From: Verrucomicrobiia bacterium
GTDB taxonomy: Bacteria > Verrucomicrobiota > Verrucomicrobiia > Opitutales > Cerasicoccaceae
Length of the DNA: 64,000 bases
Direction: 5' to 3'
Assembly: GCA_030425485.1 (NCBI GenBank)
Contig: JAUIAM010000001.1
Coordinates: 62,001-126,000, forward strand
Every line of letters starts with the position of its first letter. Positions within the stretch are counted from its first letter, which is position 1. The notes below the pieces were generated by a model. The model was not told the DNA's origin. It saw nothing but the letters and a program-made list of their open reading frames with translations, and did not search any database. Both the position numbers and the translations under genes were made by a program. Positions 1 through 64,000 of this stretch are shown here, in pieces.

Positions 1-1110
1 GAGACCCAGCGCGAGCGCGCAGCCGAGATCGAGAAGACGCTGACCGTGACCGCCGAGACGCTCAAGCAGAAGCAGGAGGCTCACGCCGCGGTCGAAGCCA
101 CCATCAGCAAGGCTGAAGGTGGCCTAAGTGGCCAGCGTAGCGATCTGCGCGAAAAAGAAACCTCGCTCAACGCCATTGAGGTTAAGTTGGCCGAGGAGCG
201 CTCGCAGGCCAATTTTCTTTCGGACAAGGTCCGCACTGAGTACGAGCGGGAGATCACCGAGATCGACTGGAAGGCCGAGCTCTGGTCTGCCGACGAAAAG
301 TTTGAAACCCGTATCAAGCTAGACGACTTCGACGAAGACGAGGGCATCGTGGCCAAGAGTAAGGACGAGCGAGGCGAGCCGACCGAGGAGGACCTTGCCG
401 CAATGGAGGAAACGGACTGGCGCTCGGTAGCCTCGGAAGTACGCGAGCTGCGCGACCGCATCAACAGCCTGGGTGCGGTTAACCTTGTCGCGATTGAAGA
501 GTACGCCGAGTTGAAGGAGCGCTTTGACTTCCTCAACTCCCAAAGCGAAGACCTCTGGAATTCCAAGGACGAGTTGATGAAGGCCATCGACGAGATCAAC
601 ACGACCTCGCAGAAGATGTTCGCTGAAACCTTCGATCAGATCCGCAAAAACTTTAAGTTTACCTTCGAAAAGCTCTTCGCCGGTGGGGTGGCAGACCTTC
701 AGCTCATCGAGGCCGAGGACATCCTCGACTCCGGTATCGAGATCACGGCCCGCCCGCCTGGCACAAAGCTCAAGACCCTGTCGCTCCTCTCCGGTGGACA
801 GCGCACCATGACCGCCGTCGGCCTGCTCTTTGCCATTTACATGGTAAAGCCCAGTCCCTTTGCCGTGTTGGACGAGCTCGACGCACCGCTGGACGACGCC
901 AACATCGGCCGCTTCGTCGATATGGTGAAGCAGTTCACGCGCTATTCGCAGTTCCTCATCGTGACGCACAACAAGCGCACGGTGGCCGCGGCGAACTCCA
1001 TCTACGGTGTGACCATGCAGGAACGTGGCGTGACCAAACTCGTCTCTATGCGCTTTAGCAAAGATAAGGGCGAGGCGGTCGAGCTCGAGGAAGACGGCGC
1101 GGGTATCTAA
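1..1110 (+). CDS. smc: Chromosome segregation protein SMC, C-terminal part (5' end outside window)
   Basis: The reading frame is open from the first base, so this is the 3' part of a longer gene. The visible 369 codons hold the end of the coiled coil (Glu/Lys/Arg-rich, heptad-like) and then the C-terminal ATPase lobe. The lobe carries the ABC signature LSLLSGGQRTM and the Walker B stretch FAVLDELDAPLDD, followed by the FLIVTHNKRT switch region. SMC dimers with ScpA/ScpB compact and segregate the chromosome in the cytoplasm. Full SMC proteins are about 1,150-1,200 residues, so roughly two thirds lies upstream. A weak hairpin (AAAGCA/TGCTTT, 1127-1145) follows the stop, between this gene and the convergent methyltransferase gene. 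Confidence 0.95.
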   Translation, partial: ETQRERAAEIEKTLTVTAETLKQKQEAHAAVEATISKAEGGLSGQRSDLREKETSLNAIEVKLAEERSQANFLSDKVRTEYEREITEIDWKAELWSADEKFETRIKLDDFDEDEGIVAKSKDERGEPTEEDLAAMEETDWRSVASEVRELRDRINSLGAVNLVAIEEYAELKERFDFLNSQSEDLWNSKDELMKAIDEINTTSQKMFAETFDQIRKNFKFTFEKLFAGGVADLQLIEAEDILDSGIEITARPPGTKLKTLSLLSGGQRTMTAVGLLFAIYMVKPSPFAVLDELDAPLDDANIGRFVDMVKQFTRYSQFLIVTHNKRTVAAANSIYGVTMQERGVTKLVSMRFSKDKGEAVELEEDGAGI

Positions 1111-1171
1111 TTGAGCTGTATCAGAAAAAGCACTACACTTGCTTTGACGCTCTGGCCAGTGTGGCGTGTGT

Positions 1172-1999
1172 TTACTTCAGGTCCATTCGGGACAGCCTGC
1201 TGGCATGTTTGTGCTGGTTCGCGAAGATAATGTTCGTCGAGATGCTTTCGCCCGTATCGATGAGCGTGTAGGCATCGCGCTGGGGCGCGGGCAGCTCGTA
1301 GGCGAGGGCGGTGTCGTAGCCATGAGCTTTGAGCATGGCAGCCAGTTCAGGCAGGGACTTACCAAAGTCTTTTAACCACTGGGTATTAGCTTCGAGGTGG
1401 ATGAGCGGCAGCAGGGTAGATAGCGCGTTGCTGGCACCTTCCAGAGCCAGTGGCTCGGCGCCCTCGATATCAAGTTTGAAAAAGTCGATGCGTTCAATGC
1501 CTTTCGCTTCGCGGTAGGCGTCCAGCGTGGTCAGCGTAATGGTAAAGGCTTTGACCTTTGTCTCGGCTTTCCATGAGCCGGAGTCGTGCCGCTTGAGCGA
1601 GGCCTGGCCGCTGTCATCACCGGGCAGGTAAATGGTGGTTTCTCCGGCTTCATTGCTCAGACCGAGCGGGTTTAGGGTGAGCGGGGCAGGCAGGGCGGCT
1701 GCGTCGCAGTTTTGCTTCAGTGTCGCATAGGTAGTTGGCACGGGCTCGAAGGCGTGGACCTGGCCGCTCTTGCCCACGACGCGCGAAAAAACGCGGGTAA
1801 AGTATCCGAAATTAGCTCCGGCCTCGATGATAGTATCGCCGCGGTCCAGCAGGGCCAAAAATGCCAGCTTCTCCGCGCTGGCGGTCCCACGCTGCCTGAG
1901 GAGCTTGGCGTAGGTACGGGGGAATGTGCTCAAAAGGTTCTCGATCTGATTCTTCACAAAATACCTCTGGCTATAGTTGTCAGAAAGGGAGGGGCGCAT
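1172..1999 (-). CDS. FkbM family SAM-dependent methyltransferase
   Basis: A 275-residue protein of the FkbM family, which O-methylates sugars or other small acceptors, often in polysaccharide or natural-product pathways. The SAM-binding motif I is EAGANFG (about residues 59-65), followed by the acidic-loop motif HAFEPVP (82-88) and the FkbM signature FFKLDIEGAE in the second half. Residues 1-45 are basic and hydrophobic without a clear signal peptide. It is convergent with smc and ends about 60 bases from it. The next gene upstream, a symporter on the same strand, ends 13 bases before the start, so the two could be co-transcribed, although their functions do not obviously connect. The acceptor cannot be read from sequence. 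Confidence 0.85.
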   Translation of the reverse strand: MRPSLSDNYSQRYFVKNQIENLLSTFPRTYAKLLRQRGTASAEKLAFLALLDRGDTIIEAGANFGYFTRVFSRVVGKSGQVHAFEPVPTTYATLKQNCDAAALPAPLTLNPLGLSNEAGETTIYLPGDDSGQASLKRHDSGSWKAETKVKAFTITLTTLDAYREAKGIERIDFFKLDIEGAEPLALEGASNALSTLLPLIHLEANTQWLKDFGKSLPELAAMLKAHGYDTALAYELPAPQRDAYTLIDTGESISTNIIFANQHKHASRLSRMDLK

Positions 2000-2012
2000 G
2001 CGGAAAAAAGCC

Positions 2013-3614
2013 TCACAGCAGGCTCAAAAAGATAAAGATGCCCACGCCGTAGAGGGCGAGCGTGATGTAGTAGGGGAGCCACTTGCGGTGATCGACGCCG
2101 CCCTCGCTGTCGTGGCGGGAGACGATGTTGCCGGCCAGCTTTTCTTCGCCGGGGGCCTTGCCCATCAGGCTGACCGCGTAGCCGGTCAGCCAGGCGGCGA
2201 TCAGCCCGGTCAGGTTCCACCAGAAGTAGGACAGCTCGGGCATGAACTGCCAGAGCGCGGCATTGGTCAGCAGGCCAACGATCAACCCGGTAATCGCGCC
2301 CAGGGCGTTGATGCGCCGCGAGAGCATGCCCATGGTAAAGATGCCCAGCAGGGGGCCGTTCATGAGGGAGGAAATCATGTTGATCGAGTCGATGATCGAG
2401 TCGGATATCCCCGCGACCACAAAAGAAAAGGACAGGCACAGTATGCCCCAGAACAGGGTGCTGAGTTTGGACCAGATGAGCGTCTCGCGGCGTCCCATTT
2501 TGCTGCCACGGAAACGTTCGACAAAGTCCTGCATCGTGACCGCGCTCATGGAGTTAATCGTTGAGTCGAGCGAAGACATGGCCGCGGCGAAAAGCCCCAC
2601 CATGACGAGTCCGATCAGTCCGTGGGGAAAGTGGTGGATGACGAAGGTTGGGGTGGCGAGGTTGTAGTTGATGATGCCGCTGGAGTCGATCATCTCCTGA
2701 TCAAAGCCCGGGTGAAGCACCTCGTAGGCGCCGATGGCCACTCCGAGCAGGCAGTAGGTCAGCACGAGGGGGAAACGCAGCAGGCCGCCAAGAAAGAGCG
2801 CGAGGTTGGTCTCGCGAATGCTTCGGGTGGACAGGCTACGCTGGGCCTGCGTCTGGTCGCATCCGTAGTAGGCCAGGTAGAGGAAAAAGCCCCCGATAAA
2901 CATGGGCCAAAATGAGAAATCCGTCCCGTCGTTGTATCCGATGCCCTCCAGGCTGAGTGCCTCCGTGCGCCCTTGCGGGAAGTGCTCCCATGTGGCTGCC
3001 ACCCCCCCGTTGAGGTTTACCGCTACGATCAGGGCAGTCAGCACCGCTCCCCAGAGAATGACGATCTGGATAACGTCTGAGACGATGACGGCCTTCATCC
3101 CGCCCAGCATGTCGTAAATCGCAGTGGTTAAGCCCAGCACCACGGCGGCCAGCCACATGTTAATACCCGTGACTTGCGAGAGAATCAGCGATGCCCCGTA
3201 GACGGTAACCCCGGTGGCAAAGGCGCGCAGCAGGAGGAAAATCGCGCTCATGGTCAGCCGGGTGCCCAGTGAGAAGCGACGCTCCAGGTACTCGTAGATT
3301 GAAACCAGGCCGAGGCTGCGCAGCTTGGGCATGAGAAAGGCCATCAGTGCGATCATGGCAAAGGGGACAGCCAGCTCGTACTGGAGCCAGACCAGCCCGC
3401 CTCCGGCCACAAACGCCACCATCGCCGTGGCCCCAAGGATGCTGTTGGTGGAGCACTGCGTGGCCATGGTGGAGAGCGCAATGGGCAGCGGCCCGGTGTC
3501 ATTTCCCCCCAGGTAGTAGTCCTTCTGGTCACGCTGGCGCAGGGACAGCCACGCGCTCAAGCCAATCATCCCGACGAGGTAGAGTGCGACGATGGTCCAG
3601 TCGAGGCCGTTCAT
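2013..3614 (-). CDS. Sodium:solute symporter (SSS family)
   Basis: A 533-residue inner-membrane protein with about 13 hydrophobic segments and the layout of the solute:sodium symporter (LeuT-fold) family. Recognisable stretches are the early YYLGGNDTGPLP segment, the GMKAVIVSDVIQ segment that resembles the family's TDAIQ motif, and SLDSTINSMSAVTMQDF, the family's conserved serine-rich TM8 region. It should import a sugar, amino or organic acid with sodium. It is shorter than the two 680-residue symporters further right and belongs to a different subgroup. It reads leftward from a divergent intergenic region shared with the aminotransferase gene at 3782. The substrate is unknown. Confidence 0.88.
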   Translation of the reverse strand: MNGLDWTIVALYLVGMIGLSAWLSLRQRDQKDYYLGGNDTGPLPIALSTMATQCSTNSILGATAMVAFVAGGGLVWLQYELAVPFAMIALMAFLMPKLRSLGLVSIYEYLERRFSLGTRLTMSAIFLLLRAFATGVTVYGASLILSQVTGINMWLAAVVLGLTTAIYDMLGGMKAVIVSDVIQIVILWGAVLTALIVAVNLNGGVAATWEHFPQGRTEALSLEGIGYNDGTDFSFWPMFIGGFFLYLAYYGCDQTQAQRSLSTRSIRETNLALFLGGLLRFPLVLTYCLLGVAIGAYEVLHPGFDQEMIDSSGIINYNLATPTFVIHHFPHGLIGLVMVGLFAAAMSSLDSTINSMSAVTMQDFVERFRGSKMGRRETLIWSKLSTLFWGILCLSFSFVVAGISDSIIDSINMISSLMNGPLLGIFTMGMLSRRINALGAITGLIVGLLTNAALWQFMPELSYFWWNLTGLIAAWLTGYAVSLMGKAPGEEKLAGNIVSRHDSEGGVDHRKWLPYYITLALYGVGIFIFLSLL

Positions 3615-3781
3615 GCGGGCAGATTAGCGCAGTCGGCCTTGGCTTGACGATAGCTTTTTCGCGGATTGGCAGTACAAATACATTCCGACCTCGGATTGGC
3701 CTCAGAAGGCGCTGTGGCAGCAATGCGTTTTTTCTGCCTAGACAAAGCGCGCGGGAATGCCAACATTCTGCCCTTTTAGAC

Positions 3782-4654
3782 ATGGCGATTCAGATTTACA
3801 TTAACGGCGAGTACTTCGACCGCGACGCAGCCAAGGTGTCCGTTTTCGACCACGGATTCCTTTACGGAGACGGGATCTTCGAGGGCATCCGCGTGTACGA
3901 AGGCAACGTCTTCCTGCTGGACGATCACCTCAAGCGCCTGGAGTACTCCGCCAAGGCCATCATGCTTGATATGCCCTGGAGCCGTGAAGAAGTCGCCGAA
4001 GCCGTGTGCGAGACCTGCCGCCGCAGCGGTGTGACCAACGGCTACATCCGCCTCATCGTCACGCGTGGCTCGGGCTACCTCGGCCTTTCGCCCAAGAACT
4101 GCAGCAACCCGCAACTCATCATCATCGCGGACCAGATTCAGCTCTACCCGAAAGAGATCTACGAGAAGGGTATGAAGATCATCACCGCGCCCACGCGCCG
4201 GAACAGCCCGGCTGCGCTCCCGCCAATGGTCAAGAGCCTGAACTACCTGAACAATATCCTGGCCAAGATCGAAGCCGTCGAGCTCGGCTATCAGGAGGCG
4301 ATCATGCTCAATCAAGAGGGCTACGTGGCCGAGTGCACGGGGGACAATATTTTCATCATGCAGGGGGACAAGCTCTTTACCCCGCCGGTCTCATCGGGCT
4401 CGCTGACGGGTATCACGCGTCAGGTCGCGATCGATATCGCCCAGGATATGGGTATCCCGGTGGTTGAGACGAACCTCACGCGCTACGACCTCTGGGTGGC
4501 CGAGGAGATGTTCCTCACCGGCACTGCGGCCGAGGTTATTGCCGTGGTCGAGGTAGACCACCGCAAGATCGGGGACGGTAAGCCCGGCATCATGACCAAC
4601 CATTTCCTCAAAGCCTTCCGCAAAAAGGTAACCGAGGACGGCACCAAGCTCTAG
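3782..4654 (+). CDS. ilvE: Branched-chain amino acid aminotransferase (class IV PLP enzyme)
   Basis: A 290-residue fold-type IV aminotransferase, the size of the compact bacterial/archaeal IlvE group. It carries FLYGDGIFEGIRVYEG near the N terminus, the PLP lysine K151 in VKSLNYLNN, the segment EGYVAECTGDNIF, and SLTGITRQ, which contacts the cofactor phosphate. It would transfer amino groups between glutamate and the branched-chain 2-oxo acids in the last step of Leu/Ile/Val synthesis. The frame is open further upstream, but ATG 3782 gives the canonical MAIQIYINGE start. No purine-rich ribosome-binding site precedes it. A D-amino-acid or 4-amino-4-deoxychorismate enzyme is a less likely alternative, since the K-S-L-N-Y-L context favours BCAT. 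Confidence 0.88.
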   Translation: MAIQIYINGEYFDRDAAKVSVFDHGFLYGDGIFEGIRVYEGNVFLLDDHLKRLEYSAKAIMLDMPWSREEVAEAVCETCRRSGVTNGYIRLIVTRGSGYLGLSPKNCSNPQLIIIADQIQLYPKEIYEKGMKIITAPTRRNSPAALPPMVKSLNYLNNILAKIEAVELGYQEAIMLNQEGYVAECTGDNIFIMQGDKLFTPPVSSGSLTGITRQVAIDIAQDMGIPVVETNLTRYDLWVAEEMFLTGTAAEVIAVVEVDHRKIGDGKPGIMTNHFLKAFRKKVTEDGTKL

Positions 4655-4671
4655 GAAGGGCATAGCCCTTC
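4655..4671 (+). terminator. Hairpin directly after the aminotransferase gene
   Basis: A perfect 7-bp inverted repeat, GAAGGGC and GCCCTTC with the 3-base loop ATA, begins at the base after the stop codon. There is no T tract behind it, so it may be an mRNA 3'-end stabiliser rather than an intrinsic terminator. Confidence 0.4.
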
Positions 4672-4785
4672 AACCTGTGATGCCTACGCATCACTCCTTA
4701 CTTTGAGGTCCTTGGCCATGAGTTGGGCGTAGGTGCATTAGAGCATTTTAAATAAAGTAGCAGCCTCGTTGATCTCTGCATTTTT

Positions 4786-4813
4786 ACCACGGATCACACA
4801 GATAGCCACGGAT
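4786..4813. repeat. ACCACGGAT-type dispersed repeat
   Basis: Short tandem-like units ACCACGGAT, CACACAGAT and GCCACGGAT lie in the 266-bp gap between two genes. Similar strings of CACGGAT/CACAGAT units occur in intergenic regions of many Verrucomicrobiota and Planctomycetota genomes; that comparison is from general knowledge, not from a search. Only one cluster was seen in this window. Confidence 0.4.
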
Positions 4814-4865
4814 GAATCTGCGGACATAACATTTCTTGAATCTCCCTAATACGCCGTAGGGACAC

Positions 4866-4919
4866 AGCCCCTCTCAATCAAGGTCAAATGCCGTGAGTTT
4901 GATTGGCCTGTGGGGCTGC
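4866..4919 (-). terminator. Long inverted repeat abutting the stop of the gene at 4921
   Basis: CAGCCCC at the left pairs with GGGGCTG at the right, and an inner AATCAA pairs with TTGATT. The structure sits directly after the stop codon of the leftward gene at 4921-5628. It lacks a T tract, so a terminator role is only plausible. Confidence 0.4.
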
Positions 4920-4920
4920 A

Positions 4921-5628
4921 CTACTCGCCGTCGCGACCGCGGCGTTCTTCCTCGCGGCAGTCGTTCATGACGCGCAGCCAGACTTCGCGCAGGTCAAAGA
5001 GCGTGCGGCTGGCTTCGGCCTGGTAGAGCCGGAGGACGCGCACGTTCTTGAGCTGTAGCTTTTGCAAAAGGGCAAAGGTGTGGTTGACCGCGGCGAGCGA
5101 GTTCTTCAGGTGACACACGGCGAGCGTGTAGTCGCCCATGTCGAGCGCGCTGATGGCCATGATGGCATTGATTTCACCCGCGTGCAGGCTGGCCGAGTAG
5201 CGTCCCACGGCAACGGGGTTGAGCGTCCGCTGATTTTGGATCGTAAAGAGCTCCCAGCACTTGAAGAGGTGCTGGTAGAGGCCGTGTGTGACGATAAATA
5301 CCGGGTGCTTGTGGATGGTGTAGGGGTCGATGTCGCTCTCGGTCTCGGCCTCCTTGCGGGCGCGCTCGGGCTCCTCGCCGTCGCCATAGTAGCCGGGCTC
5401 GTCCTGGAAATCGCCGGGTGACCAGTCTTCGTGGTCCCAGCCCATTTTGCGTGCGATGGTATCTAGGTGATCTGGCTCGTGTTTGAGCTTGTGGTAGTGG
5501 TTGAGGAAGTCCGCGATTTCTCGTTCGTTGTTCTTCAGGTACCGCTGCCAATCGTGCTCATTCCAGGCCATTTCTTCATTTTGATCCCAATCTCCATCTG
5601 AAAAATTATCAAAATCAAATCCGCTCAT
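4921..5628 (-). CDS. Hypothetical protein, acidic N-terminus
   Basis: A 235-residue protein I do not recognise. The first ~110 residues are rich in Asp, Glu and Trp (for example FDFDNFSDGDWDQNEE) and probably disordered. Residues ~115-225 read as amphipathic helices with HPVFIVTHGLYQHLFKCWELF and a final LRLYQAEASRTLFDLREVWLRV helix. No signal peptide or membrane segment is seen, so it is likely cytoplasmic. The composition and steady codon use argue for a real gene. It is divergent from the acylphosphatase gene across 195 bases. The call as a gene is secure; its function is unknown. Confidence 0.7.
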   Translation of the reverse strand: MSGFDFDNFSDGDWDQNEEMAWNEHDWQRYLKNNEREIADFLNHYHKLKHEPDHLDTIARKMGWDHEDWSPGDFQDEPGYYGDGEEPERARKEAETESDIDPYTIHKHPVFIVTHGLYQHLFKCWELFTIQNQRTLNPVAVGRYSASLHAGEINAIMAISALDMGDYTLAVCHLKNSLAAVNHTFALLQKLQLKNVRVLRLYQAEASRTLFDLREVWLRVMNDCREEERRGRDGE

Positions 5629-5823
5629 GCTGTTTGCCTGGGTTGGCGGTTAAAGCTTGGTCTTAATCATCTCCCGTTCATTCAAAAGTGCAACTCAGAA
5701 TTGAAGAGAAATGCTATGATGCTGGAGTTCAGCAGGTAAGGGGCCAATTTTTTAGATTGCCTGAACTCACATACATTTGTGACGTTTTAGCTGCGCAAAT
5801 CGTTCCGGACTGGTCGGTAGCGC

Positions 5824-6132
5824 ATGAATCCGCACAGCAATACCATGACGACCCCGGCTAGTATATTTTCCCTTGAGGCGCACTTCAGTGGGCGCGTGCA
5901 GGGGGTGGGTTTTCGCTACAGCACGCTGCAGGTGGCGAAGGAGTTTGAAGTCACTGGCGAGGTGAAGAACCTGGCCGACGGGCGCGTCTACCTGAGGGCC
6001 GAAGGAAAACGCGGTGAGGTCGAGGCCTTTCTGGAGGAAGTCCAGCGCGTGCTGCGCATGTATATCCGCGATACCGAAGTGAAAACAGAAACTTGCACTC
6101 CTAACTACAAGGGCTTTACAATAACACGATAA
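5824..6132 (+). CDS. acyP: Acylphosphatase
   Basis: A 102-residue enzyme that hydrolyses the carboxyl-phosphate bond of acylphosphates. The active-site loop GRVQGVGFR supplies the phosphate-binding arginine (R31), and VKNLADG supplies the catalytic asparagine (N49). The C terminus GFTITR is also typical. It is about ten residues longer than usual at the N terminus, and a second ATG at 5845 would give the standard length. Its stop overlaps the ATG of the ABC ATPase gene (TAATG), so it is translationally coupled to the exporter operon that follows. Confidence 0.92.
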   Translation: MNPHSNTMTTPASIFSLEAHFSGRVQGVGFRYSTLQVAKEFEVTGEVKNLADGRVYLRAEGKRGEVEAFLEEVQRVLRMYIRDTEVKTETCTPNYKGFTITR

Positions 6133-6992
6133 TGGATACCCCCGCCATTCGCATCACTAATCTGGTAAAGGATTTCCGCGTCGGGCTGCGAGGTTGGAAA
6201 CTCCGCGCCGTGGACGACGTGTCCCTGGAAATTGCCGACAACGAGGTCTTTGGCCTGCTTGGGCCCAATGGCTGCGGCAAGAGCACGACCATGAAGGTGG
6301 TTCTCGGCCTGCTTGAGCCCACGCTCGGCCACTGCGAGATTTACGGTGTGCCCAGTTCGTCGGTAAAGTCTCGCCTCAACGTCGGCTTCCTGCCCGAAGC
6401 CCCTTACTTTTACCGCTACCTCAGCGGCCGTGAACTGCTCAAGTTTTACGCCAAAGTGTGCAGCGTCGAGCCGTCCAAGATCAAGGACCGCGTCGAGGAG
6501 TGCCTTGAATTGGTCGGGCTGACGGAGGCCGCGGGCCGACGAGTCGGGACCTACTCCAAGGGTATGCTCCAGCGCATCGGTATCGCTCAGGCCATCGTGC
6601 ACGACCCGAAGCTCATCATTCTCGACGAGCCGACGGCTGGCGTGGACCCTATCGGTTCCAATGACATCGCCGAGCTGATCCGCTCGCTCAAGGCCCGGGG
6701 CAAGACCATCATGCTTTGCTCGCACTTGCTCGCGCAGGTTGAAGGCATCTGTGACCGCGTGGCTATCATGAACCGCGGTAAGGTCGTGCTGGATGGTCCG
6801 GTGGATGACCTGCTCAGCAATCGCAAGCAGCGCACGCTGACCGTTGAGGCCATGCCGGATGCGGCCCGAGAAGAGGTCGAAGCGGTCCTGGCCAAGCACG
6901 GTAGCAAACTGGTTGATGTCGGCTCACCGCGCATCAGCCTGGACGAACTTTTTCTGCAACACACCCATAAGAAGGATGGAGGCCAGTCATGA
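6132..6992 (+). CDS. ABC transporter ATP-binding protein
   Basis: A 286-residue ATPase of the CcmA/NatA-type export family. Walker A is GPNGCGKST (residues 44-52), the signature is YSKGM (141-145), Walker B is LIILDEP (161-167) and the H-loop histidine is H198. The last ~75 residues form the extra C-terminal region usual in drug or polysaccharide exporter ATPases. It couples ATP hydrolysis to the permease encoded next, whose start overlaps its stop by ATGA. The exported substrate is not evident. Confidence 0.93.
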   Translation: MDTPAIRITNLVKDFRVGLRGWKLRAVDDVSLEIADNEVFGLLGPNGCGKSTTMKVVLGLLEPTLGHCEIYGVPSSSVKSRLNVGFLPEAPYFYRYLSGRELLKFYAKVCSVEPSKIKDRVEECLELVGLTEAAGRRVGTYSKGMLQRIGIAQAIVHDPKLIILDEPTAGVDPIGSNDIAELIRSLKARGKTIMLCSHLLAQVEGICDRVAIMNRGKVVLDGPVDDLLSNRKQRTLTVEAMPDAAREEVEAVLAKHGSKLVDVGSPRISLDELFLQHTHKKDGGQS

Positions 6993-7825
6993 CCGGCGTT
7001 GTTCACCGTATCTTTACCATCGGGCGCAATACCTTCCTCGAAGCGGTGCGCCAGAAGTTTTTCAACGTGCTGGTCATCCTGTCTATCGCGCTGATCGCCA
7101 GTTCGCGCTTCTTCCGCCAGTTTGATTTCGGCAGCGGGGAGTTGAAGTTCATCGCGGACTTCGGGCTGGGGGCCATCTTCCTCTTTGGTTCGATCCTCGC
7201 CGTGGTGGCCACTGCACAGCTTTTTTTCAGTGAAATTGAGAACCGCACTGCTCTGACTATCCTGGCCAAGCCCGTGCACCGCTGGGAGTTTCTAGCCGGT
7301 AAATTTATCGGGGTGCTCATGCTGCTCTTCGTCTTTACCATGTTGATGGCGGGCATCCTGGGCGTGATGCTCTACTGGCGCGAGGGGGCGCTGATGCAGC
7401 GCTTTGGGGATGACTTCCAGGAGGGGAGGCTGGTCAGCTACGGCGGACTGTTTGGCTTTGCCGTATTGCAGTGGTTGAAGCTGGGTGTGCTCAGCGCGAT
7501 CACGGTCTTTATTTCCAGCTTTTCCAACACGAACCTCTACTCGGTGGTGGTGTCGTTCTTCGTCATGCTGATTTGCCAGCTCCAGTACATTGCGCGCGAT
7601 AGCTGGGAGTCCATCGGTAATCCTATTCTCCGAAACATCGTGGGCGGCTTGAGCCTGCTCTTCCCGAATTTCCAGATGTTCAATGTGGGCGACGTCATGC
7701 TGTTTCCGCATGAGATGGGGGAGATGACCGCCAGCACCCCGTGGACCATCGCGCTCTACGGTGTCATCTACATCGTGGCATTTATTGCCTTGGCCGTATT
7801 CACCTTCCGTAACCGCGAGATTTAG
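6989..7825 (+). CDS. ABC transporter permease (ABC-2 type)
   Basis: A 278-residue membrane protein with about six hydrophobic segments, the first starting near residue 20 (FFNVLVILSIALIASS) and the last near the C terminus (LYGVIYIVAFIALAVF). The segment FFSEIENRTALTILAKPVHRWEFLAGK is the cytoplasmic coupling region typical of ABC-2 permeases. It is translationally coupled to the ATPase gene and is followed after 9 bases by the His-tailed protein. Together they probably form an exporter complex in the inner membrane. Confidence 0.9.
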   Translation: MTGVVHRIFTIGRNTFLEAVRQKFFNVLVILSIALIASSRFFRQFDFGSGELKFIADFGLGAIFLFGSILAVVATAQLFFSEIENRTALTILAKPVHRWEFLAGKFIGVLMLLFVFTMLMAGILGVMLYWREGALMQRFGDDFQEGRLVSYGGLFGFAVLQWLKLGVLSAITVFISSFSNTNLYSVVVSFFVMLICQLQYIARDSWESIGNPILRNIVGGLSLLFPNFQMFNVGDVMLFPHEMGEMTASTPWTIALYGVIYIVAFIALAVFTFRNREI

Positions 7826-7834
7826 GCTGCTTCC

Positions 7835-8824
7835 ATGAGTCTGAAAGATAATTTCTGGCTGCGCCGGGCAATCACCTTCGGGGTTTGCGCCGTGAGCCTC
7901 TTTGTCCTCGGACTGGCCTTAGCTCCGCTGGAGCGTCCGGCCTGGCGCGAGGTGCGTTCCTTTCAGCCCGAACTGAACCTCGACAAACTGGAGGGCGCGC
8001 TCGGGCAGGGCCTGGTCCTGGGGCTGCTCGGTGGTTTTCGCACCATCATTGCGGACATGGTTTTCATCCGCATGAACGGCTACTGGGAGGACAAGGACCG
8101 CGAGAAGACCGAGGCGCTGATTAACCTGGCCACGGCCATCGACCCTCGCCCCATGTTTTTCTGGCTCAATGGTTCACGCATCATGGCTTACGACATCCCG
8201 ATCTGGCGCATTCGCGAGCATGGGGATACCAGCGATGTGCCCGAGGCCATCCAGAAGCAGATTTACAAGGAGCAGGCAGAGCGCGGGCTGGCCCTGGTCG
8301 ATGCTGCGGCGGCCTACCACGGGGGCGACTACCGTATCCCGCTGGAGAAGGCGCAAATTTACAACAACAAGCTCAAAGACCCCGAAACGGCTGCGGAATA
8401 CTACCTCAAAGCCTATGAATCGGAAGACGGTCCCTACTATGCGGCACGCATCTATGCCGAGTTGCTGCGACAGGCAGGGCGTGAGCAAGAGGCCTACGAC
8501 TTTTACCGCAAGCACTACGCAGAGGTGCCCGACGATGATCCGCGCGCGATGAAGGACATTGTTCTGGAGCGTATCCGCGAAATCGAAGAGGACACGAATA
8601 TGCCGCTGCCGGCCCGCTTTCCCAGTCAACCGGGCGAACTCGGCTCGGCCAACCGCTACCTCCCCTTTGGCGCAGGCATGGGTGGCGATATGCAGCAACC
8701 CAGCCTGTTGTCGCCTGAGTACCAGATGATGCAGGAAGAAATGGGGCACGACCACAGCGGTCACGACCACGATCATCACGACCACGACCACAGCGGCCAC
8801 GACCACAGTGACCACGACCACTGA
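7835..8824 (+). CDS. Membrane-anchored TPR-like protein with His-rich C-terminal tail
   Basis: A 329-residue protein with one N-terminal membrane segment (about 12-33) and a mostly helical body. The repeat-like stretch PETAAEYYLKAYESEDGPYYAARIYAELLRQ is split here by position: it spans residues ~185-215 and reads as tetratricopeptide-type helices. The final 25 residues contain 12 histidines alternating with Asp, Ser and Gly (HDHSGHDHDHH and similar), a composition known to bind divalent metals such as Zn or Ni. It is the last gene of the ABC exporter operon. I infer that it is an accessory subunit, possibly metal-responsive; the body is not a family I can name. Confidence 0.7.
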   Translation: MSLKDNFWLRRAITFGVCAVSLFVLGLALAPLERPAWREVRSFQPELNLDKLEGALGQGLVLGLLGGFRTIIADMVFIRMNGYWEDKDREKTEALINLATAIDPRPMFFWLNGSRIMAYDIPIWRIREHGDTSDVPEAIQKQIYKEQAERGLALVDAAAAYHGGDYRIPLEKAQIYNNKLKDPETAAEYYLKAYESEDGPYYAARIYAELLRQAGREQEAYDFYRKHYAEVPDDDPRAMKDIVLERIREIEEDTNMPLPARFPSQPGELGSANRYLPFGAGMGGDMQQPSLLSPEYQMMQEEMGHDHSGHDHDHHDHDHSGHDHSDHDH

Positions 8825-8892
8825 TGCCGTAGGTTTCGCTTCTGAGTAAGAGGCTACGGAAAATGTTGTCCTACTGCCTCGGATGGAAGCAT

Positions 8893-8914
8893 GAGCAGGC
8901 CATTGCGCCTGCTC
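8893..8914. terminator. Hairpin between convergent genes
   Basis: A perfect 8-bp inverted repeat, GAGCAGGC and GCCTGCTC with a 6-base loop, lies in the 146-bp gap between two convergent genes. No T tract is present on either side, so it is at best a rho-aided or bidirectional terminator. Confidence 0.35.
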
Positions 8915-8970
8915 GTAAAGGGTGGTAAACGCCCCGGAGATGTAGCCGATCTTACCTGCGCGGGTTTGTC

Positions 8971-9762
8971 TCAATACAACGTGCCCTGAGCGCTGGTGGA
9001 TTCGGCAGGGAGCTTGGCCGTACTTTGTTCCAACTCTTTCTTCTTAGATAAGGAGCCGGTCGACAACAGGCCCGAGTCGCTGGTGCCTACGATCCACTGT
9101 GCGCACGATTTCAGAGCCAGCTCATGAAGCTGCGGCGAGCTGCCGATGGCGAACAGCTGTTTCTGATGCTGGTGGCAGGCGGCGCTCAGAATGTCCATGG
9201 CTTGGGCAATCTCATCAAGATAGTTCAGGCTCATCGGCTCGTTAAAGCGTGACATGCAGTAATCGTCGGGCCCGAAGAACAGGGCGTCAATCTGCGGCAC
9301 GGTTGCGATCTGGTCGATGTTCTTGAGGCTCTCGACGGACTCTATCTGTGCGATGATTAAGGGGCGATCGGACTGCTGTTTCCAGTATTCTCTGCCGTGC
9401 AGGTCGATGGGGCGGCGATCCCCGTAGGAACGATTGCCGTGCGGGGGGAAGTTCGAGTGCAGGACGACTTCGCGTGCATCATGCAGGTTGTCGATCTGCG
9501 GTATAATGATGCCACTGGGCGATAGGCCAAGCGCCTGGTTGATGTGGTAGCATGTGTTGTCGGCGATGCGTATGACGGGCTTGCAGTGCATCGCCTGGCA
9601 GGTCCGTGTGATGTGCGCCAGTGCGTCGTAGGATTGGATCTCGCCGTGCTGGCTATCTATCCAGAACCAGTCCCAGGCTTGAGCGACGCGCTCGACAATG
9701 CCGGGTGCCGGGTAGGTGAGGTGGAACCCGTAGTTTACTTTCTTATCAAAGGTCTGGCTCAT
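8971..9762 (-). CDS. HpcH/HpaI family aldolase
   Basis: A 263-residue class II aldolase of the HpaI/GarL type, which cleaves 2-oxo-3-deoxy-sugar acids to pyruvate (or hydroxypyruvate) and an aldehyde. The expected residues are present: H39 in DSQHG, R65 in PVIRIADN, metal ligand E141 in AQIESVES and D166 in FFGPDDYCM. The final ~25 residues are Ser/Thr/Lys-rich and not part of the fold. The gene overlaps the GntR regulator by one base (TAATG), so both come from one mRNA. The context suggests it ends the catabolism of an acidic sugar from module 1. The exact substrate is unknown. Confidence 0.85.
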   Translation of the reverse strand: MSQTFDKKVNYGFHLTYPAPGIVERVAQAWDWFWIDSQHGEIQSYDALAHITRTCQAMHCKPVIRIADNTCYHINQALGLSPSGIIIPQIDNLHDAREVVLHSNFPPHGNRSYGDRRPIDLHGREYWKQQSDRPLIIAQIESVESLKNIDQIATVPQIDALFFGPDDYCMSRFNEPMSLNYLDEIAQAMDILSAACHQHQKQLFAIGSSPQLHELALKSCAQWIVGTSDSGLLSTGSLSKKKELEQSTAKLPAESTSAQGTLY

Positions 9763-10418
9763 TACAATGCGTTGCTCTGGTTAAACTTGGCTACCAGTTT
9801 AGCAAAGCCATTACGGATATGCTTGCGAAGGACCTGCTCACAGCCGTCGGGGTCGCGTGCATTGAGTTGATCCATGATGCTTCTATGCTCATCGATGGTA
9901 GTGCGATGGTCTTCTGCGGTAAAGATAACGATCGGAAACAAGCTGCGGTAGGCGAAGAGGCGCTTATGGTAGCTGTGCCAGACGCTGATCAGGGTCTTAT
10001 TACCAGATAGGGCCATGATCTGGGCGTGAAACTCCGTGTCTGTCTCGGAGCTGCGCTCCATGTCGCCTACACTGATCAGGTGCTCGGTGAGCTGTCGCTT
10101 CTGATCGAGAATTACCAGATCATAATCTGTGGCCCGCTGACTGGCAATGCGGATGGCCATCCCTTCGATCGCTTCGCGAAGGAGAAATATCTCCTCGAAG
10201 TCCTTCATGGTGAGATTCGTGACGCGGCACCCGACGCCGGGTTGACGCTCCAGCAGGCCTTCGCCCACGAGTTTAAACATGGCTTCACGTACGGCTCCGC
10301 GGCTGACGCCGAGCTCCTTTGAGACTTTCGCCTCAGTGATGCGCTCCTGCGGTTTCCATGTGCCGTCAGTGATCTTGCTGACCATGTCGGAGTAGGCTGC
10401 TTGTTGAAAAGTTTTCAT
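9762..10418 (-). CDS. GntR family transcriptional regulator (FadR/FCD type)
   Basis: A 218-residue regulator. The winged-helix DNA-binding domain covers residues ~8-70 with the recognition helix in VSKELGVSRGAVREAM. The C-terminal FCD effector domain covers ~75-210, with conserved His residues for a metal-bound carboxylate ligand (FHAQIM, HRSIMDQL). FCD regulators usually sense sugar acids, which fits the adjacent HpaI-type aldolase. The gene starts 51 bases from the divergent pseudopilin gene. A perfect tandem repeat of TGTTGACAA lies between them and is a likely operator controlling both directions. Confidence 0.88.
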   Translation of the reverse strand: MKTFQQAAYSDMVSKITDGTWKPQERITEAKVSKELGVSRGAVREAMFKLVGEGLLERQPGVGCRVTNLTMKDFEEIFLLREAIEGMAIRIASQRATDYDLVILDQKRQLTEHLISVGDMERSSETDTEFHAQIMALSGNKTLISVWHSYHKRLFAYRSLFPIVIFTAEDHRTTIDEHRSIMDQLNARDPDGCEQVLRKHIRNGFAKLVAKFNQSNAL

Positions 10419-10422
10419 AAAA

Positions 10423-10443
10423 TTGTTGACAATGTTGACAATG
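10423..10443. promoter_or_regulatory. Tandem TGTTGACAA repeat, candidate GntR operator
   Basis: TGTTGACAA occurs twice in direct succession (10424-10432 and 10433-10441), followed by TG. The first copy sits in TTGTTGACAA, which has the TTGT-N2-ACAA symmetry seen in several FadR/FCD operators. Each copy also contains TTGACA, a perfect -35 hexamer. The site lies in the 51-bp gap between the GntR regulator and the divergent pseudopilin gene. Binding there could block both promoters. Confidence 0.5.
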
Positions 10444-10469
10444 TCTACCTAGATTGCGAGGAAAATTTA

Positions 10470-11198
10470 ATGACAAAGCGAAATTTATTTCCAGATCGAC
10501 ACGCCTTTAGCCTGGTTGAATTGCTGGCGGCTTTATGTGTGGTGGCAGTGGTGGCGGCGTTGATTGTGGCGGGCCTGGGTGTGGTGACGCGTCGTGCGGC
10601 GGAGACGAAGTGCACGAGTAATTTGCGTCAGATCGGGATGGCGAATATGGCCTACGTTACGGAAAATGGCGGCGTCATTAATTCGGGGCGTTCGTCTTGG
10701 GGCGGTGGCAGTCGTCCGCGTGAGTTATGGTGGCGATACAATCTGCGGACGTATTTTGGGGCCGCTGATGGCGGTGGCAACTGGCGCGGTGATTTGGGTT
10801 ACTGTCCGGTGCTGGTTTGCCCCGCGGATGACTCCAATGGCGGTGAGGGTGCCGATGGCCACGTGGGGGAATCGCTGCGCCGTAGCTACAATGTGAACGC
10901 GAAGCTGGAGCGTCAGATGGGGGGCATACCGGTGCGCTACCGTATGCAGCAGATCGAGTTCCCCTCGCGGGTGATGTATGCGATGGATGCGGACTGGGGC
11001 GTGGGCGGCAACAGTGAATTTGTTAACGGCTCTTCCATAAATCACCTGAACAAGTTGCTGCCGCGCGACTGGCATGGTGGCTCGGTCAACATGGTTTTTC
11101 TCGATGGCGGGGTTGAGTCGATCGCTATCGAGGAGCTTTACCCGGGCCAGTCGCGTCACGGGGTCTTTTACCCCGACCAGAGCCTGGTGCCTGAGTAA
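10470..11198 (+). CDS. Pseudopilin-like protein with prepilin N-terminus and H-X9-DG motif (module 1)
   Basis: A 242-residue protein. The type IV prepilin leader is MTKRNLFPDRHA with the processed core FSLVELLAAL starting at residue 13, followed by one long hydrophobic helix. The conserved CTSNLRQIGMANMAY segment follows the helix. Near the C terminus is HGGSVNMVFLDG, an H-X9-DG motif starting at H202. Such proteins are abundant in Verrucomicrobiota and Planctomycetota, inserted in the inner membrane as pseudopilins of unknown role. ATG 10470 is chosen because a GCGAGGA ribosome-binding site precedes it and the leader then has normal length. It is the first gene of the module 1 run. Confidence 0.85.
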   Translation: MTKRNLFPDRHAFSLVELLAALCVVAVVAALIVAGLGVVTRRAAETKCTSNLRQIGMANMAYVTENGGVINSGRSSWGGGSRPRELWWRYNLRTYFGAADGGGNWRGDLGYCPVLVCPADDSNGGEGADGHVGESLRRSYNVNAKLERQMGGIPVRYRMQQIEFPSRVMYAMDADWGVGGNSEFVNGSSINHLNKLLPRDWHGGSVNMVFLDGGVESIAIEELYPGQSRHGVFYPDQSLVPE

Positions 11199-11281
11199 GT
11201 CACCTCACAGCCAATCAATCGGCTCACATGTTTTTTTCTAACCCCAACTCAAATCGCTAACAACCAACTACGATCCACATC

Positions 11282-13195
11282 ATGAAAACTTCCCTAAGAA
11301 GACCCATAGTCGGCACGCTTGCCGCAATTTTCCTGAGTAGCGCTTACGCTCAATCTCAAACCGATGGCACGTGGCTTTCTGCGAGTGAGTCCGGGGATTG
11401 GAGCGAGGCGAGCAAGTGGCAGGACAACGATATTGCCGACGGGGTGGACAGCGTGGCCTCGCTCGAGCTTCCGGGCCAGGATGGCTCCTACACGATCAAT
11501 GTGGATTCTGCGCGCACGGTAGGCGAAATCAGTCTGCTGGGGACGGGCTGGAGCAGCAATCGGTATTACACTTTTTCTGGACCGGGTGGGATAACGTTCC
11601 AGACCTCCTCCGGTACGCCACGCATTTCTCTGCCTGCAGGAGAAGCGAGTCAGTCTTTTATTGAAGCACTTTCGGTGACGACGTCGGTGCAGGGGTCTCA
11701 GGGGCTGGCCATCTCCGGCAATGGTAAGCGTAATTACGTGGCCTGGAATCCCAGCGCGATGAACCTGACCGGTGGGATTACACTGGAAGGGGCTGGGCTG
11801 CGCGTCAGCAGCGCGGGTGCACTGGGCAGCAACGCGATCACGATGTCGGGCAGCGGGGTTAACTTCCTCGGTTTCGACACCGATGGCCTTACCTACAACA
11901 ACGACATTATTCTGGATAATGGCACCAGTGGCTTGATGAACCTCATCGGTAGCGGTTCGACGGGATCGCCTCCTCCGACTCACACCATCGCGGGCCAGAT
12001 TAGCCAGAGTGGTGGCACACGCAGCCTCTACCTGATGACGGGGACGAATACGGTGGGTGGCGCAAGGTTCATCCTCGGTGGTGATAACAGCTACCAGGGG
12101 ACGACGCATATCGGCCCGTCGAGCGTCGATGGCGTGCCGATGAATTCTGGCCCGGTCGTGGCAAGGGCAACGCATAACAACGCCTTTGGTAACGGCAGCA
12201 GCGTAATCCAGATTTATGAGTCCGTCAGTGGCATTGAGCTTGCGGGCGACATTACGGTGTCGAACAAAACGCTTCGCATGAATGGTGCGGGTTTCCGCGA
12301 CCAGGGCTCTGTTAATAGTGTGAGCGGTGACAACGTTTGGGCAGGCAACATCATCATGCGCTATAACACCAGCCGTGCGGACAACCCCCGCATCGGGGTC
12401 GAGTCGGGTAGCCTGACCGTTACGGGTGTGATCTCCAGCGGCAGCGGCGCATCGGTTGCTCTGGAAAAAGTCGGGCAGGGCAGCTTGATCCTGACCAACA
12501 GCAACACCTATACGGACGGGACCTTGATCTCGCAGGGCACGATCGTGGCAGACCATAACTCAGCGCTGGGCACGGGCGGAGTCCAGGTTAATGGCGGGCG
12601 TTTGGTTGTCGCCGGAACGCGCAGCATCACCAATGCGATTACCTTTGGTGCCGAGGGCGGAGCCCTGGGGGGTAATGGCACCTTTAACTCTGCGGTCGGC
12701 TTTGACAACGTGAACCAGTTCGTATCGCCCGGGCAGAGCATTGGCACGGTGACATTTGGGCAGGCCCAGCAGTGGGATGCGTTCTCGTATGACTGGGAGC
12801 TGGATGACTGGTCGGGTGCCGGTGGTACCTCGGACCTGATCGATGTGTCGGGGGCTGTCGTGCTCAATCTTTCCGGTGCCTATGTGCTCAACGTCATCTC
12901 GCTGGCGCAATCCGGCGACCAGGGCGATGTCTGGAATTTTAACCCTGCCGAAGATGGCGAGTGGACGGTGCTGACAACGATCAGCCTGAGCAACTTCGAC
13001 GAGTCAAACTGGACGATCGACACGAGCGGATTCTCGAACGACCCGGCCTCGGCCTCCCAGTGGAGCCTGGAGCAAATCGATAACGATCTGGTCCTGCGCT
13101 ACACGATTCCCGAGCCGGGCAGTTCTGCGCTCTTGATGACCTGCGGCGTCTTCTGCCTCTACGTCAGAAGGCTGCGTGGCCGCCGCAACGGCTAA
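11282..13195 (+). CDS. PEP-CTERM protein with autotransporter-associated beta-strand repeat
   Basis: A 637-residue secreted protein. The signal peptide ends near AYA (residue 23). The body is Gly/Ser/Thr/Asn-rich beta-helix-like sequence, including a clear autotransporter-associated beta-strand unit (GQGSLILTNSNTYTDGT, then LGTGGVQVNGGRL). The C terminus has IPEPGSS, a hydrophobic helix and an RRLRGRRNG tail, which is a PEP-CTERM signal processed by exosortase during surface display or release. No exosortase gene is in the window. It follows the pseudopilin gene by 83 bases and ends at an intrinsic terminator. Confidence 0.85.
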   Translation: MKTSLRRPIVGTLAAIFLSSAYAQSQTDGTWLSASESGDWSEASKWQDNDIADGVDSVASLELPGQDGSYTINVDSARTVGEISLLGTGWSSNRYYTFSGPGGITFQTSSGTPRISLPAGEASQSFIEALSVTTSVQGSQGLAISGNGKRNYVAWNPSAMNLTGGITLEGAGLRVSSAGALGSNAITMSGSGVNFLGFDTDGLTYNNDIILDNGTSGLMNLIGSGSTGSPPPTHTIAGQISQSGGTRSLYLMTGTNTVGGARFILGGDNSYQGTTHIGPSSVDGVPMNSGPVVARATHNNAFGNGSSVIQIYESVSGIELAGDITVSNKTLRMNGAGFRDQGSVNSVSGDNVWAGNIIMRYNTSRADNPRIGVESGSLTVTGVISSGSGASVALEKVGQGSLILTNSNTYTDGTLISQGTIVADHNSALGTGGVQVNGGRLVVAGTRSITNAITFGAEGGALGGNGTFNSAVGFDNVNQFVSPGQSIGTVTFGQAQQWDAFSYDWELDDWSGAGGTSDLIDVSGAVVLNLSGAYVLNVISLAQSGDQGDVWNFNPAEDGEWTVLTTISLSNFDESNWTIDTSGFSNDPASASQWSLEQIDNDLVLRYTIPEPGSSALLMTCGVFCLYVRRLRGRRNG

Positions 13196-13218
13196 TTCAG
13201 CATGCTTAATTAAGACAG

Positions 13219-13254
13219 GGAGCACAGCTCTTGGATGGGTCGTGCTCCTTTTTT
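13219..13254 (+). terminator. Rho-independent terminator after the PEP-CTERM gene
   Basis: GGAGCAC (13219-13225) pairs with GTGCTCC (13242-13248), and six T follow. It lies 24 bases after the stop codon. It should limit read-through from the pseudopilin and PEP-CTERM pair into the enzyme genes, giving the structural pair a higher transcript level. Confidence 0.8.
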
Positions 13255-13293
13255 ATGAATACGAATAAGACGAATTTTTAAGGTAACGCAGAT

Positions 13294-15768
13294 ATGGATT
13301 ACGAAAAAAGTGGCGATGGTTTTGAAAGCGAACAGCAGCGCCGTTCTGCGGGAGTCTGGTATTTGCTCATCGCAGTGATGATCGCTCTTGGGGTAGCGGC
13401 TATCGTCCCGCGCTATACCGATGGACAGGCGAACGCAGATGGTGATGCCTCATCGCTCAGTTTGGTCGCGGCAGGTTCGAGCCCATACCGGATCGTTGTT
13501 CCCGCGCAAGCGACGGCATCAATCTGGAGTGCGGCCAATGAGCTGCAGCGCTGCGTATCGATAGCGACTGGGGTCACCCTGGAAATCCAGGCCGACGCGA
13601 ACGAAGTCGACGGCCCGTTTATCAGCATCGGTGCGACAATTCAGGCTCTGGACGCGGGCTTTGACTCGACTGCGCTCTCCGACGGCGGCTACCGTATCGT
13701 GACCCGTGGCGATGATTTATTCATCTATGGCCCGGACACGCCGGACGGCGGCTGGACCGATGAGGGTGGGGAGAGCCACGGCAGTGCCAATGGCGTGTAT
13801 GCGTTTCTCTATGCGTTTCTGGAGGTACGTTGGTTGATGCCGGGGGACATCGGGCGGGACGTGCCGGTGAGGAATGGTTTTGAAATTCCAGCACTGGATC
13901 AGAGCTACGAGCCTCCGTTTAAGTGGCGCGAGATTACCCACCTGACGGACTTTTCCGATGCTTCCCAGCGCTCGGCCATCGAGGCCTGGCAGCGGCACAT
14001 GCGGCTGGGCTCATCGCTGAATCTTTCCCAGCACCGCAAGGCCGAGGACCACTGGCAGCACAACTGGCGTTGGCTGACGGATAACGACGAGTATTATGAG
14101 TCACATCCGGAGTGGTTTGCGGTGGATGCTGAGGGCAACTTTTTCGATCGCTCCGGCTCCAGGAGCAAGTACATCAAGCTCGAAACGACCAACCCCGAGC
14201 TGATTGAGTATTTCGCGAACCGGGCGGTCGAAGTGCTGAAGGCCAGCGAGCAGCCGAGGTTCTTTTCGCTCTCGCCCAATGATGCGCCGTCGCGCTGGAG
14301 CGAGCGCCCGCAAACGGTGGCCTTGCTGGACCCGCCGCAGGGCAGCGGGCCGATTACGCTGGAGTTCCGGCCTGACCGTCCGTCCATGTCGTCGGTCGTG
14401 TTCAAGTGGTACCATGATGTCGCGACCAAGGTTGCCGAGGAGTACCCCGAGGGGCGCCTGAACGGCTTTATCTACAGCGACTACATCTTTCCGCCGGTTA
14501 AGTTTACCGAGCCGATCCCGTCGAATCTCACACTGATTTTTTGCGCTCCGAACTATGGCTACGAGCTCTACGCCGAGTCGGCCAAGGAGCGCCTGGCTTC
14601 GATTTTCGCCGGATGGTATGCACTCGAACCGGGGGAGTGGTATTACTACGATCTGCCCAGTTTGCTCTTCCGCCAGGAGGACGCAGACCCGATCTTCAAC
14701 TTTGCTGGAAGCGCGGCGATCTTGACTCCCGTGGCGGCAGGAAACCTGGAGTTTCTATTTGAGGAACTCGCCGCCAACGAGTTCAAGGGCTGCGTGATCT
14801 ACGGCTCTCCGGCCTGGAGTAACGCCGCTATCACCAACTACGTGCTGGCCAGCTTGCTGTGGAATCCGTTGGCCGACCCCGAGGCCTTGCAGCGCGAGTG
14901 GCTGGAGCGTGCCTACGGCGCAGAGGCGGCTGCCGTACTGACTGAGTTGTACGAAAAACTCGACGCGTGGTACGCGGCGCAGGACCACATCGGCTACCAT
15001 TTGACGACGGAGATGATGCGCGATATCTACGCGCCGAATCTGCCGGAAATCGAAGCCCTGCTGCTGGTGGCTGCGAGCAAGCCCAAGACGCCGCAACAGC
15101 AACTGCGCTTTGAGCTGTTTGAAAACAACGTCATCGCCCTGCAGTGGCGTTTGCGGAACATGGGACTGGTTGGAGCCGATTATGCATCGGACTACACGCA
15201 TTCAGACGCGGAGGTCATTGCGCTGATCGAGAGCACGCACCCGGACATCGTTCCCTTTCCCGGTGGGGTGACCCCGATCAGCATGTTTCGTCGTTTTGGC
15301 ACCCTGCCCAGGCTCGAGGCCTCGTCGGACATTGATGCTTCCACCGAGGGCGAAGCGCAAACGGTACTGCCGCATACGACGCCGGCCCTGATCGTTTCCG
15401 ATGATGATAGAACTGTCAGCATTGTGCCGCGTGAGATCGACCATGGCTCCTATGCGGCCTGCTACGTCGTCCTTAATGAGGAGGGCAGCGAAGTCATCTC
15501 GGGGATTTTCGAGCAAGGTGTGCCGGTCACGTTCGAGGCCGAGGCGGGCCGTACCTATACGCTGCACATCCCGCCGCGCAAGCGCCGCTCCGAGCATCCC
15601 ATTGCCTATGTGATAGAAATCCCGGAGGCCCGCCTGGTCGAAGGCCAGCTCTCCGAGGGCAGCATTCGTTTTGCCAATGATGGTGGCGGGCTCTACGCCT
15701 ATTCCGAAAGCGCATCGCAGCAACTGGAAGGCGACAGCGGCGTGCAGATTACGCAGGCTAAGGAATAG
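13294..15768 (+). CDS. DUF4838 domain protein, probable glycan-active enzyme
   Basis: An 824-residue protein anchored by an N-terminal membrane helix (about 23-42), otherwise extracytoplasmic. Residues ~55-125 (YRIVVPAQAT, AANELQRCVSIATG, FISIG) look like the alpha-glucuronidase GH67 N-terminal type domain. The middle contains the DUF4838 segment (HWQHNWRWLT, YYESHPEWFAVD, FFSLSPNDAPSRW). DUF4838 proteins are thought to be TIM-barrel glycoside hydrolases, commonly found in Bacteroidota, Planctomycetota and Verrucomicrobiota glycan loci. The last ~150 residues form a beta-rich extension. A catalytic pair cannot be assigned with confidence. It leads the enzyme part of module 1. Confidence 0.75.
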   Translation: MDYEKSGDGFESEQQRRSAGVWYLLIAVMIALGVAAIVPRYTDGQANADGDASSLSLVAAGSSPYRIVVPAQATASIWSAANELQRCVSIATGVTLEIQADANEVDGPFISIGATIQALDAGFDSTALSDGGYRIVTRGDDLFIYGPDTPDGGWTDEGGESHGSANGVYAFLYAFLEVRWLMPGDIGRDVPVRNGFEIPALDQSYEPPFKWREITHLTDFSDASQRSAIEAWQRHMRLGSSLNLSQHRKAEDHWQHNWRWLTDNDEYYESHPEWFAVDAEGNFFDRSGSRSKYIKLETTNPELIEYFANRAVEVLKASEQPRFFSLSPNDAPSRWSERPQTVALLDPPQGSGPITLEFRPDRPSMSSVVFKWYHDVATKVAEEYPEGRLNGFIYSDYIFPPVKFTEPIPSNLTLIFCAPNYGYELYAESAKERLASIFAGWYALEPGEWYYYDLPSLLFRQEDADPIFNFAGSAAILTPVAAGNLEFLFEELAANEFKGCVIYGSPAWSNAAITNYVLASLLWNPLADPEALQREWLERAYGAEAAAVLTELYEKLDAWYAAQDHIGYHLTTEMMRDIYAPNLPEIEALLLVAASKPKTPQQQLRFELFENNVIALQWRLRNMGLVGADYASDYTHSDAEVIALIESTHPDIVPFPGGVTPISMFRRFGTLPRLEASSDIDASTEGEAQTVLPHTTPALIVSDDDRTVSIVPREIDHGSYAACYVVLNEEGSEVISGIFEQGVPVTFEAEAGRTYTLHIPPRKRRSEHPIAYVIEIPEARLVEGQLSEGSIRFANDGGGLYAYSESASQQLEGDSGVQITQAKE

Positions 15769-15822
15769 TTGTATGCATCCGCGCGACTGATTAAGGCTTT
15801 GTCATGGTTTTTGGGATACACA

Positions 15823-17067
15823 ATGAGATCACCTGAATACAGCATAGAGCTTACGGCGGCCACGAAGTTGTTCGATGGTGAGTACTCCTGGGCGCACCCG
15901 CGGGCCGGGGCGATCCCGGCCGGAGCGCCGGGCAACCCCGGAGACGTACCCCTTGTTGTGATGATGTTGCAGAAGATACATCTCGATGGGGCCGACGTTT
16001 TCGATGGCCTGCACCAGATGCGTACCTTCGACATGGGGCAGACGTGGGAAAAGCCTGTGCCCGTGCCCGCCTTTGCCCGCAGGCCATATGGTGAGGAGTG
16101 CGAAATTACCGTCTGTGATTTTACGCCCATGTGGCACGAGGCTTCGCAGCAACTACTGGGCACCGGCCACACGGTGATCTACAGGCCCGATGGCTCGCGC
16201 GTGACCAGCGCGCGCGGCACCGCATATGCCGTCTACGATGCTGCGGCCAATGCATGGAATGACTGGCAATGGCTCGAAATGCCGGATATGCCTCGGTTTC
16301 GTAACGCGGGCGCGGGTTCCACCCAGCGCGTCGACCTGCCCGGCGGAGACATCCTCCTGCCCATCTATTTTAAGGCGCACCCGGAGCATGGCACGAATGC
16401 ATCGACCGTTGTGCGGTGCCGCATGGATGGGAATCAACTGCGCTACATCGAGCACGGGACGGAGCTGGAACTCGATGACAGCGCGGGTCTGGGCGAACCG
16501 TCCTTGACCTTGTTCAAGGGGCGCTTTTACCTGACCATTCGGGCGAAGGCAGGGGCCTTCGTTGCTGTGTCCGAGGACGGACTGCGGTTCAGTGAACTCA
16601 AGCCGTGGCTCTGGGACGACGGCTCCGAGCTGGGCAGCTACAATACCCAGCAACACTGGGTAGCCCATGGCGACGCGCTGTACCTGGCCTACACCCGGCG
16701 CGGCGCCGATAACGACCATATCTATTGCCACCGGGCGCCGCTCTTTATCGCGCAGGTGGAGCACGAGAACCTTTGCCTCTTGCGCTCAACCGAGCGTGTG
16801 CTCATGCCGGACCGCGGCGCACGCTACGGGAATTTCTCCGTTACGGATGTCAGTGAACACGAAGTTTGGGTGACCGATAGCGAGTGGATGCAAAATGACT
16901 ATCCCTATGCCGGGGCCGCCTTGGAAAAGCTAAAGGGGAGGGTGGCGCAAGAGACCATTGATAGCGCACTACAGTTTCCGAAATTCAGCAAAATCTGCGA
17001 ACTGCTCGGAGCAGACGGCTCCGTGTGGGTCAGTAAAATCCATTGGAAAAAGGGTGCAACGAAGTGA
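15823..17067 (+). CDS. Sialidase/BNR-repeat-like protein
   Basis: A 414-residue protein with a probable six-bladed propeller of the sialidase superfamily. Asp-box-like elements are visible: FDMGQTW (about residues 69-75) and VSEDGLRF in the second half. Other family-like stretches are LGEPSLTLFKGRFYLTIR and DGNQLRY. No signal peptide is seen. ATG 15823 is chosen over a TTG at 15769, because the TTG start adds a non-homologous hydrophobic stretch and lies directly on the upstream stop. It probably removes or binds a terminal acidic sugar. True sialidase activity is unproven, since I could not place the Arg triad. Confidence 0.65.
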   Translation: MRSPEYSIELTAATKLFDGEYSWAHPRAGAIPAGAPGNPGDVPLVVMMLQKIHLDGADVFDGLHQMRTFDMGQTWEKPVPVPAFARRPYGEECEITVCDFTPMWHEASQQLLGTGHTVIYRPDGSRVTSARGTAYAVYDAAANAWNDWQWLEMPDMPRFRNAGAGSTQRVDLPGGDILLPIYFKAHPEHGTNASTVVRCRMDGNQLRYIEHGTELELDDSAGLGEPSLTLFKGRFYLTIRAKAGAFVAVSEDGLRFSELKPWLWDDGSELGSYNTQQHWVAHGDALYLAYTRRGADNDHIYCHRAPLFIAQVEHENLCLLRSTERVLMPDRGARYGNFSVTDVSEHEVWVTDSEWMQNDYPYAGAALEKLKGRVAQETIDSALQFPKFSKICELLGADGSVWVSKIHWKKGATK

Positions 17068-17094
17068 TTTAAGGTTATAACCGTATTCTCAAAT

Positions 17095-17742
17095 ATGGAT
17101 ATTGAGAATTTACCCTTGGTCTATGTTATTGGAGATAGTGTTTCTTTGCAATATGGCCCTTATTTAAAACGCGCACTCGGTGGCATTTTTGCTTATGACC
17201 GGAAAGGCGGAATTGAAAAGGCGATGTTGGATCTGGATAATCCAGAAGGTGCCAACGGGGGCGATTCAGTACGCGTGCTGAAATTTCTTCGCGATTGCAT
17301 AGGCTCTTCATGGAGAAAACCCGAAGTATTACTAGTCAATTGCGGCCTGCATGATATTAAGCGCAATGTTGAGAGTGGGGAAATCAGTGTTCGTTTTGAG
17401 CAGTATCGCGAAAACCTGAAGTCAATGATCGATCTGTGCCGGCAGGCTGGCATTCGTATGGTGTGGATGCAAACGACCCCGGTGGTGGATGCTATTCACA
17501 ATCGTGACGGGATCGCATTTTATCGCTACGACGAGGATGTGCAGCGCGTGAATGAGATAGCCTCTGCGATCATGCATGACGAAAGTGTCCGTATGATAGA
17601 CCTTTACGGATTTTCTATGAGCTTGGGGAAACTGGAGGAGCAGTACATGGATCATGTGCACTTTGTCGATGCGGTGCGGGAAAAGCAGGGCATCTATATC
17701 GCAGGTTTTCTTGCTGGCATGCTCGGTGAGGTCGCACCCTGA
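17095..17742 (+). CDS. SGNH/GDSL family hydrolase
   Basis: A 215-residue esterase-type protein. The blocks are GDSVS with nucleophile S15, VNCGLHD with N82 for the oxyanion hole, and DHVHF with D186 and H189 completing the triad. The glycine of block II is the most tentative. Such enzymes remove acetyl or other acyl groups from sugars. No signal peptide is visible, so it would act in the cytoplasm on imported sugars, matching the dehydrogenase and symporter genes that follow. It is 27 bases downstream of the sialidase-like gene. Confidence 0.8.
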   Translation: MDIENLPLVYVIGDSVSLQYGPYLKRALGGIFAYDRKGGIEKAMLDLDNPEGANGGDSVRVLKFLRDCIGSSWRKPEVLLVNCGLHDIKRNVESGEISVRFEQYRENLKSMIDLCRQAGIRMVWMQTTPVVDAIHNRDGIAFYRYDEDVQRVNEIASAIMHDESVRMIDLYGFSMSLGKLEEQYMDHVHFVDAVREKQGIYIAGFLAGMLGEVAP

Positions 17743-17932
17743 TCCGGCTTTTGTCATTGTGATGGCTGGGGATGTGCCTGTGGAAAATTTCAAGGGGCGG
17801 GATGTTGCCGTGTGCCTTTTTTTGCTTTGCCGAAAGGTCGCCTGTGTGCGCTTTAATTACATGAGCGAAATGGTATATAGGATGAGCGTGATGGCTATTT
17901 ACCGGATGATATTTATGCTGTAATATAGCGCT

Positions 17933-19249
17933 ATGAAGCGTTCTAGTGATAAGCCTAAAAGGTATGTATTAGTGGGCTCTGGCAGCAGGGCATTTATGTT
18001 TTCCCAGGCATTGTTGACATCCCATAAGGAATATGGCGAACTGCTTGCCATTTGTGACAGTAATGAGGCTCGCATGGCCTATCATAATAAGGTCTATGAG
18101 GAGCAGTATAAGACGTCTGCGGTCAGGACTTACCACGCCAGCGATTTTGACCTGATGCTCAAGAAGGAGAAGCCCGATGTTGTCATTGTCGTGACGATCG
18201 ATCGCACCCACGATGAGTACATCATCCGGGCCATGGAGGCGGGCTGCGATGTCATCACCGAAAAGCCGATGACAACGGATGAGAAAAAATGTAACGCGAT
18301 TTTAGAAGCTGCTGCCAAGACCGGACGCGATATCCGCGTGGCCTTTAACTATCGCTACTCTCCGTCCAGAAGCATGGTCAAGGAGCTCATCCAGAGCGGC
18401 ACGATTGGAGAAATCTGCTCTGTCCATTTTGAGTGGCTGCTGGATACCAAGCACGGGGCAGATTACTTCCGACGCTGGCACCGCGATAAAGCCAACTCGG
18501 GTGGCATGATGGTGCACAAGTCCACCCACCACTTCGATCTTGTTAACTGGTGGATCGGCAGCGAGCCGGAGCTGGTCTTCGGCCTGGGCCAACTCGCCTT
18601 TTACGGCAAAGCCAACGGCCAGCGCATGGGCAGGTACCACCCGTATTATCGCTCGACCGGCTCAGCCCAGGCCGAGGGTGACCCCTTTGCACTCGATATG
18701 AGAGGCAGTGACAAACAGGAAGGACTCTACCTCAACCCCGAGAAAGAAGACGGGTATCTGCGTGATCAGAACGTCTTTGGCGATGGCATCAGCATCGAGG
18801 ATACCATGAACTTGCTCGTGCGCTATAAGAGCGGAGCGCAGATGTCCTACTCGCTGCACAACTACGCCCCATGGGAGGGGTTCCGCATCGGCTTTAATGG
18901 CACCAAGGGACGCATCCAACTCGATGAGTCCGAGCGCTCCTACATCAGCTCCGGCAACGGACACATCGAAGACGGCGTGACAAAGTCGCGTCAACTCACA
19001 GTCTTCCCCCATTGGGAAAAACCGTACCATGTCGATATCGCCAAGGCAGTCGGCGGCCACGGCGGCGGTGACCTCCTCCTGCTCGATGACCTCTTTGGCG
19101 TGCGCGAGCAAAGCGATAACCTCGGACGCGCCGCCGGCGTGCGTGACGGCGCAATGTCCATCCTCACCGGTATCGCAGCAAACAAATCCTTCGCTACAGG
19201 AAAACCCGTACGCGTACAAGACCTCATCAATCCTCAGCTACTTATGTGA
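17933..19249 (+). CDS. Gfo/Idh/MocA family oxidoreductase (module 1)
   Basis: A 438-residue NAD(P)-dependent sugar or inositol dehydrogenase. The N-terminal Rossmann domain has VLVGSGSRAFMF (about 12-23), and the EKP motif with the catalytic-region lysine lies in DVITEKPMTTDE. The second half is the alpha/beta substrate domain, with FNYRYSPSRS and MVHKSTHHFDLVNWW, which supplies the usual histidine. It would oxidise a ring hydroxyl, or catalyse an oxidise-then-eliminate glycoside cleavage, in the cytoplasm. A 190-base gap precedes it, so it may have its own promoter. Confidence 0.88.
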   Translation: MKRSSDKPKRYVLVGSGSRAFMFSQALLTSHKEYGELLAICDSNEARMAYHNKVYEEQYKTSAVRTYHASDFDLMLKKEKPDVVIVVTIDRTHDEYIIRAMEAGCDVITEKPMTTDEKKCNAILEAAAKTGRDIRVAFNYRYSPSRSMVKELIQSGTIGEICSVHFEWLLDTKHGADYFRRWHRDKANSGGMMVHKSTHHFDLVNWWIGSEPELVFGLGQLAFYGKANGQRMGRYHPYYRSTGSAQAEGDPFALDMRGSDKQEGLYLNPEKEDGYLRDQNVFGDGISIEDTMNLLVRYKSGAQMSYSLHNYAPWEGFRIGFNGTKGRIQLDESERSYISSGNGHIEDGVTKSRQLTVFPHWEKPYHVDIAKAVGGHGGGDLLLLDDLFGVREQSDNLGRAAGVRDGAMSILTGIAANKSFATGKPVRVQDLINPQLLM

Positions 19250-19622
19250 AATTGCCCAATGTTACGTACTAAATTAGCCTGAGCTTGGCAGAGGGGCCTG
19301 CTAAGTCTATCACTTTAAGCTATTGTAGCTGCTGGATACAGGTCACTTATGGGCTTGGTGTTCTGCAAATATGATGTGCCTTACCTAACCCCCAACGAGA
19401 TTCACCGAGCCGGATAAGTCTGTTAATTTCAGGCTATACCAAGCAAGATTAGACAACGTATATCATGAAACTTTGTTGCATGCCGAACATTTTGGGTGAT
19501 CGCATTGCAGCTTCCTCGTCATACTGATATACATCGCACCTACAAGTTTTTTTGCTAACGACAGCCCCTTGCACAGGAACAAACTGTAACGGTGGTTATA
19601 CCTAGAAAGTATTGGATAGATA
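19250..19622. other. Intergenic region, 373 bases, no gene seen
   Basis: No open frame with coding character is present. A short stem, CTTGGCAG with CTGCTAAG (about 19284-19305, one G-U pair), follows the dehydrogenase gene. The rest is AT-richer than its surroundings and probably carries the promoter of the symporter gene at 19623. The 29-bp motif of module 3 is absent. Confidence 0.5.
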
Positions 19623-21680
19623 ATGAACATGCATTGGTTTGACTGGGCAATTATAGGGCTTCTTATGGCCTTTATGCTCTTCATTGCGTTCAGCACGAAT
19701 AAGCTGACGCGGAGCGTTGCCGACTTCCTGGCTGCAAACAGAGCGTGCGGACGCTACCTGCTCACTATGGCTTCGGGCATGTCTGGGCTGGGAGCGATTA
19801 CCATTGCGGCAAATTTTGAAAAATTCTATCAGGCGGGTTTTCCGGCGGTCTGGTGGGGTACGATGACAGCACCCCTGGCGCTGGTCCTGGCCCTGTCGGG
19901 TTTTGTCATCTACCGCTATCGTGAAACGCGCGTGCTGACCATGGCGCAGTTTTTCGAGGTCCGCTACAGCCGGCGCTTCCGTGTCTTTTCCGGTTTTCTG
20001 GCCTTTTTCTCCGGTATCCTGAATTACGGGATTTTTCCGGCGGTGACGGCCCGCTTCATTGTCTACTTTACCGGACTCCCGCCGGAGCTTGACGTCGCGG
20101 GCTACACCATCCCGACGATTGCCCCGGTGATGTTCATCCTGCTCACGATGGCCGTGGTGCTGACCCTGTCCGGTGGGCAAATCGCCGTGGTGGTGACGGA
20201 CTTCTTTCAGGGCCAGTTTGTGCAGATTGCGCTGCTGGTGGTGTTCTTCGTCATAGCCTCGCAAATTGCCTGGGGTGACCTGATCGGTGGCCTGCAAATG
20301 GCTCCGCCCGAGCAGTCGCGCATCAACCCGTTCAAGCAAGGGGATACCGACAGCTTCAACATGTGGTTCTTTATGATCGCGGCCTTCCTGAGCATATACA
20401 GCTTCAAGGCGTGGCAGGGCTCTCAGGGTTACAACGCGGCTGCCAAAAGCCCGCACGAGGCCAAGATGGCTGGCATTCTGGGCGAGTTTCGCGGGCAAGT
20501 GCTCTTCCTCATGTCCGTGTTGGTGCCGATTTATATTTTCGCCATGATGAACCTGCCCGAATTCAGTATTCAGGCGGGTGCGGTCACCGATACCTTGGCA
20601 GGTATTGACAACGAGCAGATCCAAAAGCAGATGCTCGTGCCCGTGGGGATGGCCCAACTGCTCCCGGTCGGTGTGATGGGTCTGTTTGCTGCGGTGGTCG
20701 TGGCGGCGGCGGTGTCTACCGATGACACCTACCTGCATTCGTGGGGCAGTATCTTTATTCAGGACGTGGTTATGCCCCTGCGCAAAAAGCCCTTGTCCAA
20801 AGAGAAGCACATGCTGCTGCTGCGCGTGGCTATCTTGGGTGTGGCCGTGTTTGCCTTCATCTTCAGCCTCGTCTTTCCGCTCAATGAGTACATCTACATG
20901 TACTTCCAAATCACCGGGGCGATCTTCCTCGGGGGCGCGGGCTCCGTTATTCTTGGCGGTTTGTACTGGAAGCGTGGCAGCGTAGAAGGTGCCTGGGCTT
21001 CTATGATCCTGGGCTCGACGCTCGCGGTGACCGCCGTCTGCCTGCGCAACATCGTCTGGCCTTACTGGCTGCAGGACTGGAAGGTTAGCTACCCGGATGT
21101 GGCCTGGCTGCAATCCCTCCCGGACGAGTTCCCCTGGAACGGCATGCAGATGTCGCTGGTGGTGGCACTCGTGTCGGTCACGGCCTATGTGACCTTTTCG
21201 CTGCTCTCGCGTCGTCCCCCGGTCAACATGGACAAGCTGCTCCACCGCGGTGAGTACGCTATCGAGAAAGAAGGTCACCACCCGGTACTGGATGCCGATC
21301 CGGCCAAGGCGCTGACCCAGGAAGTTGGCACGTCGTTTAAGCAAAAGTTCTGGCGTCGCCTTGGCGTGAACAAGGACTTCACCCGTGGAGATAAGGCCAT
21401 CTACCTGTTCAAGATCGGCTGGGTGCTCTTTTTCTTCGCCGTGTTTGCCATCGGTACGACCGTGGGGATGTTTATGGAAATTCCCGATGACGTGTGGATC
21501 AAGTGGTGGGGTATTAAGGTGATCATTACCATTGTCGTGGGGATTATCTTTACCGTCTGGTTCCTCATTGGTGGATTTAAGGACCTCTTTGATTTGGTCA
21601 AAACGCTCAGGAGCGCCCTGCGTGACGCCGATGACGACGGCCACGTGGCTTCTTCCGATCACCTGCAGGAAGATAAGTAG
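19623..21680 (+). CDS. Sodium:solute symporter, 680-residue subgroup (module 1)
   Basis: A 685-residue inner-membrane symporter with about 14-15 hydrophobic segments. Typical SSS stretches are SVADFLAANRACGRYLL near the start, FVIYRYRETRVLTMAQFFEVRY, and VSTDDTYLHSWGSIFIQDVV in the TM8 region. It extends ~150 residues past the usual SSS core, with two further membrane helices and a charged linker. It is a close paralogue of the symporter at 37216, with whole blocks unchanged (GFVIYRYRETR, SGILNYGIFPAV). Located at the end of module 1, it probably imports the sugar released by the upstream enzymes. Confidence 0.9.
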   Translation: MNMHWFDWAIIGLLMAFMLFIAFSTNKLTRSVADFLAANRACGRYLLTMASGMSGLGAITIAANFEKFYQAGFPAVWWGTMTAPLALVLALSGFVIYRYRETRVLTMAQFFEVRYSRRFRVFSGFLAFFSGILNYGIFPAVTARFIVYFTGLPPELDVAGYTIPTIAPVMFILLTMAVVLTLSGGQIAVVVTDFFQGQFVQIALLVVFFVIASQIAWGDLIGGLQMAPPEQSRINPFKQGDTDSFNMWFFMIAAFLSIYSFKAWQGSQGYNAAAKSPHEAKMAGILGEFRGQVLFLMSVLVPIYIFAMMNLPEFSIQAGAVTDTLAGIDNEQIQKQMLVPVGMAQLLPVGVMGLFAAVVVAAAVSTDDTYLHSWGSIFIQDVVMPLRKKPLSKEKHMLLLRVAILGVAVFAFIFSLVFPLNEYIYMYFQITGAIFLGGAGSVILGGLYWKRGSVEGAWASMILGSTLAVTAVCLRNIVWPYWLQDWKVSYPDVAWLQSLPDEFPWNGMQMSLVVALVSVTAYVTFSLLSRRPPVNMDKLLHRGEYAIEKEGHHPVLDADPAKALTQEVGTSFKQKFWRRLGVNKDFTRGDKAIYLFKIGWVLFFFAVFAIGTTVGMFMEIPDDVWIKWWGIKVIITIVVGIIFTVWFLIGGFKDLFDLVKTLRSALRDADDDGHVASSDHLQEDK

Positions 21681-21705
21681 CACGCATCAGGCTTAATCAT
21701 TCTGG

Positions 21706-21741
21706 GTTGCGCCAGTATGCCTCCGGGTGTGCTGGCGCAAC
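21706..21741. terminator. Strong hairpin between the symporter and nrfA
   Basis: A perfect 10-bp inverted repeat, GTTGCGCCAG and CTGGCGCAAC with a 16-base loop, begins 25 bases after the symporter stop. No T tract follows. It lies between convergent genes and probably ends transcription from one or both sides. Confidence 0.5.
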
Positions 21742-21855
21742 TGTATTCAGGGATTACGGCGAGCAGGTGTAAGGGGGGGGGCAAGCTGTCGTCCCGGCCA
21801 GTGGCAACATGTGTGCCGTATGCAGTATAGGGCGCGCCGCGTGCCGCAGGGGCAC

Positions 21856-23505
21856 TTATTTCGTCACACCATGCACGGGCTCTGCGTTAAGCTGTATGTC
21901 AGGTGCGATGGGGGCGCGAATGCGGTTCGCCAGGGCCTGGGCTTGGCGGCTGTAGTCGATGGATTCGCCCAGTATACGGACCGCCTCCTGGTCGGCATGG
22001 AAGCCTTTCGAGTTTTCACTGCTGATGAAGTCCAGCCGCCACATGGCTTTTTTCTGTAACTCAAAAAGCTGGGCCAACTGCTCTTCGGTCGCGCCCGCGG
22101 CTTCTGCCTCGTGGATGGCATCCAGCATATCGATCATGGCGGCGGCGGCTCGCTCGGTCATGTGCAAGGTGCGGTTCTGGATAGTGGCGACCTTGTCGCG
22201 CAGTTCGGACTCCGGGACGTTGTGGCAGGTTTGGCAGGCGTTGTTGATGTTAAGCATCGGGCTGCGGACCCAGTGCGTGCTGACTTTGGTCGCGCCCTGG
22301 CGCTCGTAGGGCATGTGGCAATCCGCGCAGCTCACGCCGCTGCGGGCGTGTACGCCCTGGCTCCATAGCTCAAACTCAGGGTGTTGCGCCTTGTAGACTT
22401 TTGCCCCGGTTTCGCCGTGGACCCAATCGTAGAACTTCTCCCCATTGGGAAAGGTATGGTTCTGGTAAAGCTCCTCGATCTGTTCGACCTTGAGGCCGTT
22501 GGCCCAGGGAAAGAAAAGCGTTTCCTTGTCCGCGCAGTAATATTCGACATGGCACTGGGCACAGGCAAAGGAGCGCATTTCCTGACGCGAGGCCTCTAGG
22601 TTGGGGTCGTAGGGGCGGATGCGTGGGCCTTCGCGCCAACGCTCAACACTGGGCAAGTGCGGTACGGGGTCGTCGCTCTCGGCCAGGGCAGCAATGCCGC
22701 GCATAAAGCCGGGGCGCGTCACGCGCAGGGCCATGTTGTCGGGGGCGTGGCAGTCCACACAACTGACGGGGTGGGCCTGACTCATGAGGTGAACATCGTC
22801 TTGAGGCGGCGCGGGGTTATTCTCGGGCTCACCGATGCCACCAGGAAAGAGCGGCAAGTCCTCGCCCGGTGTACCGTCGGGCGTGAGGAGGAGTTCCGCG
22901 TGGGCCTCAGCATACGTCATGGTGCTGGCTTTTTCGAATCCCTTCATGACGGCGGGCCAGTTGAAGTCGGCGGCGAGATTTTCATCCGTGGGGTCCTGCC
23001 CGAGTTCGATCATGCCAAGGCGCCGGTAGGTCGGGATGATGGATGCGTGGCAGTGCAGGCAAGCCCCGCCTTGGGTGCGCTTGGTCACGCGCTCGGTGAC
23101 CTCCTGATCGTAAAGCATGTAAGCATGCCCGCGTGCCTCGCGGTAATCGATGCTGAAGGCGTAGCCAGAGTAGAGTCGCTTCAGCCAGGGGTGAGACTCC
23201 AGCTTGCTGGCTGGCATGGCGCTGGAGCCGCCGAACTCGGTCTCTGCCGCATCTACGCTGCGACGGTAAGAATCGAATTGGTAGGGCCAGTTTGTCCCCC
23301 AGGGCACGGGGTCTGTGCTGGTTTCATCGACATCGACCAGCCGCACGTAGGGGATGCGGGCTTCTTGCTTGTGCTCAAAAATCGTCACCAGCAGGACGGC
23401 GATGCCGAAGGTGGCCAGCGTCACACCCAGAAAAATCAGCACGGGCAGGAGCTTCTTCATCGGCTTGGTCGGGGAGGTGGGGGCGGGATGGTCTGTATCG
23501 TTCAT
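21856..23505 (-). CDS. nrfA: Cytochrome c nitrite reductase, catalytic subunit NrfA (CXXCH type)
   Basis: A 549-residue pentahaem enzyme that reduces nitrite to ammonium with six electrons. A membrane anchor or uncleaved signal (about 18-44) precedes five haem motifs: CLHCH (149-153), CVDCH (249-253), CAQCH (315-319), CADCH (393-397) and CQTCH (424-428). YYCADKETLFF and the segment AQHPEFELWSQG agree with the calcium-site and active-site regions of NrfA. The first motif ends in His where classical NrfA has Lys (CXXCK) as the proximal ligand of the catalytic haem, placing it in the CXXCH group. It overlaps the nrfH stop by four bases (ATGA), so the two are translationally coupled. Confidence 0.92.
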   Translation of the reverse strand: MNDTDHPAPTSPTKPMKKLLPVLIFLGVTLATFGIAVLLVTIFEHKQEARIPYVRLVDVDETSTDPVPWGTNWPYQFDSYRRSVDAAETEFGGSSAMPASKLESHPWLKRLYSGYAFSIDYREARGHAYMLYDQEVTERVTKRTQGGACLHCHASIIPTYRRLGMIELGQDPTDENLAADFNWPAVMKGFEKASTMTYAEAHAELLLTPDGTPGEDLPLFPGGIGEPENNPAPPQDDVHLMSQAHPVSCVDCHAPDNMALRVTRPGFMRGIAALAESDDPVPHLPSVERWREGPRIRPYDPNLEASRQEMRSFACAQCHVEYYCADKETLFFPWANGLKVEQIEELYQNHTFPNGEKFYDWVHGETGAKVYKAQHPEFELWSQGVHARSGVSCADCHMPYERQGATKVSTHWVRSPMLNINNACQTCHNVPESELRDKVATIQNRTLHMTERAAAAMIDMLDAIHEAEAAGATEEQLAQLFELQKKAMWRLDFISSENSKGFHADQEAVRILGESIDYSRQAQALANRIRAPIAPDIQLNAEPVHGVTK

Positions 23506-24056
23506 GGTCGTCTGGGGTCGGTGGGGTCGACGGTTGTGCGTGGAAGGTTGTGGGCATGGCCGACATCACTGTGGCAGCTCATGCAGTACAGCGGGTCTTT
23601 GTCCTGATTGATGGTAAGCATCTCGTGGACGGTGTCCTCGTGGCAGTGCATGCACGCCTGCTGCGTTACCTGGCGGTTGCGCGCTTTGATTTGGATAGGC
23701 TTGTGGTAGTTATCCAGGGTAAAGGCGATGGAGTGAAACATGCCGTTGTCGGCCTTGGTTACCCATTTGCCGATCGGGTGGTGGGAGAGGTGGCAGTCGT
23801 TGCACACAGCCACCCGGGCGTGGCTACTGCTTTGCCAGGAGTCGTAGTAATCCTCCATCACATGGCAGTTAATACAGGCCTGCGGATCATTGCTCAGGTA
23901 GCTGGCGCCCTCGGCGTAGCCAAACGTAAAAATGCCCAGTCCGCTGAGCACGCCGATCATGACGGCGAGCAGGATATAGAAGATACTGCCGAAGGCGAAC
24001 CACCCTCGTGATGTGCGGGGTAGCCAGCGTGGTGGTTGTGGTGGTTTTTTCGCCAT
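23502..24056 (-). CDS. nrfH: Cytochrome c nitrite reductase small subunit NrfH
   Basis: A 184-residue NapC/NirT-family tetrahaem quinol dehydrogenase that passes electrons from menaquinol to NrfA. One N-terminal membrane helix (about 18-46) is followed by four haem motifs: CINCH (61-65), CNDCH (85-89), CMHCH (135-139) and CMSCH (158-162). The C terminus is Pro/Arg-rich. It lies immediately upstream of nrfA and 20 bases downstream of the Rrf2 regulator gene on the same strand, so regulator, nrfH and nrfA probably form one operon. Confidence 0.92.
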   Translation of the reverse strand: MAKKPPQPPRWLPRTSRGWFAFGSIFYILLAVMIGVLSGLGIFTFGYAEGASYLSNDPQACINCHVMEDYYDSWQSSSHARVAVCNDCHLSHHPIGKWVTKADNGMFHSIAFTLDNYHKPIQIKARNRQVTQQACMHCHEDTVHEMLTINQDKDPLYCMSCHSDVGHAHNLPRTTVDPTDPRRP

Positions 24057-24076
24057 GAGGGCGAGGGGGGTGGTGC

Positions 24077-24493
24077 TTAGGGAGATGAGTCAGTGGCGAA
24101 TGCTTCGAGCGTTGTTCCGGCGAGGAGGTGGTGCATCTGGTCTTGAAGCGTGACTAGCTGATCGTGCAGCGGGCAGGGGTCGCCATTGCCACACCAGTTT
24201 GGGCCGAAGGGGCAAAGACTGCGGTCCTCGATTTTCTCAAACAGCGAAACGATCTCCAGTAGCGAGATGTCCGATGGCTTGCGGCCCAGGGCGTAGCCGC
24301 CTTTGGGCCCGGGTGCTCCGTTGACAAAGCCTGCTTGAGAGAGCGCAACGAGGAGCTTGGCCACGAGTGGCTTGGACAGGTCGCGCTTGTCGGCGATGTT
24401 CTGGGAGCTCAGCCGCTGTCCGCTAGGGTAGACCTCAGCCAGGTAACTCATGGCTGACATCGCGTTTTGGGCTGTCTTTCCGTATCGTAGCAT
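24077..24493 (-). CDS. Rrf2 family Fe-S transcriptional regulator, NsrR-like
   Basis: A 138-residue Rrf2 protein. The winged helix covers ~1-75 with LSSQNIADKRDLSKPLVAKLL and the GPKGGYAL wing. Three cysteines (C94, C101, C107) in LCPFGPNWCGNGDPCPLH provide the cluster-binding loop, with spacing C-X6-C-X5-C close to that of NsrR, the NO sensor. The genes around it (nrfHA, nnrS) are typical NO/nitrite targets, supporting an NsrR-like role. IscR-like sensing is the alternative. A 9-bp palindrome upstream (24557-24586) is a candidate operator. Confidence 0.85.
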   Translation of the reverse strand: MLRYGKTAQNAMSAMSYLAEVYPSGQRLSSQNIADKRDLSKPLVAKLLVALSQAGFVNGAPGPKGGYALGRKPSDISLLEIVSLFEKIEDRSLCPFGPNWCGNGDPCPLHDQLVTLQDQMHHLLAGTTLEAFATDSSP

Positions 24494-24556
24494 CCTCTGA
24501 ATCTAACTTGAATTAACCAAGGTTCTCAGGACATGGCAAACCACAAACGTTGCTTA

Positions 24557-24586
24557 ATCAATAATAAAAGGTATTTAATTATTGAT
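24557..24586. promoter_or_regulatory. Palindrome between the Rrf2 gene and the yecH-nnrS pair
   Basis: ATCAATAAT (24557-24565) and ATTATTGAT (24578-24586) form a perfect 9-bp inverted repeat around a 12-base AT-rich spacer. It sits 33 bases before the YecH-family start and 63 bases from the Rrf2 start. Its place in the divergent promoter makes it a candidate binding site for the Rrf2 regulator; a CRP/FNR-type protein is possible, but the site does not fit TTGAT-N4-ATCAA. Confidence 0.5.
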
Positions 24587-24619
24587 ATGGGTCGATCTAC
24601 TAACTAATCTGCGTCTGAA

Positions 24620-24892
24620 ATGAACCCAATGAATGCTATGACACACCACAACACCGACGAAATTCACGGCCACGCTGTCCTTCAAATGATGGATGAATCC
24701 GGGCAGACCTATTCGCGCCGCAGCCTGCTGGAGGCCATTAACAAGAAGTTTGGCCCCGATGCTCGCTTTGGAATCTGCTCTGGCGGCAACATGACTGCGG
24801 ACGAGTTGATCGTTGCGCTCTCGGCCAAGGGAAAATTTGTCGGCGAGGTGGACGCCTTTAAATTCGACACCAGCGCCATGTGTAACCACTAG
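24620..24892 (+). CDS. YecH family metal-binding protein (DUF2492)
   Basis: A 90-residue cytoplasmic protein. The DUF2492 core is recognisable: EIHGHAVLQMM, SRRSLLEAI, FGICSGGNMTADEL and a C-terminal CNH. The His and Cys residues suggest metal binding, but the role is unknown in the family. ATGs at 24632 and 24641 are alternative starts and would shorten a non-conserved N terminus. It is 26 bases upstream of the nnrS gene and divergent from the NsrR-like regulator, so it probably belongs to the NO/nitrite response. Confidence 0.82.
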   Translation: MNPMNAMTHHNTDEIHGHAVLQMMDESGQTYSRRSLLEAINKKFGPDARFGICSGGNMTADELIVALSAKGKFVGEVDAFKFDTSAMCNH

Positions 24893-24918
24893 CGAGGCAA
24901 GCGAACGGAGGTTTTGAT

Positions 24919-26136
24919 ATGCAGGCACATGCTCACGCTTCGTCCACCGCGGTCCAGCCGGTCGGGTATTGGCGTCTGGTAGCAGCGGGAGAGCCCTACC
25001 GTCTGCTGTTTGCCGTGGGCACGTTTCTTGGCGTGTTCGCGGTTGCGCTCTGGCCGGCCTATGTCTGGAAGCTCATCGATTATTATCCGGGCCTCATGCA
25101 TGCCCGCATTATGATCGAAGGTTTCCTGACATGTTTCGTGGTCGGTTTTTTGGGAACTGCGTTCCCGCGCTTGCTCGATGTGCGGCGCTTTAGTTTGGAG
25201 GAAAGCCTCAGTTGGACCATCACACTTCTGCTCGCGAGTGCCTGCCACTTGCTGGGCAATCACTTGTGGGGAGACTACCTCTTTACGCTTTCGATTTTCC
25301 TGCTGCTAGGAAGCCTGATCACAAGGTTTCCCCAGCGTAAGGATACGCCTCCTCCGGGCTTTACGCTTGTGCTGATGGGGCTGCTCTGTGCGCTGTTTGG
25401 CGGGCTGGTACAGGTGGCATTGTCCCTGGAGTCGGAGGCGGTGAGCCCGTTTCTGGCCCACTTCTCGCGGCTGGCGCTCTATCAGGGCTACCTGTTGCTG
25501 CCCGTGATGGGCATCGGGGCATTTCTCATCCCGCGCTTCTTCGGCATGCCCAATCGGCAGGACTTCCCGGAATCGCGCAAGCTGCCGGCTGGTTGGCTGC
25601 CGCGTGCTTTTTTTGCCTTTTCCTGTGGCGTGCTGGTACTGGCCAGTTTTGCCCTGGAGGCTATGGGGCATTTGCGCTTTGGTTACGGGCTTCGTGCGGC
25701 TGCTATCCTGCTCTACTTTTTCCGTGAACTGCCGATACACACCGCGAAATTCAAACAAGGTGCTCTGGCACTCGCCATGCGGGTCTCACTGATCTCGATC
25801 CCCCTGGGCTATCTCCTGATGGCGATCTGGCCCGCCCGACAGGCGGCATTTATACACGTGGTTTTTATCTCCGGTTTCAGCCTGTTGACCTTTACCGTAG
25901 CCAGCCGCGTCATCCTTGGCCACAGCGGCCAGTCCTATGCTTTTCGTAAGCCGTTGAAATCCGTCTATCTGCTGCTGGGGCTGGTTGCGCTGGCCATGCT
26001 CACGCGGGTGAGTGCAGACTGGATGCCACACATCCGCATGAGCCACTTGGGTTATGCGGCCATGGCATGGATTATCGGCGTGGTCGGGTGGGGTGCCTGT
26101 CAGTTCAGGTACCTCGGGCGTGAGGATGATGAATGA
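24919..26136 (+). CDS. nnrS: NnrS family membrane protein
   Basis: A 405-residue integral membrane protein with about 12 hydrophobic segments, the size of NnrS. The opening EPYRLLFAVGTFLGVFAVALWP and the histidines in MHARIMIEGF and AFIHVVF agree with the haem- and copper-binding NnrS family, which protects denitrifiers and pathogens from nitric oxide. The gene follows the YecH-family gene by 26 bases, with a GCGAACGGAGG-like ribosome-binding site. Together with NrfA it points to nitrite and NO handling under low oxygen. Confidence 0.88.
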   Translation: MQAHAHASSTAVQPVGYWRLVAAGEPYRLLFAVGTFLGVFAVALWPAYVWKLIDYYPGLMHARIMIEGFLTCFVVGFLGTAFPRLLDVRRFSLEESLSWTITLLLASACHLLGNHLWGDYLFTLSIFLLLGSLITRFPQRKDTPPPGFTLVLMGLLCALFGGLVQVALSLESEAVSPFLAHFSRLALYQGYLLLPVMGIGAFLIPRFFGMPNRQDFPESRKLPAGWLPRAFFAFSCGVLVLASFALEAMGHLRFGYGLRAAAILLYFFRELPIHTAKFKQGALALAMRVSLISIPLGYLLMAIWPARQAAFIHVVFISGFSLLTFTVASRVILGHSGQSYAFRKPLKSVYLLLGLVALAMLTRVSADWMPHIRMSHLGYAAMAWIIGVVGWGACQFRYLGREDDE

Positions 26137-26249
26137 CCTGGCTTGGGCGGCCCCACTCCGCACCGATTCGGGTCGAAGTTAGTGCGGTCGATCCGGGCTG
26201 GGATTTTCTGGCCAACTACATGAGCAGCCCTCCGCCGGCGAAGGCGACA

Positions 26250-27155
26250 CTAGGCTGCGTAGCCTTGCTTTCGAAACTGCAGGGGAGTGAGGTTTGTACG
26301 CTTTTTAAACCAATAGTGGAAGTGGGATGGGGAGGTGAACCCGAGCGTATAGGCGATGGCTTTCAGGTTGTCGTGATCGGCGATCAGGGCATCTTGCGCT
26401 ATCCTAAGGCGGTAGATGTCTATGTGCTGATGTACCGTGTGGCCGGTTTCTGCGACCATGAGCCGGTCGAGATGTGTGGAGCTGAGTCCTAGTTCCCGGG
26501 CGAGAATTTGACTGCTTAGCCTCTCGCCTACATTCTTGATTTGTGTGGAATTGATGATGGCGAGGGCACGGGTGACATGAGGGTGGGCGGCTCCAATCGT
26601 ACGAGGTGGGATGCCTTTCATGTGGTAGACGCTCGCGAGCTCGATCAGGAAGCTTCGCAGGGCATTCTGCGAGAGCAGGTAGTCTCTGATGTCTACCATT
26701 TGCTTTAACAGGAGGTATCCGCTACCGACATGGTCCTCCATGATTCGTAGCACATGATTCGCCTCTTGCTCCAGACCGGGGTGGGCGGCGGAAGGAATCA
26801 CCAGAGGCAGACCTTCGTCATAGAGCGCCTCTCCGGTCGGGAGCTGCAAACGGTAGCCGATCGATAAGAGTTGGCATCTGGGGCTAAATTGCTGCCAGCG
26901 CTTGCCCTGTTTTAGAAGAATCCATTGCCCTGCTGTGGCGCGCTTTCTGGTGTTATTTGTGTGTCCTATTTCTGCCCAACCCTGCTTGACCAATGCAGCG
27001 GTTTGAAAGTGGTAAGTGCCTTCGCTCAGGGTTGTCGGGAGCCCCTTGGATTTCTGATAGGCCCAAAGTAACTGCTGTCGCATGCTCGTCCACTGGTCGA
27101 GGCGTAGCTTGGGATAACCTGTTGCTTTCATTTTGCTTTCCGTGGGTGAAGCCAA
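26250..27155 (-). CDS. AraC family transcriptional regulator
   Basis: A 301-residue regulator. The last ~100 residues hold the two AraC-type helix-turn-helices, with LSSQILARELGLSSTHLDRLM and the second in LKAIAYTLGFTSPSHFHYWFKKRT. The N-terminal ~190 residues are a probable cupin-like sensor, with a WAEIGHTNNTRKRATAGQW stretch but no clear motif. It is divergent from the FAD-dependent oxidoreductase gene at 27266 across 110 bases and most likely controls it. It ends convergent with nnrS. Confidence 0.85.
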   Translation of the reverse strand: MASPTESKMKATGYPKLRLDQWTSMRQQLLWAYQKSKGLPTTLSEGTYHFQTAALVKQGWAEIGHTNNTRKRATAGQWILLKQGKRWQQFSPRCQLLSIGYRLQLPTGEALYDEGLPLVIPSAAHPGLEQEANHVLRIMEDHVGSGYLLLKQMVDIRDYLLSQNALRSFLIELASVYHMKGIPPRTIGAAHPHVTRALAIINSTQIKNVGERLSSQILARELGLSSTHLDRLMVAETGHTVHQHIDIYRLRIAQDALIADHDNLKAIAYTLGFTSPSHFHYWFKKRTNLTPLQFRKQGYAA

Positions 27156-27265
27156 TCGCCTATGGCTGGCGGCCTGCTTATAGGTGTTCAGAATATGACA
27201 TAATTTATCTAATTCAAGAAATGCTGTTGGATTGATGCAAGTTAAAGTTGGATTAGGCTGACGAG

Positions 27266-29152
27266 ATGAATAAGCATCTTTACGCGAAAAAGCATTCAGC
27301 GGACATTTGTGTAGTCGGGGGCGGTATGTCGGGCTTGATCGCGGCGGTGGCTGCAGCGCGTCGCGGGGCTAGCGTTGTTCTCATCCACGACCGTCCGGTG
27401 CTGGGCGGGTGTGCTTCATCTGAGGTCCGTATGTGGATCTGCGGTGCGCATGGGCATCATCGTAAGGAAGCGGGCATCCTGGAGGAGATCCAATTGTTGA
27501 ACCAGTACAGAAATCCAAAAGGTAACTATGCAGTCTGGGATGCCGTGCTCTATGAGTTTGCTAAAATGACGCCCGGGCTGACAACCTTACTGAATTGCAG
27601 TTGCAATGATTTGAGAATGGAGGGCGAGCGAATTACAGCTGTTAACGCCTGGCAATTGACGACGCAGACCTGGCATACGGTCGAAGCAAAGCACTTCATT
27701 GATTGCTCCGGTGATTCCATTCTGGCCCCCCTGTCCGGGGCAGAGGTCCGTTGGGGGCGGGAGAGCCGGGAGGAGACGGGCGAGCCGATTGCTCCGCGGA
27801 AGTCTGACCTCAAGACCATGGGGAATACCATTCTCATGCAACTGGAGGAGACTGCCGATGAGCAACCATATGCTCCACCGCGGTGGGCGTACTACTTCGA
27901 TGACGTGTCTAACTTGCCTTCACGCGTTGGCTCCGGCATGGGGCATAACTTCTGGTGGCTCGAAATCGGTGGCCTGAAGAATACTATCCAGGACGCAGAG
28001 GCGATATACGACGAACTGGTCAAGGCCGCCTGGGGGGTGTGGGATTACATGAAGAATCGGGGGCCGCAGGCGGAGTTGCTCCGCAACTGGCGTATGCGCT
28101 GGCTTGGGTCCTTTCCCGGTAAACGTGAAAATCGTCGCTACGTGGGGCCGTACACGCTTACCCAGATGGACGTCGAAGCCGAGGGTAAGTTTGAGGATGT
28201 TGTTGCCTATGGGGGATGGAGCATGGACGACCACCATCCGGCCGGGCTCTATTATCCGGGTAAGGCCACACTGTTTCATCCAGCACCTACACCCTACGGT
28301 ATTCCGCTGCGGTGCCTGTATTCGCGAAACATCGTGAACCTTTTTTGCGCCGGGCGCAATATCTCCGCTACTCATGCCGCGCTGTCGTCAACCCGGGTAA
28401 TGGGGACGTGCTCATTATTGGGGCAGGCCGTGGGTACGGCTGCCGCGCTCTGTGTCGAGCAGCAATGCCTGCCTGCTGATTTTACCCAAGATGATGTCGA
28501 GCTTTTGCAGAATCGGCTTATGGAGGATGACTGTTGGCTGCCTGGTAAGACGCGTGAGCGGTCGCCCCTAATGTGTGTTGCAGAGATTCGCGTTACGGAA
28601 GGGGATCGCGCGGAAGTACTTTGGGACGGACACGAGCGAGATGCTGACAAGGGCAAACACTACTGGACGGGGCCTGTCGGTGCATCGATCGAGTTGAACT
28701 GGGATGCTCCACAGGAGGTCACATGCCTGCGTCTGGTCTTTGATAGTAATCTCAACGACACTAAGCGGATGCCCATTCGCTACGCCCTGGATGACAAGGC
28801 AATCCAGTTGCCTGCTACGCTGATACGCGACTTCACGCTTGAGGTTAAAACGGCACAGGGCGACTGGGAGGTGCTGCACCACGTGACTGAGAATACGCGC
28901 CGCATGTGGGTGATGTCCATCTCACGGGCGGTGACTGCGGTGCGCTGGACGGGCTTGTCAACTTGGGGAGATCCTGAATTGCGGCTATACAGCATAGAAG
29001 CTTCGCATCAGGGCATGCCCCTTACTTACACGCCGGAGCATGGGAAATCATGGAACGAGGTCGTTGCGGGTATCCCGCAGGAGGATCTGAGGGAGCCGGA
29101 TCACGGGCTTGAGAATACAACAGGCCGAGGCAGTTCACGCATCGGGGCGTAG
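27266..29152 (+). CDS. FAD-dependent oxidoreductase with C-terminal discoidin-like domain
   Basis: A 628-residue protein of the FAD_oxidored (PF12831-type) group. The dinucleotide motif is DICVVGGGMSGLIAAVA (about 14-30), followed by PVLGGCASSEVRMW, and the FAD C-terminal signature NLFCAGRNISATHAALSSTRVMGT. Residues ~455-600 read as a beta-sandwich resembling F5/8 type C domains (ASIELNWDAPQEVTCLRLVFD, WVMSISRAVTAVRWTG). Such proteins are expanded in Verrucomicrobiota glycan loci, but their reaction is unknown; oxidation of a sugar or sugar acid is inferred. No signal peptide is seen. It is transcribed alone, opposite its own AraC regulator. Confidence 0.85.
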   Translation: MNKHLYAKKHSADICVVGGGMSGLIAAVAAARRGASVVLIHDRPVLGGCASSEVRMWICGAHGHHRKEAGILEEIQLLNQYRNPKGNYAVWDAVLYEFAKMTPGLTTLLNCSCNDLRMEGERITAVNAWQLTTQTWHTVEAKHFIDCSGDSILAPLSGAEVRWGRESREETGEPIAPRKSDLKTMGNTILMQLEETADEQPYAPPRWAYYFDDVSNLPSRVGSGMGHNFWWLEIGGLKNTIQDAEAIYDELVKAAWGVWDYMKNRGPQAELLRNWRMRWLGSFPGKRENRRYVGPYTLTQMDVEAEGKFEDVVAYGGWSMDDHHPAGLYYPGKATLFHPAPTPYGIPLRCLYSRNIVNLFCAGRNISATHAALSSTRVMGTCSLLGQAVGTAAALCVEQQCLPADFTQDDVELLQNRLMEDDCWLPGKTRERSPLMCVAEIRVTEGDRAEVLWDGHERDADKGKHYWTGPVGASIELNWDAPQEVTCLRLVFDSNLNDTKRMPIRYALDDKAIQLPATLIRDFTLEVKTAQGDWEVLHHVTENTRRMWVMSISRAVTAVRWTGLSTWGDPELRLYSIEASHQGMPLTYTPEHGKSWNEVVAGIPQEDLREPDHGLENTTGRGSSRIGA

Positions 29153-29171
29153 CGGTGTGCGCGGGATTTCG

Positions 29172-30149
29172 TCAGTAATCGCTCTTACTTGAGCCGGGGT
29201 AGAGCAGCCAGCCCATGGGTTGAATCGATTTAAGGGCGAGGATGCTCATGCCCGTTTCGCGCTTGACCATACGCATGAGGGAGGCCGGTGAGTCGTAGGC
29301 CAGTATCTCTGCGATGCGGGCAATGGAGAGTGCGGTCCGCTTACTTAGGTAGAGTACCGTCTCCAGGCGACAGCGCGTTATGCACTCTCGCCAGGTCATG
29401 CTGGTGTCTGCCCGAAAGAGGCGACTGAAATGGGAGGGGCTCAGCCCGGCCTTTTGCGCGATCTGGGGCAAGCTCACTTCGTCCCAATGGGATTCTTTCA
29501 GGATTTCGAGGCTCTTCTGAATGCTTGGGTGTGAGGGCTTCACGGTGTCAAGAAAGCGTGAGGTAATATCGCAAACGCGGGGGCGGGATAGCACCGAGGT
29601 GGGCGTATCGGTCAGGGGGTCTTTCAGGAAAACGCGCTCCTTGAGTTCCCAGTACTTGCAGATGCTGTGCACGAGTGGATAGAGGGCCTCCAGGCGTTCT
29701 TGGGTCGTATGGCTATTTTTATCTGCGGCCTGACGAAGGGCTTTTGCATCCAGTTTGAATTCCCGGATGAGCTGGCGAAGGTGCTTCTCTTTGGCTGGCT
29801 GTGGTGGAGTCCAGGCCTGGCCGATGAAGACTGCGCCAATGACCCTGTCGCCCAGCCTGACGGGGACTACCATATCCGTCAGGCCCGCATGGCATCGATT
29901 CAGGAAGGGGCCGTCTGATTTGGCAGCCATCTCGATGCGTGCGTACTCATTTTTTATGCATTTTTGGTGGGCGGATGGCTTGTGCTTCACAGCCATGCAA
30001 AACGGCGAGCAATGCTTCAGGAGGTCCTTGGACAGGCGGGCGTCAGACAGATCCGAGGTGAGAAAACCCAAGTCGTAAAAGCATACCTCCAGCCCGGTGG
30101 CTAAGGACAGACTGGTTAGGACTTGCTCCAATTCGCTCTGCTCATTCAT
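29172..30149 (-). CDS. PocR-AraC transcriptional regulator (module 2)
   Basis: A 325-residue regulator. Residues ~5-150 match the PocR sensor domain, with cysteine-containing segments HCSPFCMAVKHK and RCHAGLTDMVVPVRLGDRVIGAVFIGQ. Residues ~215-310 hold the AraC helix-turn-helix pair (VSLPQIAQKAGLSPSHFSRLF; SIARIAEILAYDSPASLMRMV). PocR domains bind small ligands such as 1,2-propanediol or sugars. It is divergent from the eleven-gene module 2 run, starting 101 bases away, and probably activates it. Confidence 0.88.
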   Translation of the reverse strand: MNEQSELEQVLTSLSLATGLEVCFYDLGFLTSDLSDARLSKDLLKHCSPFCMAVKHKPSAHQKCIKNEYARIEMAAKSDGPFLNRCHAGLTDMVVPVRLGDRVIGAVFIGQAWTPPQPAKEKHLRQLIREFKLDAKALRQAADKNSHTTQERLEALYPLVHSICKYWELKERVFLKDPLTDTPTSVLSRPRVCDITSRFLDTVKPSHPSIQKSLEILKESHWDEVSLPQIAQKAGLSPSHFSRLFRADTSMTWRECITRCRLETVLYLSKRTALSIARIAEILAYDSPASLMRMVKRETGMSILALKSIQPMGWLLYPGSSKSDY

Positions 30150-30250
30150 GGGATTTCAGATAATGTAAATACATCACCGCAAAAAATGCAATAATTATGA
30201 TAGATTGCGCTATTGATGGGGTTGGCGAACTCGTGTAGGATATCTAAAGC

Positions 30251-30964
30251 ATGCATTTACCTTGTCACGATTCGGGATCACAGCGGCATCCACTCCCATC
30301 CGCTACCAGTTGCCCTCGTAGAACTGGTGTGACCTTGGTCGAGTTGCTCGCCGCTATCGGTGTTATCGGTATTCTGGCCCTGATAATCATCCCGGTGATC
30401 GGTAACTTCCGTGCGCGTGCCAGCCAGGTGAATTGTTTGAGTAATTTGCGCAACATTGGCGCGGGTTTAAAACTTTACGAAATCGATAATCCAAACGAGG
30501 GCATCATCCTTGATTATCGCTTCAACGTCCAACTTTGGCCTTACGTTTATCCGGAGCGGGCGGACGAAAATGTCTCGGTCAGTGGTGATCCGCCTCCGAT
30601 ATTCAAGGGCACGGTGTTCGAGTGCCCCGACGTCTATGAGGATGCGGTTCGGCCACGGCGCAGCTACGGGGTCAATGTCGAACTGAGTCGGGATTTTTCT
30701 TTTGCCGATGGCACTGTCAGTGCCCAGCGGATTCGCCCGGTCACGCTGCAGGAAATGGAACCTGGGACGGTCTTTATCGGGGATGTCGGAGGGGGAACTT
30801 CCGCGACCAGCTACCTGCGGACTTCCACCATACACGGGCGACACAAGGGAAAGGCTAACGTGCTGCATTTCGATGGTAGTTGCGCATCGGTCGAAGTTTC
30901 CTCCGAGCTTAGAGCCCGGCCCGCTACCGCGTCATTCTGGACTGGCATCAGGCCTCCGGAGTAG
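30251..30964 (+). CDS. Pseudopilin-like protein with H-X9-DG motif (module 2)
   Basis: A 237-residue protein with an unusually long prepilin leader (~27 residues, Ser/Pro/Arg-rich) before TGVTLVELLAAIGVIGILAL. The segment CLSNLRNIGAGLKLYE follows the helix, and the C-terminal motif is HKGKANVLHFDG (H-X9-DG from H198). It opens the run of genes controlled from the divergent promoter with the PocR-AraC regulator. An in-frame ATG closer to the core is not evident, so the long leader is kept. Function beyond membrane insertion as a pseudopilin is unknown. Confidence 0.82.
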   Translation: MHLPCHDSGSQRHPLPSATSCPRRTGVTLVELLAAIGVIGILALIIIPVIGNFRARASQVNCLSNLRNIGAGLKLYEIDNPNEGIILDYRFNVQLWPYVYPERADENVSVSGDPPPIFKGTVFECPDVYEDAVRPRRSYGVNVELSRDFSFADGTVSAQRIRPVTLQEMEPGTVFIGDVGGGTSATSYLRTSTIHGRHKGKANVLHFDGSCASVEVSSELRARPATASFWTGIRPPE

Positions 30965-31052
30965 TCCTCGGCGCGAGTATTTTTCGTCTATTTTCGATCA
31001 CATTTCTACAGGCCAATTACCTGAACCCTAACCCACAAAATAACGACATATC

Positions 31053-31784
31053 ATGAAAGCAAAATTATTCCTCACTTGTGCCGCTATCGGCACCTTGCTG
31101 ACCGGAAGTGCTCTGGCCAACATCGTAATCAGCTCCGAAGCTCCCAGCGAAGGTGTTTATAAGTTCCAGGACGTGGTCCCGGACAGAAGCCCCGCCACCC
31201 TCCGGTTCTCCAATAACCCGACGACCAAATGGCAGAGCCTCGGTCAGGGGTTTTCGACTATTGGCGCTGAAGACCCGCTGAATCTCGACTCCGTCAGCTT
31301 TCTCATGATGGACTACCTCTCGGGCGTAGAGGGCTTGACCCTGCGCATGGATGTCTATCAGGGCGGCTCTTCCAGCAACGCTCGACCCATGGGTGACAAT
31401 GCGACTCTGATCTATACCCAGGACTCCGACCTGCCCGCCTTGCTGGAGAACGACAGCTATCTTACCTTCAACCTCGATTCTAATCTGGAACTGGATCAGG
31501 ATAGCTACTTCTCGGTTGCGCTTTCCTTCGTTGACCAGACTCCGGGTACGACCAATGAGGGCATTGGGTTGGCTACGATTGCGTCGGGCTCTCCCCCAGT
31601 TAGCAACACGATCGGTGGTAATCGGTTCATCTGGAACGGGGAATTCTACAGTGCATCGACCACCAATGGTTTCGTCATGTACGTCAACACCAGTGCCATT
31701 CCAGAGGCTTCTTCCATGCCGCTCGGTGTTGGTCTCATGGCCTTGGGCCTGGTCGTAGTCGCGCGTCGCCGCCGTAAGGTTTAA
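31053..31784 (+). CDS. PEP-CTERM sorting domain protein (module 2)
   Basis: A 243-residue secreted protein. The signal peptide ends at ALA (residue 22). The body is a beta-rich domain without a known name, with FSTIGAEDPLNLDSVSFLM and a LTFNLDSNLELDQDSYFSVALSF stretch split over two strands. The C terminus has IPEASSMPLG, a hydrophobic helix and ARRRRKV, a PEP-CTERM variant with PEAS. It is 88 bases after the pseudopilin gene and 98 bases before a DUF4091 enzyme. It may be a surface binding or structural protein. Confidence 0.82.
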   Translation: MKAKLFLTCAAIGTLLTGSALANIVISSEAPSEGVYKFQDVVPDRSPATLRFSNNPTTKWQSLGQGFSTIGAEDPLNLDSVSFLMMDYLSGVEGLTLRMDVYQGGSSSNARPMGDNATLIYTQDSDLPALLENDSYLTFNLDSNLELDQDSYFSVALSFVDQTPGTTNEGIGLATIASGSPPVSNTIGGNRFIWNGEFYSASTTNGFVMYVNTSAIPEASSMPLGVGLMALGLVVVARRRRKV

Positions 31785-31882
31785 GCACCTCTCGCCATCA
31801 CCTTCACATCGTCTTGGCTGGCGCTCGGGCATAGCTCTACTGCGTGCCTGGAGCCGGACTGATTCCATCCGTATTCACTTAA

Positions 31883-33454
31883 ATGATACAAGCGTATAAA
31901 AACAGCGGATTTCTTATCCTTTTCGGCATGTGTACCTGCTTGCTCTCCAGTGCGCTGGAGGTTTCGCAGGTGGCAAACCCGTGGGATAGCACGTACGCGC
32001 CATTGGGGCGTGTTGAAAGCAATCCGCTTGAGGGAAGCCTCACTCTGGAGGCGGCACGTAACGGGCATCCGGCTGCCGCGCTTAGTATCTTTAATGATAC
32101 GAACCAGACGGAATACCTCCAGGTTCGGGTTTCGGCTCAGGGTGGGGCGCCTTCTCTCGAACTCAGAGAGGGCGTCCACATCCGGGCGAGGCTTGGGCAA
32201 CTCGTTGCTGATGCCTTGCCTCGCCTGGGAGAGGAGGGGCTTATCGTGATTGCCTCGGGCGAAAATCGCCAAATCTGGCTGGAATGCTCGAGCACCGCCT
32301 TGGATGCGGGCGCCTATCGGTGGGAGCTGGAAATCCTTAACCTGAAGACTAAAGAGGTGCAGCGTATTCCGGTGGTACTCGAGGTGGCAGACCTCGAACT
32401 TCCGACCGAGCACCCGCTCTCTGTCATGGTGTGGGATTGCAGTCTGCAGGGCTCGCGTGGGGAGTTGCAGGCGCGCTATATCGAGGAACTCACATCACAT
32501 TACGTAAACACCTTTCATGTCCTGGAGCAGGCACCTGCCACCTTTAATGAAAGCGGGGAGATGGTCGTCGGGCCGGACTTTTCCGAATTGGATGAGATTG
32601 TGGTTCCTCTGGCAGGGAAGGGGCAGCTCATGCTGCGTTGTGCCCAGCCGCGCCTGACTTTGGCTGACGGCACAAGCCTGTCCATTGAGAGCGAAGTGGG
32701 TAAAAAAGCTTACGGCCAGTGGCTCGTGGCACTGGTCGACCACCTGGAGGGCCACGGCCTGACCTATGATGACTGGGTGCTCTATCCCTACGATGAGCGC
32801 CTTGATGACTATTTTCACCACACCGCTCTCGCCGCACGGGAAGCCGACCCTCGGGCGCGTATCTACGCCAATCCATCGAGCCATGTCACGCCCGAGCAAA
32901 TCAATCGGCAAATTGAGAATTACCATGTGGACTATATTCAGTGGGCACCCGTCTGGTTGAACTCGGCAGCTAACCGGGAGTATGTCCGGTCTATACGCGA
33001 AGACGAGTTGGTGTTTACAGCGACCTATTGGTGTCCCGTGATTCAAAAGCGACTGTCGCCTGTTGGCTTTTACCGCAGTATGGCGTGGCGTGCCTGGCGA
33101 CACGATCTGCAAGGCGTGGGCTACTGGACTGCGCTTGGCCTTGGCGGCTACAAGACTTCCGGCGATTGGGGTGGAACTCCGTGGGATGATTTTGAGGCTC
33201 GGACGGCCAATCCGACCTCTGTCTACCCTGGGCAGAACAATGCGATCATTCCGAGTCGACGCTGGCGTGCGTTTCGCGCCGGGCTTGAGGACTACCTGTA
33301 TTTAACCCTGCTGGAGCAAGCCGTTGAAGAGCGGCAAGACGAGCGCGGTCTGCAGCTACTTAAGCAGGCGGAGTATATATCCTATGACAATTTCAATGAT
33401 GCGTCCGTTGTCGGCCTGCGCAGCGATATCGTTGATTACCTGACGAAGCCATGA
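31883..33454 (+). CDS. DUF4091 domain protein, probable secreted glycoside hydrolase
   Basis: A 523-residue protein with an N-terminal signal peptide ending near SSALE (about residue 24). Residues ~60-180 form a beta-sandwich, and residues ~190-520 form a probable TIM barrel with the C-terminal DUF4091 signature SRRWRAFRAGLEDYLYLTLLEQ. Other conserved pieces are VLYPYDERLDDYFHH and YWTALGLGGYKTSGDWGG. DUF4091 proteins are found in polysaccharide utilisation loci; related members act as exo-glycosidases. Its stop overlaps the next start by four bases. Confidence 0.78.
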   Translation: MIQAYKNSGFLILFGMCTCLLSSALEVSQVANPWDSTYAPLGRVESNPLEGSLTLEAARNGHPAAALSIFNDTNQTEYLQVRVSAQGGAPSLELREGVHIRARLGQLVADALPRLGEEGLIVIASGENRQIWLECSSTALDAGAYRWELEILNLKTKEVQRIPVVLEVADLELPTEHPLSVMVWDCSLQGSRGELQARYIEELTSHYVNTFHVLEQAPATFNESGEMVVGPDFSELDEIVVPLAGKGQLMLRCAQPRLTLADGTSLSIESEVGKKAYGQWLVALVDHLEGHGLTYDDWVLYPYDERLDDYFHHTALAAREADPRARIYANPSSHVTPEQINRQIENYHVDYIQWAPVWLNSAANREYVRSIREDELVFTATYWCPVIQKRLSPVGFYRSMAWRAWRHDLQGVGYWTALGLGGYKTSGDWGGTPWDDFEARTANPTSVYPGQNNAIIPSRRWRAFRAGLEDYLYLTLLEQAVEERQDERGLQLLKQAEYISYDNFNDASVVGLRSDIVDYLTKP

Positions 33455-34545
33455 AGTATAAATCTATACGCTATCTCGCCATCGGGTTTATCGCTGGGAT
33501 CGCATTGGCGTTTCAGCTTTCAGCCTCTGCGGATCTCGCTCCCGGTGAATATCAGCCCGGCGCGGACATGCATCCCTGGACGTCTGAAGCACGCGGGGGA
33601 ACCATTGCCACCGAAGGCACACTTCGCCCCGTACTCATCATCAAGGCGGTGAAGAACGACGACTCTCCTCGTGTCTATGCGCCTCTGGAGCAAGCAGCTC
33701 CGGGCACACGCTTTGAGGTTATACTATACGGACACAGCAATACGAGCCGAGCCTATCTTGGCGTTGGTGGCAGCCTTCCTGGCGAATCCAAATCTGCCCC
33801 GGCTATTGCCTGGAGCTCCGGTGACGGGGAGCTGGACGAACTGCGGGTGACTTATGAGATGGGCGAGGCAAAGGCATTTGTCTCCTTTGGCATTCTTGAA
33901 GGAGCAGGCACGATGCAGGTGGATAACCTCATCATCCGTGAGCTCTCGGCTGATGCTGATGAAGCCCGTGGCAACGCACTTGTTATTCCCGTTCGTGATC
34001 AATCTCGCAAGGAGGCCCTAATCATTGGGCTGGAGCGGCAGGCTGGAGTTGCGGAAGCGAATGCGAGTAACGCTGCCTTGCCCCCCGAGCTCAGAGAGCA
34101 GCTATCACTCACCGGGCCGCAAGCTGTTTCTATGGCTGAGGCGTTGGCCGGGGCTAAGGCCAGCGAAGAAGAGGCTGACCGTTTACTGAGTCAGATTGAA
34201 AAAGTGACTATCCTGTACGATGGCGAGTTGAACCCGGAGCGCATAAGCATAGCGCCAGAGCAGGGAGACGTTCATTTGACTTTAATTAACCTGATTTCTG
34301 AAAGCTCGGTCTGGTGTCGCATCGAATCCAATAGTGCCTCAACAACATTTCGGCAGGTACTTCCTGAGAGTGAACAATCCTTTGCGCTCAACGAAGCCAA
34401 CCTCATCAACCTGCCGCCCGGAGAGCCCGTGCAGCTCGTTATTGTACAAGCCTCTGTCGGCAGCGACATCACGATTTACCCGCTGGATCACTTTGGCACA
34501 GATGTTCACAGGGTTCTGGCATTCGCACAGCGCTCCGAGCAGTAG
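33451..34545 (+). CDS. Secreted protein of unknown function
   Basis: A 364-residue protein with a signal peptide ending at ASA (residue 27). The first half contains a carbohydrate-binding-like beta-sandwich ending in MQVDNLIIREL. The middle is Ala/Glu-rich and helical (PQAVSMAEALAGAKASEEEAD). The end returns to a beta-rich fold. I do not recognise the family. The four-base overlap with the DUF4091 gene makes translational coupling likely, so the two may act together outside the cytoplasm. Confidence 0.65.
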   Translation: MKYKSIRYLAIGFIAGIALAFQLSASADLAPGEYQPGADMHPWTSEARGGTIATEGTLRPVLIIKAVKNDDSPRVYAPLEQAAPGTRFEVILYGHSNTSRAYLGVGGSLPGESKSAPAIAWSSGDGELDELRVTYEMGEAKAFVSFGILEGAGTMQVDNLIIRELSADADEARGNALVIPVRDQSRKEALIIGLERQAGVAEANASNAALPPELREQLSLTGPQAVSMAEALAGAKASEEEADRLLSQIEKVTILYDGELNPERISIAPEQGDVHLTLINLISESSVWCRIESNSASTTFRQVLPESEQSFALNEANLINLPPGEPVQLVIVQASVGSDITIYPLDHFGTDVHRVLAFAQRSEQ

Positions 34546-34603
34546 CCCATATCCGGGACTGAGAGCCCGGCCAGCTCGAGTCGAACTATCAGCATAAATT
34601 TTC

Positions 34604-35917
34604 ATGAAACAAACTCACTACGATACGATAGTGGTCGGAGGTGGCCCGGCAGGTATTGCTGCCGCCATCGCCGCAGCCCGCTTGGGGCAATCGACCGCGA
34701 TTTTAGAGCGTCACGATATACTGGGTGGAATGGGAACGGCCGCCTTGGTGAATAACTTCTGCAACGCTCATTTTGACGGCAAGCGATACATCATTGGTGG
34801 GATTTTTGCCGAGATTCGCGAGGCGTTGATCTCACGGGATGCCCTTTATGTGACCGGTGGCTTAGAGCCTTATAACCACCATGCGTTTCAAGAGGTAATA
34901 GGTGAGTTGTGCCGAGAGGCTGGGGTAGAGGTATATACGCAAGCCGACGTGAGCGGCTGCGCTTTTCAGGATGGCCATCCCGCTTGTATAACATTTAGAG
35001 GTCAAGCTATCGAAGGCTCATCGGTGGTGGATGCTTCGGGCGATGCTATTGTGGCGGCCATGGCAGGAGCCCCCTTTATGGCCCGGGAAAAGGGTGGGCG
35101 CCCATTGATGCCCCTTACCTATTGCTACGTGCTGGGACCAGCGGACATGGATATCATCAGGCGTGAGTTGCCTGAGGTCATTATGCAAGACAAACACTCA
35201 GGCCAGGACTACCTGTATCTTGGCGGGCAGGAACCTCTGCGTGAATGGGTGCGCCAAGCCCGGGAATGTGGTGACTTGAGCATCCCGCGCGAACGCATCG
35301 CCGTTGCGTATTCGATACCTGGTACGCCTGAGAATATCGCCGTTAATTTCGGGCGAGTGTCTATTGCCGATCCAACGGACCCTGAGCAATTGTCCCAAGC
35401 AGAGAAGCTTGGAAAGCAGCAGGTCGAGGAGGGCGTACGCTTCTTCAAGAAGTATGTGCCTGGATTTAAAGATGCAAAGCTACTGGAGCTGGCACGGCAG
35501 ATCGGGGTGCGCGAGTCCCGCCAAATCGAGGGGCTTTACTGCTTGAATCGCGACGATGTCCTCGGTTGCCGACAGTTCGAGGACGCGATCGCTCAGTGCA
35601 GTTATGCCATCGATATTCATGAAGCGGATTCGGACAAGACGACCATGATTCCGATCCCGCATGGCAAACATTATGATATCCCTCTGCGCTGCCTGATCCC
35701 GGCTTCGGGGCCGTCTAATCTGATCGTTGCAGGGCGCAGTATTTGCGCGACGCAGGAGGCGATGAGCTCTTTCAGGGTTGCTCCGAGTGCAATGGCCATC
35801 GGCGAAGCCGCCGGGGTTACCGCGGCTTTATCTAGCCTAGAGGGCGTTCCTATGCGTGAGGTGAAGACCCATCGTGTGGTGGCACGGTTGCAGGAAACAA
35901 ACGGAATTTTGAATTAG
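34604..35917 (+). CDS. FAD-dependent oxidoreductase (module 2, short form)
   Basis: A 437-residue FAD_oxidored-type protein. DTIVVGGGPAGIAAAIAAARLG (about 6-27, given here in part as DTIVVGGGPAGIAAAIA) is the dinucleotide motif; ILGGMGTAALVNNFCNAHF follows, and NLIVAGRSICATQEAMSSFRV is the C-terminal FAD signature. Unlike the proteins at 27266 and 39332 it lacks the discoidin-like extension. It should act in the cytoplasm, on a substrate that is unknown. The stop is three bases before the next start, indicating tight coupling to the toroid enzyme gene. Confidence 0.85.
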   Translation: MKQTHYDTIVVGGGPAGIAAAIAAARLGQSTAILERHDILGGMGTAALVNNFCNAHFDGKRYIIGGIFAEIREALISRDALYVTGGLEPYNHHAFQEVIGELCREAGVEVYTQADVSGCAFQDGHPACITFRGQAIEGSSVVDASGDAIVAAMAGAPFMAREKGGRPLMPLTYCYVLGPADMDIIRRELPEVIMQDKHSGQDYLYLGGQEPLREWVRQARECGDLSIPRERIAVAYSIPGTPENIAVNFGRVSIADPTDPEQLSQAEKLGKQQVEEGVRFFKKYVPGFKDAKLLELARQIGVRESRQIEGLYCLNRDDVLGCRQFEDAIAQCSYAIDIHEADSDKTTMIPIPHGKHYDIPLRCLIPASGPSNLIVAGRSICATQEAMSSFRVAPSAMAIGEAAGVTAALSSLEGVPMREVKTHRVVARLQETNGILN

Positions 35918-35920
35918 GTT

Positions 35921-37171
35921 ATGACGAACAAAAACCACAGATTTTCTCCCTTGGTGACGACACAGCGGCCCACGGATTTTATCAACCGCAAGCAGGTTTT
36001 GACATCCCTTCAAGGTGCTGGTGCCTGGATCTCGGCTGCGGCTAAGTCTACCGGGAAGACGGGTAAGTGTCACCGGAACGCCATGTACCACGAGAACGGT
36101 GAGGTGTCCTGGCTTTATGCGAACAGTAATACCGGCGAGCTCATCTCTGCGCTACTGGATCTGTCCGAAGTCTTGGAAGAGCCGGAGTACACTGCCTTCG
36201 CGGTCGACTACGCCTCCACGCTCTTGGATGACACGGAGCGGGGGCTCTATCGGGGAGAGCATACCGAGGCTCACGGCCTGGCCTGGTACTGGACAGATGG
36301 TGGCACCTATACGGGTGGTTATTCCATGCGCATGCCGCATCATTTTTATCGCCTTTATAAAGCAACGGGAGAGCAACGTTACCTCGATGCCTGCGACTGG
36401 ATCGGGCGGACCATACTCAGCCGTCAACTGCCGTCGGGACTGGTAACGGTCGCCTGGTGCCCGAAAGAGGGCTGGATGGAAGAGCCGCGTATCGGCAGCC
36501 GGTACATGTACCCGCTGGCGACCTTTGCGACTTTGTGGAAAGTGACAGGCAATGAGGCATACCGTAAGGCCTATGAGCGTGCCTGGCCGGCTGTTCTAAA
36601 GATACAGAACGCTGATGGTTCGTTTTTCCAGTGTGTTGACCCTGTGTCGGGCGAACCTGTGGACCGCTCGATCAAGTACCACTTTTATGCCTACATTTTT
36701 AATGCGCTCGAAGAGGCATATCTCGTTACGGGTGATGAAGAGGTAGCGGCGTGTGCCGTACGGCTTGCTGACCATTTAAGCGGTACGTTCTACTACCGGC
36801 ACATGGTTCCCTATTGTGCGGGAGTCGTGGGTTCGCCCACCGATCAAACGGAGGCCGACTCCAGCGTTCAGGATTCGTGCGCTGGGCTGCTGTGGCTGTA
36901 CCGATTGACGGGGCAGGCGGTTTATCGTGATGTTGCCATAAAGCTCCTGCTTGAAGCTTTCACACACCAGTTGCCGCTGACGGCGCCGGAGGGGTGGGCC
37001 GGGGCTGTGCTTAGAGGTGTTAAGCCTGACCTGGAGCAAACGCTGGAGGGAGTGCCACAGAATCGGCTTCATCTTCATTTCGACCCGACCTTGATTGCCC
37101 GTTGCGATCTTTGGTTCATCGTCAATCACATCCGCGCCTGTCGTCGTCTGCTGGAGGAGTTGGGTGAGTAA
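35921..37171 (+). CDS. Alpha/alpha-toroid glycan enzyme, family unknown
   Basis: A 416-residue protein with alternating helices of the (alpha/alpha)-barrel type: YANSNTGELISALLDLSEVLE, MRMPHHFYRLYKATGEQRYLDAC, PLATFATLWKVTGNEAYRKAY and KYHFYAYIFNALEEAYLVTGDEE are successive helix pairs. The pattern is like unsaturated rhamnogalacturonyl hydrolases or GH127/GH88-type enzymes, but no family motif is decisive. No signal peptide is visible, so it would act on imported oligosaccharides. It is tightly coupled to the FAD oxidoreductase before it and the symporter after it (44 bases). Confidence 0.62.
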   Translation: MTNKNHRFSPLVTTQRPTDFINRKQVLTSLQGAGAWISAAAKSTGKTGKCHRNAMYHENGEVSWLYANSNTGELISALLDLSEVLEEPEYTAFAVDYASTLLDDTERGLYRGEHTEAHGLAWYWTDGGTYTGGYSMRMPHHFYRLYKATGEQRYLDACDWIGRTILSRQLPSGLVTVAWCPKEGWMEEPRIGSRYMYPLATFATLWKVTGNEAYRKAYERAWPAVLKIQNADGSFFQCVDPVSGEPVDRSIKYHFYAYIFNALEEAYLVTGDEEVAACAVRLADHLSGTFYYRHMVPYCAGVVGSPTDQTEADSSVQDSCAGLLWLYRLTGQAVYRDVAIKLLLEAFTHQLPLTAPEGWAGAVLRGVKPDLEQTLEGVPQNRLHLHFDPTLIARCDLWFIVNHIRACRRLLEELGE

Positions 37172-37215
37172 ATTCGGACAGGGTTCTCCCTTAGCCACTC
37201 ATCGTTGAGGTCGCT

Positions 37216-39255
37216 ATGAACATGCACATGCTAGACTGGGCGATCCTCTTGGGGGCGCTCGGCCTATTGGCCTTTATTTGCTGGTGGGCATCGCGGCTGA
37301 CCAAAAGTGTAGCTGACTTTCTCGCGGCAAACCGGCTGGCCGGGCGCTATCTGCTGGCGGTGGGGCAGGGAATGGCAGGCTTGGGTGCGATAACGATAGC
37401 CGCTAATTTCGAAAAGTATTACCAGGCGGGTTTTGCGGCCTCCTGGTGGGTGCAAATGGTGGTGCCCATTACGCTGATAATTACCCTGACAGGTTTCGTT
37501 ATCTACCGCTACCGCGAGACACGGGCCATGACGATGGCGCAGTTTTTCGAGATGCGCTACAGTAAGCGCTTTCGCATTTTTGCCGGGATGCTTACCTGGC
37601 TTTCGGGCATCCTGAACTATGGGATATTTCCCGCGGTGAGTGCCCGCTTTCTCATCTATTTTACCGGGCTGCCCAGCACCGTCGAGGTGGCGGGGTTTAG
37701 CGTATCAACCTTCGCGCTGGTGATGGGGATTCTGCTCACCGTCGCCGTGTGCATGGCGGTATTTGGCGGGCAAATTTCGATCATGGTGACGGACATGGTG
37801 CAGGGGCAGTTCGTGGTTATCGTCATGCTGCTGATCCTGGCGATTTTGTTCTACCACATGTCTTGGGGAGATGTGATTGCGGGCCTGCATGAATCACCAG
37901 AGGGGAAGTCGAAGGTCAACCCCTTCGATCAGGACAAGGTCACGGATTTTAATCTCTGGTATTTCATGATGATGGGCGTGCTGAATATTTATGGCACGCG
38001 AGCGTGGCAGGGATCGCAGGGATACAACGCCGCGGCGATAACACCGCACGAAGCCCGCATGGCAGGTATCCTGGGCGACTTTCGGGGCATGATTACCAAC
38101 CTGGCCATCCTGATGGTGCCCATCTATGTCTTTGCCTACATGCACCTGCCGCAGTTCTCGTCCGAGGCGGCTCAGGTCATGGACAATCTGGGGGGCATTG
38201 ATAACCCGCAGATTCAAAAGCAGATGTTGGTGCCGATGGCCTTGGGGGACATCCTGCCCGTCGGGTTGATGGGCTTGTTTGCCGCAGTGGTGATCTTGTC
38301 GGCAGTCTCTACGGATAACACCTACCTGCACTCCTGGGGCAGCATTTTTATCCAGGACGTCGTGCATCCTTTCCTGAAGAAGCCACTCTCGCAAAGGGCG
38401 CACATGTGGGCCTTGCGCCTGTCCATCGTGAGCGTCGCAGTCTTTGCCTTTATCTGGGGGCTGGTCTTTCCAATTCATGAATACATCTACATGTACTTCC
38501 AGATAACCGGTGCGATTTACCTCGGCGGCGCGGGGGCTGTCATTATTGGCGGGCTCTACTGGAAAAGAGGAACCGCGGGGGGCGCCTGGGCCGCGATGAT
38601 CTGTGGCTCGACGATTGCGGTTGTCGGGATCGTAGTGCGCAATATTATGTGGCCGTACTGGCTGCCAGAGTGGAAAGCCCGCTATGTAGATGTGGCGCTA
38701 CTACAACAGCTGCCGGAGAAATTTCCGCTCAATGGCATGCAGATGTCTTTCCTGGCCGCATGTGTGGCAATCATTGCCTATGTCGTGGCCTCGCTGCTGT
38801 CCAAACGTAAGCCAGCGGATATGGATCGGCTGCTGCACCGGGGCAAGTACGCAGTTCAGGCAGATGCAGCGAATGATGCTTTCCCGGCGGCCCTGGAGGC
38901 TCCGCGACCCCGGCGCACCCTGATGCAACGCCTGGGTATCGGCCCGGAATTTACCCGGGGGGATAAGGTCATCTATTTCTTCAAGCTGGGGTGGGCACTC
39001 TTCTTTGTCTTTGTTTTTGTTCTGGGGACGTCGGTTAATCTCTTTTGGCCGATTCCGGATTCCGTCTGGGAGAAGTGGTGGGCCTTTAAAACCGGGATCG
39101 TTTTTGTGGTCGGGGCCTTAACTGTAGTCTGGTTCCTGTGGGGGGGCTTTCGCGATCTCTTCAGAATGTCAGCTGCTCTGAAAACGATGGAGCGGGATGT
39201 CACCGATGATGGCACCGTGTCTGCCGAGGAGCACGTGCAGGAGGAGGTTAAATGA
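37216..39255 (+). CDS. Sodium:solute symporter, 680-residue subgroup (module 2)
   Basis: A 679-residue inner-membrane symporter, closely related along its whole length to the one at 19623. Shared blocks are SVADFLAANR, GLGAITIAANFEK, FVIYRYRETR and YLHSWGSIFIQDVV. It also has the ~150-residue C-terminal extension with two more membrane helices. It starts 44 bases after the toroid enzyme gene and should import the sugar acted on by the module 2 cytoplasmic enzymes. The start ATG is preceded by GTTGAGG, a usable ribosome-binding site. Confidence 0.9.
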   Translation: MNMHMLDWAILLGALGLLAFICWWASRLTKSVADFLAANRLAGRYLLAVGQGMAGLGAITIAANFEKYYQAGFAASWWVQMVVPITLIITLTGFVIYRYRETRAMTMAQFFEMRYSKRFRIFAGMLTWLSGILNYGIFPAVSARFLIYFTGLPSTVEVAGFSVSTFALVMGILLTVAVCMAVFGGQISIMVTDMVQGQFVVIVMLLILAILFYHMSWGDVIAGLHESPEGKSKVNPFDQDKVTDFNLWYFMMMGVLNIYGTRAWQGSQGYNAAAITPHEARMAGILGDFRGMITNLAILMVPIYVFAYMHLPQFSSEAAQVMDNLGGIDNPQIQKQMLVPMALGDILPVGLMGLFAAVVILSAVSTDNTYLHSWGSIFIQDVVHPFLKKPLSQRAHMWALRLSIVSVAVFAFIWGLVFPIHEYIYMYFQITGAIYLGGAGAVIIGGLYWKRGTAGGAWAAMICGSTIAVVGIVVRNIMWPYWLPEWKARYVDVALLQQLPEKFPLNGMQMSFLAACVAIIAYVVASLLSKRKPADMDRLLHRGKYAVQADAANDAFPAALEAPRPRRTLMQRLGIGPEFTRGDKVIYFFKLGWALFFVFVFVLGTSVNLFWPIPDSVWEKWWAFKTGIVFVVGALTVVWFLWGGFRDLFRMSAALKTMERDVTDDGTVSAEEHVQEEVK

Positions 39256-39331
39256 GTGCGCCCAGGATACTTCATGCGCGTTTGGAATGTGCGGTGATCC
39301 GCGATCAGCAAGACTTTTAACAATTCAAGAT

Positions 39332-41200
39332 ATGTCACCAATACCTGGATATACCAAACACAACCTTGAGTGCGACATTGTCGTCGCGGGCGGAGGCGCG
39401 GCCGGGGTGCCGTGTGCACTGGCTGCGGCACGACAGGGCCGCAAAGTTATCCTCGTACAGGACCGCCCTGTGCTTGGGGGCAACGCCAGCAGTGAGGTCA
39501 GGATGCACATTGTCGGGGCGGATTCCTACCGACCAAATGCGGACCTGGTTTTGGAGCCGCGCGAGAGCGGTATCGTGGAGGAGATTCGCCTGGAAAACGC
39601 GGTGCGAAACGCGCAGCGTTCGCCCTCGATGTTTGACTTGATCCTGTACGAGAAGTGCCGGGCCGAGCCGAATCTGACGCTTATGCTGAACACCGCTGTT
39701 GTCGCAGCAGAGGTGGAGGGAAAAAGTATTCGCCGGGTCCTGGCCATGCGTGCCTCCACCGAGGATGCGTTCGAGATTTCGGCCAGGGCGTTTGTGGATT
39801 GTACGGGCGATGGCGGACTCGGGGTGGCCGCGGGGGCTGCATATTTCCGGGGGCGTGAGGACAAGGCATTTCGTGGGGAGTCCTTGGCACTCGACCAGGC
39901 GGATCAAAAGACGCTGGGCTCGACTTTGCTGATAATGGCCCGCCGCCACGATAAACCCATGCCATTCATTGCACCACCGTGGGCTCGGAAATTTACGGAG
40001 GAGGACTTAAAGCTCCGCCCGCATGCCACGGCGGGTGCCGACTATGGCCTGGAGTACGGGTTCTGGTGGGCCGAGTGGGGCGGGCAGATCGATACGGTTA
40101 AAGACAATGAAGCGATTCGGGATGAGCTGCTGGCCATCATCATGGGGATTTGGGACCATATCAAAAACGATGGCGATCATGGTGCCGATAACTGGGCCTT
40201 GGATTGGTTTGGGGCGATCCCCGGTAAGCGCGAAAGTCGCCGCTTTGAGGGGCAGTATGTACTGACTCAGGACGATGTGCTCGGGTCCAGCGCGCAGTAT
40301 GATGCAATTGCGTATGGTGGCTGGCCGATTGACCTGCATCCGCCGGAAGGGGTGGATGTGCCGGATGAGCCACCGGGGACGCCGACCGAGGTTCCCTATC
40401 TGTACGACATCCCGTTGCGTTGTTGCCTGGCAAAGGATTTAGACAACTTACTTTTTGCGGGGCGTAATATTTCCGCCACCCATGTGGCTTTTGCCTCCAC
40501 GCGGGTCATGGCGACCTGTGGTGCGATGGGTGAGGGCGTGGGGATTGCGGCGTCTGTAGCAGTGGAGCGTGGGTTAGCTCCCGGAAAGCTGCCAGACGAC
40601 GCAGCGGCTCTGGAGGCTATTCAGCAGCGGATACTTCGCGCAGATGCTTACCTGATTGGAAAACGTATTGACGACGATGGCAACCTTGCCGCGAGGGCGT
40701 CCATTACCGCTTCAAGTGAACAAGTGGGAGGCGAGGCTGCCAATGTGCTGTCCTGTCAGAGCCGAACGGTAATGGGGGCCAAGGGTGGTATTGTGCCCGG
40801 TCGAGAAGTGTCCGGTACTCATCGTTGGATGAGTCAGCCCGGGGAGGGATTCCCCGCATGGATTGAATTACGCTGGCCGGAGGCGATCATGGCATCGACG
40901 CTGGAGATCGTCTTTGATACCGGGTTGCACCGCTTGCTTACCTTGAGCCAATCCGATGCGTATGCTAACCAGATGTGCTGGGGCACGGGGCAGCCCGAGT
41001 GCGTGAAATCCTACCGGGTGGAGGTCGATGCCGGATCGGGTTGGGAGGAGAGCGAAAAGGTCGCCTTAAACTGGAAGCGTACGTGTCAACATCCGCTCGA
41101 CGGCACGAAGCCGATTCAGGCGATTCGGATATACATCGAGGAGGCCTGGGGAATTGACCACGCTCGCATCATGCGGCTGGCCGTTTACAAACAACATTAA
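39332..41200 (+). CDS. FAD-dependent oxidoreductase with C-terminal discoidin-like domain (module 2)
   Basis: A 622-residue paralogue of the protein at 27266. The dinucleotide motif is DIVVAGGGAAGVPCALA (about 15-31), followed by PVLGGNASSEVRMH, and the FAD signature NLLFAGRNISATHVAFASTRV. The C-terminal ~150 residues form a discoidin-like beta-sandwich (AWIELRWPEAIMASTLEIVFD). The open frame extends upstream to 39197, but that start would overlap the symporter gene by 59 bases; ATG 39332 gives the normal N terminus. It probably oxidises a carbohydrate; the reaction is unknown. Confidence 0.85.
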   Translation: MSPIPGYTKHNLECDIVVAGGGAAGVPCALAAARQGRKVILVQDRPVLGGNASSEVRMHIVGADSYRPNADLVLEPRESGIVEEIRLENAVRNAQRSPSMFDLILYEKCRAEPNLTLMLNTAVVAAEVEGKSIRRVLAMRASTEDAFEISARAFVDCTGDGGLGVAAGAAYFRGREDKAFRGESLALDQADQKTLGSTLLIMARRHDKPMPFIAPPWARKFTEEDLKLRPHATAGADYGLEYGFWWAEWGGQIDTVKDNEAIRDELLAIIMGIWDHIKNDGDHGADNWALDWFGAIPGKRESRRFEGQYVLTQDDVLGSSAQYDAIAYGGWPIDLHPPEGVDVPDEPPGTPTEVPYLYDIPLRCCLAKDLDNLLFAGRNISATHVAFASTRVMATCGAMGEGVGIAASVAVERGLAPGKLPDDAAALEAIQQRILRADAYLIGKRIDDDGNLAARASITASSEQVGGEAANVLSCQSRTVMGAKGGIVPGREVSGTHRWMSQPGEGFPAWIELRWPEAIMASTLEIVFDTGLHRLLTLSQSDAYANQMCWGTGQPECVKSYRVEVDAGSGWEESEKVALNWKRTCQHPLDGTKPIQAIRIYIEEAWGIDHARIMRLAVYKQH

Positions 41201-41212
41201 TCTTTGGACCGT

Positions 41213-42961
41213 ATGACTGCAGCCGATCAGCTCGTGGATGGGGAAAACCTAAAGTGCTATCGACTCTCTTTGAGGTCGAAGCATGCTGTTGATTCCGCAA
41301 GGGTTCGGCTCTTGTCGGAAGAGGACACGCACGGCTGGCGGGCGACCTTGTCCGTTAACCTGCCGGATACCGCCGGTTTCTTCATGCGAAACCGGGAGTC
41401 GCTGGTGCCCTGCGATTTTGGCCCGGACATGCGCCCGCAAATCTCCTGTTTTGATGGCGATTTGAACAGTCAGGGGCTGGTCATCCTTGGTGATACCCAG
41501 AGCCATTGCTACGTGCTTATTGGTGCGCTGTCGGCGCGGTGGTCGTTGACGTATCTTTCCGTGCATGTGCGCCAGAAGCGTTTAGGCCGCGTTACGGTTT
41601 CTCAGCCAGATATCCGCGGCGCGGCCGAGGCTGAACCGCTTATCGTGCTGGAAGGTGAGGATTGGCGCGAACTGCTAAAGGCCTATGCTGAGCAGACGCG
41701 AGTTTTTGCCGGGATGGCTGCTCTGCCCGTGGAGCAGGAATCGCGCTTGGGGTATTGCTCCTGGTACTACACGTACCAGCATGTGACGGAGAGTGAGTTC
41801 AGGGAAAGCCTCACCGTGCTGCAAAAGCATAAAGCCGCATTTCCGGCCAAGTATGCTCAGATCGATGACGGCTACCAAAGCCACCACGGGGATTGGCTGG
41901 AAACCAATGACAATTGGCCTTCGAGTCTGGGTGAGGTGGCCAGCGCGGTTGTAGACTCGGGGTTTGTTCCGGGGATCTGGACGATGCCCTTGCTGGCCTG
42001 CACGACGAGCCGACTTTACCAGGAGCACCCGGATTGGTTTATTGCAGATCGGGATGGTCAAGGCGCACTGATTATTCCCGGTTGGTCGCCGCCCCCGGAA
42101 GATCGCTGGGTCTGCCTGGACGGGAGCCATCCTGGTGCGCAGGAATATCTGCGCCATGTTTTTCGATCCCTCTATCGCTGGGGCTACCGCTATTTCAAGC
42201 TCGATGGCTTGGGATTATCCTATCCTGATGGGCGACGGTACGACCCGGACGCGACGGGCATCTCATGCTTGCGGGCCTGCCTGCGCATTATCCGCGAGGC
42301 GGCGCCGGACTCGATTATCCTGAGCTGCGGTGGACCGATGCTGCCGTGTCTGGGCTTGGCGGAGCATGCGCGCGTCAGTGGCGATACGGGTAAGTTCTGG
42401 AAGGCGGAGGGTGTACCCGGACTGGCTGGCGTACGCACGATGGAGGATTGGGAGATGCAGGACCCGGCGATGCCTTCGCTCTCGAATGCGCTGCTTCAAT
42501 CCCTGAATGCATGGTGGCGCTATGATCGTTGGTTTCGCGCTGACCCGGATGTGGTCATGTTGCGAGACGAGAATACCTTCTTGAGTGAAGGCGAGGCTCG
42601 CATGTCAGGCTTGGTTGCGATGATGACAGGGGTTGTTATTACCAGCGACAGGCTGGATCGCATGTCGGCTGAGCGTGTGTATTTACTCTCCCGTGTTGCC
42701 TCACTACGGCTAAATAACATGGAGCCGCTGTCGATGGAACCGCATGGTGCGTTATGGGCTTTTCACGGACAGGCAGGTAACAAAAGAGCGCTCGCTGTTT
42801 TCAATGTATCATCCTCGCCGATACGCTACCCAATGAGTGAACATCCAGATTTCGGGGATGCGTGCGAAGAGGTGCTTCATCCGCTCGGCCCAGCGGAGCA
42901 GGAAATACTGATCCCTGCTCGCGATGCGGTGCTTGTTTTGCAGGGAGAGCCTGACTCCTGA
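41213..42961 (+). CDS. Melibiase-like glycoside hydrolase (GH36/GH27 clan)
   Basis: A 582-residue TIM-barrel enzyme of clan GH-D. The signatures are LGYCSWYYTY, AQIDDGYQ, the nucleophile aspartate in YFKLDGLG (D331) and the acid/base aspartate in RVSGDTGKFW (D391). The N-terminal ~160 residues are a beta-sandwich, and the C terminus is a beta domain. It would hydrolyse alpha-galactosidic or related linkages (alpha-galactosidase or alpha-N-acetylgalactosaminidase). No signal peptide is seen, so it is cytoplasmic. A TTG at 41204, three codons earlier, is an alternative start. Confidence 0.85.
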   Translation: MTAADQLVDGENLKCYRLSLRSKHAVDSARVRLLSEEDTHGWRATLSVNLPDTAGFFMRNRESLVPCDFGPDMRPQISCFDGDLNSQGLVILGDTQSHCYVLIGALSARWSLTYLSVHVRQKRLGRVTVSQPDIRGAAEAEPLIVLEGEDWRELLKAYAEQTRVFAGMAALPVEQESRLGYCSWYYTYQHVTESEFRESLTVLQKHKAAFPAKYAQIDDGYQSHHGDWLETNDNWPSSLGEVASAVVDSGFVPGIWTMPLLACTTSRLYQEHPDWFIADRDGQGALIIPGWSPPPEDRWVCLDGSHPGAQEYLRHVFRSLYRWGYRYFKLDGLGLSYPDGRRYDPDATGISCLRACLRIIREAAPDSIILSCGGPMLPCLGLAEHARVSGDTGKFWKAEGVPGLAGVRTMEDWEMQDPAMPSLSNALLQSLNAWWRYDRWFRADPDVVMLRDENTFLSEGEARMSGLVAMMTGVVITSDRLDRMSAERVYLLSRVASLRLNNMEPLSMEPHGALWAFHGQAGNKRALAVFNVSSSPIRYPMSEHPDFGDACEEVLHPLGPAEQEILIPARDAVLVLQGEPDS

Positions 42962-43034
42962 GCGAATTTACCATGTGGGCGTTTTTTGGCACAATTAGCT
43001 TTCCAGAGACCATGACTTTGCACTGAATTACTAG

Positions 43035-45278
43035 ATGGCTAGGGACGAAATTAAAAACGCGGCCGGGCTCCCCATCCCCTGCACACAGCAGTTGATACAT
43101 ACAGCACTGGAGAGACTCAGTGTCTGGTTCCCGGCCTCGGAGGACCACTTCTATCCGGGAGGATGGGATGCGTCGCTTGGCTACTACGGATCGGGCTACA
43201 ATGGCTGGGGGGTACAAACAAACCAGAAGTATTGCTCAGCAGTGAGTGTGCTGGCTGAGCATGCCACGGATGCGGATATCGCACGCCGTTCCGCCGAGCG
43301 CGCCTTGTCCTCCTTTCGCTTCATGCTTGCAAGTCATCATGAAGGTGAGAGAGCCTGTTCGGACGGAGAGAAATGGGGGCATACCTGGATAAGTGTTCTG
43401 GGCCTGGAGCGACAACTCCACGCGTTGCCCTACCTGCGTGGTATCATGAACCCTGCGGATCATGCCTTACTTAGAACCATGCTGTGCAGTGAGGCAGACT
43501 GGCTGCTGACCAACTATGGGCGGGGGGGGGAAGCGGGTATCCGAGGATGCCTCTGGGCGAAGGATGGTCACAATCACCCCGAGTCAAATATCTGGAACGG
43601 TGCATTTCTCTGGCGTATTGCCTGCCTCTATCCGGATGCCCCACAGGCTTCCGCCTGGAGAGAGCGCGCGCTGGAGTTTATAGCCACGGGTATAACTACT
43701 GAGCAGGATGTTGACGCTACGCAGCTATGGGATGGGAAGCCTCTGGCTGAGCGCTGCAAGGGGCCGAACTTTTTCCCAAACTTCTCACTGGATCACCATG
43801 GCTATTTTAACTTGGGCTACATGGTTATTTGCTTGAGCAATGTTGCGATGCTCCACTTCGATGCTCGGCTGGAGGGCATTCAGACTCCGGAGCTGTTGCA
43901 TTTGAACACGGGGAAGCTATGGGCGGTGGTTAAGCGTATGATTATGCCTGATGGGCGTCTCGCCCGCATTGGTGGTGATACGCGTGTGCGCTACGCCTAC
44001 TGCCAGGAGTACCTGATGCCTGCGCTGCTCTATGCTGCGGATTATTTACAGGACCCGCACGCCTTAACGCTACTGGAGCGTCAACTCGAGATGGTGCGAT
44101 GTGAGCAATGCAGCAACGCGGATGGTTCCTTTTACGGCAGTCGACTCACATGGCTGCGGCAGGAAGACCCGGTCTACTACACGCGGCTTGAGTCAGACCG
44201 TGCCAACGCGCTCGCTATGGTGGTGAAGTATGCGTCGTTGGTCAACGTGCCTGCCCATCAGGAAGATTTCGACGCATGTGTTTCGGGTGGTTGGGCAGAG
44301 CCTGGCCACGGGGAGATTCTGCACCGCAGTCCCGAGCGTTTTGCCTCCTTTTCCTGGAGCGCCTTTGAGCCCGGTCAGGGGCTGGCCGTGCCAGGGGATG
44401 ACGGTCACCTGATGGAGTGGGATTTCAACTTAAGCGGCCGCGTGCGCTTCCCCAAAGAAGTCGATTTTAAATCTCACCGCAAGGTCGATGGTTGGTGGAT
44501 GCAGGACTTCGAGGGAGGCTTTATCACGCAAGGTGCCTTTATCGAAGGACTGGAGGTTTTTATGGGCGAACAGTGGCGAAAGCGTAACCTGTGTCGCCAT
44601 CAGGTCATGTTCTGTGCGCTGCCGGACGGGCATACCGTAGTCGGTATGGAGCTGGCTACGACTCCTGCCTACCCGTGCTGGGTCAAAAGTGCCGAGGGCA
44701 TGCACTATAATTTGCCGAACGACCTCTTTAACCATTTTAAGCGTACCGTACAGGGGTCGATGCAGGATTGGGTGTTTGATGATTCAAATCGCTCAGGGCA
44801 AACCACGCATTTACCTTCGGCTCGCTTGCTGGTGGAGTCCCGAATCGGGTTGACCGGCATTTATGGTGGAAATGGTTTCGGCCTAAAACATCCTGTAGAG
44901 AGAGCAGGTGGGCGCTTTAAATCCCTCTACACGGATGTACTCACTTTCGGGGGGAGGGCGGAGCGCTTTCTGGCGGAGCCGAATGCCGATGTTATCGACT
45001 GCGGCTGGGCGGTTGAGACGGCGGCGGGGCGCATCGCGCGAGGAGCATTTTTCGACAAGTCAATGCCTCGTGCTCTTCAATGGGAGGCCGCACGATCTCG
45101 CGCGGTCGAAATCATCGGCTGGGATGGAGAAACTTATCGCCTATTTTCAAACTTTTCCTCGGCAGAGCAGGCCATCCCTGGCGAACTCCTGCCGGAGGGC
45201 ACTCGAACTATCGCAGGCCCTGCGCGGCATATACTGCCAGCGGGACAAGGGTTGCTTGTCGCATTGCCAGCCGTATAG
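43035..45278 (+). CDS. Large alpha/alpha-toroid plus beta-sandwich protein, lyase-like
   Basis: A 747-residue protein. Residues ~10-420 are helical repeats of the (alpha/alpha)-toroid type, with DGHNHPESNIWNGAFLWRIACL and SLDHHGYFNLGYMV as conserved-looking pieces. Residues ~430-745 are beta-rich, with RHQVMFCALPDGHTVVGMEL. The two-part layout matches heparinase II/III-type and other toroid/beta-sandwich polysaccharide lyases, but the family cannot be named. No signal peptide is seen. It lies between the GH36-like and the Gfo/Idh/MocA genes and should process acidic oligosaccharides. Confidence 0.62.
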   Translation: MARDEIKNAAGLPIPCTQQLIHTALERLSVWFPASEDHFYPGGWDASLGYYGSGYNGWGVQTNQKYCSAVSVLAEHATDADIARRSAERALSSFRFMLASHHEGERACSDGEKWGHTWISVLGLERQLHALPYLRGIMNPADHALLRTMLCSEADWLLTNYGRGGEAGIRGCLWAKDGHNHPESNIWNGAFLWRIACLYPDAPQASAWRERALEFIATGITTEQDVDATQLWDGKPLAERCKGPNFFPNFSLDHHGYFNLGYMVICLSNVAMLHFDARLEGIQTPELLHLNTGKLWAVVKRMIMPDGRLARIGGDTRVRYAYCQEYLMPALLYAADYLQDPHALTLLERQLEMVRCEQCSNADGSFYGSRLTWLRQEDPVYYTRLESDRANALAMVVKYASLVNVPAHQEDFDACVSGGWAEPGHGEILHRSPERFASFSWSAFEPGQGLAVPGDDGHLMEWDFNLSGRVRFPKEVDFKSHRKVDGWWMQDFEGGFITQGAFIEGLEVFMGEQWRKRNLCRHQVMFCALPDGHTVVGMELATTPAYPCWVKSAEGMHYNLPNDLFNHFKRTVQGSMQDWVFDDSNRSGQTTHLPSARLLVESRIGLTGIYGGNGFGLKHPVERAGGRFKSLYTDVLTFGGRAERFLAEPNADVIDCGWAVETAAGRIARGAFFDKSMPRALQWEAARSRAVEIIGWDGETYRLFSNFSSAEQAIPGELLPEGTRTIAGPARHILPAGQGLLVALPAV

Positions 45279-45306
45279 GCTGCCATACTATTTTCGTTAG
45301 GCTAAT

Positions 45307-46494
45307 ATGAGCATAGAAATACCAAAGGTAAGAGTCGGGCTCGTGGGCGTGTCAGGCTTCGCACAAAACCATTTAATGAGCCTGCTCGCTGAAGAGGCAG
45401 CGGGTCGGCTGATGCTAACCTGCGCAACGATCATCAATCAGTCTGAGGTTGCGGATGTATGCCAAAACCTGCGGGATCGTGGAGTCCGTATTTACGATGA
45501 TTTTCATCGGATGCTCGCGGGGGAGAAAGAACAGCTTGATTTGTGCCTGATCCCAACCGGAATCAGCCTGCATTGCCCCATGACCGTGGCTGCACTGGAT
45601 GCGGGCTGCCACGTGTTGGTAGAGAAGCCTCTTGCCGGGACATGCGCCGAAGTCGATGCCATGATTGCCGCACGTGACTCTGCGAAGCGACAAGTCTTTG
45701 TCGGGTTTCAGAATCTGTATCAGGATTCGATGGAGCAGGTGAAGGCAAGGATTCTAGCGGGCGAGTTTGGACGGATTGAGGCAATACGCGCCATGGGGTG
45801 CTGGCCGAGGCCCGTTGAGTATTATCAGCGCAATAACTGGGCCGGGCGTCTTAAGGTGGGGGAGAGCTGGGTCTATGATTCCCCGGCTAACAATGCCCTT
45901 TCGCATGTGCTGATGGACGCGCTCTTTCTTTGCGGGCCTACCCAGCACATGGCGGCGAAGGTCGTGAAGTTTGAAGCGAACTTATTTCGAGTTCAACCCA
46001 TAGAGAGTTTCGATACAATCTCGGCCAGACTAGAGACCGATACTGGGGTGAGCATTCTCTATAGCGTTACGCATAGTTCTAGCGTGGCGGTAGAGCCTGT
46101 TATCGAAATTCGCGGTAGCAGGGGGAGCATACACTGGGAGATGCGAAAGCACATTACGCTGCATCCATCCGGTGAGGTTATCCCTCTGCCGGACAGTAGC
46201 GTGGCCCGCAGTACCATGTATAAAAAGGTGCTGGATGCGATCTCTCGGCCAGAGGTCGCTGAGATTGGCGGTTTGGAAACTGCGCGTTCGCACACAGCGT
46301 TTATCAATCTGCTGCATGCCAACTGCCCAATCGAGCCCATACCGGATGATTGGGTGGCAACGTCCAGGACGGAGGCAAATCTCACGCAACGCGCTGTGCC
46401 AGGCCTAGAGCGCACCATACAAGAATCTTACGAGTTGAACCGGACCTTTGACATGCGTGATATCGCGCGTGGATGTGAGGCCAGTTCGGCCTAG
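45307..46494 (+). CDS. Gfo/Idh/MocA family oxidoreductase (module 2)
   Basis: A 395-residue NAD(P)-dependent dehydrogenase. VGLVGVSGFAQNHLMSLL (about 11-28) is the Rossmann motif, and VLVEKPLAGT carries the EKP lysine. The substrate domain follows with VFVGFQNLYQDSMEQ and HVLMDALFLCG. It is the last gene of the module 2 run, 28 bases after the lyase-like gene. It probably oxidises a monosaccharide from the upstream hydrolases in the cytoplasm. Confidence 0.88.
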   Translation: MSIEIPKVRVGLVGVSGFAQNHLMSLLAEEAAGRLMLTCATIINQSEVADVCQNLRDRGVRIYDDFHRMLAGEKEQLDLCLIPTGISLHCPMTVAALDAGCHVLVEKPLAGTCAEVDAMIAARDSAKRQVFVGFQNLYQDSMEQVKARILAGEFGRIEAIRAMGCWPRPVEYYQRNNWAGRLKVGESWVYDSPANNALSHVLMDALFLCGPTQHMAAKVVKFEANLFRVQPIESFDTISARLETDTGVSILYSVTHSSSVAVEPVIEIRGSRGSIHWEMRKHITLHPSGEVIPLPDSSVARSTMYKKVLDAISRPEVAEIGGLETARSHTAFINLLHANCPIEPIPDDWVATSRTEANLTQRAVPGLERTIQESYELNRTFDMRDIARGCEASSA

Positions 46495-46895
46495 GCAACT
46501 TACCGCATGAGTGGCTTATTGCCAGAGCTGCTGCCGAGGGTATGGCGCAGCCATCGTGGCAGACATACAGAGCCAGGAGTGGGAGTGGGATAGAGTCATC
46601 GAATTACACTCTACGCGTCGGAATGCTATACCTTTCTGCTCCGACCAATGGAGAAATCTCCCAACTCTACCGAGAGGTAAACTCGTCGATAACGTTGGCA
46701 TCTTCAGAGTGCTGGCACGCATGGTGGTGCCCTAAGCGGCTTCTTCACCGAGTACCGCAGGGCCCAACTCCTCGAGGGTGCGCTGCAAAAGGCGGACGCC
46801 GACCTTCCATCTTTTGATACCGTACTAGAGCATGAGACTGCCTGCGGCAGTGGCCCGTTTTCGAAACCTCAATTATCGTCTTGTGCATCATTATT
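46495..46895. other. Intergenic region, about 400 bases, no gene seen
   Basis: Only short frames without family resemblance are present. The stretch ends at the 29-bp motif copy at 46896. It may hold debris of the deleted 5' part of the glycoside hydrolase fragment that follows, but I found no clear translated match to the intact paralogue's N-terminal half. Confidence 0.4.
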
Positions 46896-46924
46896 CGGAG
46901 ATAGGTATGCAAGACATATGACTT
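46896..46924 (+). promoter_or_regulatory. 29-bp motif, copy 1 (before the GH fragment)
   Basis: CGGAGAT at the 5' end, TGCAA at positions 13-17 and CTT at the end match the module 3 motif without gaps. CATCAT precedes it as in copies 2 and 4. It overlaps the first ATG of the fragment at 46918, which suggests that the original leader and N-terminal coding sequence were deleted. Confidence 0.6.
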
Positions 46925-47523
46925 TTAAAAGATTCACAGGATGTCCATGCTGTGGAGCTCTCATGGCGGAAGATGCCGAAGAAGGTGCCTATCCCCTTTT
47001 GTTAGATCAAGAGAGTACACCTGTCCTGCGTTCTGATAACGGACAGCTCGTATGGGATCGCAGCAACCCTGAGGCGGGCCTGATCACGATTGATACTCCT
47101 AAAACGAAAGTACTGCTAGGCTATACAGCGGGGGAGCCGGTCGAGTTTGATGGCCTCAAGATTGAAGCGACTGATGACGAGCGATGGCAGATTATCGGTC
47201 TGACCGCTCAGGACGATAAGCCGCTGAGAAAGAGTGAGCACATGCTGCTCGTAGCCAGTGGCAACTCTGAGAATACAGATATGGGCTGGACCAGTGAGGA
47301 AAAAGTTTCGGTCGCAGATAATTGGGGGGAGGCGCCTACCCTTATCGAGGTGATAGAAGCGCGGATACACCTGAAGCATCCAGGCCAGATTCGAGTGTGG
47401 GCTCTGGACGAAACGGGTGAGCGAGCCGAACCGATAGCCGTGCAGCGCGATCGAGACGGATTCCATGTATTCTCCATCGGTCAGGATGCGCCCACCCTGT
47501 GGTATGAGATCGAAGCAAAGTGA
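46918..47523 (+). pseudogene. Truncated C-terminal fragment of a glycoside hydrolase
   Basis: A 201-codon frame whose residues ~35-200 match the last ~168 residues of the intact protein at 48089, with blocks such as GLITIDT, KTKVLLGYT, WQIIGLT, WGEAPTL and IRVWALDETG in the same order. The first ~34 residues (with GCPCCGALM) do not match. The catalytic barrel, carbohydrate-binding domain and signal peptide are all missing, so this is most likely the remnant of a tandem paralogue. It could still be read as a small protein, since its frame is intact. Confidence 0.75.
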
Positions 47524-48088
47524 TCTTTGCACGAATCGTTGAGCGGGAGCATCGATTTAATTTTTTAATCGAGCGATGTGGTTCGGTGTGTCCGTATGGT
47601 TTTGAGAGCGTCGCGCGCGATCATAAGCTGTTTCTCATCATTTTTCAGAGGTAAGAATGCAAGCAAAGTGTCTTCTCAAATATACCGTATAGAGGTTATG
47701 TTAGAGGCGATCTTACATAGCATTAAGCCCCGCTTGGATTTCGGGTGTTGATGCATTTCTGCTTTGTTCAACGAAACCAGATTCGATTGAAACCATGACA
47801 AGAATCGGCTCCATCGGCCACGCGTTCTGCGAATGGCGTGCCAGTAACTTTCCCAGAAAGATGAGGGAGTTATGTTTATCTGACTCGTTATGTCTTTCGC
47901 TCTCCCCGAGGAAAAAGAAAGTACCGGGCAGGGTCAAAAGCTGCGGCAGGTTAAGGCGACTGCTCGCCGCGTACAAATCCTCAAAGGAGCGGATGCGCAT
48001 AGCCACCCTGTGGTAGCTGTGTCTTGTGGATTCTACAGTGCTTTTCTCAACCCCTCTTAGCCATGTCCATAACTCTAACCCCTAACTT
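47524..48088. other. Intergenic region, 565 bases, regulatory motif but no convincing gene
   Basis: A TCGATT/AATCGA stem with a T-rich loop lies at about 47552-47573, just after the fragment's stop. A 29-bp motif copy is at 47646. A 97-codon leftward frame at 47713-48006 has no recognisable domain, and nothing marks it as coding. The long leader before 48089 is unusual compared with the other motif-carrying genes. Confidence 0.45.
47646..47674 (+). promoter_or_regulatory. 29-bp motif, copy 2 (before the secreted GH gene)
   Basis: CAGAGGT at the 5' end, TGCAA at positions 13-17 and TCTT at the end. CATCATTTTT precedes it. It lies 415 bases before the glycoside hydrolase start at 48089, further than in the other copies, so the promoter may produce a long leader. 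Confidence 0.55.
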
Positions 48089-50782
48089 ATGAACATACTA
48101 CCCCTCCAAATACCTATCCAAGCCACCCTCAGACGACTATCTCGATTAAGGCTGTGCATGACGTTATCGCACTGCGCAGTTGCTGTCGGCACTGCCCATG
48201 CGGCGGATATGATCCCGTTTACCCTGCCTTACGATGATTCCTCGAACAGCATCGTCAGCCGGGCAGATACATTGAACGCGCCAGCGGGTAGCATGGGGCA
48301 TATTACGGTTGGCCTCGATGGTCATTTATACGAAGGCAGTGAGCGCATACGCTTTCTAGGCTTCAACCTCGGAGCCGTTTCGAACTTCCCCCTTAGCCAT
48401 GAGGCAGACGATGCGGCCGCACGTATGGCCAAGTTTGGGATCAATATCGTGCGCTTGCACCAGATGGACTTCGGTTGGGATCCCTCAGAGCGCAGCATAT
48501 TTGGCGTGGATGAGGATGACTCGCTTGAGCTGGACGAAGACTCCCAGGAGCGCCTCTGGTACTTGGTGGAAAAGTTGAAGGAGCAGGGCATTTATGTGCA
48601 TATTGACTTGCTCTGTTCGCGTCGATTTTGGACTGCCGACGGTTTGCCGACTTCGATAGACACGCTTTCAAATCACCAAAAAGAGGTTCAACGCCTGGCT
48701 TTGTTCGATGAGGATATGATCCAACTGCAAAAAGATTATGCGGAGGACTTACTGAGCACAAAGAACCCCGTTACCAACTTGTCGCTGGCGGAGGATCCGG
48801 TGGTCGCATTCATTGGAATTAACAACGAGAACAGTTTGCTGACGATCTGGCAGGAAGGCTTCAGTGGCAACTTGAGCAAGCCGGGTGCTGCCAACCCCGT
48901 CGAGATGCCTTCAGAGTTTGCGCTTGATCTGCGTAGCCAGTGGAATGACTGGTTGGCCACGCAATACGCCTCTAACTATGCACTAAAGATAGCTTGGAAA
49001 GTGGACGCTGCGGGCAGCAATCTAATCCAGAATGGAGACTTCAGCAATGGTTACTCCGGCTGGGATACGTATCTGCTACAGGGCGCCGATGCGGATTACA
49101 ATATTGCCTCTTCGCCATTCGGAGCGGCGGCTGAGGTGGATGTGACCACCAGTGGGCCCGATATCTGGTCCGTCCAAATGAGACAGGAGCTGTTCAGTCT
49201 GGATTTGGACAAAGGGTACATCCTGCGTTTCAAGGCACGTGCGACCGAGCCTCGGGATATTCGGGTACGTATGCATAATGGTGATGGTCGGGCGAAAACG
49301 CTAGATACCTACATCACACTCGATACTGACTGGCATGAATTCGAGTTCCACCTAATGCCTCATGACAGCGACTTGGGACTCTATCTTTGCGACATGCATG
49401 CTGGGGCTTCCTACTATTATACGGATGTGGAGGTAGTTGCGAGGACGCTGCCCAGCGACCAATCGCTGGATAATCCAAACCAGCCCATCTCTATGTATAG
49501 TAGCAGGCTGTCCGGAAATGCCCTCAAGGACTGGGTCAGATTTCTGTATTACATCGAGTCCACCTATTATGAGGAGATGAGCGATTTCCTGAGAAATGAC
49601 CTGAACTGTGATGCCCTACTGGTGGGCAGCCAGGTCGGGCATTCCGTGTCGAGCCTGATGGCGGAGCTCGACGTGGTCGATACGCACAAATACTGGAATC
49701 ACCCGGAGTTTCCGCCCGGCTACTGGAATACCGTAGACTGGACCGTTGAGAACGAAAGCATGGTCAACGACGATGAATTTGAGCTCGCGGACGAGGCAAC
49801 TTTTCGGGTTTTCGGAAAGCCATTCATTATGTCGGAGTATGACCATCCGGCTCCGTCATTCTATGCCGGGGAGGCACCGATCATGGCCGCCCTCATGGGG
49901 GCGCTTCAGGGCTGGGATGGCATCATGTATTTCAAATATGCCGGTGAAGACCAGGATGGCGGTTGGGATAAGGACCATGTTGACAAATGGTTCCAGTATG
50001 CGCCCCATACAACCAAGATGGCCAACATGATCCTTGCGTCGAACCTCTTTCGCCGGGGTGATTTGAGTGAACTATCACAGGTCGACGATATCCCTTCGTC
50101 AGCGGCTCAAGAGCAAAAGTTCATTTTCGACAAACGCCCAGCTCCATGGGGTGCTGATTTCTACGGCATGCCCCCGGAGAATGCCTTCCACTACCGAGTC
50201 GGGGTAGACCTTGACGAGAACCACCAACTGTACGGAACGCATCCATTCCCCGCGGTGAATGCAAACTACATACACTCGGCGAACGGGGAGTTCATATGGG
50301 ATCGGACTCAGCCCAATGCAGGACTGATCACGATTGATACTGAACGGACAAAGGTGCTTTTGGGCTACACAGAGGATGATGTCATCGAGATGAATGGGCT
50401 CCGCATCAAGACCGTCCGTGAACGAGAATGGCAGATTATCGGACTGACATCGCAGGATGAAGATCCGCTGCCATTAAACGTCAGCCAGAAAATATTACTC
50501 ATAGCCAACGGCAAGACGGAGAATACGAACATGGGCTGGACCGACACGAACTATAACTCCGTGTCGACTAGTTGGGGTGAGGCACCAACCCTGGTCGAGC
50601 AGGTGCACGCTCGTATCAGCCTGGAGCACCAGTACCCTATCCGGGTCTGGGCACTGGACGAAACCGGTAAGAAGGGCGAGGAGATTTGCGTCGGTACCGA
50701 TGCGGAGGACCGCCACGTATTCATGATCGGTGAGGGTGATCCGACTATATGGTACGCCATCGAAGCTCAGGTCGCCCAATAA
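48089..50782 (+). CDS. Secreted glycoside hydrolase with embedded carbohydrate-binding domain
   Basis: An 897-residue protein with a signal peptide ending near AHA (about 38). The catalytic TIM barrel is of the GH5/GH42 (clan GH-A) kind: FLGFNLGAVSNFPL and VRLHQMDFGWD, the acid/base glutamate E247 in GINNENS, and the probable nucleophile E583 in FIMSEYDHP. Residues ~311-452 (LIQNGDFSNGYSGWDTY onward) form a CBM4/9-like carbohydrate-binding domain placed between the two catalytic residues. The last ~170 residues form a beta domain, duplicated as a fragment at 46918. It leads a run with the two-repeat secreted protein (23 bases on) and the pseudopilin. Confidence 0.82.
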   Translation: MNILPLQIPIQATLRRLSRLRLCMTLSHCAVAVGTAHAADMIPFTLPYDDSSNSIVSRADTLNAPAGSMGHITVGLDGHLYEGSERIRFLGFNLGAVSNFPLSHEADDAAARMAKFGINIVRLHQMDFGWDPSERSIFGVDEDDSLELDEDSQERLWYLVEKLKEQGIYVHIDLLCSRRFWTADGLPTSIDTLSNHQKEVQRLALFDEDMIQLQKDYAEDLLSTKNPVTNLSLAEDPVVAFIGINNENSLLTIWQEGFSGNLSKPGAANPVEMPSEFALDLRSQWNDWLATQYASNYALKIAWKVDAAGSNLIQNGDFSNGYSGWDTYLLQGADADYNIASSPFGAAAEVDVTTSGPDIWSVQMRQELFSLDLDKGYILRFKARATEPRDIRVRMHNGDGRAKTLDTYITLDTDWHEFEFHLMPHDSDLGLYLCDMHAGASYYYTDVEVVARTLPSDQSLDNPNQPISMYSSRLSGNALKDWVRFLYYIESTYYEEMSDFLRNDLNCDALLVGSQVGHSVSSLMAELDVVDTHKYWNHPEFPPGYWNTVDWTVENESMVNDDEFELADEATFRVFGKPFIMSEYDHPAPSFYAGEAPIMAALMGALQGWDGIMYFKYAGEDQDGGWDKDHVDKWFQYAPHTTKMANMILASNLFRRGDLSELSQVDDIPSSAAQEQKFIFDKRPAPWGADFYGMPPENAFHYRVGVDLDENHQLYGTHPFPAVNANYIHSANGEFIWDRTQPNAGLITIDTERTKVLLGYTEDDVIEMNGLRIKTVREREWQIIGLTSQDEDPLPLNVSQKILLIANGKTENTNMGWTDTNYNSVSTSWGEAPTLVEQVHARISLEHQYPIRVWALDETGKKGEEICVGTDAEDRHVFMIGEGDPTIWYAIEAQVAQ

Positions 50783-50805
50783 TAACTTAATACCAAAGGT
50801 TAGCT

Positions 50806-52656
50806 ATGAAGTATTTACCCTCGATCCAAACAATGATTTACAACGCAAAGATTGCCAGCCTCATGGTTGTGGCAATGATACTGTGTTCGACTGCCAGCTC
50901 TGAGGTTTACAACTACAAGCGCATCGGCGAAGACAGTAATGGTAAATGGGAGGATAATTGCAAGTGGGACCCGGTCCCGGATTTCTTTATCGGTGGAAAT
51001 TGGATCGCTCACTGGGAGCCTGGCAATAACACCCGGACAGACAGCGTGACTATCGATGGTGCTATCGTGAGTAGCCCTTACAAGTATGTGGCATTCAAAA
51101 TCCCATACAACGCGACAGAGCAAGCGGGGAAAAACGGGACCTATACCGCTCTTACGCTTACCGACGATGCCACGCTCGAATTAGGCGCATTTCAGATCAG
51201 CTCCGCGTCAAGCAATGGCGCTGAGTTTGTGCGCAATGCGGACATACAGTCGGGCTCCAGCCTGTCCGTTATCGAGCTGACTACGGGAGCACAAAACAAT
51301 ACCCAGAACTGCAGTACCTGGAACATTGCCGGTACCGTTCAGGCTGGATCCTTCCAAGGCTTGCTTGGGTATCATAACTCGAACGGTGGGTATATTCTCA
51401 ATGTCGCTGGTGGCAGCCTGGACGTCACGAATAGCTTCGACTGGTTTAGCAACGATTCAAGTGAGACCAGCTATGCGAACACATCAGAAGAAGCCATTGC
51501 CCACATAAACCTCTCCAATCGCGGGTCACTTACAGTCGGGACGATGGAGGGAAACTGGACGCATTCGGACGAAGCCTACATCAACTTTATGGATACCTCC
51601 AGTAGCGCGACTTTTGGTAAAGCGAACTTCGTATCCGCAGGAGATATCGAGCAGCTCATTAGCGAAGGGCATATTCGCGTCGACGGGGACAGCGTAGCCG
51701 CTTCGGACATCAAAATAGTGGATAATGGTAGTACATGGACGATCTCTGCCTCTCAGGATACGATGGTCAACCACTTCACCTGGGTGGGGCCAGAAACAGG
51801 TGGTAACTGGAGCGATGAAAGCAGTTGGTACCCGGTGCCCGAGCTTCCGCTGGTTACCGGCTCTGCTGATACGTGGATCGGTGGCTGGCGCAGTGAAAAT
51901 TCGACTAAGTTGGACACGGTAACCATTGACGGTGCCACGATCAACAGTAGCAAGAATCTCGATTTCCGTGTGCATGGTGCGGCGGCGGCGAATAAGGATG
52001 GTACCTACACTTCCCTTACGCTTACGAACAACGCATCGCTTACGGTTGCTGATTTGCAAATCACCACTTGCCGCATTGACGGGATAGACTATATCCGCAA
52101 TGCGGACATTCAGGCGGGATCCAGCCTGAATGTTGATGAGCTTATGACGGGCTCCTCTAATTGGACACCCGCCACATCGAGTAGCACTTGGAACATCGAA
52201 GGTTCGGTCCAGGCAGCTACGTTCAAAGGCCAGTTTGGCACTTACTACATCGTACCTGCAATGCAAGTGGCTGGTGGCTATATCCTGAATATCAATGGGG
52301 GTAGCCTAACCGTAAGCGGGGATTTTGACTGGAACTATAACGACTCCCCGGCCCATCACACCCCTTCGCCAATGGCGATCGGTCGCATCAATATCTCGAA
52401 TGGTGGAACATTCTCGGCGGGTACGATAGATACCAACTTGGGATTTTCATCGGAATCCTACCTTAACTTTGCCGACGGCACGGGCAGCGCGACCTTTGGG
52501 GTGACGGAAGATCTGGATACCGCCCAAGATATTGCATCTCTGATAATTCAGGGGCATATCCGTATCAACGGATCTCCGAATACTCCCCTTAATCAGTTCG
52601 ACATCGATTTGGATAATACCGAGCAAACCTGGACTATTAGTCCCGCATCTGAATAA
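50806..52656 (+). CDS. Secreted protein with two tandem copies of a ~290-residue beta domain
   Basis: A 616-residue protein with a signal peptide (about 1-32). Residues ~35-320 and ~321-616 are two copies of one domain. Each starts with a W-x-P-V-P segment and continues through TDSVTIDGA or DTVTIDGA, NADIQ-GSSL, TWNI-G-VQA and GGYILN--GGSL. The same domain occurs once in the PEP-CTERM protein at 54929. This protein ends without a PEP-CTERM signal, so it should be released or held by partners. It resembles the Gly/Asn-rich beta-helical proteins of Verrucomicrobiota; function is unknown. Confidence 0.78.
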   Translation: MKYLPSIQTMIYNAKIASLMVVAMILCSTASSEVYNYKRIGEDSNGKWEDNCKWDPVPDFFIGGNWIAHWEPGNNTRTDSVTIDGAIVSSPYKYVAFKIPYNATEQAGKNGTYTALTLTDDATLELGAFQISSASSNGAEFVRNADIQSGSSLSVIELTTGAQNNTQNCSTWNIAGTVQAGSFQGLLGYHNSNGGYILNVAGGSLDVTNSFDWFSNDSSETSYANTSEEAIAHINLSNRGSLTVGTMEGNWTHSDEAYINFMDTSSSATFGKANFVSAGDIEQLISEGHIRVDGDSVAASDIKIVDNGSTWTISASQDTMVNHFTWVGPETGGNWSDESSWYPVPELPLVTGSADTWIGGWRSENSTKLDTVTIDGATINSSKNLDFRVHGAAAANKDGTYTSLTLTNNASLTVADLQITTCRIDGIDYIRNADIQAGSSLNVDELMTGSSNWTPATSSSTWNIEGSVQAATFKGQFGTYYIVPAMQVAGGYILNINGGSLTVSGDFDWNYNDSPAHHTPSPMAIGRINISNGGTFSAGTIDTNLGFSSESYLNFADGTGSATFGVTEDLDTAQDIASLIIQGHIRINGSPNTPLNQFDIDLDNTEQTWTISPASE

Positions 52657-52678
52657 TAAAATAACCGTATAACCTTAT

Positions 52679-53425
52679 ATGAAGCGTGAATGTATTCTTC
52701 TTTCCGGGCACTCGCTGAGGAGCTCTAAGCCCGGGTTCTCTTTAGTGGAACTTCTGACAGTGATTGCGGTAATCGGGATATTGGCGGGCATTCTCATTCC
52801 CGTTATTAGCCGTATGAGGATGTCGGGCAGCACGGTTCAGTGCGTTTCCAATCTGCGCAATATGCAGCTCGCCAACAATATGTATGCTGCGCAGAATAAT
52901 AATCGGTACTTGTCTGGATTGAGCTTCGATAGCGAGCGAAATATGGAGCATACTTGGTTGGCCAATGTCGAGTATTACGAGATGTTGACCAGCATGAGAG
53001 ATGAGCAAAGAGCGAACTCGCGCTCGTGGGAGCACGATCTCCTCTGTCCCGCCACGCGCGCTATGGGGTCACCTCGTTGGGATTATATCGGTGCTAATTA
53101 TGGCATTAACTATTTACTGCTAAGGGCGGAGCTTGACCTCCCGGCATGGGGTGTCGAAGGGAGTTGGTCCATTCCGACGAGTAAGATCGAGCATCCAGCG
53201 CAGACAGTGGCTTTTGCTGATTCGGTGGACTGGCTTTTGAAGCGACTCGACGGGTATTCCTTGAGTGATGAGGAGGAGAATGGCTATAACTCCGGCGGGT
53301 ATTTGGCCTTTCGCCATGGGGGGAAGGCCAACGCGGTGAACTTTGACGCCAGTGTGGACACCTACACGGTAGAAGACATTGCGCGACCTGAAATCCGGAA
53401 GCGATTTACGCAGAGAGAAGAATAA
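52679..53425 (+). CDS. Pseudopilin-like protein with H-X9-D motif (module 3)
   Basis: A 248-residue protein. The prepilin core is GFSLVELLTVIAVIGILAG after a ~19-residue leader, then CVSNLRNMQLANNMY. The C-terminal motif is HGGKANAVNFDA from H213, with Ala replacing the usual Gly after Asp. It is 22 bases after the two-repeat protein gene, so here the pseudopilin comes last in the run instead of first. It ends 8 bases from the convergent XylR-type regulator. Confidence 0.85.
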   Translation: MKRECILLSGHSLRSSKPGFSLVELLTVIAVIGILAGILIPVISRMRMSGSTVQCVSNLRNMQLANNMYAAQNNNRYLSGLSFDSERNMEHTWLANVEYYEMLTSMRDEQRANSRSWEHDLLCPATRAMGSPRWDYIGANYGINYLLLRAELDLPAWGVEGSWSIPTSKIEHPAQTVAFADSVDWLLKRLDGYSLSDEEENGYNSGGYLAFRHGGKANAVNFDASVDTYTVEDIARPEIRKRFTQREE

Positions 53426-53433
53426 GGGTCTGA

Positions 53434-54672
53434 CTATTCTCTTCCGTTGGCTTGACGGTATTGGGCAGGCGTCATGCCAGTCTGCTTCTTGAATACGATC
53501 CCGAATCGAGTATCGCTGGTGAAGCCGCATTCGCTGGCTATCTCATACATTTTCTTGTTTTGCTCGATGAGGAGATGCTTGGCTTTTTCCATCCGCTTTC
53601 GGGTAATTTCTTCGGCGATGGTATGCCCCACGTGTTTGCGAAAGGCGTCATGTAGGCAGCGGTATGACATTGGTACGATTGAAGCCACGCTCTTGGCGTT
53701 GATCATACGAGAGTAGTTTTGCCATATGTACTTTAAAATAGTTCGGACATGGGGATGCTGGATCGTAAGCATGTCTGTGCTCTGCCGCTTCATTACACTT
53801 TTGGGCTGGACGAGAATCGGCTCATCCGGCGCAGCTTCCCCGTTCATGAGCCTGTCAAGCTGTGCGGCCGCTTCGTAGCCTTCCATCTCCTGATTGCTGT
53901 CGATGCTCGAAAGCGGGATGGGGGCGAAGTCGCAGCGCAATGTGTCGTTGTTGATGCCGAGTATGGCAACCTCCTCTGGAATCCGAATCCCTCGCTTTAT
54001 GCATGCCTGCATGACTTCGATGCCGACTTCGTCATGTTCAGCCAGGATGGCTAGTGGCTTGGGTAACTGCGAGATGTGGTCCCCGAGCCAATCCAGGAAT
54101 TGAGACTTATTGTAGTTTCTGTCCCCGTAGTTATAGGAACCTTTCCAATATATGCCGTGGAATCTTCCTCCGGCTTTTTCGATTTCCTTTTTTAAGGAGA
54201 GTCCTCTCAGGCGAGTCGAGGTGAACTTTCTGTTTGATCGGCTACAAAACGCTGCGTGCCTGAACCCCTGCGTGATGAAATGTTCTGCTGCAACTTGCGC
54301 TATTCCCGAGTGATCCGTTCGCACAGTTGGAGCCCCAGGGATGCGAACGTCGCCTATGTTAACGACCGGGCACTGTTGCTTAGCTACGAATCGATATAAA
54401 TTGGTGTTATGATATAATTGAGAGATTATGCCATCGCCCTGCCAGTTGGTCGGCGCGGTAACGCTCCGGGTCATGCTGACATCCAAAATCCAGTTTGCCT
54501 GTTTCGCATAGCGCGCGATGCCCTTATGCGTTCCCGTTGAATACCAACTGAGTGCTAGTAGAATGGAAGGTCGGTTAATGAGTTGCGAGGTTGGCTTCGA
54601 TTTACTTGGAACTGCTTTTGATTGCTTACGAGCCGCCTTCTTTCCTCGCGGATTCTTCTTAGCTGTAGCCAT
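53434..54672 (-). CDS. XylR-type transcriptional regulator (LacI sensor, AraC DNA-binding)
   Basis: A 412-residue regulator. A Lys/Ala-rich N-terminal tail (1-30) precedes a type 1 periplasmic-binding sensor (~34-290), with LALSWYSTGTHKGIARY, AEHFITQGFRHAAFCS and ILGINNDTLRCDFAPIPLSSID. AraC-type helix-turn-helices follow (~305-408), with MYEIASECGFTSDTRFGIVFKKQTG. This is the layout of E. coli XylR. It binds a sugar and should control glycan genes nearby; the 29-bp motif copy beside its own start suggests autoregulation. Confidence 0.9.
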   Translation of the reverse strand: MATAKKNPRGKKAARKQSKAVPSKSKPTSQLINRPSILLALSWYSTGTHKGIARYAKQANWILDVSMTRSVTAPTNWQGDGIISQLYHNTNLYRFVAKQQCPVVNIGDVRIPGAPTVRTDHSGIAQVAAEHFITQGFRHAAFCSRSNRKFTSTRLRGLSLKKEIEKAGGRFHGIYWKGSYNYGDRNYNKSQFLDWLGDHISQLPKPLAILAEHDEVGIEVMQACIKRGIRIPEEVAILGINNDTLRCDFAPIPLSSIDSNQEMEGYEAAAQLDRLMNGEAAPDEPILVQPKSVMKRQSTDMLTIQHPHVRTILKYIWQNYSRMINAKSVASIVPMSYRCLHDAFRKHVGHTIAEEITRKRMEKAKHLLIEQNKKMYEIASECGFTSDTRFGIVFKKQTGMTPAQYRQANGRE

Positions 54673-54737
54673 GCTTCAAGGGGGTAGGTTTGTCGGCAAA
54701 CTTGGGGTTAATCTCGCGAAAAAGTTGAATCATTTTT

Positions 54738-54766
54738 CGGAGATATAAGCGTAATGAATATGCCTT
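54738..54766 (+). promoter_or_regulatory. 29-bp motif, copy 3 (beside the XylR-type regulator)
   Basis: CGGAGAT at the 5' end, CGTAA in place of TGCAA at positions 13-17, AATAT at 20-24 and CCTT at the end. CATTTTT precedes it. It is 66 bases upstream of the regulator start but points away from it, as an autoregulatory site might. Confidence 0.55.
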
Positions 54767-54863
54767 ATGGTAGATTTATGCAAGTGCTATGTTCTGGGTA
54801 ATTCCTTCGTCTCAAGGCTCGCGCCCTTTCAATGGCAGGAGTGCAGTCTCGCCTCGTGGGTGC

Positions 54864-54892
54864 AAAAAAACCGACCGGAAGAGTCCGGTCGG
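54864..54892 (-). terminator. Rho-independent terminator after the PEP-CTERM gene
   Basis: On the minus strand CCGACCGG pairs with CCGGTCGG around a 6-base loop, followed by seven T. It lies 37 bases after the stop codon of the leftward gene at 54929. This is a classic intrinsic terminator. Confidence 0.85.
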
Positions 54893-54928
54893 CTTCGTAT
54901 TGGAATGGTCTTAAATAGACACACGCGC

Positions 54929-55900
54929 TTAGTGGTGTGCTTGACGTCTACGGAAGGTGATGCTGAGGGCTACGAGTGCGCCGAAGGCAAAGGCGACGTT
55001 TGAGGGCTCGGGGATGGTGGAGGTGATTTCCCAAACTGATCCGCCGTCGTTGATTTGGAATTCGGTGGGCGAGATGGCGCCGTTCAGGCGAATCTGTCCG
55101 TTGTCGATCAGAGCCTGGACATCCACGATCGTATCGAAGTTTGTTTTACCAAAGGTCACGCTACCCGTGCCATCGAGGAAGTCAATGTAGGTGTTAGCCG
55201 ACTCGGACCAATTGGCGGTCATGGTGCCGGCAGAGATCGTGCCGCCGTTGGAGAGATTGATTCGGCCATTGGCTAAATTTTCTTCGTCAATACCGTTCGA
55301 GTCCCAGTTGAACGTGCCAGCGACTGTCAGGCTACCACCGTCAAGGTTGATAAAGTAGCCACCGGAAGCTTGGGCCGGGAAGAAATTACCAAGGAGCCCG
55401 TTAAAGTTGGCTGCCTGGACGGAGCCGCCAATGCTCCATGTGGTGCTCGATGTGGCGGGTGTCCAGTTTGATGAGCCCGTTGTGAGCAGGTTGACATTCA
55501 AGCTGGAGCCCGATTGGATATCCATATTGCGGATATAGTCTATACCGGAGCTGCGTGAGCTGGAGACGCGAAAATTACCCGCGGTGAGCGAAGCATTGTT
55601 ACTGAGGGTGAGAGAGGTGTGAGTCCCTTCCTGGCCAGATAGCGGGTTGGCCCCCGGGACAAGGTAGAATTCAAGAGCGTAGCCGCCTGTGGTGACCGAG
55701 GCGCCATCAATGGAGACGGTGTCCAGATTGGTTCTGTTAGAACTTCTCCAGTCGGCGATCCAGGTGATTTGGGGAGGTGTAACGGTTGGTAAGTCTGGTA
55801 CCGGGGTCCAGTTGTTTGCAGTTTTCCAATCGCCACCCGAACTGGGGCCAGTCCAGTCGTAGTTCATGATTTGTGCACTGGCTTGTGAGGTGAGCAGCAT
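54929..55900 (-). CDS. PEP-CTERM protein, single beta domain, broken signal peptide
   Basis: The open frame from 55900 gives 323 residues starting MLLTSQASAQ, which is only the end of a signal peptide. The body is one copy of the beta domain found twice in the protein at 50806 (MDIQSGSSLNV, SSNWTPATSS, GGSVQAANFNG). The C terminus has IPEPSN, a hydrophobic helix and FRRRQAHH, a PEP-CTERM signal. Upstream the same frame continues with a normal signal peptide start, interrupted by one TAA (see 55901-55969). As read from 55900 the protein may not be exported, so the gene may be inactive unless the stop is bypassed or is a sequencing error. Confidence 0.75.
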   Translation of the reverse strand: MLLTSQASAQIMNYDWTGPSSGGDWKTANNWTPVPDLPTVTPPQITWIADWRSSNRTNLDTVSIDGASVTTGGYALEFYLVPGANPLSGQEGTHTSLTLSNNASLTAGNFRVSSSRSSGIDYIRNMDIQSGSSLNVNLLTTGSSNWTPATSSTTWSIGGSVQAANFNGLLGNFFPAQASGGYFINLDGGSLTVAGTFNWDSNGIDEENLANGRINLSNGGTISAGTMTANWSESANTYIDFLDGTGSVTFGKTNFDTIVDVQALIDNGQIRLNGAISPTEFQINDGGSVWEITSTIPEPSNVAFAFGALVALSITFRRRQAHH

Positions 55901-55969
55901 GCCTGCGGCGATCAGGCACAGAACTCCAGTTGATGCTTATAGCATGTTGGTTGAGGGCGTTTTACTCAT
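55901..55969 (-). pseudogene. Upstream part of the same signal peptide with in-frame TAA
   Basis: In the frame of the gene at 54929, codons from ATG 55969 read MSKTPSTNML, then TAA (55937-55939), then ASTGVLCLIAAG joined to MLLTSQASAQ. Without the stop this is a typical signal peptide: basic start, hydrophobic core, cleavage after ASA. The stop therefore interrupts an otherwise complete 346-residue protein. Confidence 0.65.
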
Positions 55970-56075
55970 AGCTTATATAGGTTGATTATGGGGTTTTGAG
56001 AGTCGGCACCTGCAATGAAATCCAATGGTTGGATGATTCATTACGTGAAATATAGCTCAGGTGCGTATTATTTAA

Positions 56076-56104
56076 AAGGAGCATTCGTTGCAATTTCATC
56101 TCCG
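56076..56104 (-). promoter_or_regulatory. 29-bp motif, copy 4 (before the PEP-CTERM gene)
   Basis: Read leftward: CGGAGAT at the 5' end, TGCAA at positions 13-17 and CCTT at the end, preceded by CATCAT. It lies about 106 bases before the reconstructed start at 55969. Confidence 0.6.
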
Positions 56105-56148
56105 AAAGATGATGCCTGATGATTGGTTACTTCCGTGCATCTGAAAGG

Positions 56149-57672
56149 TTAACTGTTGTTATCCTGCTTCAAGTACTGGTTCATTTCTGCCTGAAGTGCC
56201 TTTACCGTTTCTTGGTACTCGGGGTCCTCAGCCAGGTTGCGGGTTTCGAGAGGGTCCTCTGCGTAGTCGTAAAGCTCGATCTGAAGCGGATCTTGGGTTC
56301 CGTTTGCGGAGCGATCCACATTATCTGTCTCATACCAGGCGATAAAGCGGAAGCGCAGAGTGCGCATGGCGTAGCCCACTTTATTCCAGCGGGGGTACTG
56401 GCTCATGACGTATTTGCGTGTGGTGCTGTCCGGTACTTGCATGAACGGCACCAGGCTGAGGCCGTCGAGCTGGCTGGGGATGCTCAATCCGGCAAGTTGA
56501 CACACGGTGGGGTAGACATCGATCAAGCCCACGGGTTGAGTGGTTTCCTTGCCTCCGGATATGCCGGGTGAGACGATGATGAGAGGCACATGGGTGGCCT
56601 GTTCGTAGTTCGTATGTTTGGACCACTGGCCATGGTCGCCCAGGTGCCAGCCGTGGTCAGAAAGCAGAACGATAATCGTATCATTTTCCAGCCCGAGCGC
56701 TTCGATCTTACCAAGTAGTTTGGCAATTTGCGCGTCGATATAAGCCGCGCAGGCGTAGTAGCCGTGGATCAGCTCGCGCTGCATATCGGCAGTTAGCGGG
56801 CCCTCCTCCGGGATTCCGCTGTAGGCGCGAAGCTCGGGCCAGTGGTCCCAGCTGAAGTCGGGACCGTTCACGGGTTTTTCCTGATAAGATGCCAATTCGA
56901 TCTTATCGGCATCGATCATGTCCCAATATTTCTTGGGAGCAACGAAGGGCAAGTGTGGTTTTGAGAAGCCGACGGTGAGAAAGAAGGGCTGCTCCTCTTG
57001 CGATAGTTCGTCGAGTAAGCCAAGCGCGTATTGGGTCATCGCACCATCGAAGTAAGCGTTGTCGGGCACATCGGAAGATTCTACCGCCGGCTTTGCGCCT
57101 TTATCCGCCATATACTTGTTCAGTTCACGCCAGTGGGTGATGCCTTCCGCTTTGGCCTCCTTCTCGACTTTGCGTATATCGTCGCCCTGATATCCATTGG
57201 CTGGATGGCCATGGTCTTCATTGTAGTGTTTGGCTATTTGCCAGTTTTTGGTATAGGGGTAGCTCCAGGACGCGGTATCCATGCCCTTATCGACATTGCT
57301 GCCGGTAAAGACCTTGCCCATTCCAATCGAGGTGTAGCCGTGTTCTTTAAAATACTGGGGCAAGGTGACAAGGTCCGGAACAACGGCGCGTAGATTTGCC
57401 TGGGTGTCCCAAACCTGTGTCGTGTCGGGGCGCAGACCTGTCATCAGGCTGGCGCGGGAAGGTCCACACACAGCTTGCTGGCAGTGGGCATTGAGAAAGG
57501 TCGTGCCGCTGGCAGCGAGGCTGTCGATCGCCGGGGTGAAAACATCGCCGCCAAAGGCGCTCAGCTCGGGCTTGAGGTCATCGACGATGATAAAGAGTAC
57601 GTTGGGTTGTTTGGCAGATGCTCCGTTCAAGAAGAGAGCAAGAGTAGCAACGATGGGGGTTAAAATCTTCAT
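56149..57672 (-). CDS. Sulfatase, iduronate-2-sulfatase-like
   Basis: A 507-residue S1-type sulfatase with a signal peptide ending at ASA (residue 20). C69-G-P-S-R73 is the formylglycine motif, and NVLFIIVDDLKPEL gives the metal-binding aspartates. QQAVCGPSRASLMTGLRPDT and LLSDHGWHLGDHG match the iduronate-2-sulfatase-like subgroup, which removes 2-O-sulfate from uronic acids and related sugars. It would act outside the cytoplasm and needs an anaerobic or FGE-type maturase encoded elsewhere. A 29-bp motif copy lies 69 bases before its start. Confidence 0.9.
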   Translation of the reverse strand: MKILTPIVATLALFLNGASAKQPNVLFIIVDDLKPELSAFGGDVFTPAIDSLAASGTTFLNAHCQQAVCGPSRASLMTGLRPDTTQVWDTQANLRAVVPDLVTLPQYFKEHGYTSIGMGKVFTGSNVDKGMDTASWSYPYTKNWQIAKHYNEDHGHPANGYQGDDIRKVEKEAKAEGITHWRELNKYMADKGAKPAVESSDVPDNAYFDGAMTQYALGLLDELSQEEQPFFLTVGFSKPHLPFVAPKKYWDMIDADKIELASYQEKPVNGPDFSWDHWPELRAYSGIPEEGPLTADMQRELIHGYYACAAYIDAQIAKLLGKIEALGLENDTIIVLLSDHGWHLGDHGQWSKHTNYEQATHVPLIIVSPGISGGKETTQPVGLIDVYPTVCQLAGLSIPSQLDGLSLVPFMQVPDSTTRKYVMSQYPRWNKVGYAMRTLRFRFIAWYETDNVDRSANGTQDPLQIELYDYAEDPLETRNLAEDPEYQETVKALQAEMNQYLKQDNNS

Positions 57673-57741
57673 AAATTAATCTCTGCTTCTATGGGGCGAA
57701 TAAACGACGCCAATACTATGGGTCGGAAGGTGTTCTTTATA

Positions 57742-57770
57742 AAGGTATATTGTTTGCAGTTCTATCTCTG
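57742..57770 (-). promoter_or_regulatory. 29-bp motif, copy 5 (before the sulfatase gene)
   Basis: Read leftward: CAGAGAT at the 5' end, TGCAA at positions 13-17, AATAT at 20-24 and CCTT at the end. It is almost identical to copy 6. It lies 69 bases upstream of the sulfatase start. Confidence 0.65.
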
Positions 57771-57889
57771 AAAATGGAATCACCGCGATAATTCTGGATT
57801 GATCTGGGCTCGAAGGAGGCATGGTGGCCAGATAAATGGCCTGTGTCTCCTATTCTTGAGGTTTCTGCACAGTCTGTGCGTCTAACAGA

Positions 57890-58624
57890 TCAGTTGGTCT
57901 GTTGGGTGGTGTGCAAAGATTGGTTGATAGTTTTTACCCGAATGGACCTTTCAGTTTTTCCAGGCAGGAGGAAAACGATTGTGCGGACATTTGGGCCGTG
58001 GCTCCATGTGGATCGACGTGCCAGTTGCCATCCGTCCTGAGTGGATGCTGCGATCTGGATAACAACGCTTGCTTCGTCATCGGAAGAGAAGCGAAAGAGA
58101 TGCTCGGCGCGTTGCTTGATCGTTACGGGGTCTTCTTCTCCAACTTTCACAGCCACGGCAGTGGGGGAGAGGTTAAACATGCGCCACGAATTTTCCGGAG
58201 CGCGACTGAGGCTATCGTCGAGCACGTGAACGTTGTATCGCCCAACTTCCTGCTTGTTCTCTGCAAATAATAGAAGAACTTCCTTGCCGGAATATCCTGT
58301 CAGGTTAGCGGCTGCGACGGGACGCTTGATTGTTTGCTCTTCGGCTCCGGCCTCGCGGACATAGAACACTAACTGTGGTGGGCCAGTGTACTCTTTGGGT
58401 GTTGAGCGCGTAACGGTCGAGGTCCAGATCATTTGGGCTTCACCGTCGCTGTCAAAATAGAGGTTGTTAACCGGACTATCCAGGCTCAGTGCCGTGAAGC
58501 GCACGGACACGATCTCTTGTTGCTGAGCCGAGAGCACGGTTGTGCCAAGGAATAGAGTCAGGAGGATGGGGTGGAGATAGACGTAGCGAGGGTAATACAT
58601 TTTAAAAAACGGTTGGCTAGCCAA
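57890..58624 (-). CDS. Secreted protein of unknown function, next to the Verru_Chthon-A-like gene
   Basis: A 244-residue protein with an N-terminal signal: YLHPILLTLFLGTTVLSAQ (about 17-34). A start at the in-frame ATG 58600 (MYYPRY) would give a more usual signal length. The mature part is beta-rich, with LVFYVREAGAEEQTIKRP and EVLLLFAENKQEVGRYNV. I do not recognise the family. It is 43 bases downstream of the large PilX-like gene on the same strand, so the two are probably co-transcribed. Confidence 0.65.
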   Translation of the reverse strand: MASQPFFKMYYPRYVYLHPILLTLFLGTTVLSAQQQEIVSVRFTALSLDSPVNNLYFDSDGEAQMIWTSTVTRSTPKEYTGPPQLVFYVREAGAEEQTIKRPVAAANLTGYSGKEVLLLFAENKQEVGRYNVHVLDDSLSRAPENSWRMFNLSPTAVAVKVGEEDPVTIKQRAEHLFRFSSDDEASVVIQIAASTQDGWQLARRSTWSHGPNVRTIVFLLPGKTERSIRVKTINQSLHTTQQTN

Positions 58625-58667
58625 TGAACTGGACGAGTTGTTACGTCAGTGTCGCAGTCAGATTCAC

Positions 58668-60104
58668 TTAAATGTCGCTCTTAGTCAGCCAGCGGAAAGA
58701 AATGATGCGGAACCTGCGATTAGCGTCGCGGGCCAGGTGATCCTGTCCATGTACGGTTTCTTCGGGCATGCGTTGAACCACGGCCTCGCACCAAGCTTGG
58801 GTATCAACGTTCCCGGTGAGGGGGTTAATGCTATCGCCGTAACTGCGAATCGTAAACGTGTCCGAGCGAGCGGTCATTAGGGGGCCGAGAGTTTGGAGAA
58901 TGTCGGCCTGTGTCAGGTAGCCCGGAAAACCGCTGGTTGGAGCATTGCCATTAAACTGGTTGTGGGTGATGCCGCTGGGGGAGGGAGCGCCGCTATAGGC
59001 ATCGGCGAGAACGGCATCGTTCAGTCCGGCCCTGTTAACGGCCTCCTGAAGTATTCCGGCGCGGGCAGGTCCATTGTTGGGAGCATCTTCCAGCGGGCGA
59101 TTGACAAACTCGGCCAGTGAGGAAAAGGGCTCTCCACGCTGGCGAATGAGGGCGACGATCTCTGTGGCCAGGGCTTGGGTTTCGGCATCATCGAGTGCAC
59201 GGTATCCGCGCCAGAAAGTCATGCCATCGACATCTATGCTATCGTATTTTCCGTCTATCGGGTGCATGAGGCGGGAGAAGACTGCTCCGCTTTCTGTAGT
59301 TGTATTGTTTTGCAGTTCCGCAGTGTCCGGGTGGTAGCTGGGGATTGCGAGGTTACGCGATGAGGCGAGGAAAGCGGCCCATGCTTCGGCCGACGTAGAG
59401 TTGATGTTAAATGCACCCTCAATGGCCATATTTGAGGCGACTTCGTAAAAGGTTTCGCTGTCATCGCCTCCGTCATTGTTCGTCAGATCATCCGGGGAGA
59501 GTCTGGCATCGCGCGATATAAGGCGCAGGCGGTGATTTGGCAGGTGCCCTTTATCGCGTTGCAGGTCTGACAGATTAGCCGGGGTGAGGCCCTGGGGAAT
59601 GCTGGAGAAAAAATAGCTGTCCCAGAGTTGCTGATTGAGCACGTAGCTCAAATCCCAGGCATCGATATTTTTGTCACCATAGCCTGTCGCGTGGAAGTCG
59701 TTAAGATCACGGATACGTGCCGGAGCAAAGCTGTTACCGATAATGTAGCTCGGGTCGATGGTATAGCGGCCTATGTTGGCGTGCTGGAGTGAGCCGAGGG
59801 AGAGGAGAGGCTCGCGCGGGACATCGAATAACGCGGTACGTGCGACGCCGCCTTCGATAAAGTCAACGCTACCACCGGAGAAGCCGGTGAAGCGTCCACC
59901 GGCAGCATCATTGTCGCCAATGTTTCCGTAAGGGTCATCATCAAGATAACCGTAAGCCTGGGTGCCTGCGACCTCGCCGGTGTAAATGCTGCTGGCATAG
60001 AAATTACCGTTCATCTTATCCCACGTCGCGGGGCCGCACATGGCGCGGATGTTATGGTCAACGAGCAGACGGCTTTGCATATGCTCGTCAAATGCTCCTC
60101 GCAT
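58668..60104 (-). pseudogene. Verru_Chthon cassette A-like protein, C-terminal part (after frameshift)
   Basis: A 478-codon frame that continues the protein encoded at 60011-62344 in the -1 frame. It begins in MRGAFDEHMQSRLLVDHN, which joins naturally to the LAGNVQSLG of the first part. It contains NIDAWDLSYVLNQQLWDSYFFSS, NMAIEGAFNINSTSAEAWAAFL and DTFTIRSYGD, all typical of the C-terminal half of Verru_Chthon cassette protein A. The family pairs with pilin-like proteins of unknown export function. With the break, the C-terminal half has no leader and is probably not made as a functional protein. Confidence 0.7.
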
Positions 60105-62344
60105 CCAGAAGCCCCAAGCGACTGTACATTCCCCGCTAGCTGGCCGGGCGAAAGGATATACTGCTTTGTATGGTTGCTGCCATGGCCATCCACGATGGGA
60201 TTGAAATACTGGGTGTGGGATGAACTTGCCGCGATATCATCAGGTTTGCCGTTATGCATGTAGCGGACGCTTGCCCCACTTCCTGTGGCGATGTCGATAA
60301 TTACCAGATCATCGGCAGTCACTTCCAGATAGGTTTTCTCCTTTTCCGAGAGTCCGAACTTATCCGTGATGTTATCTCGATTCTTCTCTCCGTAAACCGG
60401 CCCGATCTCACTCGCGCTAAAGGCGCGCTTCAGGTCGAGGATAAGATGCCCGCTGTCGGGCGCATACTGGCTGTCCTCCTTCTCGGCAGTGCTGAGTACA
60501 AGCAGGTGGAAGTCATCTTCCCGATCGCCATCGCCATCGTCGTAGAGGAATTCACTGCGCGTCACATTTTCCCAGAGGCCATAGAGGCGTGTTTCACCGG
60601 GGTAGAGGTCATTGTAGTATGCACCAGTCTGCCCCTTTTCCCATGGGAGGGTCATTTCCAGTTCGGGGGCGATGTTGCCGGATGCGTCGGGCTCGTCATC
60701 CTCCATGGTGAGTACTTCGCGCATGTAGAAAATAACGCCATCCTGGCCGTCCAGGCCATCTTTGGGTGCGTACTCGCCATCTTCACCTCGTTCTCGCACC
60801 CGTATCCTTATCCATGGTGTAAATGACCAGCGGACTTTGTTTTGCATGGTCCTGCCATACTTGTCCTTTGGTGGATCGAGATGGATGTTATAGGGATTGT
60901 ACAGTGCAACCAGCGGAGCGACCAGCAGTATGGGCGAGTATACGTTCTCCGTACTTTCATCCGGAAGAGTGATGGTATCCACCTTTTCGTAGGAAAGTTT
61001 TATCGAAACCTGAAGGCGTGCCAGGATGGCATTGATCGGACTATTTCCATGATAGCCTTCTTCGCTGCTGTCAGGCTTATATGGCTGGTCTTCGCTCCAG
61101 CTTACAGTCATGGGATATACTGAGCGTGAGCTGTCCAGCGGGATCGGCATATTGGCCGTTGTGCGACCATTGATGACTCCGAGTCTGTCTTTGAGTTGAT
61201 AGAAGGAGCGCAGGTTGGACCAGTTTGGGAACCCGCCTGCCTGGTAGCCGTGATCCTGTAGCTCAACGAAGTAGAATCGATCGGAGTCGTTGTTCCACTG
61301 GCCGAAGTACTTTTCAAAGACGCTGTCGTTCTCAAAGGCGAGGGTCAGGTCTCCGCGAAAGCCTCCCCAGCGGGTATCCGTGAGCAGGCCCATCGAGTAG
61401 GGGCTGAGGTCGTGCCAATGCTCGTTAAGCGTTTGCCGTGTTGCCGAGTCACCCGGTCCCCAGAGGACATTGAGAGCGCTGAAGCTATCGGCATCTTCAA
61501 GCCGCTCATCCGTCCGGTCGTAAATATCTGCGAGCTCGTTGTTGACCGCAGGGTCGGTGGCGGCTGGGAGTTGAAAGGCAAGGCGTGACTTTTCGCCGTC
61601 GGTTGCGTCAAGTACGTCGGGGGTATTCTGAGTCTGGATGCGGGCTTTGATGCCCTCATCACCGACCCACCAGGCGTAGTGTCCGATCGTATTGGTGTCG
61701 CTATCCTTAAGTGGGACTTTGGGGGCGATGACGGCTCCATCGAGGTTGGCGGATGCTGCCTCATTGGCCCCTTTATCGATCAAGGTTGAGGCCCCAACCA
61801 AGTACACGGCAGTACTATTTGGGTCAGAACCAAAGTCCGCGAGGCCACTCATGTCATGATCGGGCGTGTAGTTGAGGTCTTCGCCAGTTGAGGCATCAAT
61901 GCCTTCATTGCCGCTGATGAGCCATGTCATGAGTTCGGATTGCGAGGGGGCGAGGTTCTCAACACTGGGGACGACCGGGTGACGGGTATCGGGGTCCACC
62001 GGGTGATTGGTATCCTCCGGGGGGATGCTCTTCCAAACGCCAGTCCAGTACGCGTTGGGCACGGCTGCGCCCGAACTGATGTCGGACCGAGCCGTTACAC
62101 GCTGATCGGTGCCGGCCGTCCGTTGCAACTCTGCCAAAGCCAGGTTGAGCCCCAAGAGCGCATTCTGGCGGGCCTCAAACATTGTGCTCTGCCGGGTCGC
62201 AAGCTTAAGCTCAACATTGACCAGTGAGGTCAGACTCATCATTAAGAGGACAACAAAGCCCATCAGCATAAGTGCGATGATGAGCGCAAATCCGCGCTTT
62301 CTTGAGGGTGAATTGGCGGTGCTTATAGCTATGTGGGAGCGCAT
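60011..62344 (-). pseudogene. Verru_Chthon cassette A-like / PilX-like protein, N-terminal part (frameshifted)
   Basis: A 777-codon frame. KRGFALIIALMLMGFVVLLM (about 17-36) is a prepilin or PilX-like leader and helix, followed by ARQNALLGLNLALAELQR, as in Verru_Chthon cassette protein A. The last ~30 residues after LAGNVQSLG are out-of-frame sequence. The frame breaks at the CCCC run 60112-60115 (GGGG on the coding strand), where one base fewer would be needed to be restored. The joined protein would be about 1,220 residues, near the expected family size. Other cassette members (B, C, D) are absent from the window. Confidence 0.75.
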
Positions 62345-62413
62345 TACGAGAGAGGGCTGAGGTAGGTTTTGGGTGTTGTGCTGCTAAGACCATGGCGAGG
62401 TCTATGCCGTCAT

Positions 62414-63850
62414 CTAGTAGATGTCTGGAATTTCATAAGTTTCAGCGGGCTGGTAAGGCTCAGTGCCAACATGCTCCGCCCATGCGTGGATGGTGTCGTG
62501 GGCATGGTGATAGGCGGGGTGAATGGCATTGATCTGTGTGGCCAGCCAGTTCTCCAGCCATGGCGAGCAGATGCTGCCGGCCAGTGAGGCCTGCAAGGCC
62601 TCTGCGTGTAGTTTGGCCTGTCCGTGGTTCTCTTTGATATAACCAAGATTCCTCCAGCCGATGGCGCCCATGGCTCGGGTGTTGTCGTGCTGGCGGCAGG
62701 CCACATACATGTGAGTGCCTTTAATGTGTCGCCAAGCTTCATCCACGCGCGCGGTCAATTTTTGCACAAGGTTAACACGAGTCTGCCAGTTTTTCGCCTC
62801 GCCGATTCGATCGAGTGCGAGGGTCAATTGCTCCGCGTGGGCGTCATGAATACGTCCGTCGTGCAAGGCGGCACCGATCAGAAAGAAAACGTTGAGTGTG
62901 ATATCAAAGGGCGCGATCTGCCACAGTTCGGTGCTGTAGCGGCTCCAGCCTGTGGCACAGACACCTTTCAGGGCTTTAACTTCTTCGCACAGCTTGGCCC
63001 AGCCCTCGGCGTTTTCTACCCGCTTATCAAGATGCGGGAGGTTTACCATGGAGCCGTCCCCGCCCTTGTAGGCGGCGGCGCCCCAGAGGTTGGCGCCAGC
63101 CTGGGCAAAGCGGTCGATCACTTCACGTGAATAAGGGCCGCTGTCTCCGCCGGGTTGCCCTTGGTATCCCCAGACCATGATGTCAACCTGTTTGAGGAAG
63201 TGGCTCAGTTCCTGGATATCCCACTCGATCATCATGTCGTGCCAGAGCATTGGCCGAATGCCCCGCTCATTTACGATGTCCAGCAGCGGCTGATAATGAT
63301 GGCAGAACAGTGCGGCTTTGCTGTGTTCTTTCAGGTAGGCCTGTCCTGCTTCGCTCTGGGCGAAGCACCACGACTCATCCCCGCCCAGGTGCAGGTACTT
63401 GACGTCGGGGAAGAGGTCCATCATATCGCGCACCATGCCCGAAATCAGCTCGGCGGCTCCGTCGGCCAGGGGATTGATACTGGCGATGTTGTTGGGCTCC
63501 TCAAGCATGTGCGCGTAGTTATCAAAGCGCAGGAAACTCTCCATGTGGCCGAGCGTTTGTACCAACGGGATGATTTCCAGTTCAAGTGCCTTGGCCTCAT
63601 CGCTGATTTTCTGAATCTGCTCGCGGGAATAGTGGCTGGCGTTGCGGAATCGCTGGTCCACTTCCCAGGGGAACATGTCTTCCCATTCTAGCAGGACTGC
63701 GTTGTACCCCGCGTAGCGAATGATTCGCAAGTGTTCCAGGAGGCGATCAAAGGTTGGTGGCACGCCCTTGAAATCTATGTGGGCAATGCGCCACTGGATT
63801 TTCGGTTCGGGCTCATTTAACATCGGATTGATCTGGTTTTTGATAGACAT
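62414..63850 (-). CDS. GH20-like beta-N-acetylhexosaminidase
   Basis: A 478-residue TIM-barrel protein. The GH20 Asp-Glu pair is in LHLGGDESW (D158, E159), preceded by IPLVQTLGHMESFLRF and AVLLEWEDMFP. GH20 enzymes remove beta-linked N-acetylglucosamine or N-acetylgalactosamine with substrate-assisted catalysis. It lacks a signal peptide and lacks the usual N-terminal GH20b domain, so it is likely a cytoplasmic variant. The first ATG at 63850 is chosen; a second Met 10 codons in is possible. A 29-bp motif copy lies about 124 bases before the start. Confidence 0.82.
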   Translation of the reverse strand: MSIKNQINPMLNEPEPKIQWRIAHIDFKGVPPTFDRLLEHLRIIRYAGYNAVLLEWEDMFPWEVDQRFRNASHYSREQIQKISDEAKALELEIIPLVQTLGHMESFLRFDNYAHMLEEPNNIASINPLADGAAELISGMVRDMMDLFPDVKYLHLGGDESWCFAQSEAGQAYLKEHSKAALFCHHYQPLLDIVNERGIRPMLWHDMMIEWDIQELSHFLKQVDIMVWGYQGQPGGDSGPYSREVIDRFAQAGANLWGAAAYKGGDGSMVNLPHLDKRVENAEGWAKLCEEVKALKGVCATGWSRYSTELWQIAPFDITLNVFFLIGAALHDGRIHDAHAEQLTLALDRIGEAKNWQTRVNLVQKLTARVDEAWRHIKGTHMYVACRQHDNTRAMGAIGWRNLGYIKENHGQAKLHAEALQASLAGSICSPWLENWLATQINAIHPAYHHAHDTIHAWAEHVGTEPYQPAETYEIPDIY

Positions 63851-63974
63851 GCTTCTTTGCGCTAGTTGGGTTTAGATTGTTTACTGATTAAGTTTCTAAA
63901 GAGAGTGATGTATTTTTCAGGAATAATGCGTTGGGCATCTAAGTGAGAATATAAGCTACGCGGCCATTACATTG

Positions 63975-64000
63975 AAGGTATATTGCTTGCAGTTTTATCT
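63975..64000 (-). promoter_or_regulatory. 29-bp motif, copy 6 (before the GH20-like gene, cut by window edge)
   Basis: Read leftward, 26 of 29 positions are visible: AGAT, TGCAA at positions 13-17, AATAT at 20-24 and CCTT. They differ from copy 5 at two positions only. The first three bases lie beyond the window. Confidence 0.6.

Follow-up and report, generated by a model that had tools for sequence, protein, structure and literature searches.

The 64,000-bp stretch of DNA analysed here (the window) carries repeated copies of one short motif ahead of genes for secreted glycan-degrading and surface proteins, which raises the question of what reads this motif and to what effect. The window corresponds to C33:62001-126000 of its genome, and homolog matches assign it to Verrucomicrobiota, with a position close to Opitutales being probable. 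The original prediction described six ungapped copies of a 29-bp sequence and named an XylR-type protein as the likely reader. All six copies are present and align without gaps; the 29-bp motif is real, but it is the core of a longer element of ~47 bp plus a -10 box. The element begins TCATTTTTCGGAGATAgAAtTGCAAgcAATATgCCTT, its conserved columns, ~47 in number, read TCATTTTTCGGAGATAgAAtTGCAAgcAATATgCCTTtTaAAaGAT, and a sigma70-like -10 box (TATATT/TATGTT) follows at a fixed distance. Describing one part of the motif as “mostly AATAT” was too strong, as this string occurs in three of the six sites. The sixth copy is indeed cut at the window edge, and is complete just beyond it (C33:125967-126012). 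In line with the proposal that the element is not palindromic, a half-site search within it returned no significant direct or inverted repeat, the best direct repeat having a shift of 31 bp and a permutation p of 0.28. The sites in the window are listed below with their scores under R1, a sequence model built from seven local sites (s1-s7).

46887-46933, plus strand: putative operator s1 (46.5 bits), before ORF 46918-47523; weak -10 box CATGCT at 46946-46951
47637-47683, plus strand: putative operator s2 (44.7 bits), before a decayed Gfo/Idh remnant and the secreted glycoside hydrolase (GH) gene at 48089; -10 box TATGTT at 47697-47702
54729-54775, plus strand: putative operator s3 (43.9 bits), 56 bp upstream of the XylR-type regulator and pointing away from it; -10 box TATGTT at 54788-54793
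56067-56113, minus strand: putative operator s4 (46.5 bits), before the PEP-CTERM protein gene 54929-55900; -10 box TATATT at 56049-56054
57733-57779, minus strand: putative operator s5 (44.8 bits), before the sulfatase gene 56149-57672; -10 box TAGTAT at 57713-57718
63966-64000 (to 64012 in the contig), minus strand: putative operator s6 (47.2 bits when complete), before the GH20 gene 62414-63850; -10 box TATATT at 63948-63953

Leave-one-out position weight matrix scores for the six sites were 19-30 bits over 29 columns and 31-41 bits over 39 columns, so far above the best non-site scores in the 64-kb window (3.1 and -2.5, respectively) that chance is excluded as the origin of the motif. A seventh local copy, s7, lies 144 bp past the window edge (C33:126144-126194, plus strand), and an eighth, s8, which was not used in building the model, lies elsewhere in the genome beside a paralogous regulator (C54:206782-206830). 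None of the eight copies falls inside conserved coding sequence, and only the mechanical start of ORF 46918 overlaps a site. When R1 was run on the whole genome (a 3.81 Mb draft), it returned eight matches at E<1e-4, namely the seven training sites and s8, with the next best match at E=0.16; seven of the eight are confined to a 17-kb cluster (C33:108885-126194), six of them in the window. The genome-wide matrix scan that had been put forward as a check therefore gave matches only at promoters of the cluster and at the promoter beside the paralogous regulator. Pairwise identity between sites is 0.68 within the element versus 0.24 upstream and 0.25 further downstream; with flanks so unrelated, the sites do not represent a larger block that was duplicated, nor a mobile repeat.

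The genes that follow these sites, and the regulator that lies among them, are:

46918-47523, plus strand: C-terminal GH remnant behind s1, 54-55% identical (blastp) to the C-terminal ends of the two full GH copies
48089-50782, plus strand: putative secreted glycoside hydrolase of 897 aa with a CBM_4_9 domain, 53% identical to the GH of the C54 operon
50806-53425, plus strand: rest of the s2 unit, comprising a 616-aa secreted repeat protein and a prepilin-like protein
53434-54672, minus strand: XylR-type regulator of 412 aa (Pfam: Peripla_BP_3 and AraC-type HTH)
54929-55900, minus strand: PEP-CTERM-type surface protein, putative target of s4 (ORF with a C-terminal PEP motif)
56149-57672, minus strand: sulfatase, putative target of s5 (Sulfatase E=1.9e-48, SGSH_C)
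57890-63850, minus strand: s6 unit, comprising the GH20 gene 62414-63850 (Glyco_hydro_20 E=5.3e-14) and ORFs 60011-62344, 58668-60104 and 57890-58624

The genes behind s7, outside the window, encode a 1450-aa PATR/autotransporter-repeat protein and a second sulfatase. There is one site per transcription unit from 46.9 kb to this second sulfatase, and none at the sugar-metabolism genes upstream of 46.5 kb. The combination of GH20 with sulfatases hints at a sulfated, hexosamine-containing glycan as substrate. For the 897-aa protein, a PDB search matched only the CBM and an AlphaFold model made from two sequences (mean pLDDT 32) indicated no GH family. ORF 46918-47523 is the C-terminal remnant of a third copy of this GH, with the conserved element still in front. 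The 616-aa secreted protein (50806-52656) consists of tandemly duplicated halves, both related to the PEP-CTERM protein 54929-55900 (42-51% identity). A tyrosine recombinase is encoded just past the second sulfatase (C33:132767-133834), and the cluster may accordingly lie next to an integrative island.

The regulator has the layout of an AraC/LacI hybrid, with Peripla_BP_3 at 129-299 and HTH_18 at 330-407. Among solved structures, its best relative is E. coli XylR (4fe7, E=1.4e-36, aligned over 44-410). The XylR N-terminal domain (PF22177, PBP1_XylR) scored 19.8 bits in the regulator, below the curated cut-off of 27 bits, and we therefore regard the protein as a relative of XylR rather than XylR itself. 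Judging from sequence, we consider it very likely that the motif is the operator of this regulator (53434-54672), and that a sugar-bound dimer would bind the ~47-bp element, recruit sigma70 RNA polymerase and activate the units of the cluster together, so that one protein probably turns on the whole glycan-degradation cluster.

The geometry of the promoters bears on how such activation might work. The -10 box starts 12 nt after the element at s4, s6 and s8 (TATATT), s2 and s3 (TATGTT) and s7 (TAGGTT); at s5 the box TAGTAT is offset by 2 nt, and at s1 the box CATGCT is poor. The mean -10 score at the fixed offset was 6.1, compared with a shuffled maximum averaging 1.0 (0/1000 shuffles, p<0.001), and the box occupies columns 60-65 in six to seven of the eight promoters, a fixed operator/-10 spacing of class II type. 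A generic promoter scan found promoter-like sites to be no commoner than in shuffled sequence. Standard spacing places the transcription start ~7 nt after the -10 box; if this applies here, the element would span ~-71 to -25, abutting or overlying the -35 region, and an AraC-family activator touching RNA polymerase would sit at just such a position. Two sites count against reading the element as the operator of this regulator: s1 precedes a gene remnant and has a poor -10 box, and s3 has a good -10 box that is directed away from the regulator, towards no surviving gene.

In the proposed mechanism, a sugar derived from the activity of the cluster would charge the regulator dimer, which would then occupy the whole element (about positions -71 to -25 in each promoter) and recruit sigma70 RNA polymerase to the -10 box at its fixed distance; the secreted GH, sulfatases, GH20 and PEP-CTERM proteins would thereby be switched on together when the sugar is present. 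Occupancy of the whole element by a dimer and recruitment of polymerase are suggested by analogy with E. coli XylR and MtlR, and we infer binding itself, activation rather than repression, the dimer state and the ligand. It is unlikely that the same regulator acts through the same operator mainly as a repressor, occupying the -35 region until sugar releases it in the manner of LacI. Such a role would suit the LacI-like ligand-binding half of the protein and the overlap of the element with the expected -35 position, but the half that binds DNA is of AraC type, E. coli XylR as the nearest relative with a solved structure is reported to be an activator (PMC6375646), and a constant -10 spacing at the downstream edge is what would be expected if the bound protein must contact polymerase.

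Activation by the regulator at 53434-54672 also presupposes that this protein, and not a relative, reads the element. The source genome contains many XylR-like homologs (27 matches), and the sole close paralog of the window regulator is the one at C54 (73-75% identity). The two loci are similarly laid out: the distance between site and regulator start codon is 55 bp for s8 and the paralog and 56 bp for s3 and the window regulator, and at C54 the regulator and its site are followed by a divergent operon containing a 53%-identical GH. This operon, behind s8, encodes a Gfo/Idh oxidoreductase, a TIM-barrel protein, a second Gfo/Idh and an 898-aa GH. The first operator box is CRGAGRKA at the window sites versus CCAAGATA at the C54 operator, and the second recognition helix differs between the two paralogous regulators (SDTRFGIVF versus DDTIFGVVF). 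In other species the second recognition helix EDRMGRVF is paired with the operator box CGACGA, and helix and first box seem to vary together across species; in G002, TGCAA is lost from the operator and the first recognition helix is altered.

Orthologs of the window regulator with 45-53% identity were found in eight further genomes. R1 gave nothing significant at orthologs of 47-51% identity, which made necessary both a fixed-position matrix test and R2, a model with ortholog sites added. A footprint matrix built only from the eight sites of the source genome was applied to upstream regions: in 8/8 orthologs (≥45% identity) the best match has the same orientation, away from the regulator, 31-55 nt from the start of homology, whereas upstream of nine more distant homologs (35-41% identity) it matched in 0/9. 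None of 300 shuffles reached the observed score for four orthologs, and shuffle p values for the remainder were 0.003 (JAITDF), 0.013 (G002), 0.013 (G041) and 0.067 (G100); the single-site evidence for G100, G002 and G041 is weak. Examples of ortholog sites are TTCATTTTTCGACGATAAAAGTGCAAGCAAATGC in G213 and TTCATATTTTGATAATAAGATTGCAAGAAAAC in JAITDF. In a tree of the regulators, one branch (support 75/70) sets the ten motif-bearing proteins apart from the rest, and 0/500 shuffles were as clustered. With R2, the best match in each ortholog genome was at the regulator, including G100, which was left out of the training set. Across 384 genomes of the class, each of the 13 R2 matches at E<0.007 falls either within the cluster or next to a regulator of this clade; the 12 weaker matches, at E 0.0085-0.05 in other genomes, are compatible with chance and lie near no regulator of this family. 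The assignment to the XylR-type regulator, offered at first as an inference, is thus backed by the co-occurrence of motif and orthologs. The putative operator is limited to functionally linked promoters and evolves with the regulator, as befits a regulon.

These comparisons make it decidedly unlikely that the element is bound by another regulator instead, either the C54 paralog or some other AraC/LacI-type protein of the genome. The many XylR-like homologs or the paralog could bind it as well, and the paralog has a motif copy of its own; the motif nevertheless tracks orthologs of the window regulator across genomes, and the C54 operator carries the variant first box in place of CRGAGRKA. It is highly improbable that the motif is no operator at all but a sigma-factor promoter element, part of an RNA leader or a repeat sequence: it does lie close to a -10 box, but the genome has no further copies of it and it is placed upstream of the predicted start site, an Rfam search with the element matched no family, and the flanks share no common repeat.

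For the window regulator as reader of the element, the genes beside its orthologs show what such an operator may have served. At the orthologs, the gene that the promoter faces is GH130 in four genomes (G002, G003, G041 and G241); in G213 and G330 it encodes a GPH-type sugar transporter, with GH130 next in line, and in G100 the promoter faces a set of surface-protein genes similar to that of the window. The assignments were made by Pfam for G003 and G041 and by sequence resemblance for the other genomes. As the site is kept beside the regulator in the paralog and in orthologs, the window regulator would, like these, bind 55-56 bp ahead of its own start codon, and it probably regulates its own gene and, in the ancestral state, also a divergent catabolic operon. 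The neighbours of the G100 ortholog (G100:C61) include PEP-CTERM, prepilin-secretion-like and 57890-like genes as in the window, with GH130 on the other side. The source genome has a GH130 homolog (G000:C34:38368-38955) without an operator; in relatives GH130 is the divergent target.

Local regulons under an AraC/LacI hybrid are a known kind of system, to which this one belongs; its operator is absent from the literature searched, and for Verrucomicrobia that search found no operator for XylR-type AraC/LacI hybrid regulators. E. coli XylR (4fe7), which acts at the xylA/xylF/xylE promoters, likewise combines a LacI-like sugar domain with an AraC-type HTH and governs a local catabolic regulon. 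It uses two adjacent sites, one of them beside the RNA polymerase site (PMC6375646), and a binding region adjoining polymerase is common to both systems, the placement here being predicted. In contrast to XylR, the window regulator scores below the cut-off of the PBP1_XylR model, and its putative targets are secreted glycan-degrading and surface proteins rather than xylose genes; with regard to D-xylose as a possible ligand, its neighbours are GH20 and sulfatases, and GH130 in orthologous loci. The AraC/XylS-type activator MtlR of Pseudomonas fluorescens also has a long operator, which must extend for 37 bp or more immediately ahead of the -35 in the promoter that it activates (PMC4514859), although it differs in ligand-binding domain and pathway, and here at least seven promoters have a common operator. 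A further likeness is to the carrageenan regulon of Zobellia galactanivorans, in which glycan-degradation genes are coordinately regulated and for which AraC-family proteins and sulfatases are mentioned (PMC5698469); that organism belongs to another phylum.

The cluster also retains traces of its history. Between s2 and its GH, a 405-bp stretch (47683-48088) contains a decayed 5′ piece of a Gfo/Idh gene (66% over 142 nt), the intact counterpart of which is the gene after s8 at C54. Because of this piece, and of the GH remnant after s1, the cluster is probably derived from a regulator-operator-Gfo/Idh-GH unit of the kind present at C54, with the operator later gained by unrelated genes. In other genomes the operator is single-copy, at the regulator, compared with seven local promoters in the source genome, and its spread from one to seven promoters is an unusual expansion. 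One tentative account, which we find possible rather than probable, is that a regulon is being born here: a locus of regulator plus operon was duplicated, the operator-promoter cassette of one copy then came to occupy seven promoters within 17 kb instead of one, and operator and recognition helix diverged between the two copies (CRGAGRKA versus CCAAGATA), insulating them from each other. That the first box differs between the paralogs together with the second recognition helix seems a lead in this respect.

With a defined operator and its regulator, seven promoters close together and relatives that have the operator in single copy, this regulon is directly testable, and it provides a natural series for how a regulon grows from one promoter to many. 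By the same route, the orphan XylR-like regulators, of which these genomes contain many, could be matched to their glycan clusters.

Follow-up and report, generated by a model that had tools for sequence, protein, structure and literature searches.

The minus-strand gene between positions 55969 and 54929 of the window (the whole 64,000-nucleotide stretch of DNA analysed) is probably a copy of an exported PEP-CTERM-like gene that was recently inactivated by a nonsense codon in its signal peptide, and it belongs to a duplicated sulfatase cassette that appears to be starting to decay. Overall, ordinary recent decay or an uncorrected sequencing error is most likely what the sequence records here, rather than a new way of reading genes. 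The features of the gene are the following:

54929..55969, minus strand: PEP-CTERM-like gene in its native frame, 347 codons including both stops, codon 11 being a stop (translation; homology to the paralogue on contig C57 from codon 1)
55874..55969, minus strand: signal peptide region, 32 codons, starting at ATG 55967-55969 (hydropathy; alignment to relatives)
55937..55939, minus strand: in-frame TAA, codon 11 (translation; homology searches flag '1 TAA' inside)
55898..55900, minus strand: internal ATG where the ORF listing opens the gene; not the native start
54932..55015, minus strand: PEP-CTERM-like tail with IPEPS, hydrophobic helix and RRR (sequence; weak NCBIfam PEP matches; predicted helix 301-322)
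54864..54892, minus strand: terminator-like stem-loop and T run (direct reading; stem in the consensus scan, plus strand only)

Read from the ATG at 55969, the minus strand encodes MSKTPSTNML, meets the TAA at 55937-55939 and continues in the same frame with ASTGVLCLIAAGMLLTSQASAQ..., remaining open past codon 11 down to the stop at 54929-54931. Translation confirms that the TAA is in frame and is the sole interruption of a complete signal peptide, as the initial annotation had described it. As sequenced, this signal peptide is interrupted at codon 11; in the native frame it is whole and, with X placed at the stop, its best 10-residue Kyte-Doolittle mean is 2.77, the value for the C57 paralogue being 2.03. 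The 323-aa protein that the ORF listing gives from ATG 55900 has a best-window hydropathy of 0.64, against a minimum of 1.70 in 73 PEP-CTERM leaders of this genome. Judged by its sequence, this product looks cytoplasmic, yet the family is exported.

The position of the native start is indicated by the relatives. The C57 paralogue, located in the same genome, is full-length and has the same leader without the stop; it starts at the same codon distance upstream of the mature protein as ATG 55969, and AAGCTATGA is found around the start codon in both genes. The 13 residues A21-Q33, which lie across ATG 55900, are identical in the two proteins, and the 7 DNA differences in this segment are all synonymous. 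Upstream of ATG 55900, 6 of 21 comparable residues (the first Met and the stop excluded) match the paralogue in an ungapped alignment, a score that 1.6% of shuffles reach. The N-terminus was read in seven relatives, namely the C57 paralogue, the 616-aa gene at 50806, one gene each of genomes G004, G005 and G030, and two of G525. All seven start upstream and possess an uninterrupted hydrophobic leader, which was aligned with that of the TAA gene in five cases; in none of them does the start fall where ATG 55900 lies, and none has a stop where the TAA lies. Thus, the TAA lies in the gene's own signal peptide, as had been proposed, and the lesion faces intact homologues. Because the conserved leader crosses ATG 55900 and all seven relatives start upstream of it, this codon is rejected as the native start, and the earlier suggestion of a restart there is in that respect unsupported.

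An intact orthologue, which the initial annotation had proposed to look for, was not found when three congeners of the genus were searched with the single protein, and a profile search of congeners gave only a partial match, in G001 (positions 3-174, E 1.7e-6). A pattern scan of the genome contigs for orthologues yielded 36 pattern matches, none of which was confirmed. Genomes matching the TAA protein amount to 3 of 10 in the family, 6 of 372 in the order and 44 of 387 in the phylum, the latter mostly through partial matches; where the G005 match is marked '1 TAA', the codon concerned is the end stop of that G005 gene. Two copies of the TAA gene's domain are present in the 616-aa gene (50806-52656), which lacks a PEP-CTERM tail, and five places in one 3216-aa open frame (contig C11:82000-97000) also carry it.

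At the C-terminus, the TAA gene displays the PEP motif (IPEPS), a hydrophobic stretch and a basic cluster (RRR). The low-confidence model of the protein is beta-rich with a C-terminal helix, predicted at residues 301-322 (mean pLDDT 68.9), and a structure search with this model found nothing in the PDB at E 0.001 or better. No Pfam family is matched at E 0.001, the NCBIfam PEP matches are all below cut-off (best E 0.0076), and neither the TAA gene nor its C57 paralogue is among the 78 places of the genome detected with TIGR02595. An intact gene of the window (31044-31784), endowed with a leader and a PEP-CTERM-like RRRRKV tail, also escaped the TIGR02595 search. The TAA gene resembles the PEP-CTERM/exosortase (EpsH) proteins (Haft et al., 2006; PMC1569441) in its C-terminal IPEPS, hydrophobic helix, basic cluster and native N-terminal leader, and the genome resembles those of that system in its large number of PEP-CTERM genes and in three matches to exosortase (PF09721, over cut-off). 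On the other hand, the TAA gene differs from that system in being unmatched by TIGR02595 or Pfam and in having a leader broken by TAA. When the starts of PEP-CTERM members were re-analysed in that work, 97% of the proteins seemed to have a signal peptide (SignalP site), so that a member devoid of a signal peptide is suspect.

The initial annotation considered the rest of the gene and its terminator intact. The former holds, and a stem followed by a run of seven T is seen directly in the sequence 3′ of the gene; however, the terminator consensus scan lists this stem for the plus strand only, and its count of 2 sites is no excess over a shuffle mean of 1.5. A '29-bp motif' also attributed to the gene was not found in repeat searches, where only copies of the family domain touch the gene. 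A search for promoter elements at the TAA gene found nothing.

The PEP-CTERM genes of the genome offer a further standard of comparison. TIGR02595, a short and unspecific model that at E 10 also matches 12 of the 14 control genomes, 2 of them over cut-off, detects 78 places, 60 of them over cut-off, and 73 of the 78 have an in-frame start, picked by eye, and a leader. The other five are an out-of-frame start (C18:63480), an orphan tail (C54:84320), a short frame (C3:29909), and two places, C13:611 and C56:225585, cut by the contig end or the end of the sequence analysed. The short frame (54 aa, below cut-off) may be no gene, while the orphan tail (C54:84320-84391, 48 aa, over cut-off) lies between other genes with no in-frame gene upstream. 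At C18:63480-63554, on the minus strand, the ATG is out of frame with the signal peptide and an A6 run lies just after the start; this could be due to an error, slippage or phase variation, and a family-level search with the gene gave one long match only, 34% identical, in G009.

In the light of these 73 genes, it appears improbable that translation begins at a non-ATG codon past the TAA, for instance CTG 55921, and that a short leader still exports the protein. Such a leader would retain a hydrophobic segment (2.54), and start rules in these genes are loose: in only 6 of the 73 is the start preceded, within 20 nt, by a Shine-Dalgarno-like motif, so that their initiation seems largely independent of it. 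However, the CTG 55921 leader contains no K or R, a condition found in the first 12 residues of only 1 of the 73 leaders; furthermore, 72 of the 73 starts taken (by eye) are ATG and the other is TTG, and no relative read begins at such a position.

We regard as very unlikely the possibility that ribosomes pass the TAA, through a suppressor tRNA or by programmed readthrough, and make the signal peptide in full. The frame is conserved on either side of the TAA and a short inverted repeat, ATGCT-ATA-AGCAT, spans it, but the relatives lack a stop there, TAA serves as the end stop of 35 of the 73 PEP-CTERM genes, and the local RNA fold is no better than that of shuffles (z 0.12). Moreover, no UUA anticodon occurs in the 39 tRNAs called from 40 tRNA matches, an incomplete set in which no Asp or Ile tRNA was seen. 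Hence, neither a suppressor tRNA, within this incomplete set, nor a conserved recoding element was found, and the suppressed termination put forward earlier receives no support. In E. coli both release factors, RF1 and RF2, recognise UAA, and bacterial readthrough is rare relative to frameshifting (PMC5373646). Scarcely any more credible is the idea that the interrupted leader described here and the out-of-frame leader at C18:63480 are export switches operating by rare readthrough, slippage or reversion within the signal peptide, in a phase variation of surface proteins. If true, it would represent a new way of varying bacterial surface proteins, but no present evidence requires a switch.

Recent inactivation, the preferred reading, finds a second argument in the neighbouring genes. 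On the minus strand, the cassette runs from the large gene through the 244-aa frame, the sulfatase and the PEP-CTERM-like gene to a regulator:

58668..62344, minus strand: large Verru_Chthon-A/GspK-like gene, broken (frame change between 60187 and 60116)
57890..58624, minus strand: 244-aa frame, open, no family assigned (C57 homologue present)
56149..57672, minus strand: sulfatase, intact (PF00884, E 1.9e-48; C57 homologue 66% identical)
53434..54672, minus strand: LacI/AraC-type regulator, downstream (PF13377 and PF12833)

The cassette on C57 contains the four shared genes in the same order, but differs by three extra frames between them, one of which is heparinase-like, and by another type of regulator after them. 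Of these four, the window cassette has two in broken form, while no break was seen in any of those on C57. The second lesion, absent from the initial annotation, is a frameshift in the large gene (58668-62344), whose first frame comprises 777 codons from 62344 and stops at 60011, the remainder lying in another frame down to 58668. Aligned with a 915-codon part of the C57 protein, the window sequence matches in the first frame as far as 60188 (51% identity) and in the second frame beginning at 60143 (70%), the alignment becoming firm at a tryptophan at 60116. On C57 the paralogue occupies one uninterrupted frame of 1230 aa, and 11 other homologues of the genome, among the 12 of 17 matches listed, have frames of 1031-1250 aa; broken members among the listed relatives are G003:C159, with an internal TGA, and G006:C24, with a frame of only 623 aa. 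At its N-terminus the large gene weakly resembles Verru_Chthon-A and GspK; the likeness to Verru_Chthon cassette protein A (TIGR02600) is confined to residues 18-80, corresponding to the first 63 model positions and scoring 16.8 bits versus a cut-off of 332.3; with no full-length match over cut-off, the name is a label of resemblance only. A literature search on Verru_Chthon found no paper. Elsewhere in the window, a 201-aa frame (46918-47523) resembles the last 167 residues of an 897-aa carbohydrate-binding-domain protein (48089-50782; 54% identity), and may be either a short paralogue or what is left of a truncated copy.

The two cassettes have been compared over five segments of four genes. 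With dS values of 1.49-3.08, near or at saturation, and dN/dS of 0.11-0.22, sequence divergence indicates that they are old duplicates, constrained for most of their history. Changes unique to the window copy versus those unique to the C57 copy were counted against distant outgroups. In the tail of the large gene the counts are 35/27, 30/18 and 31/23, higher for the window each time but never significantly so; in the PEP-CTERM-like gene they are 24/41, 23/38, 32/25, 23/23, 28/29 and 42/39, with no consistent direction, the one significant comparison being against a faster window copy. A significant acceleration of the window copy was therefore not detected in these relative-rate counts. Given this age and constraint, and with no significant acceleration of the window copy, the lesions are either recent or base-call errors, and the low dN/dS suggests that the leader was in use until recently.

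The main and serious rival to inactivation is a base-call or assembly error, which would account for the TAA, and perhaps also for the frameshift 4.2 kb away, in a gene that is intact in the cell; we deem this possible, although not probable. The TAA is known from one 62-contig draft assembly, the two damaged genes are intact and under constraint apart from their lesions, and a further PEP-CTERM gene loses its frame at an A6 run, such runs being typical sites of sequencing errors. On the other hand, errors seem uncommon in this assembly, since the other 73 readable PEP-CTERM starts and the 11 large-gene homologues among the matches listed are open. The clustering of the lesions also speaks against an error, though the locus was not randomly chosen. 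In the two families surveyed, 2 lesions were counted over roughly 99 kb (based on approximate gene lengths). At this density, P is 0.015 for two or more within 9 kb, and a cautious baseline raises it to 0.14. Because the locus was chosen for its TAA, the conditional probability is also given: with the TAA taken as given, P is 0.15 for another lesion in the remaining 8 kb (0.44 on the cautious baseline), which slightly lowers the odds of inactivation. The occurrence of two lesions in one cassette thus points only modestly to a local cause.

Taken together, these data favour recent inactivation among the four options that the initial annotation offered, with sequencing error as its serious rival, and leave ATG 55900 as the native start, as well as suppression, unsupported. 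Inactivation is supported by a leader that is homologous to that of C57, present in all seven relatives and typical of PEP-CTERM places (73 of 78). The reasons for preferring it are the second break within the cassette and the presence of an undamaged paralogous cassette. Against it count the modest clustering, the lack of significant acceleration and the remainder of the TAA gene, which is free of decay. Recent bacterial pseudogenes include nonsense-inactivated genes whose downstream frame is still intact. The TAA gene is similar in its single early stop, intact remainder, intact paralogue elsewhere and second broken cassette gene, and differs in that its TAA is known from a draft assembly alone. 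In the sequence, the native frame from ATG 55969 encodes a signal peptide homologous to the intact C57 leader and is cut by the TAA at codon 11. Under recent inactivation, ribosomes starting at ATG 55969 would release a 10-residue peptide; any product from ATG 55900 would carry no export signal and remain inside the cell. A separate frameshift interrupts the cassette's large gene, and the intact C57 cassette would make the loss tolerable.

The finding matters mainly for annotation, in which the TAA gene should be entered as disrupted or checked against reads. The window copy of the sulfatase/PEP-CTERM cassette is probably not fully functional, so that the intact C57 copy is the better basis for predicting what this bacterium degrades.
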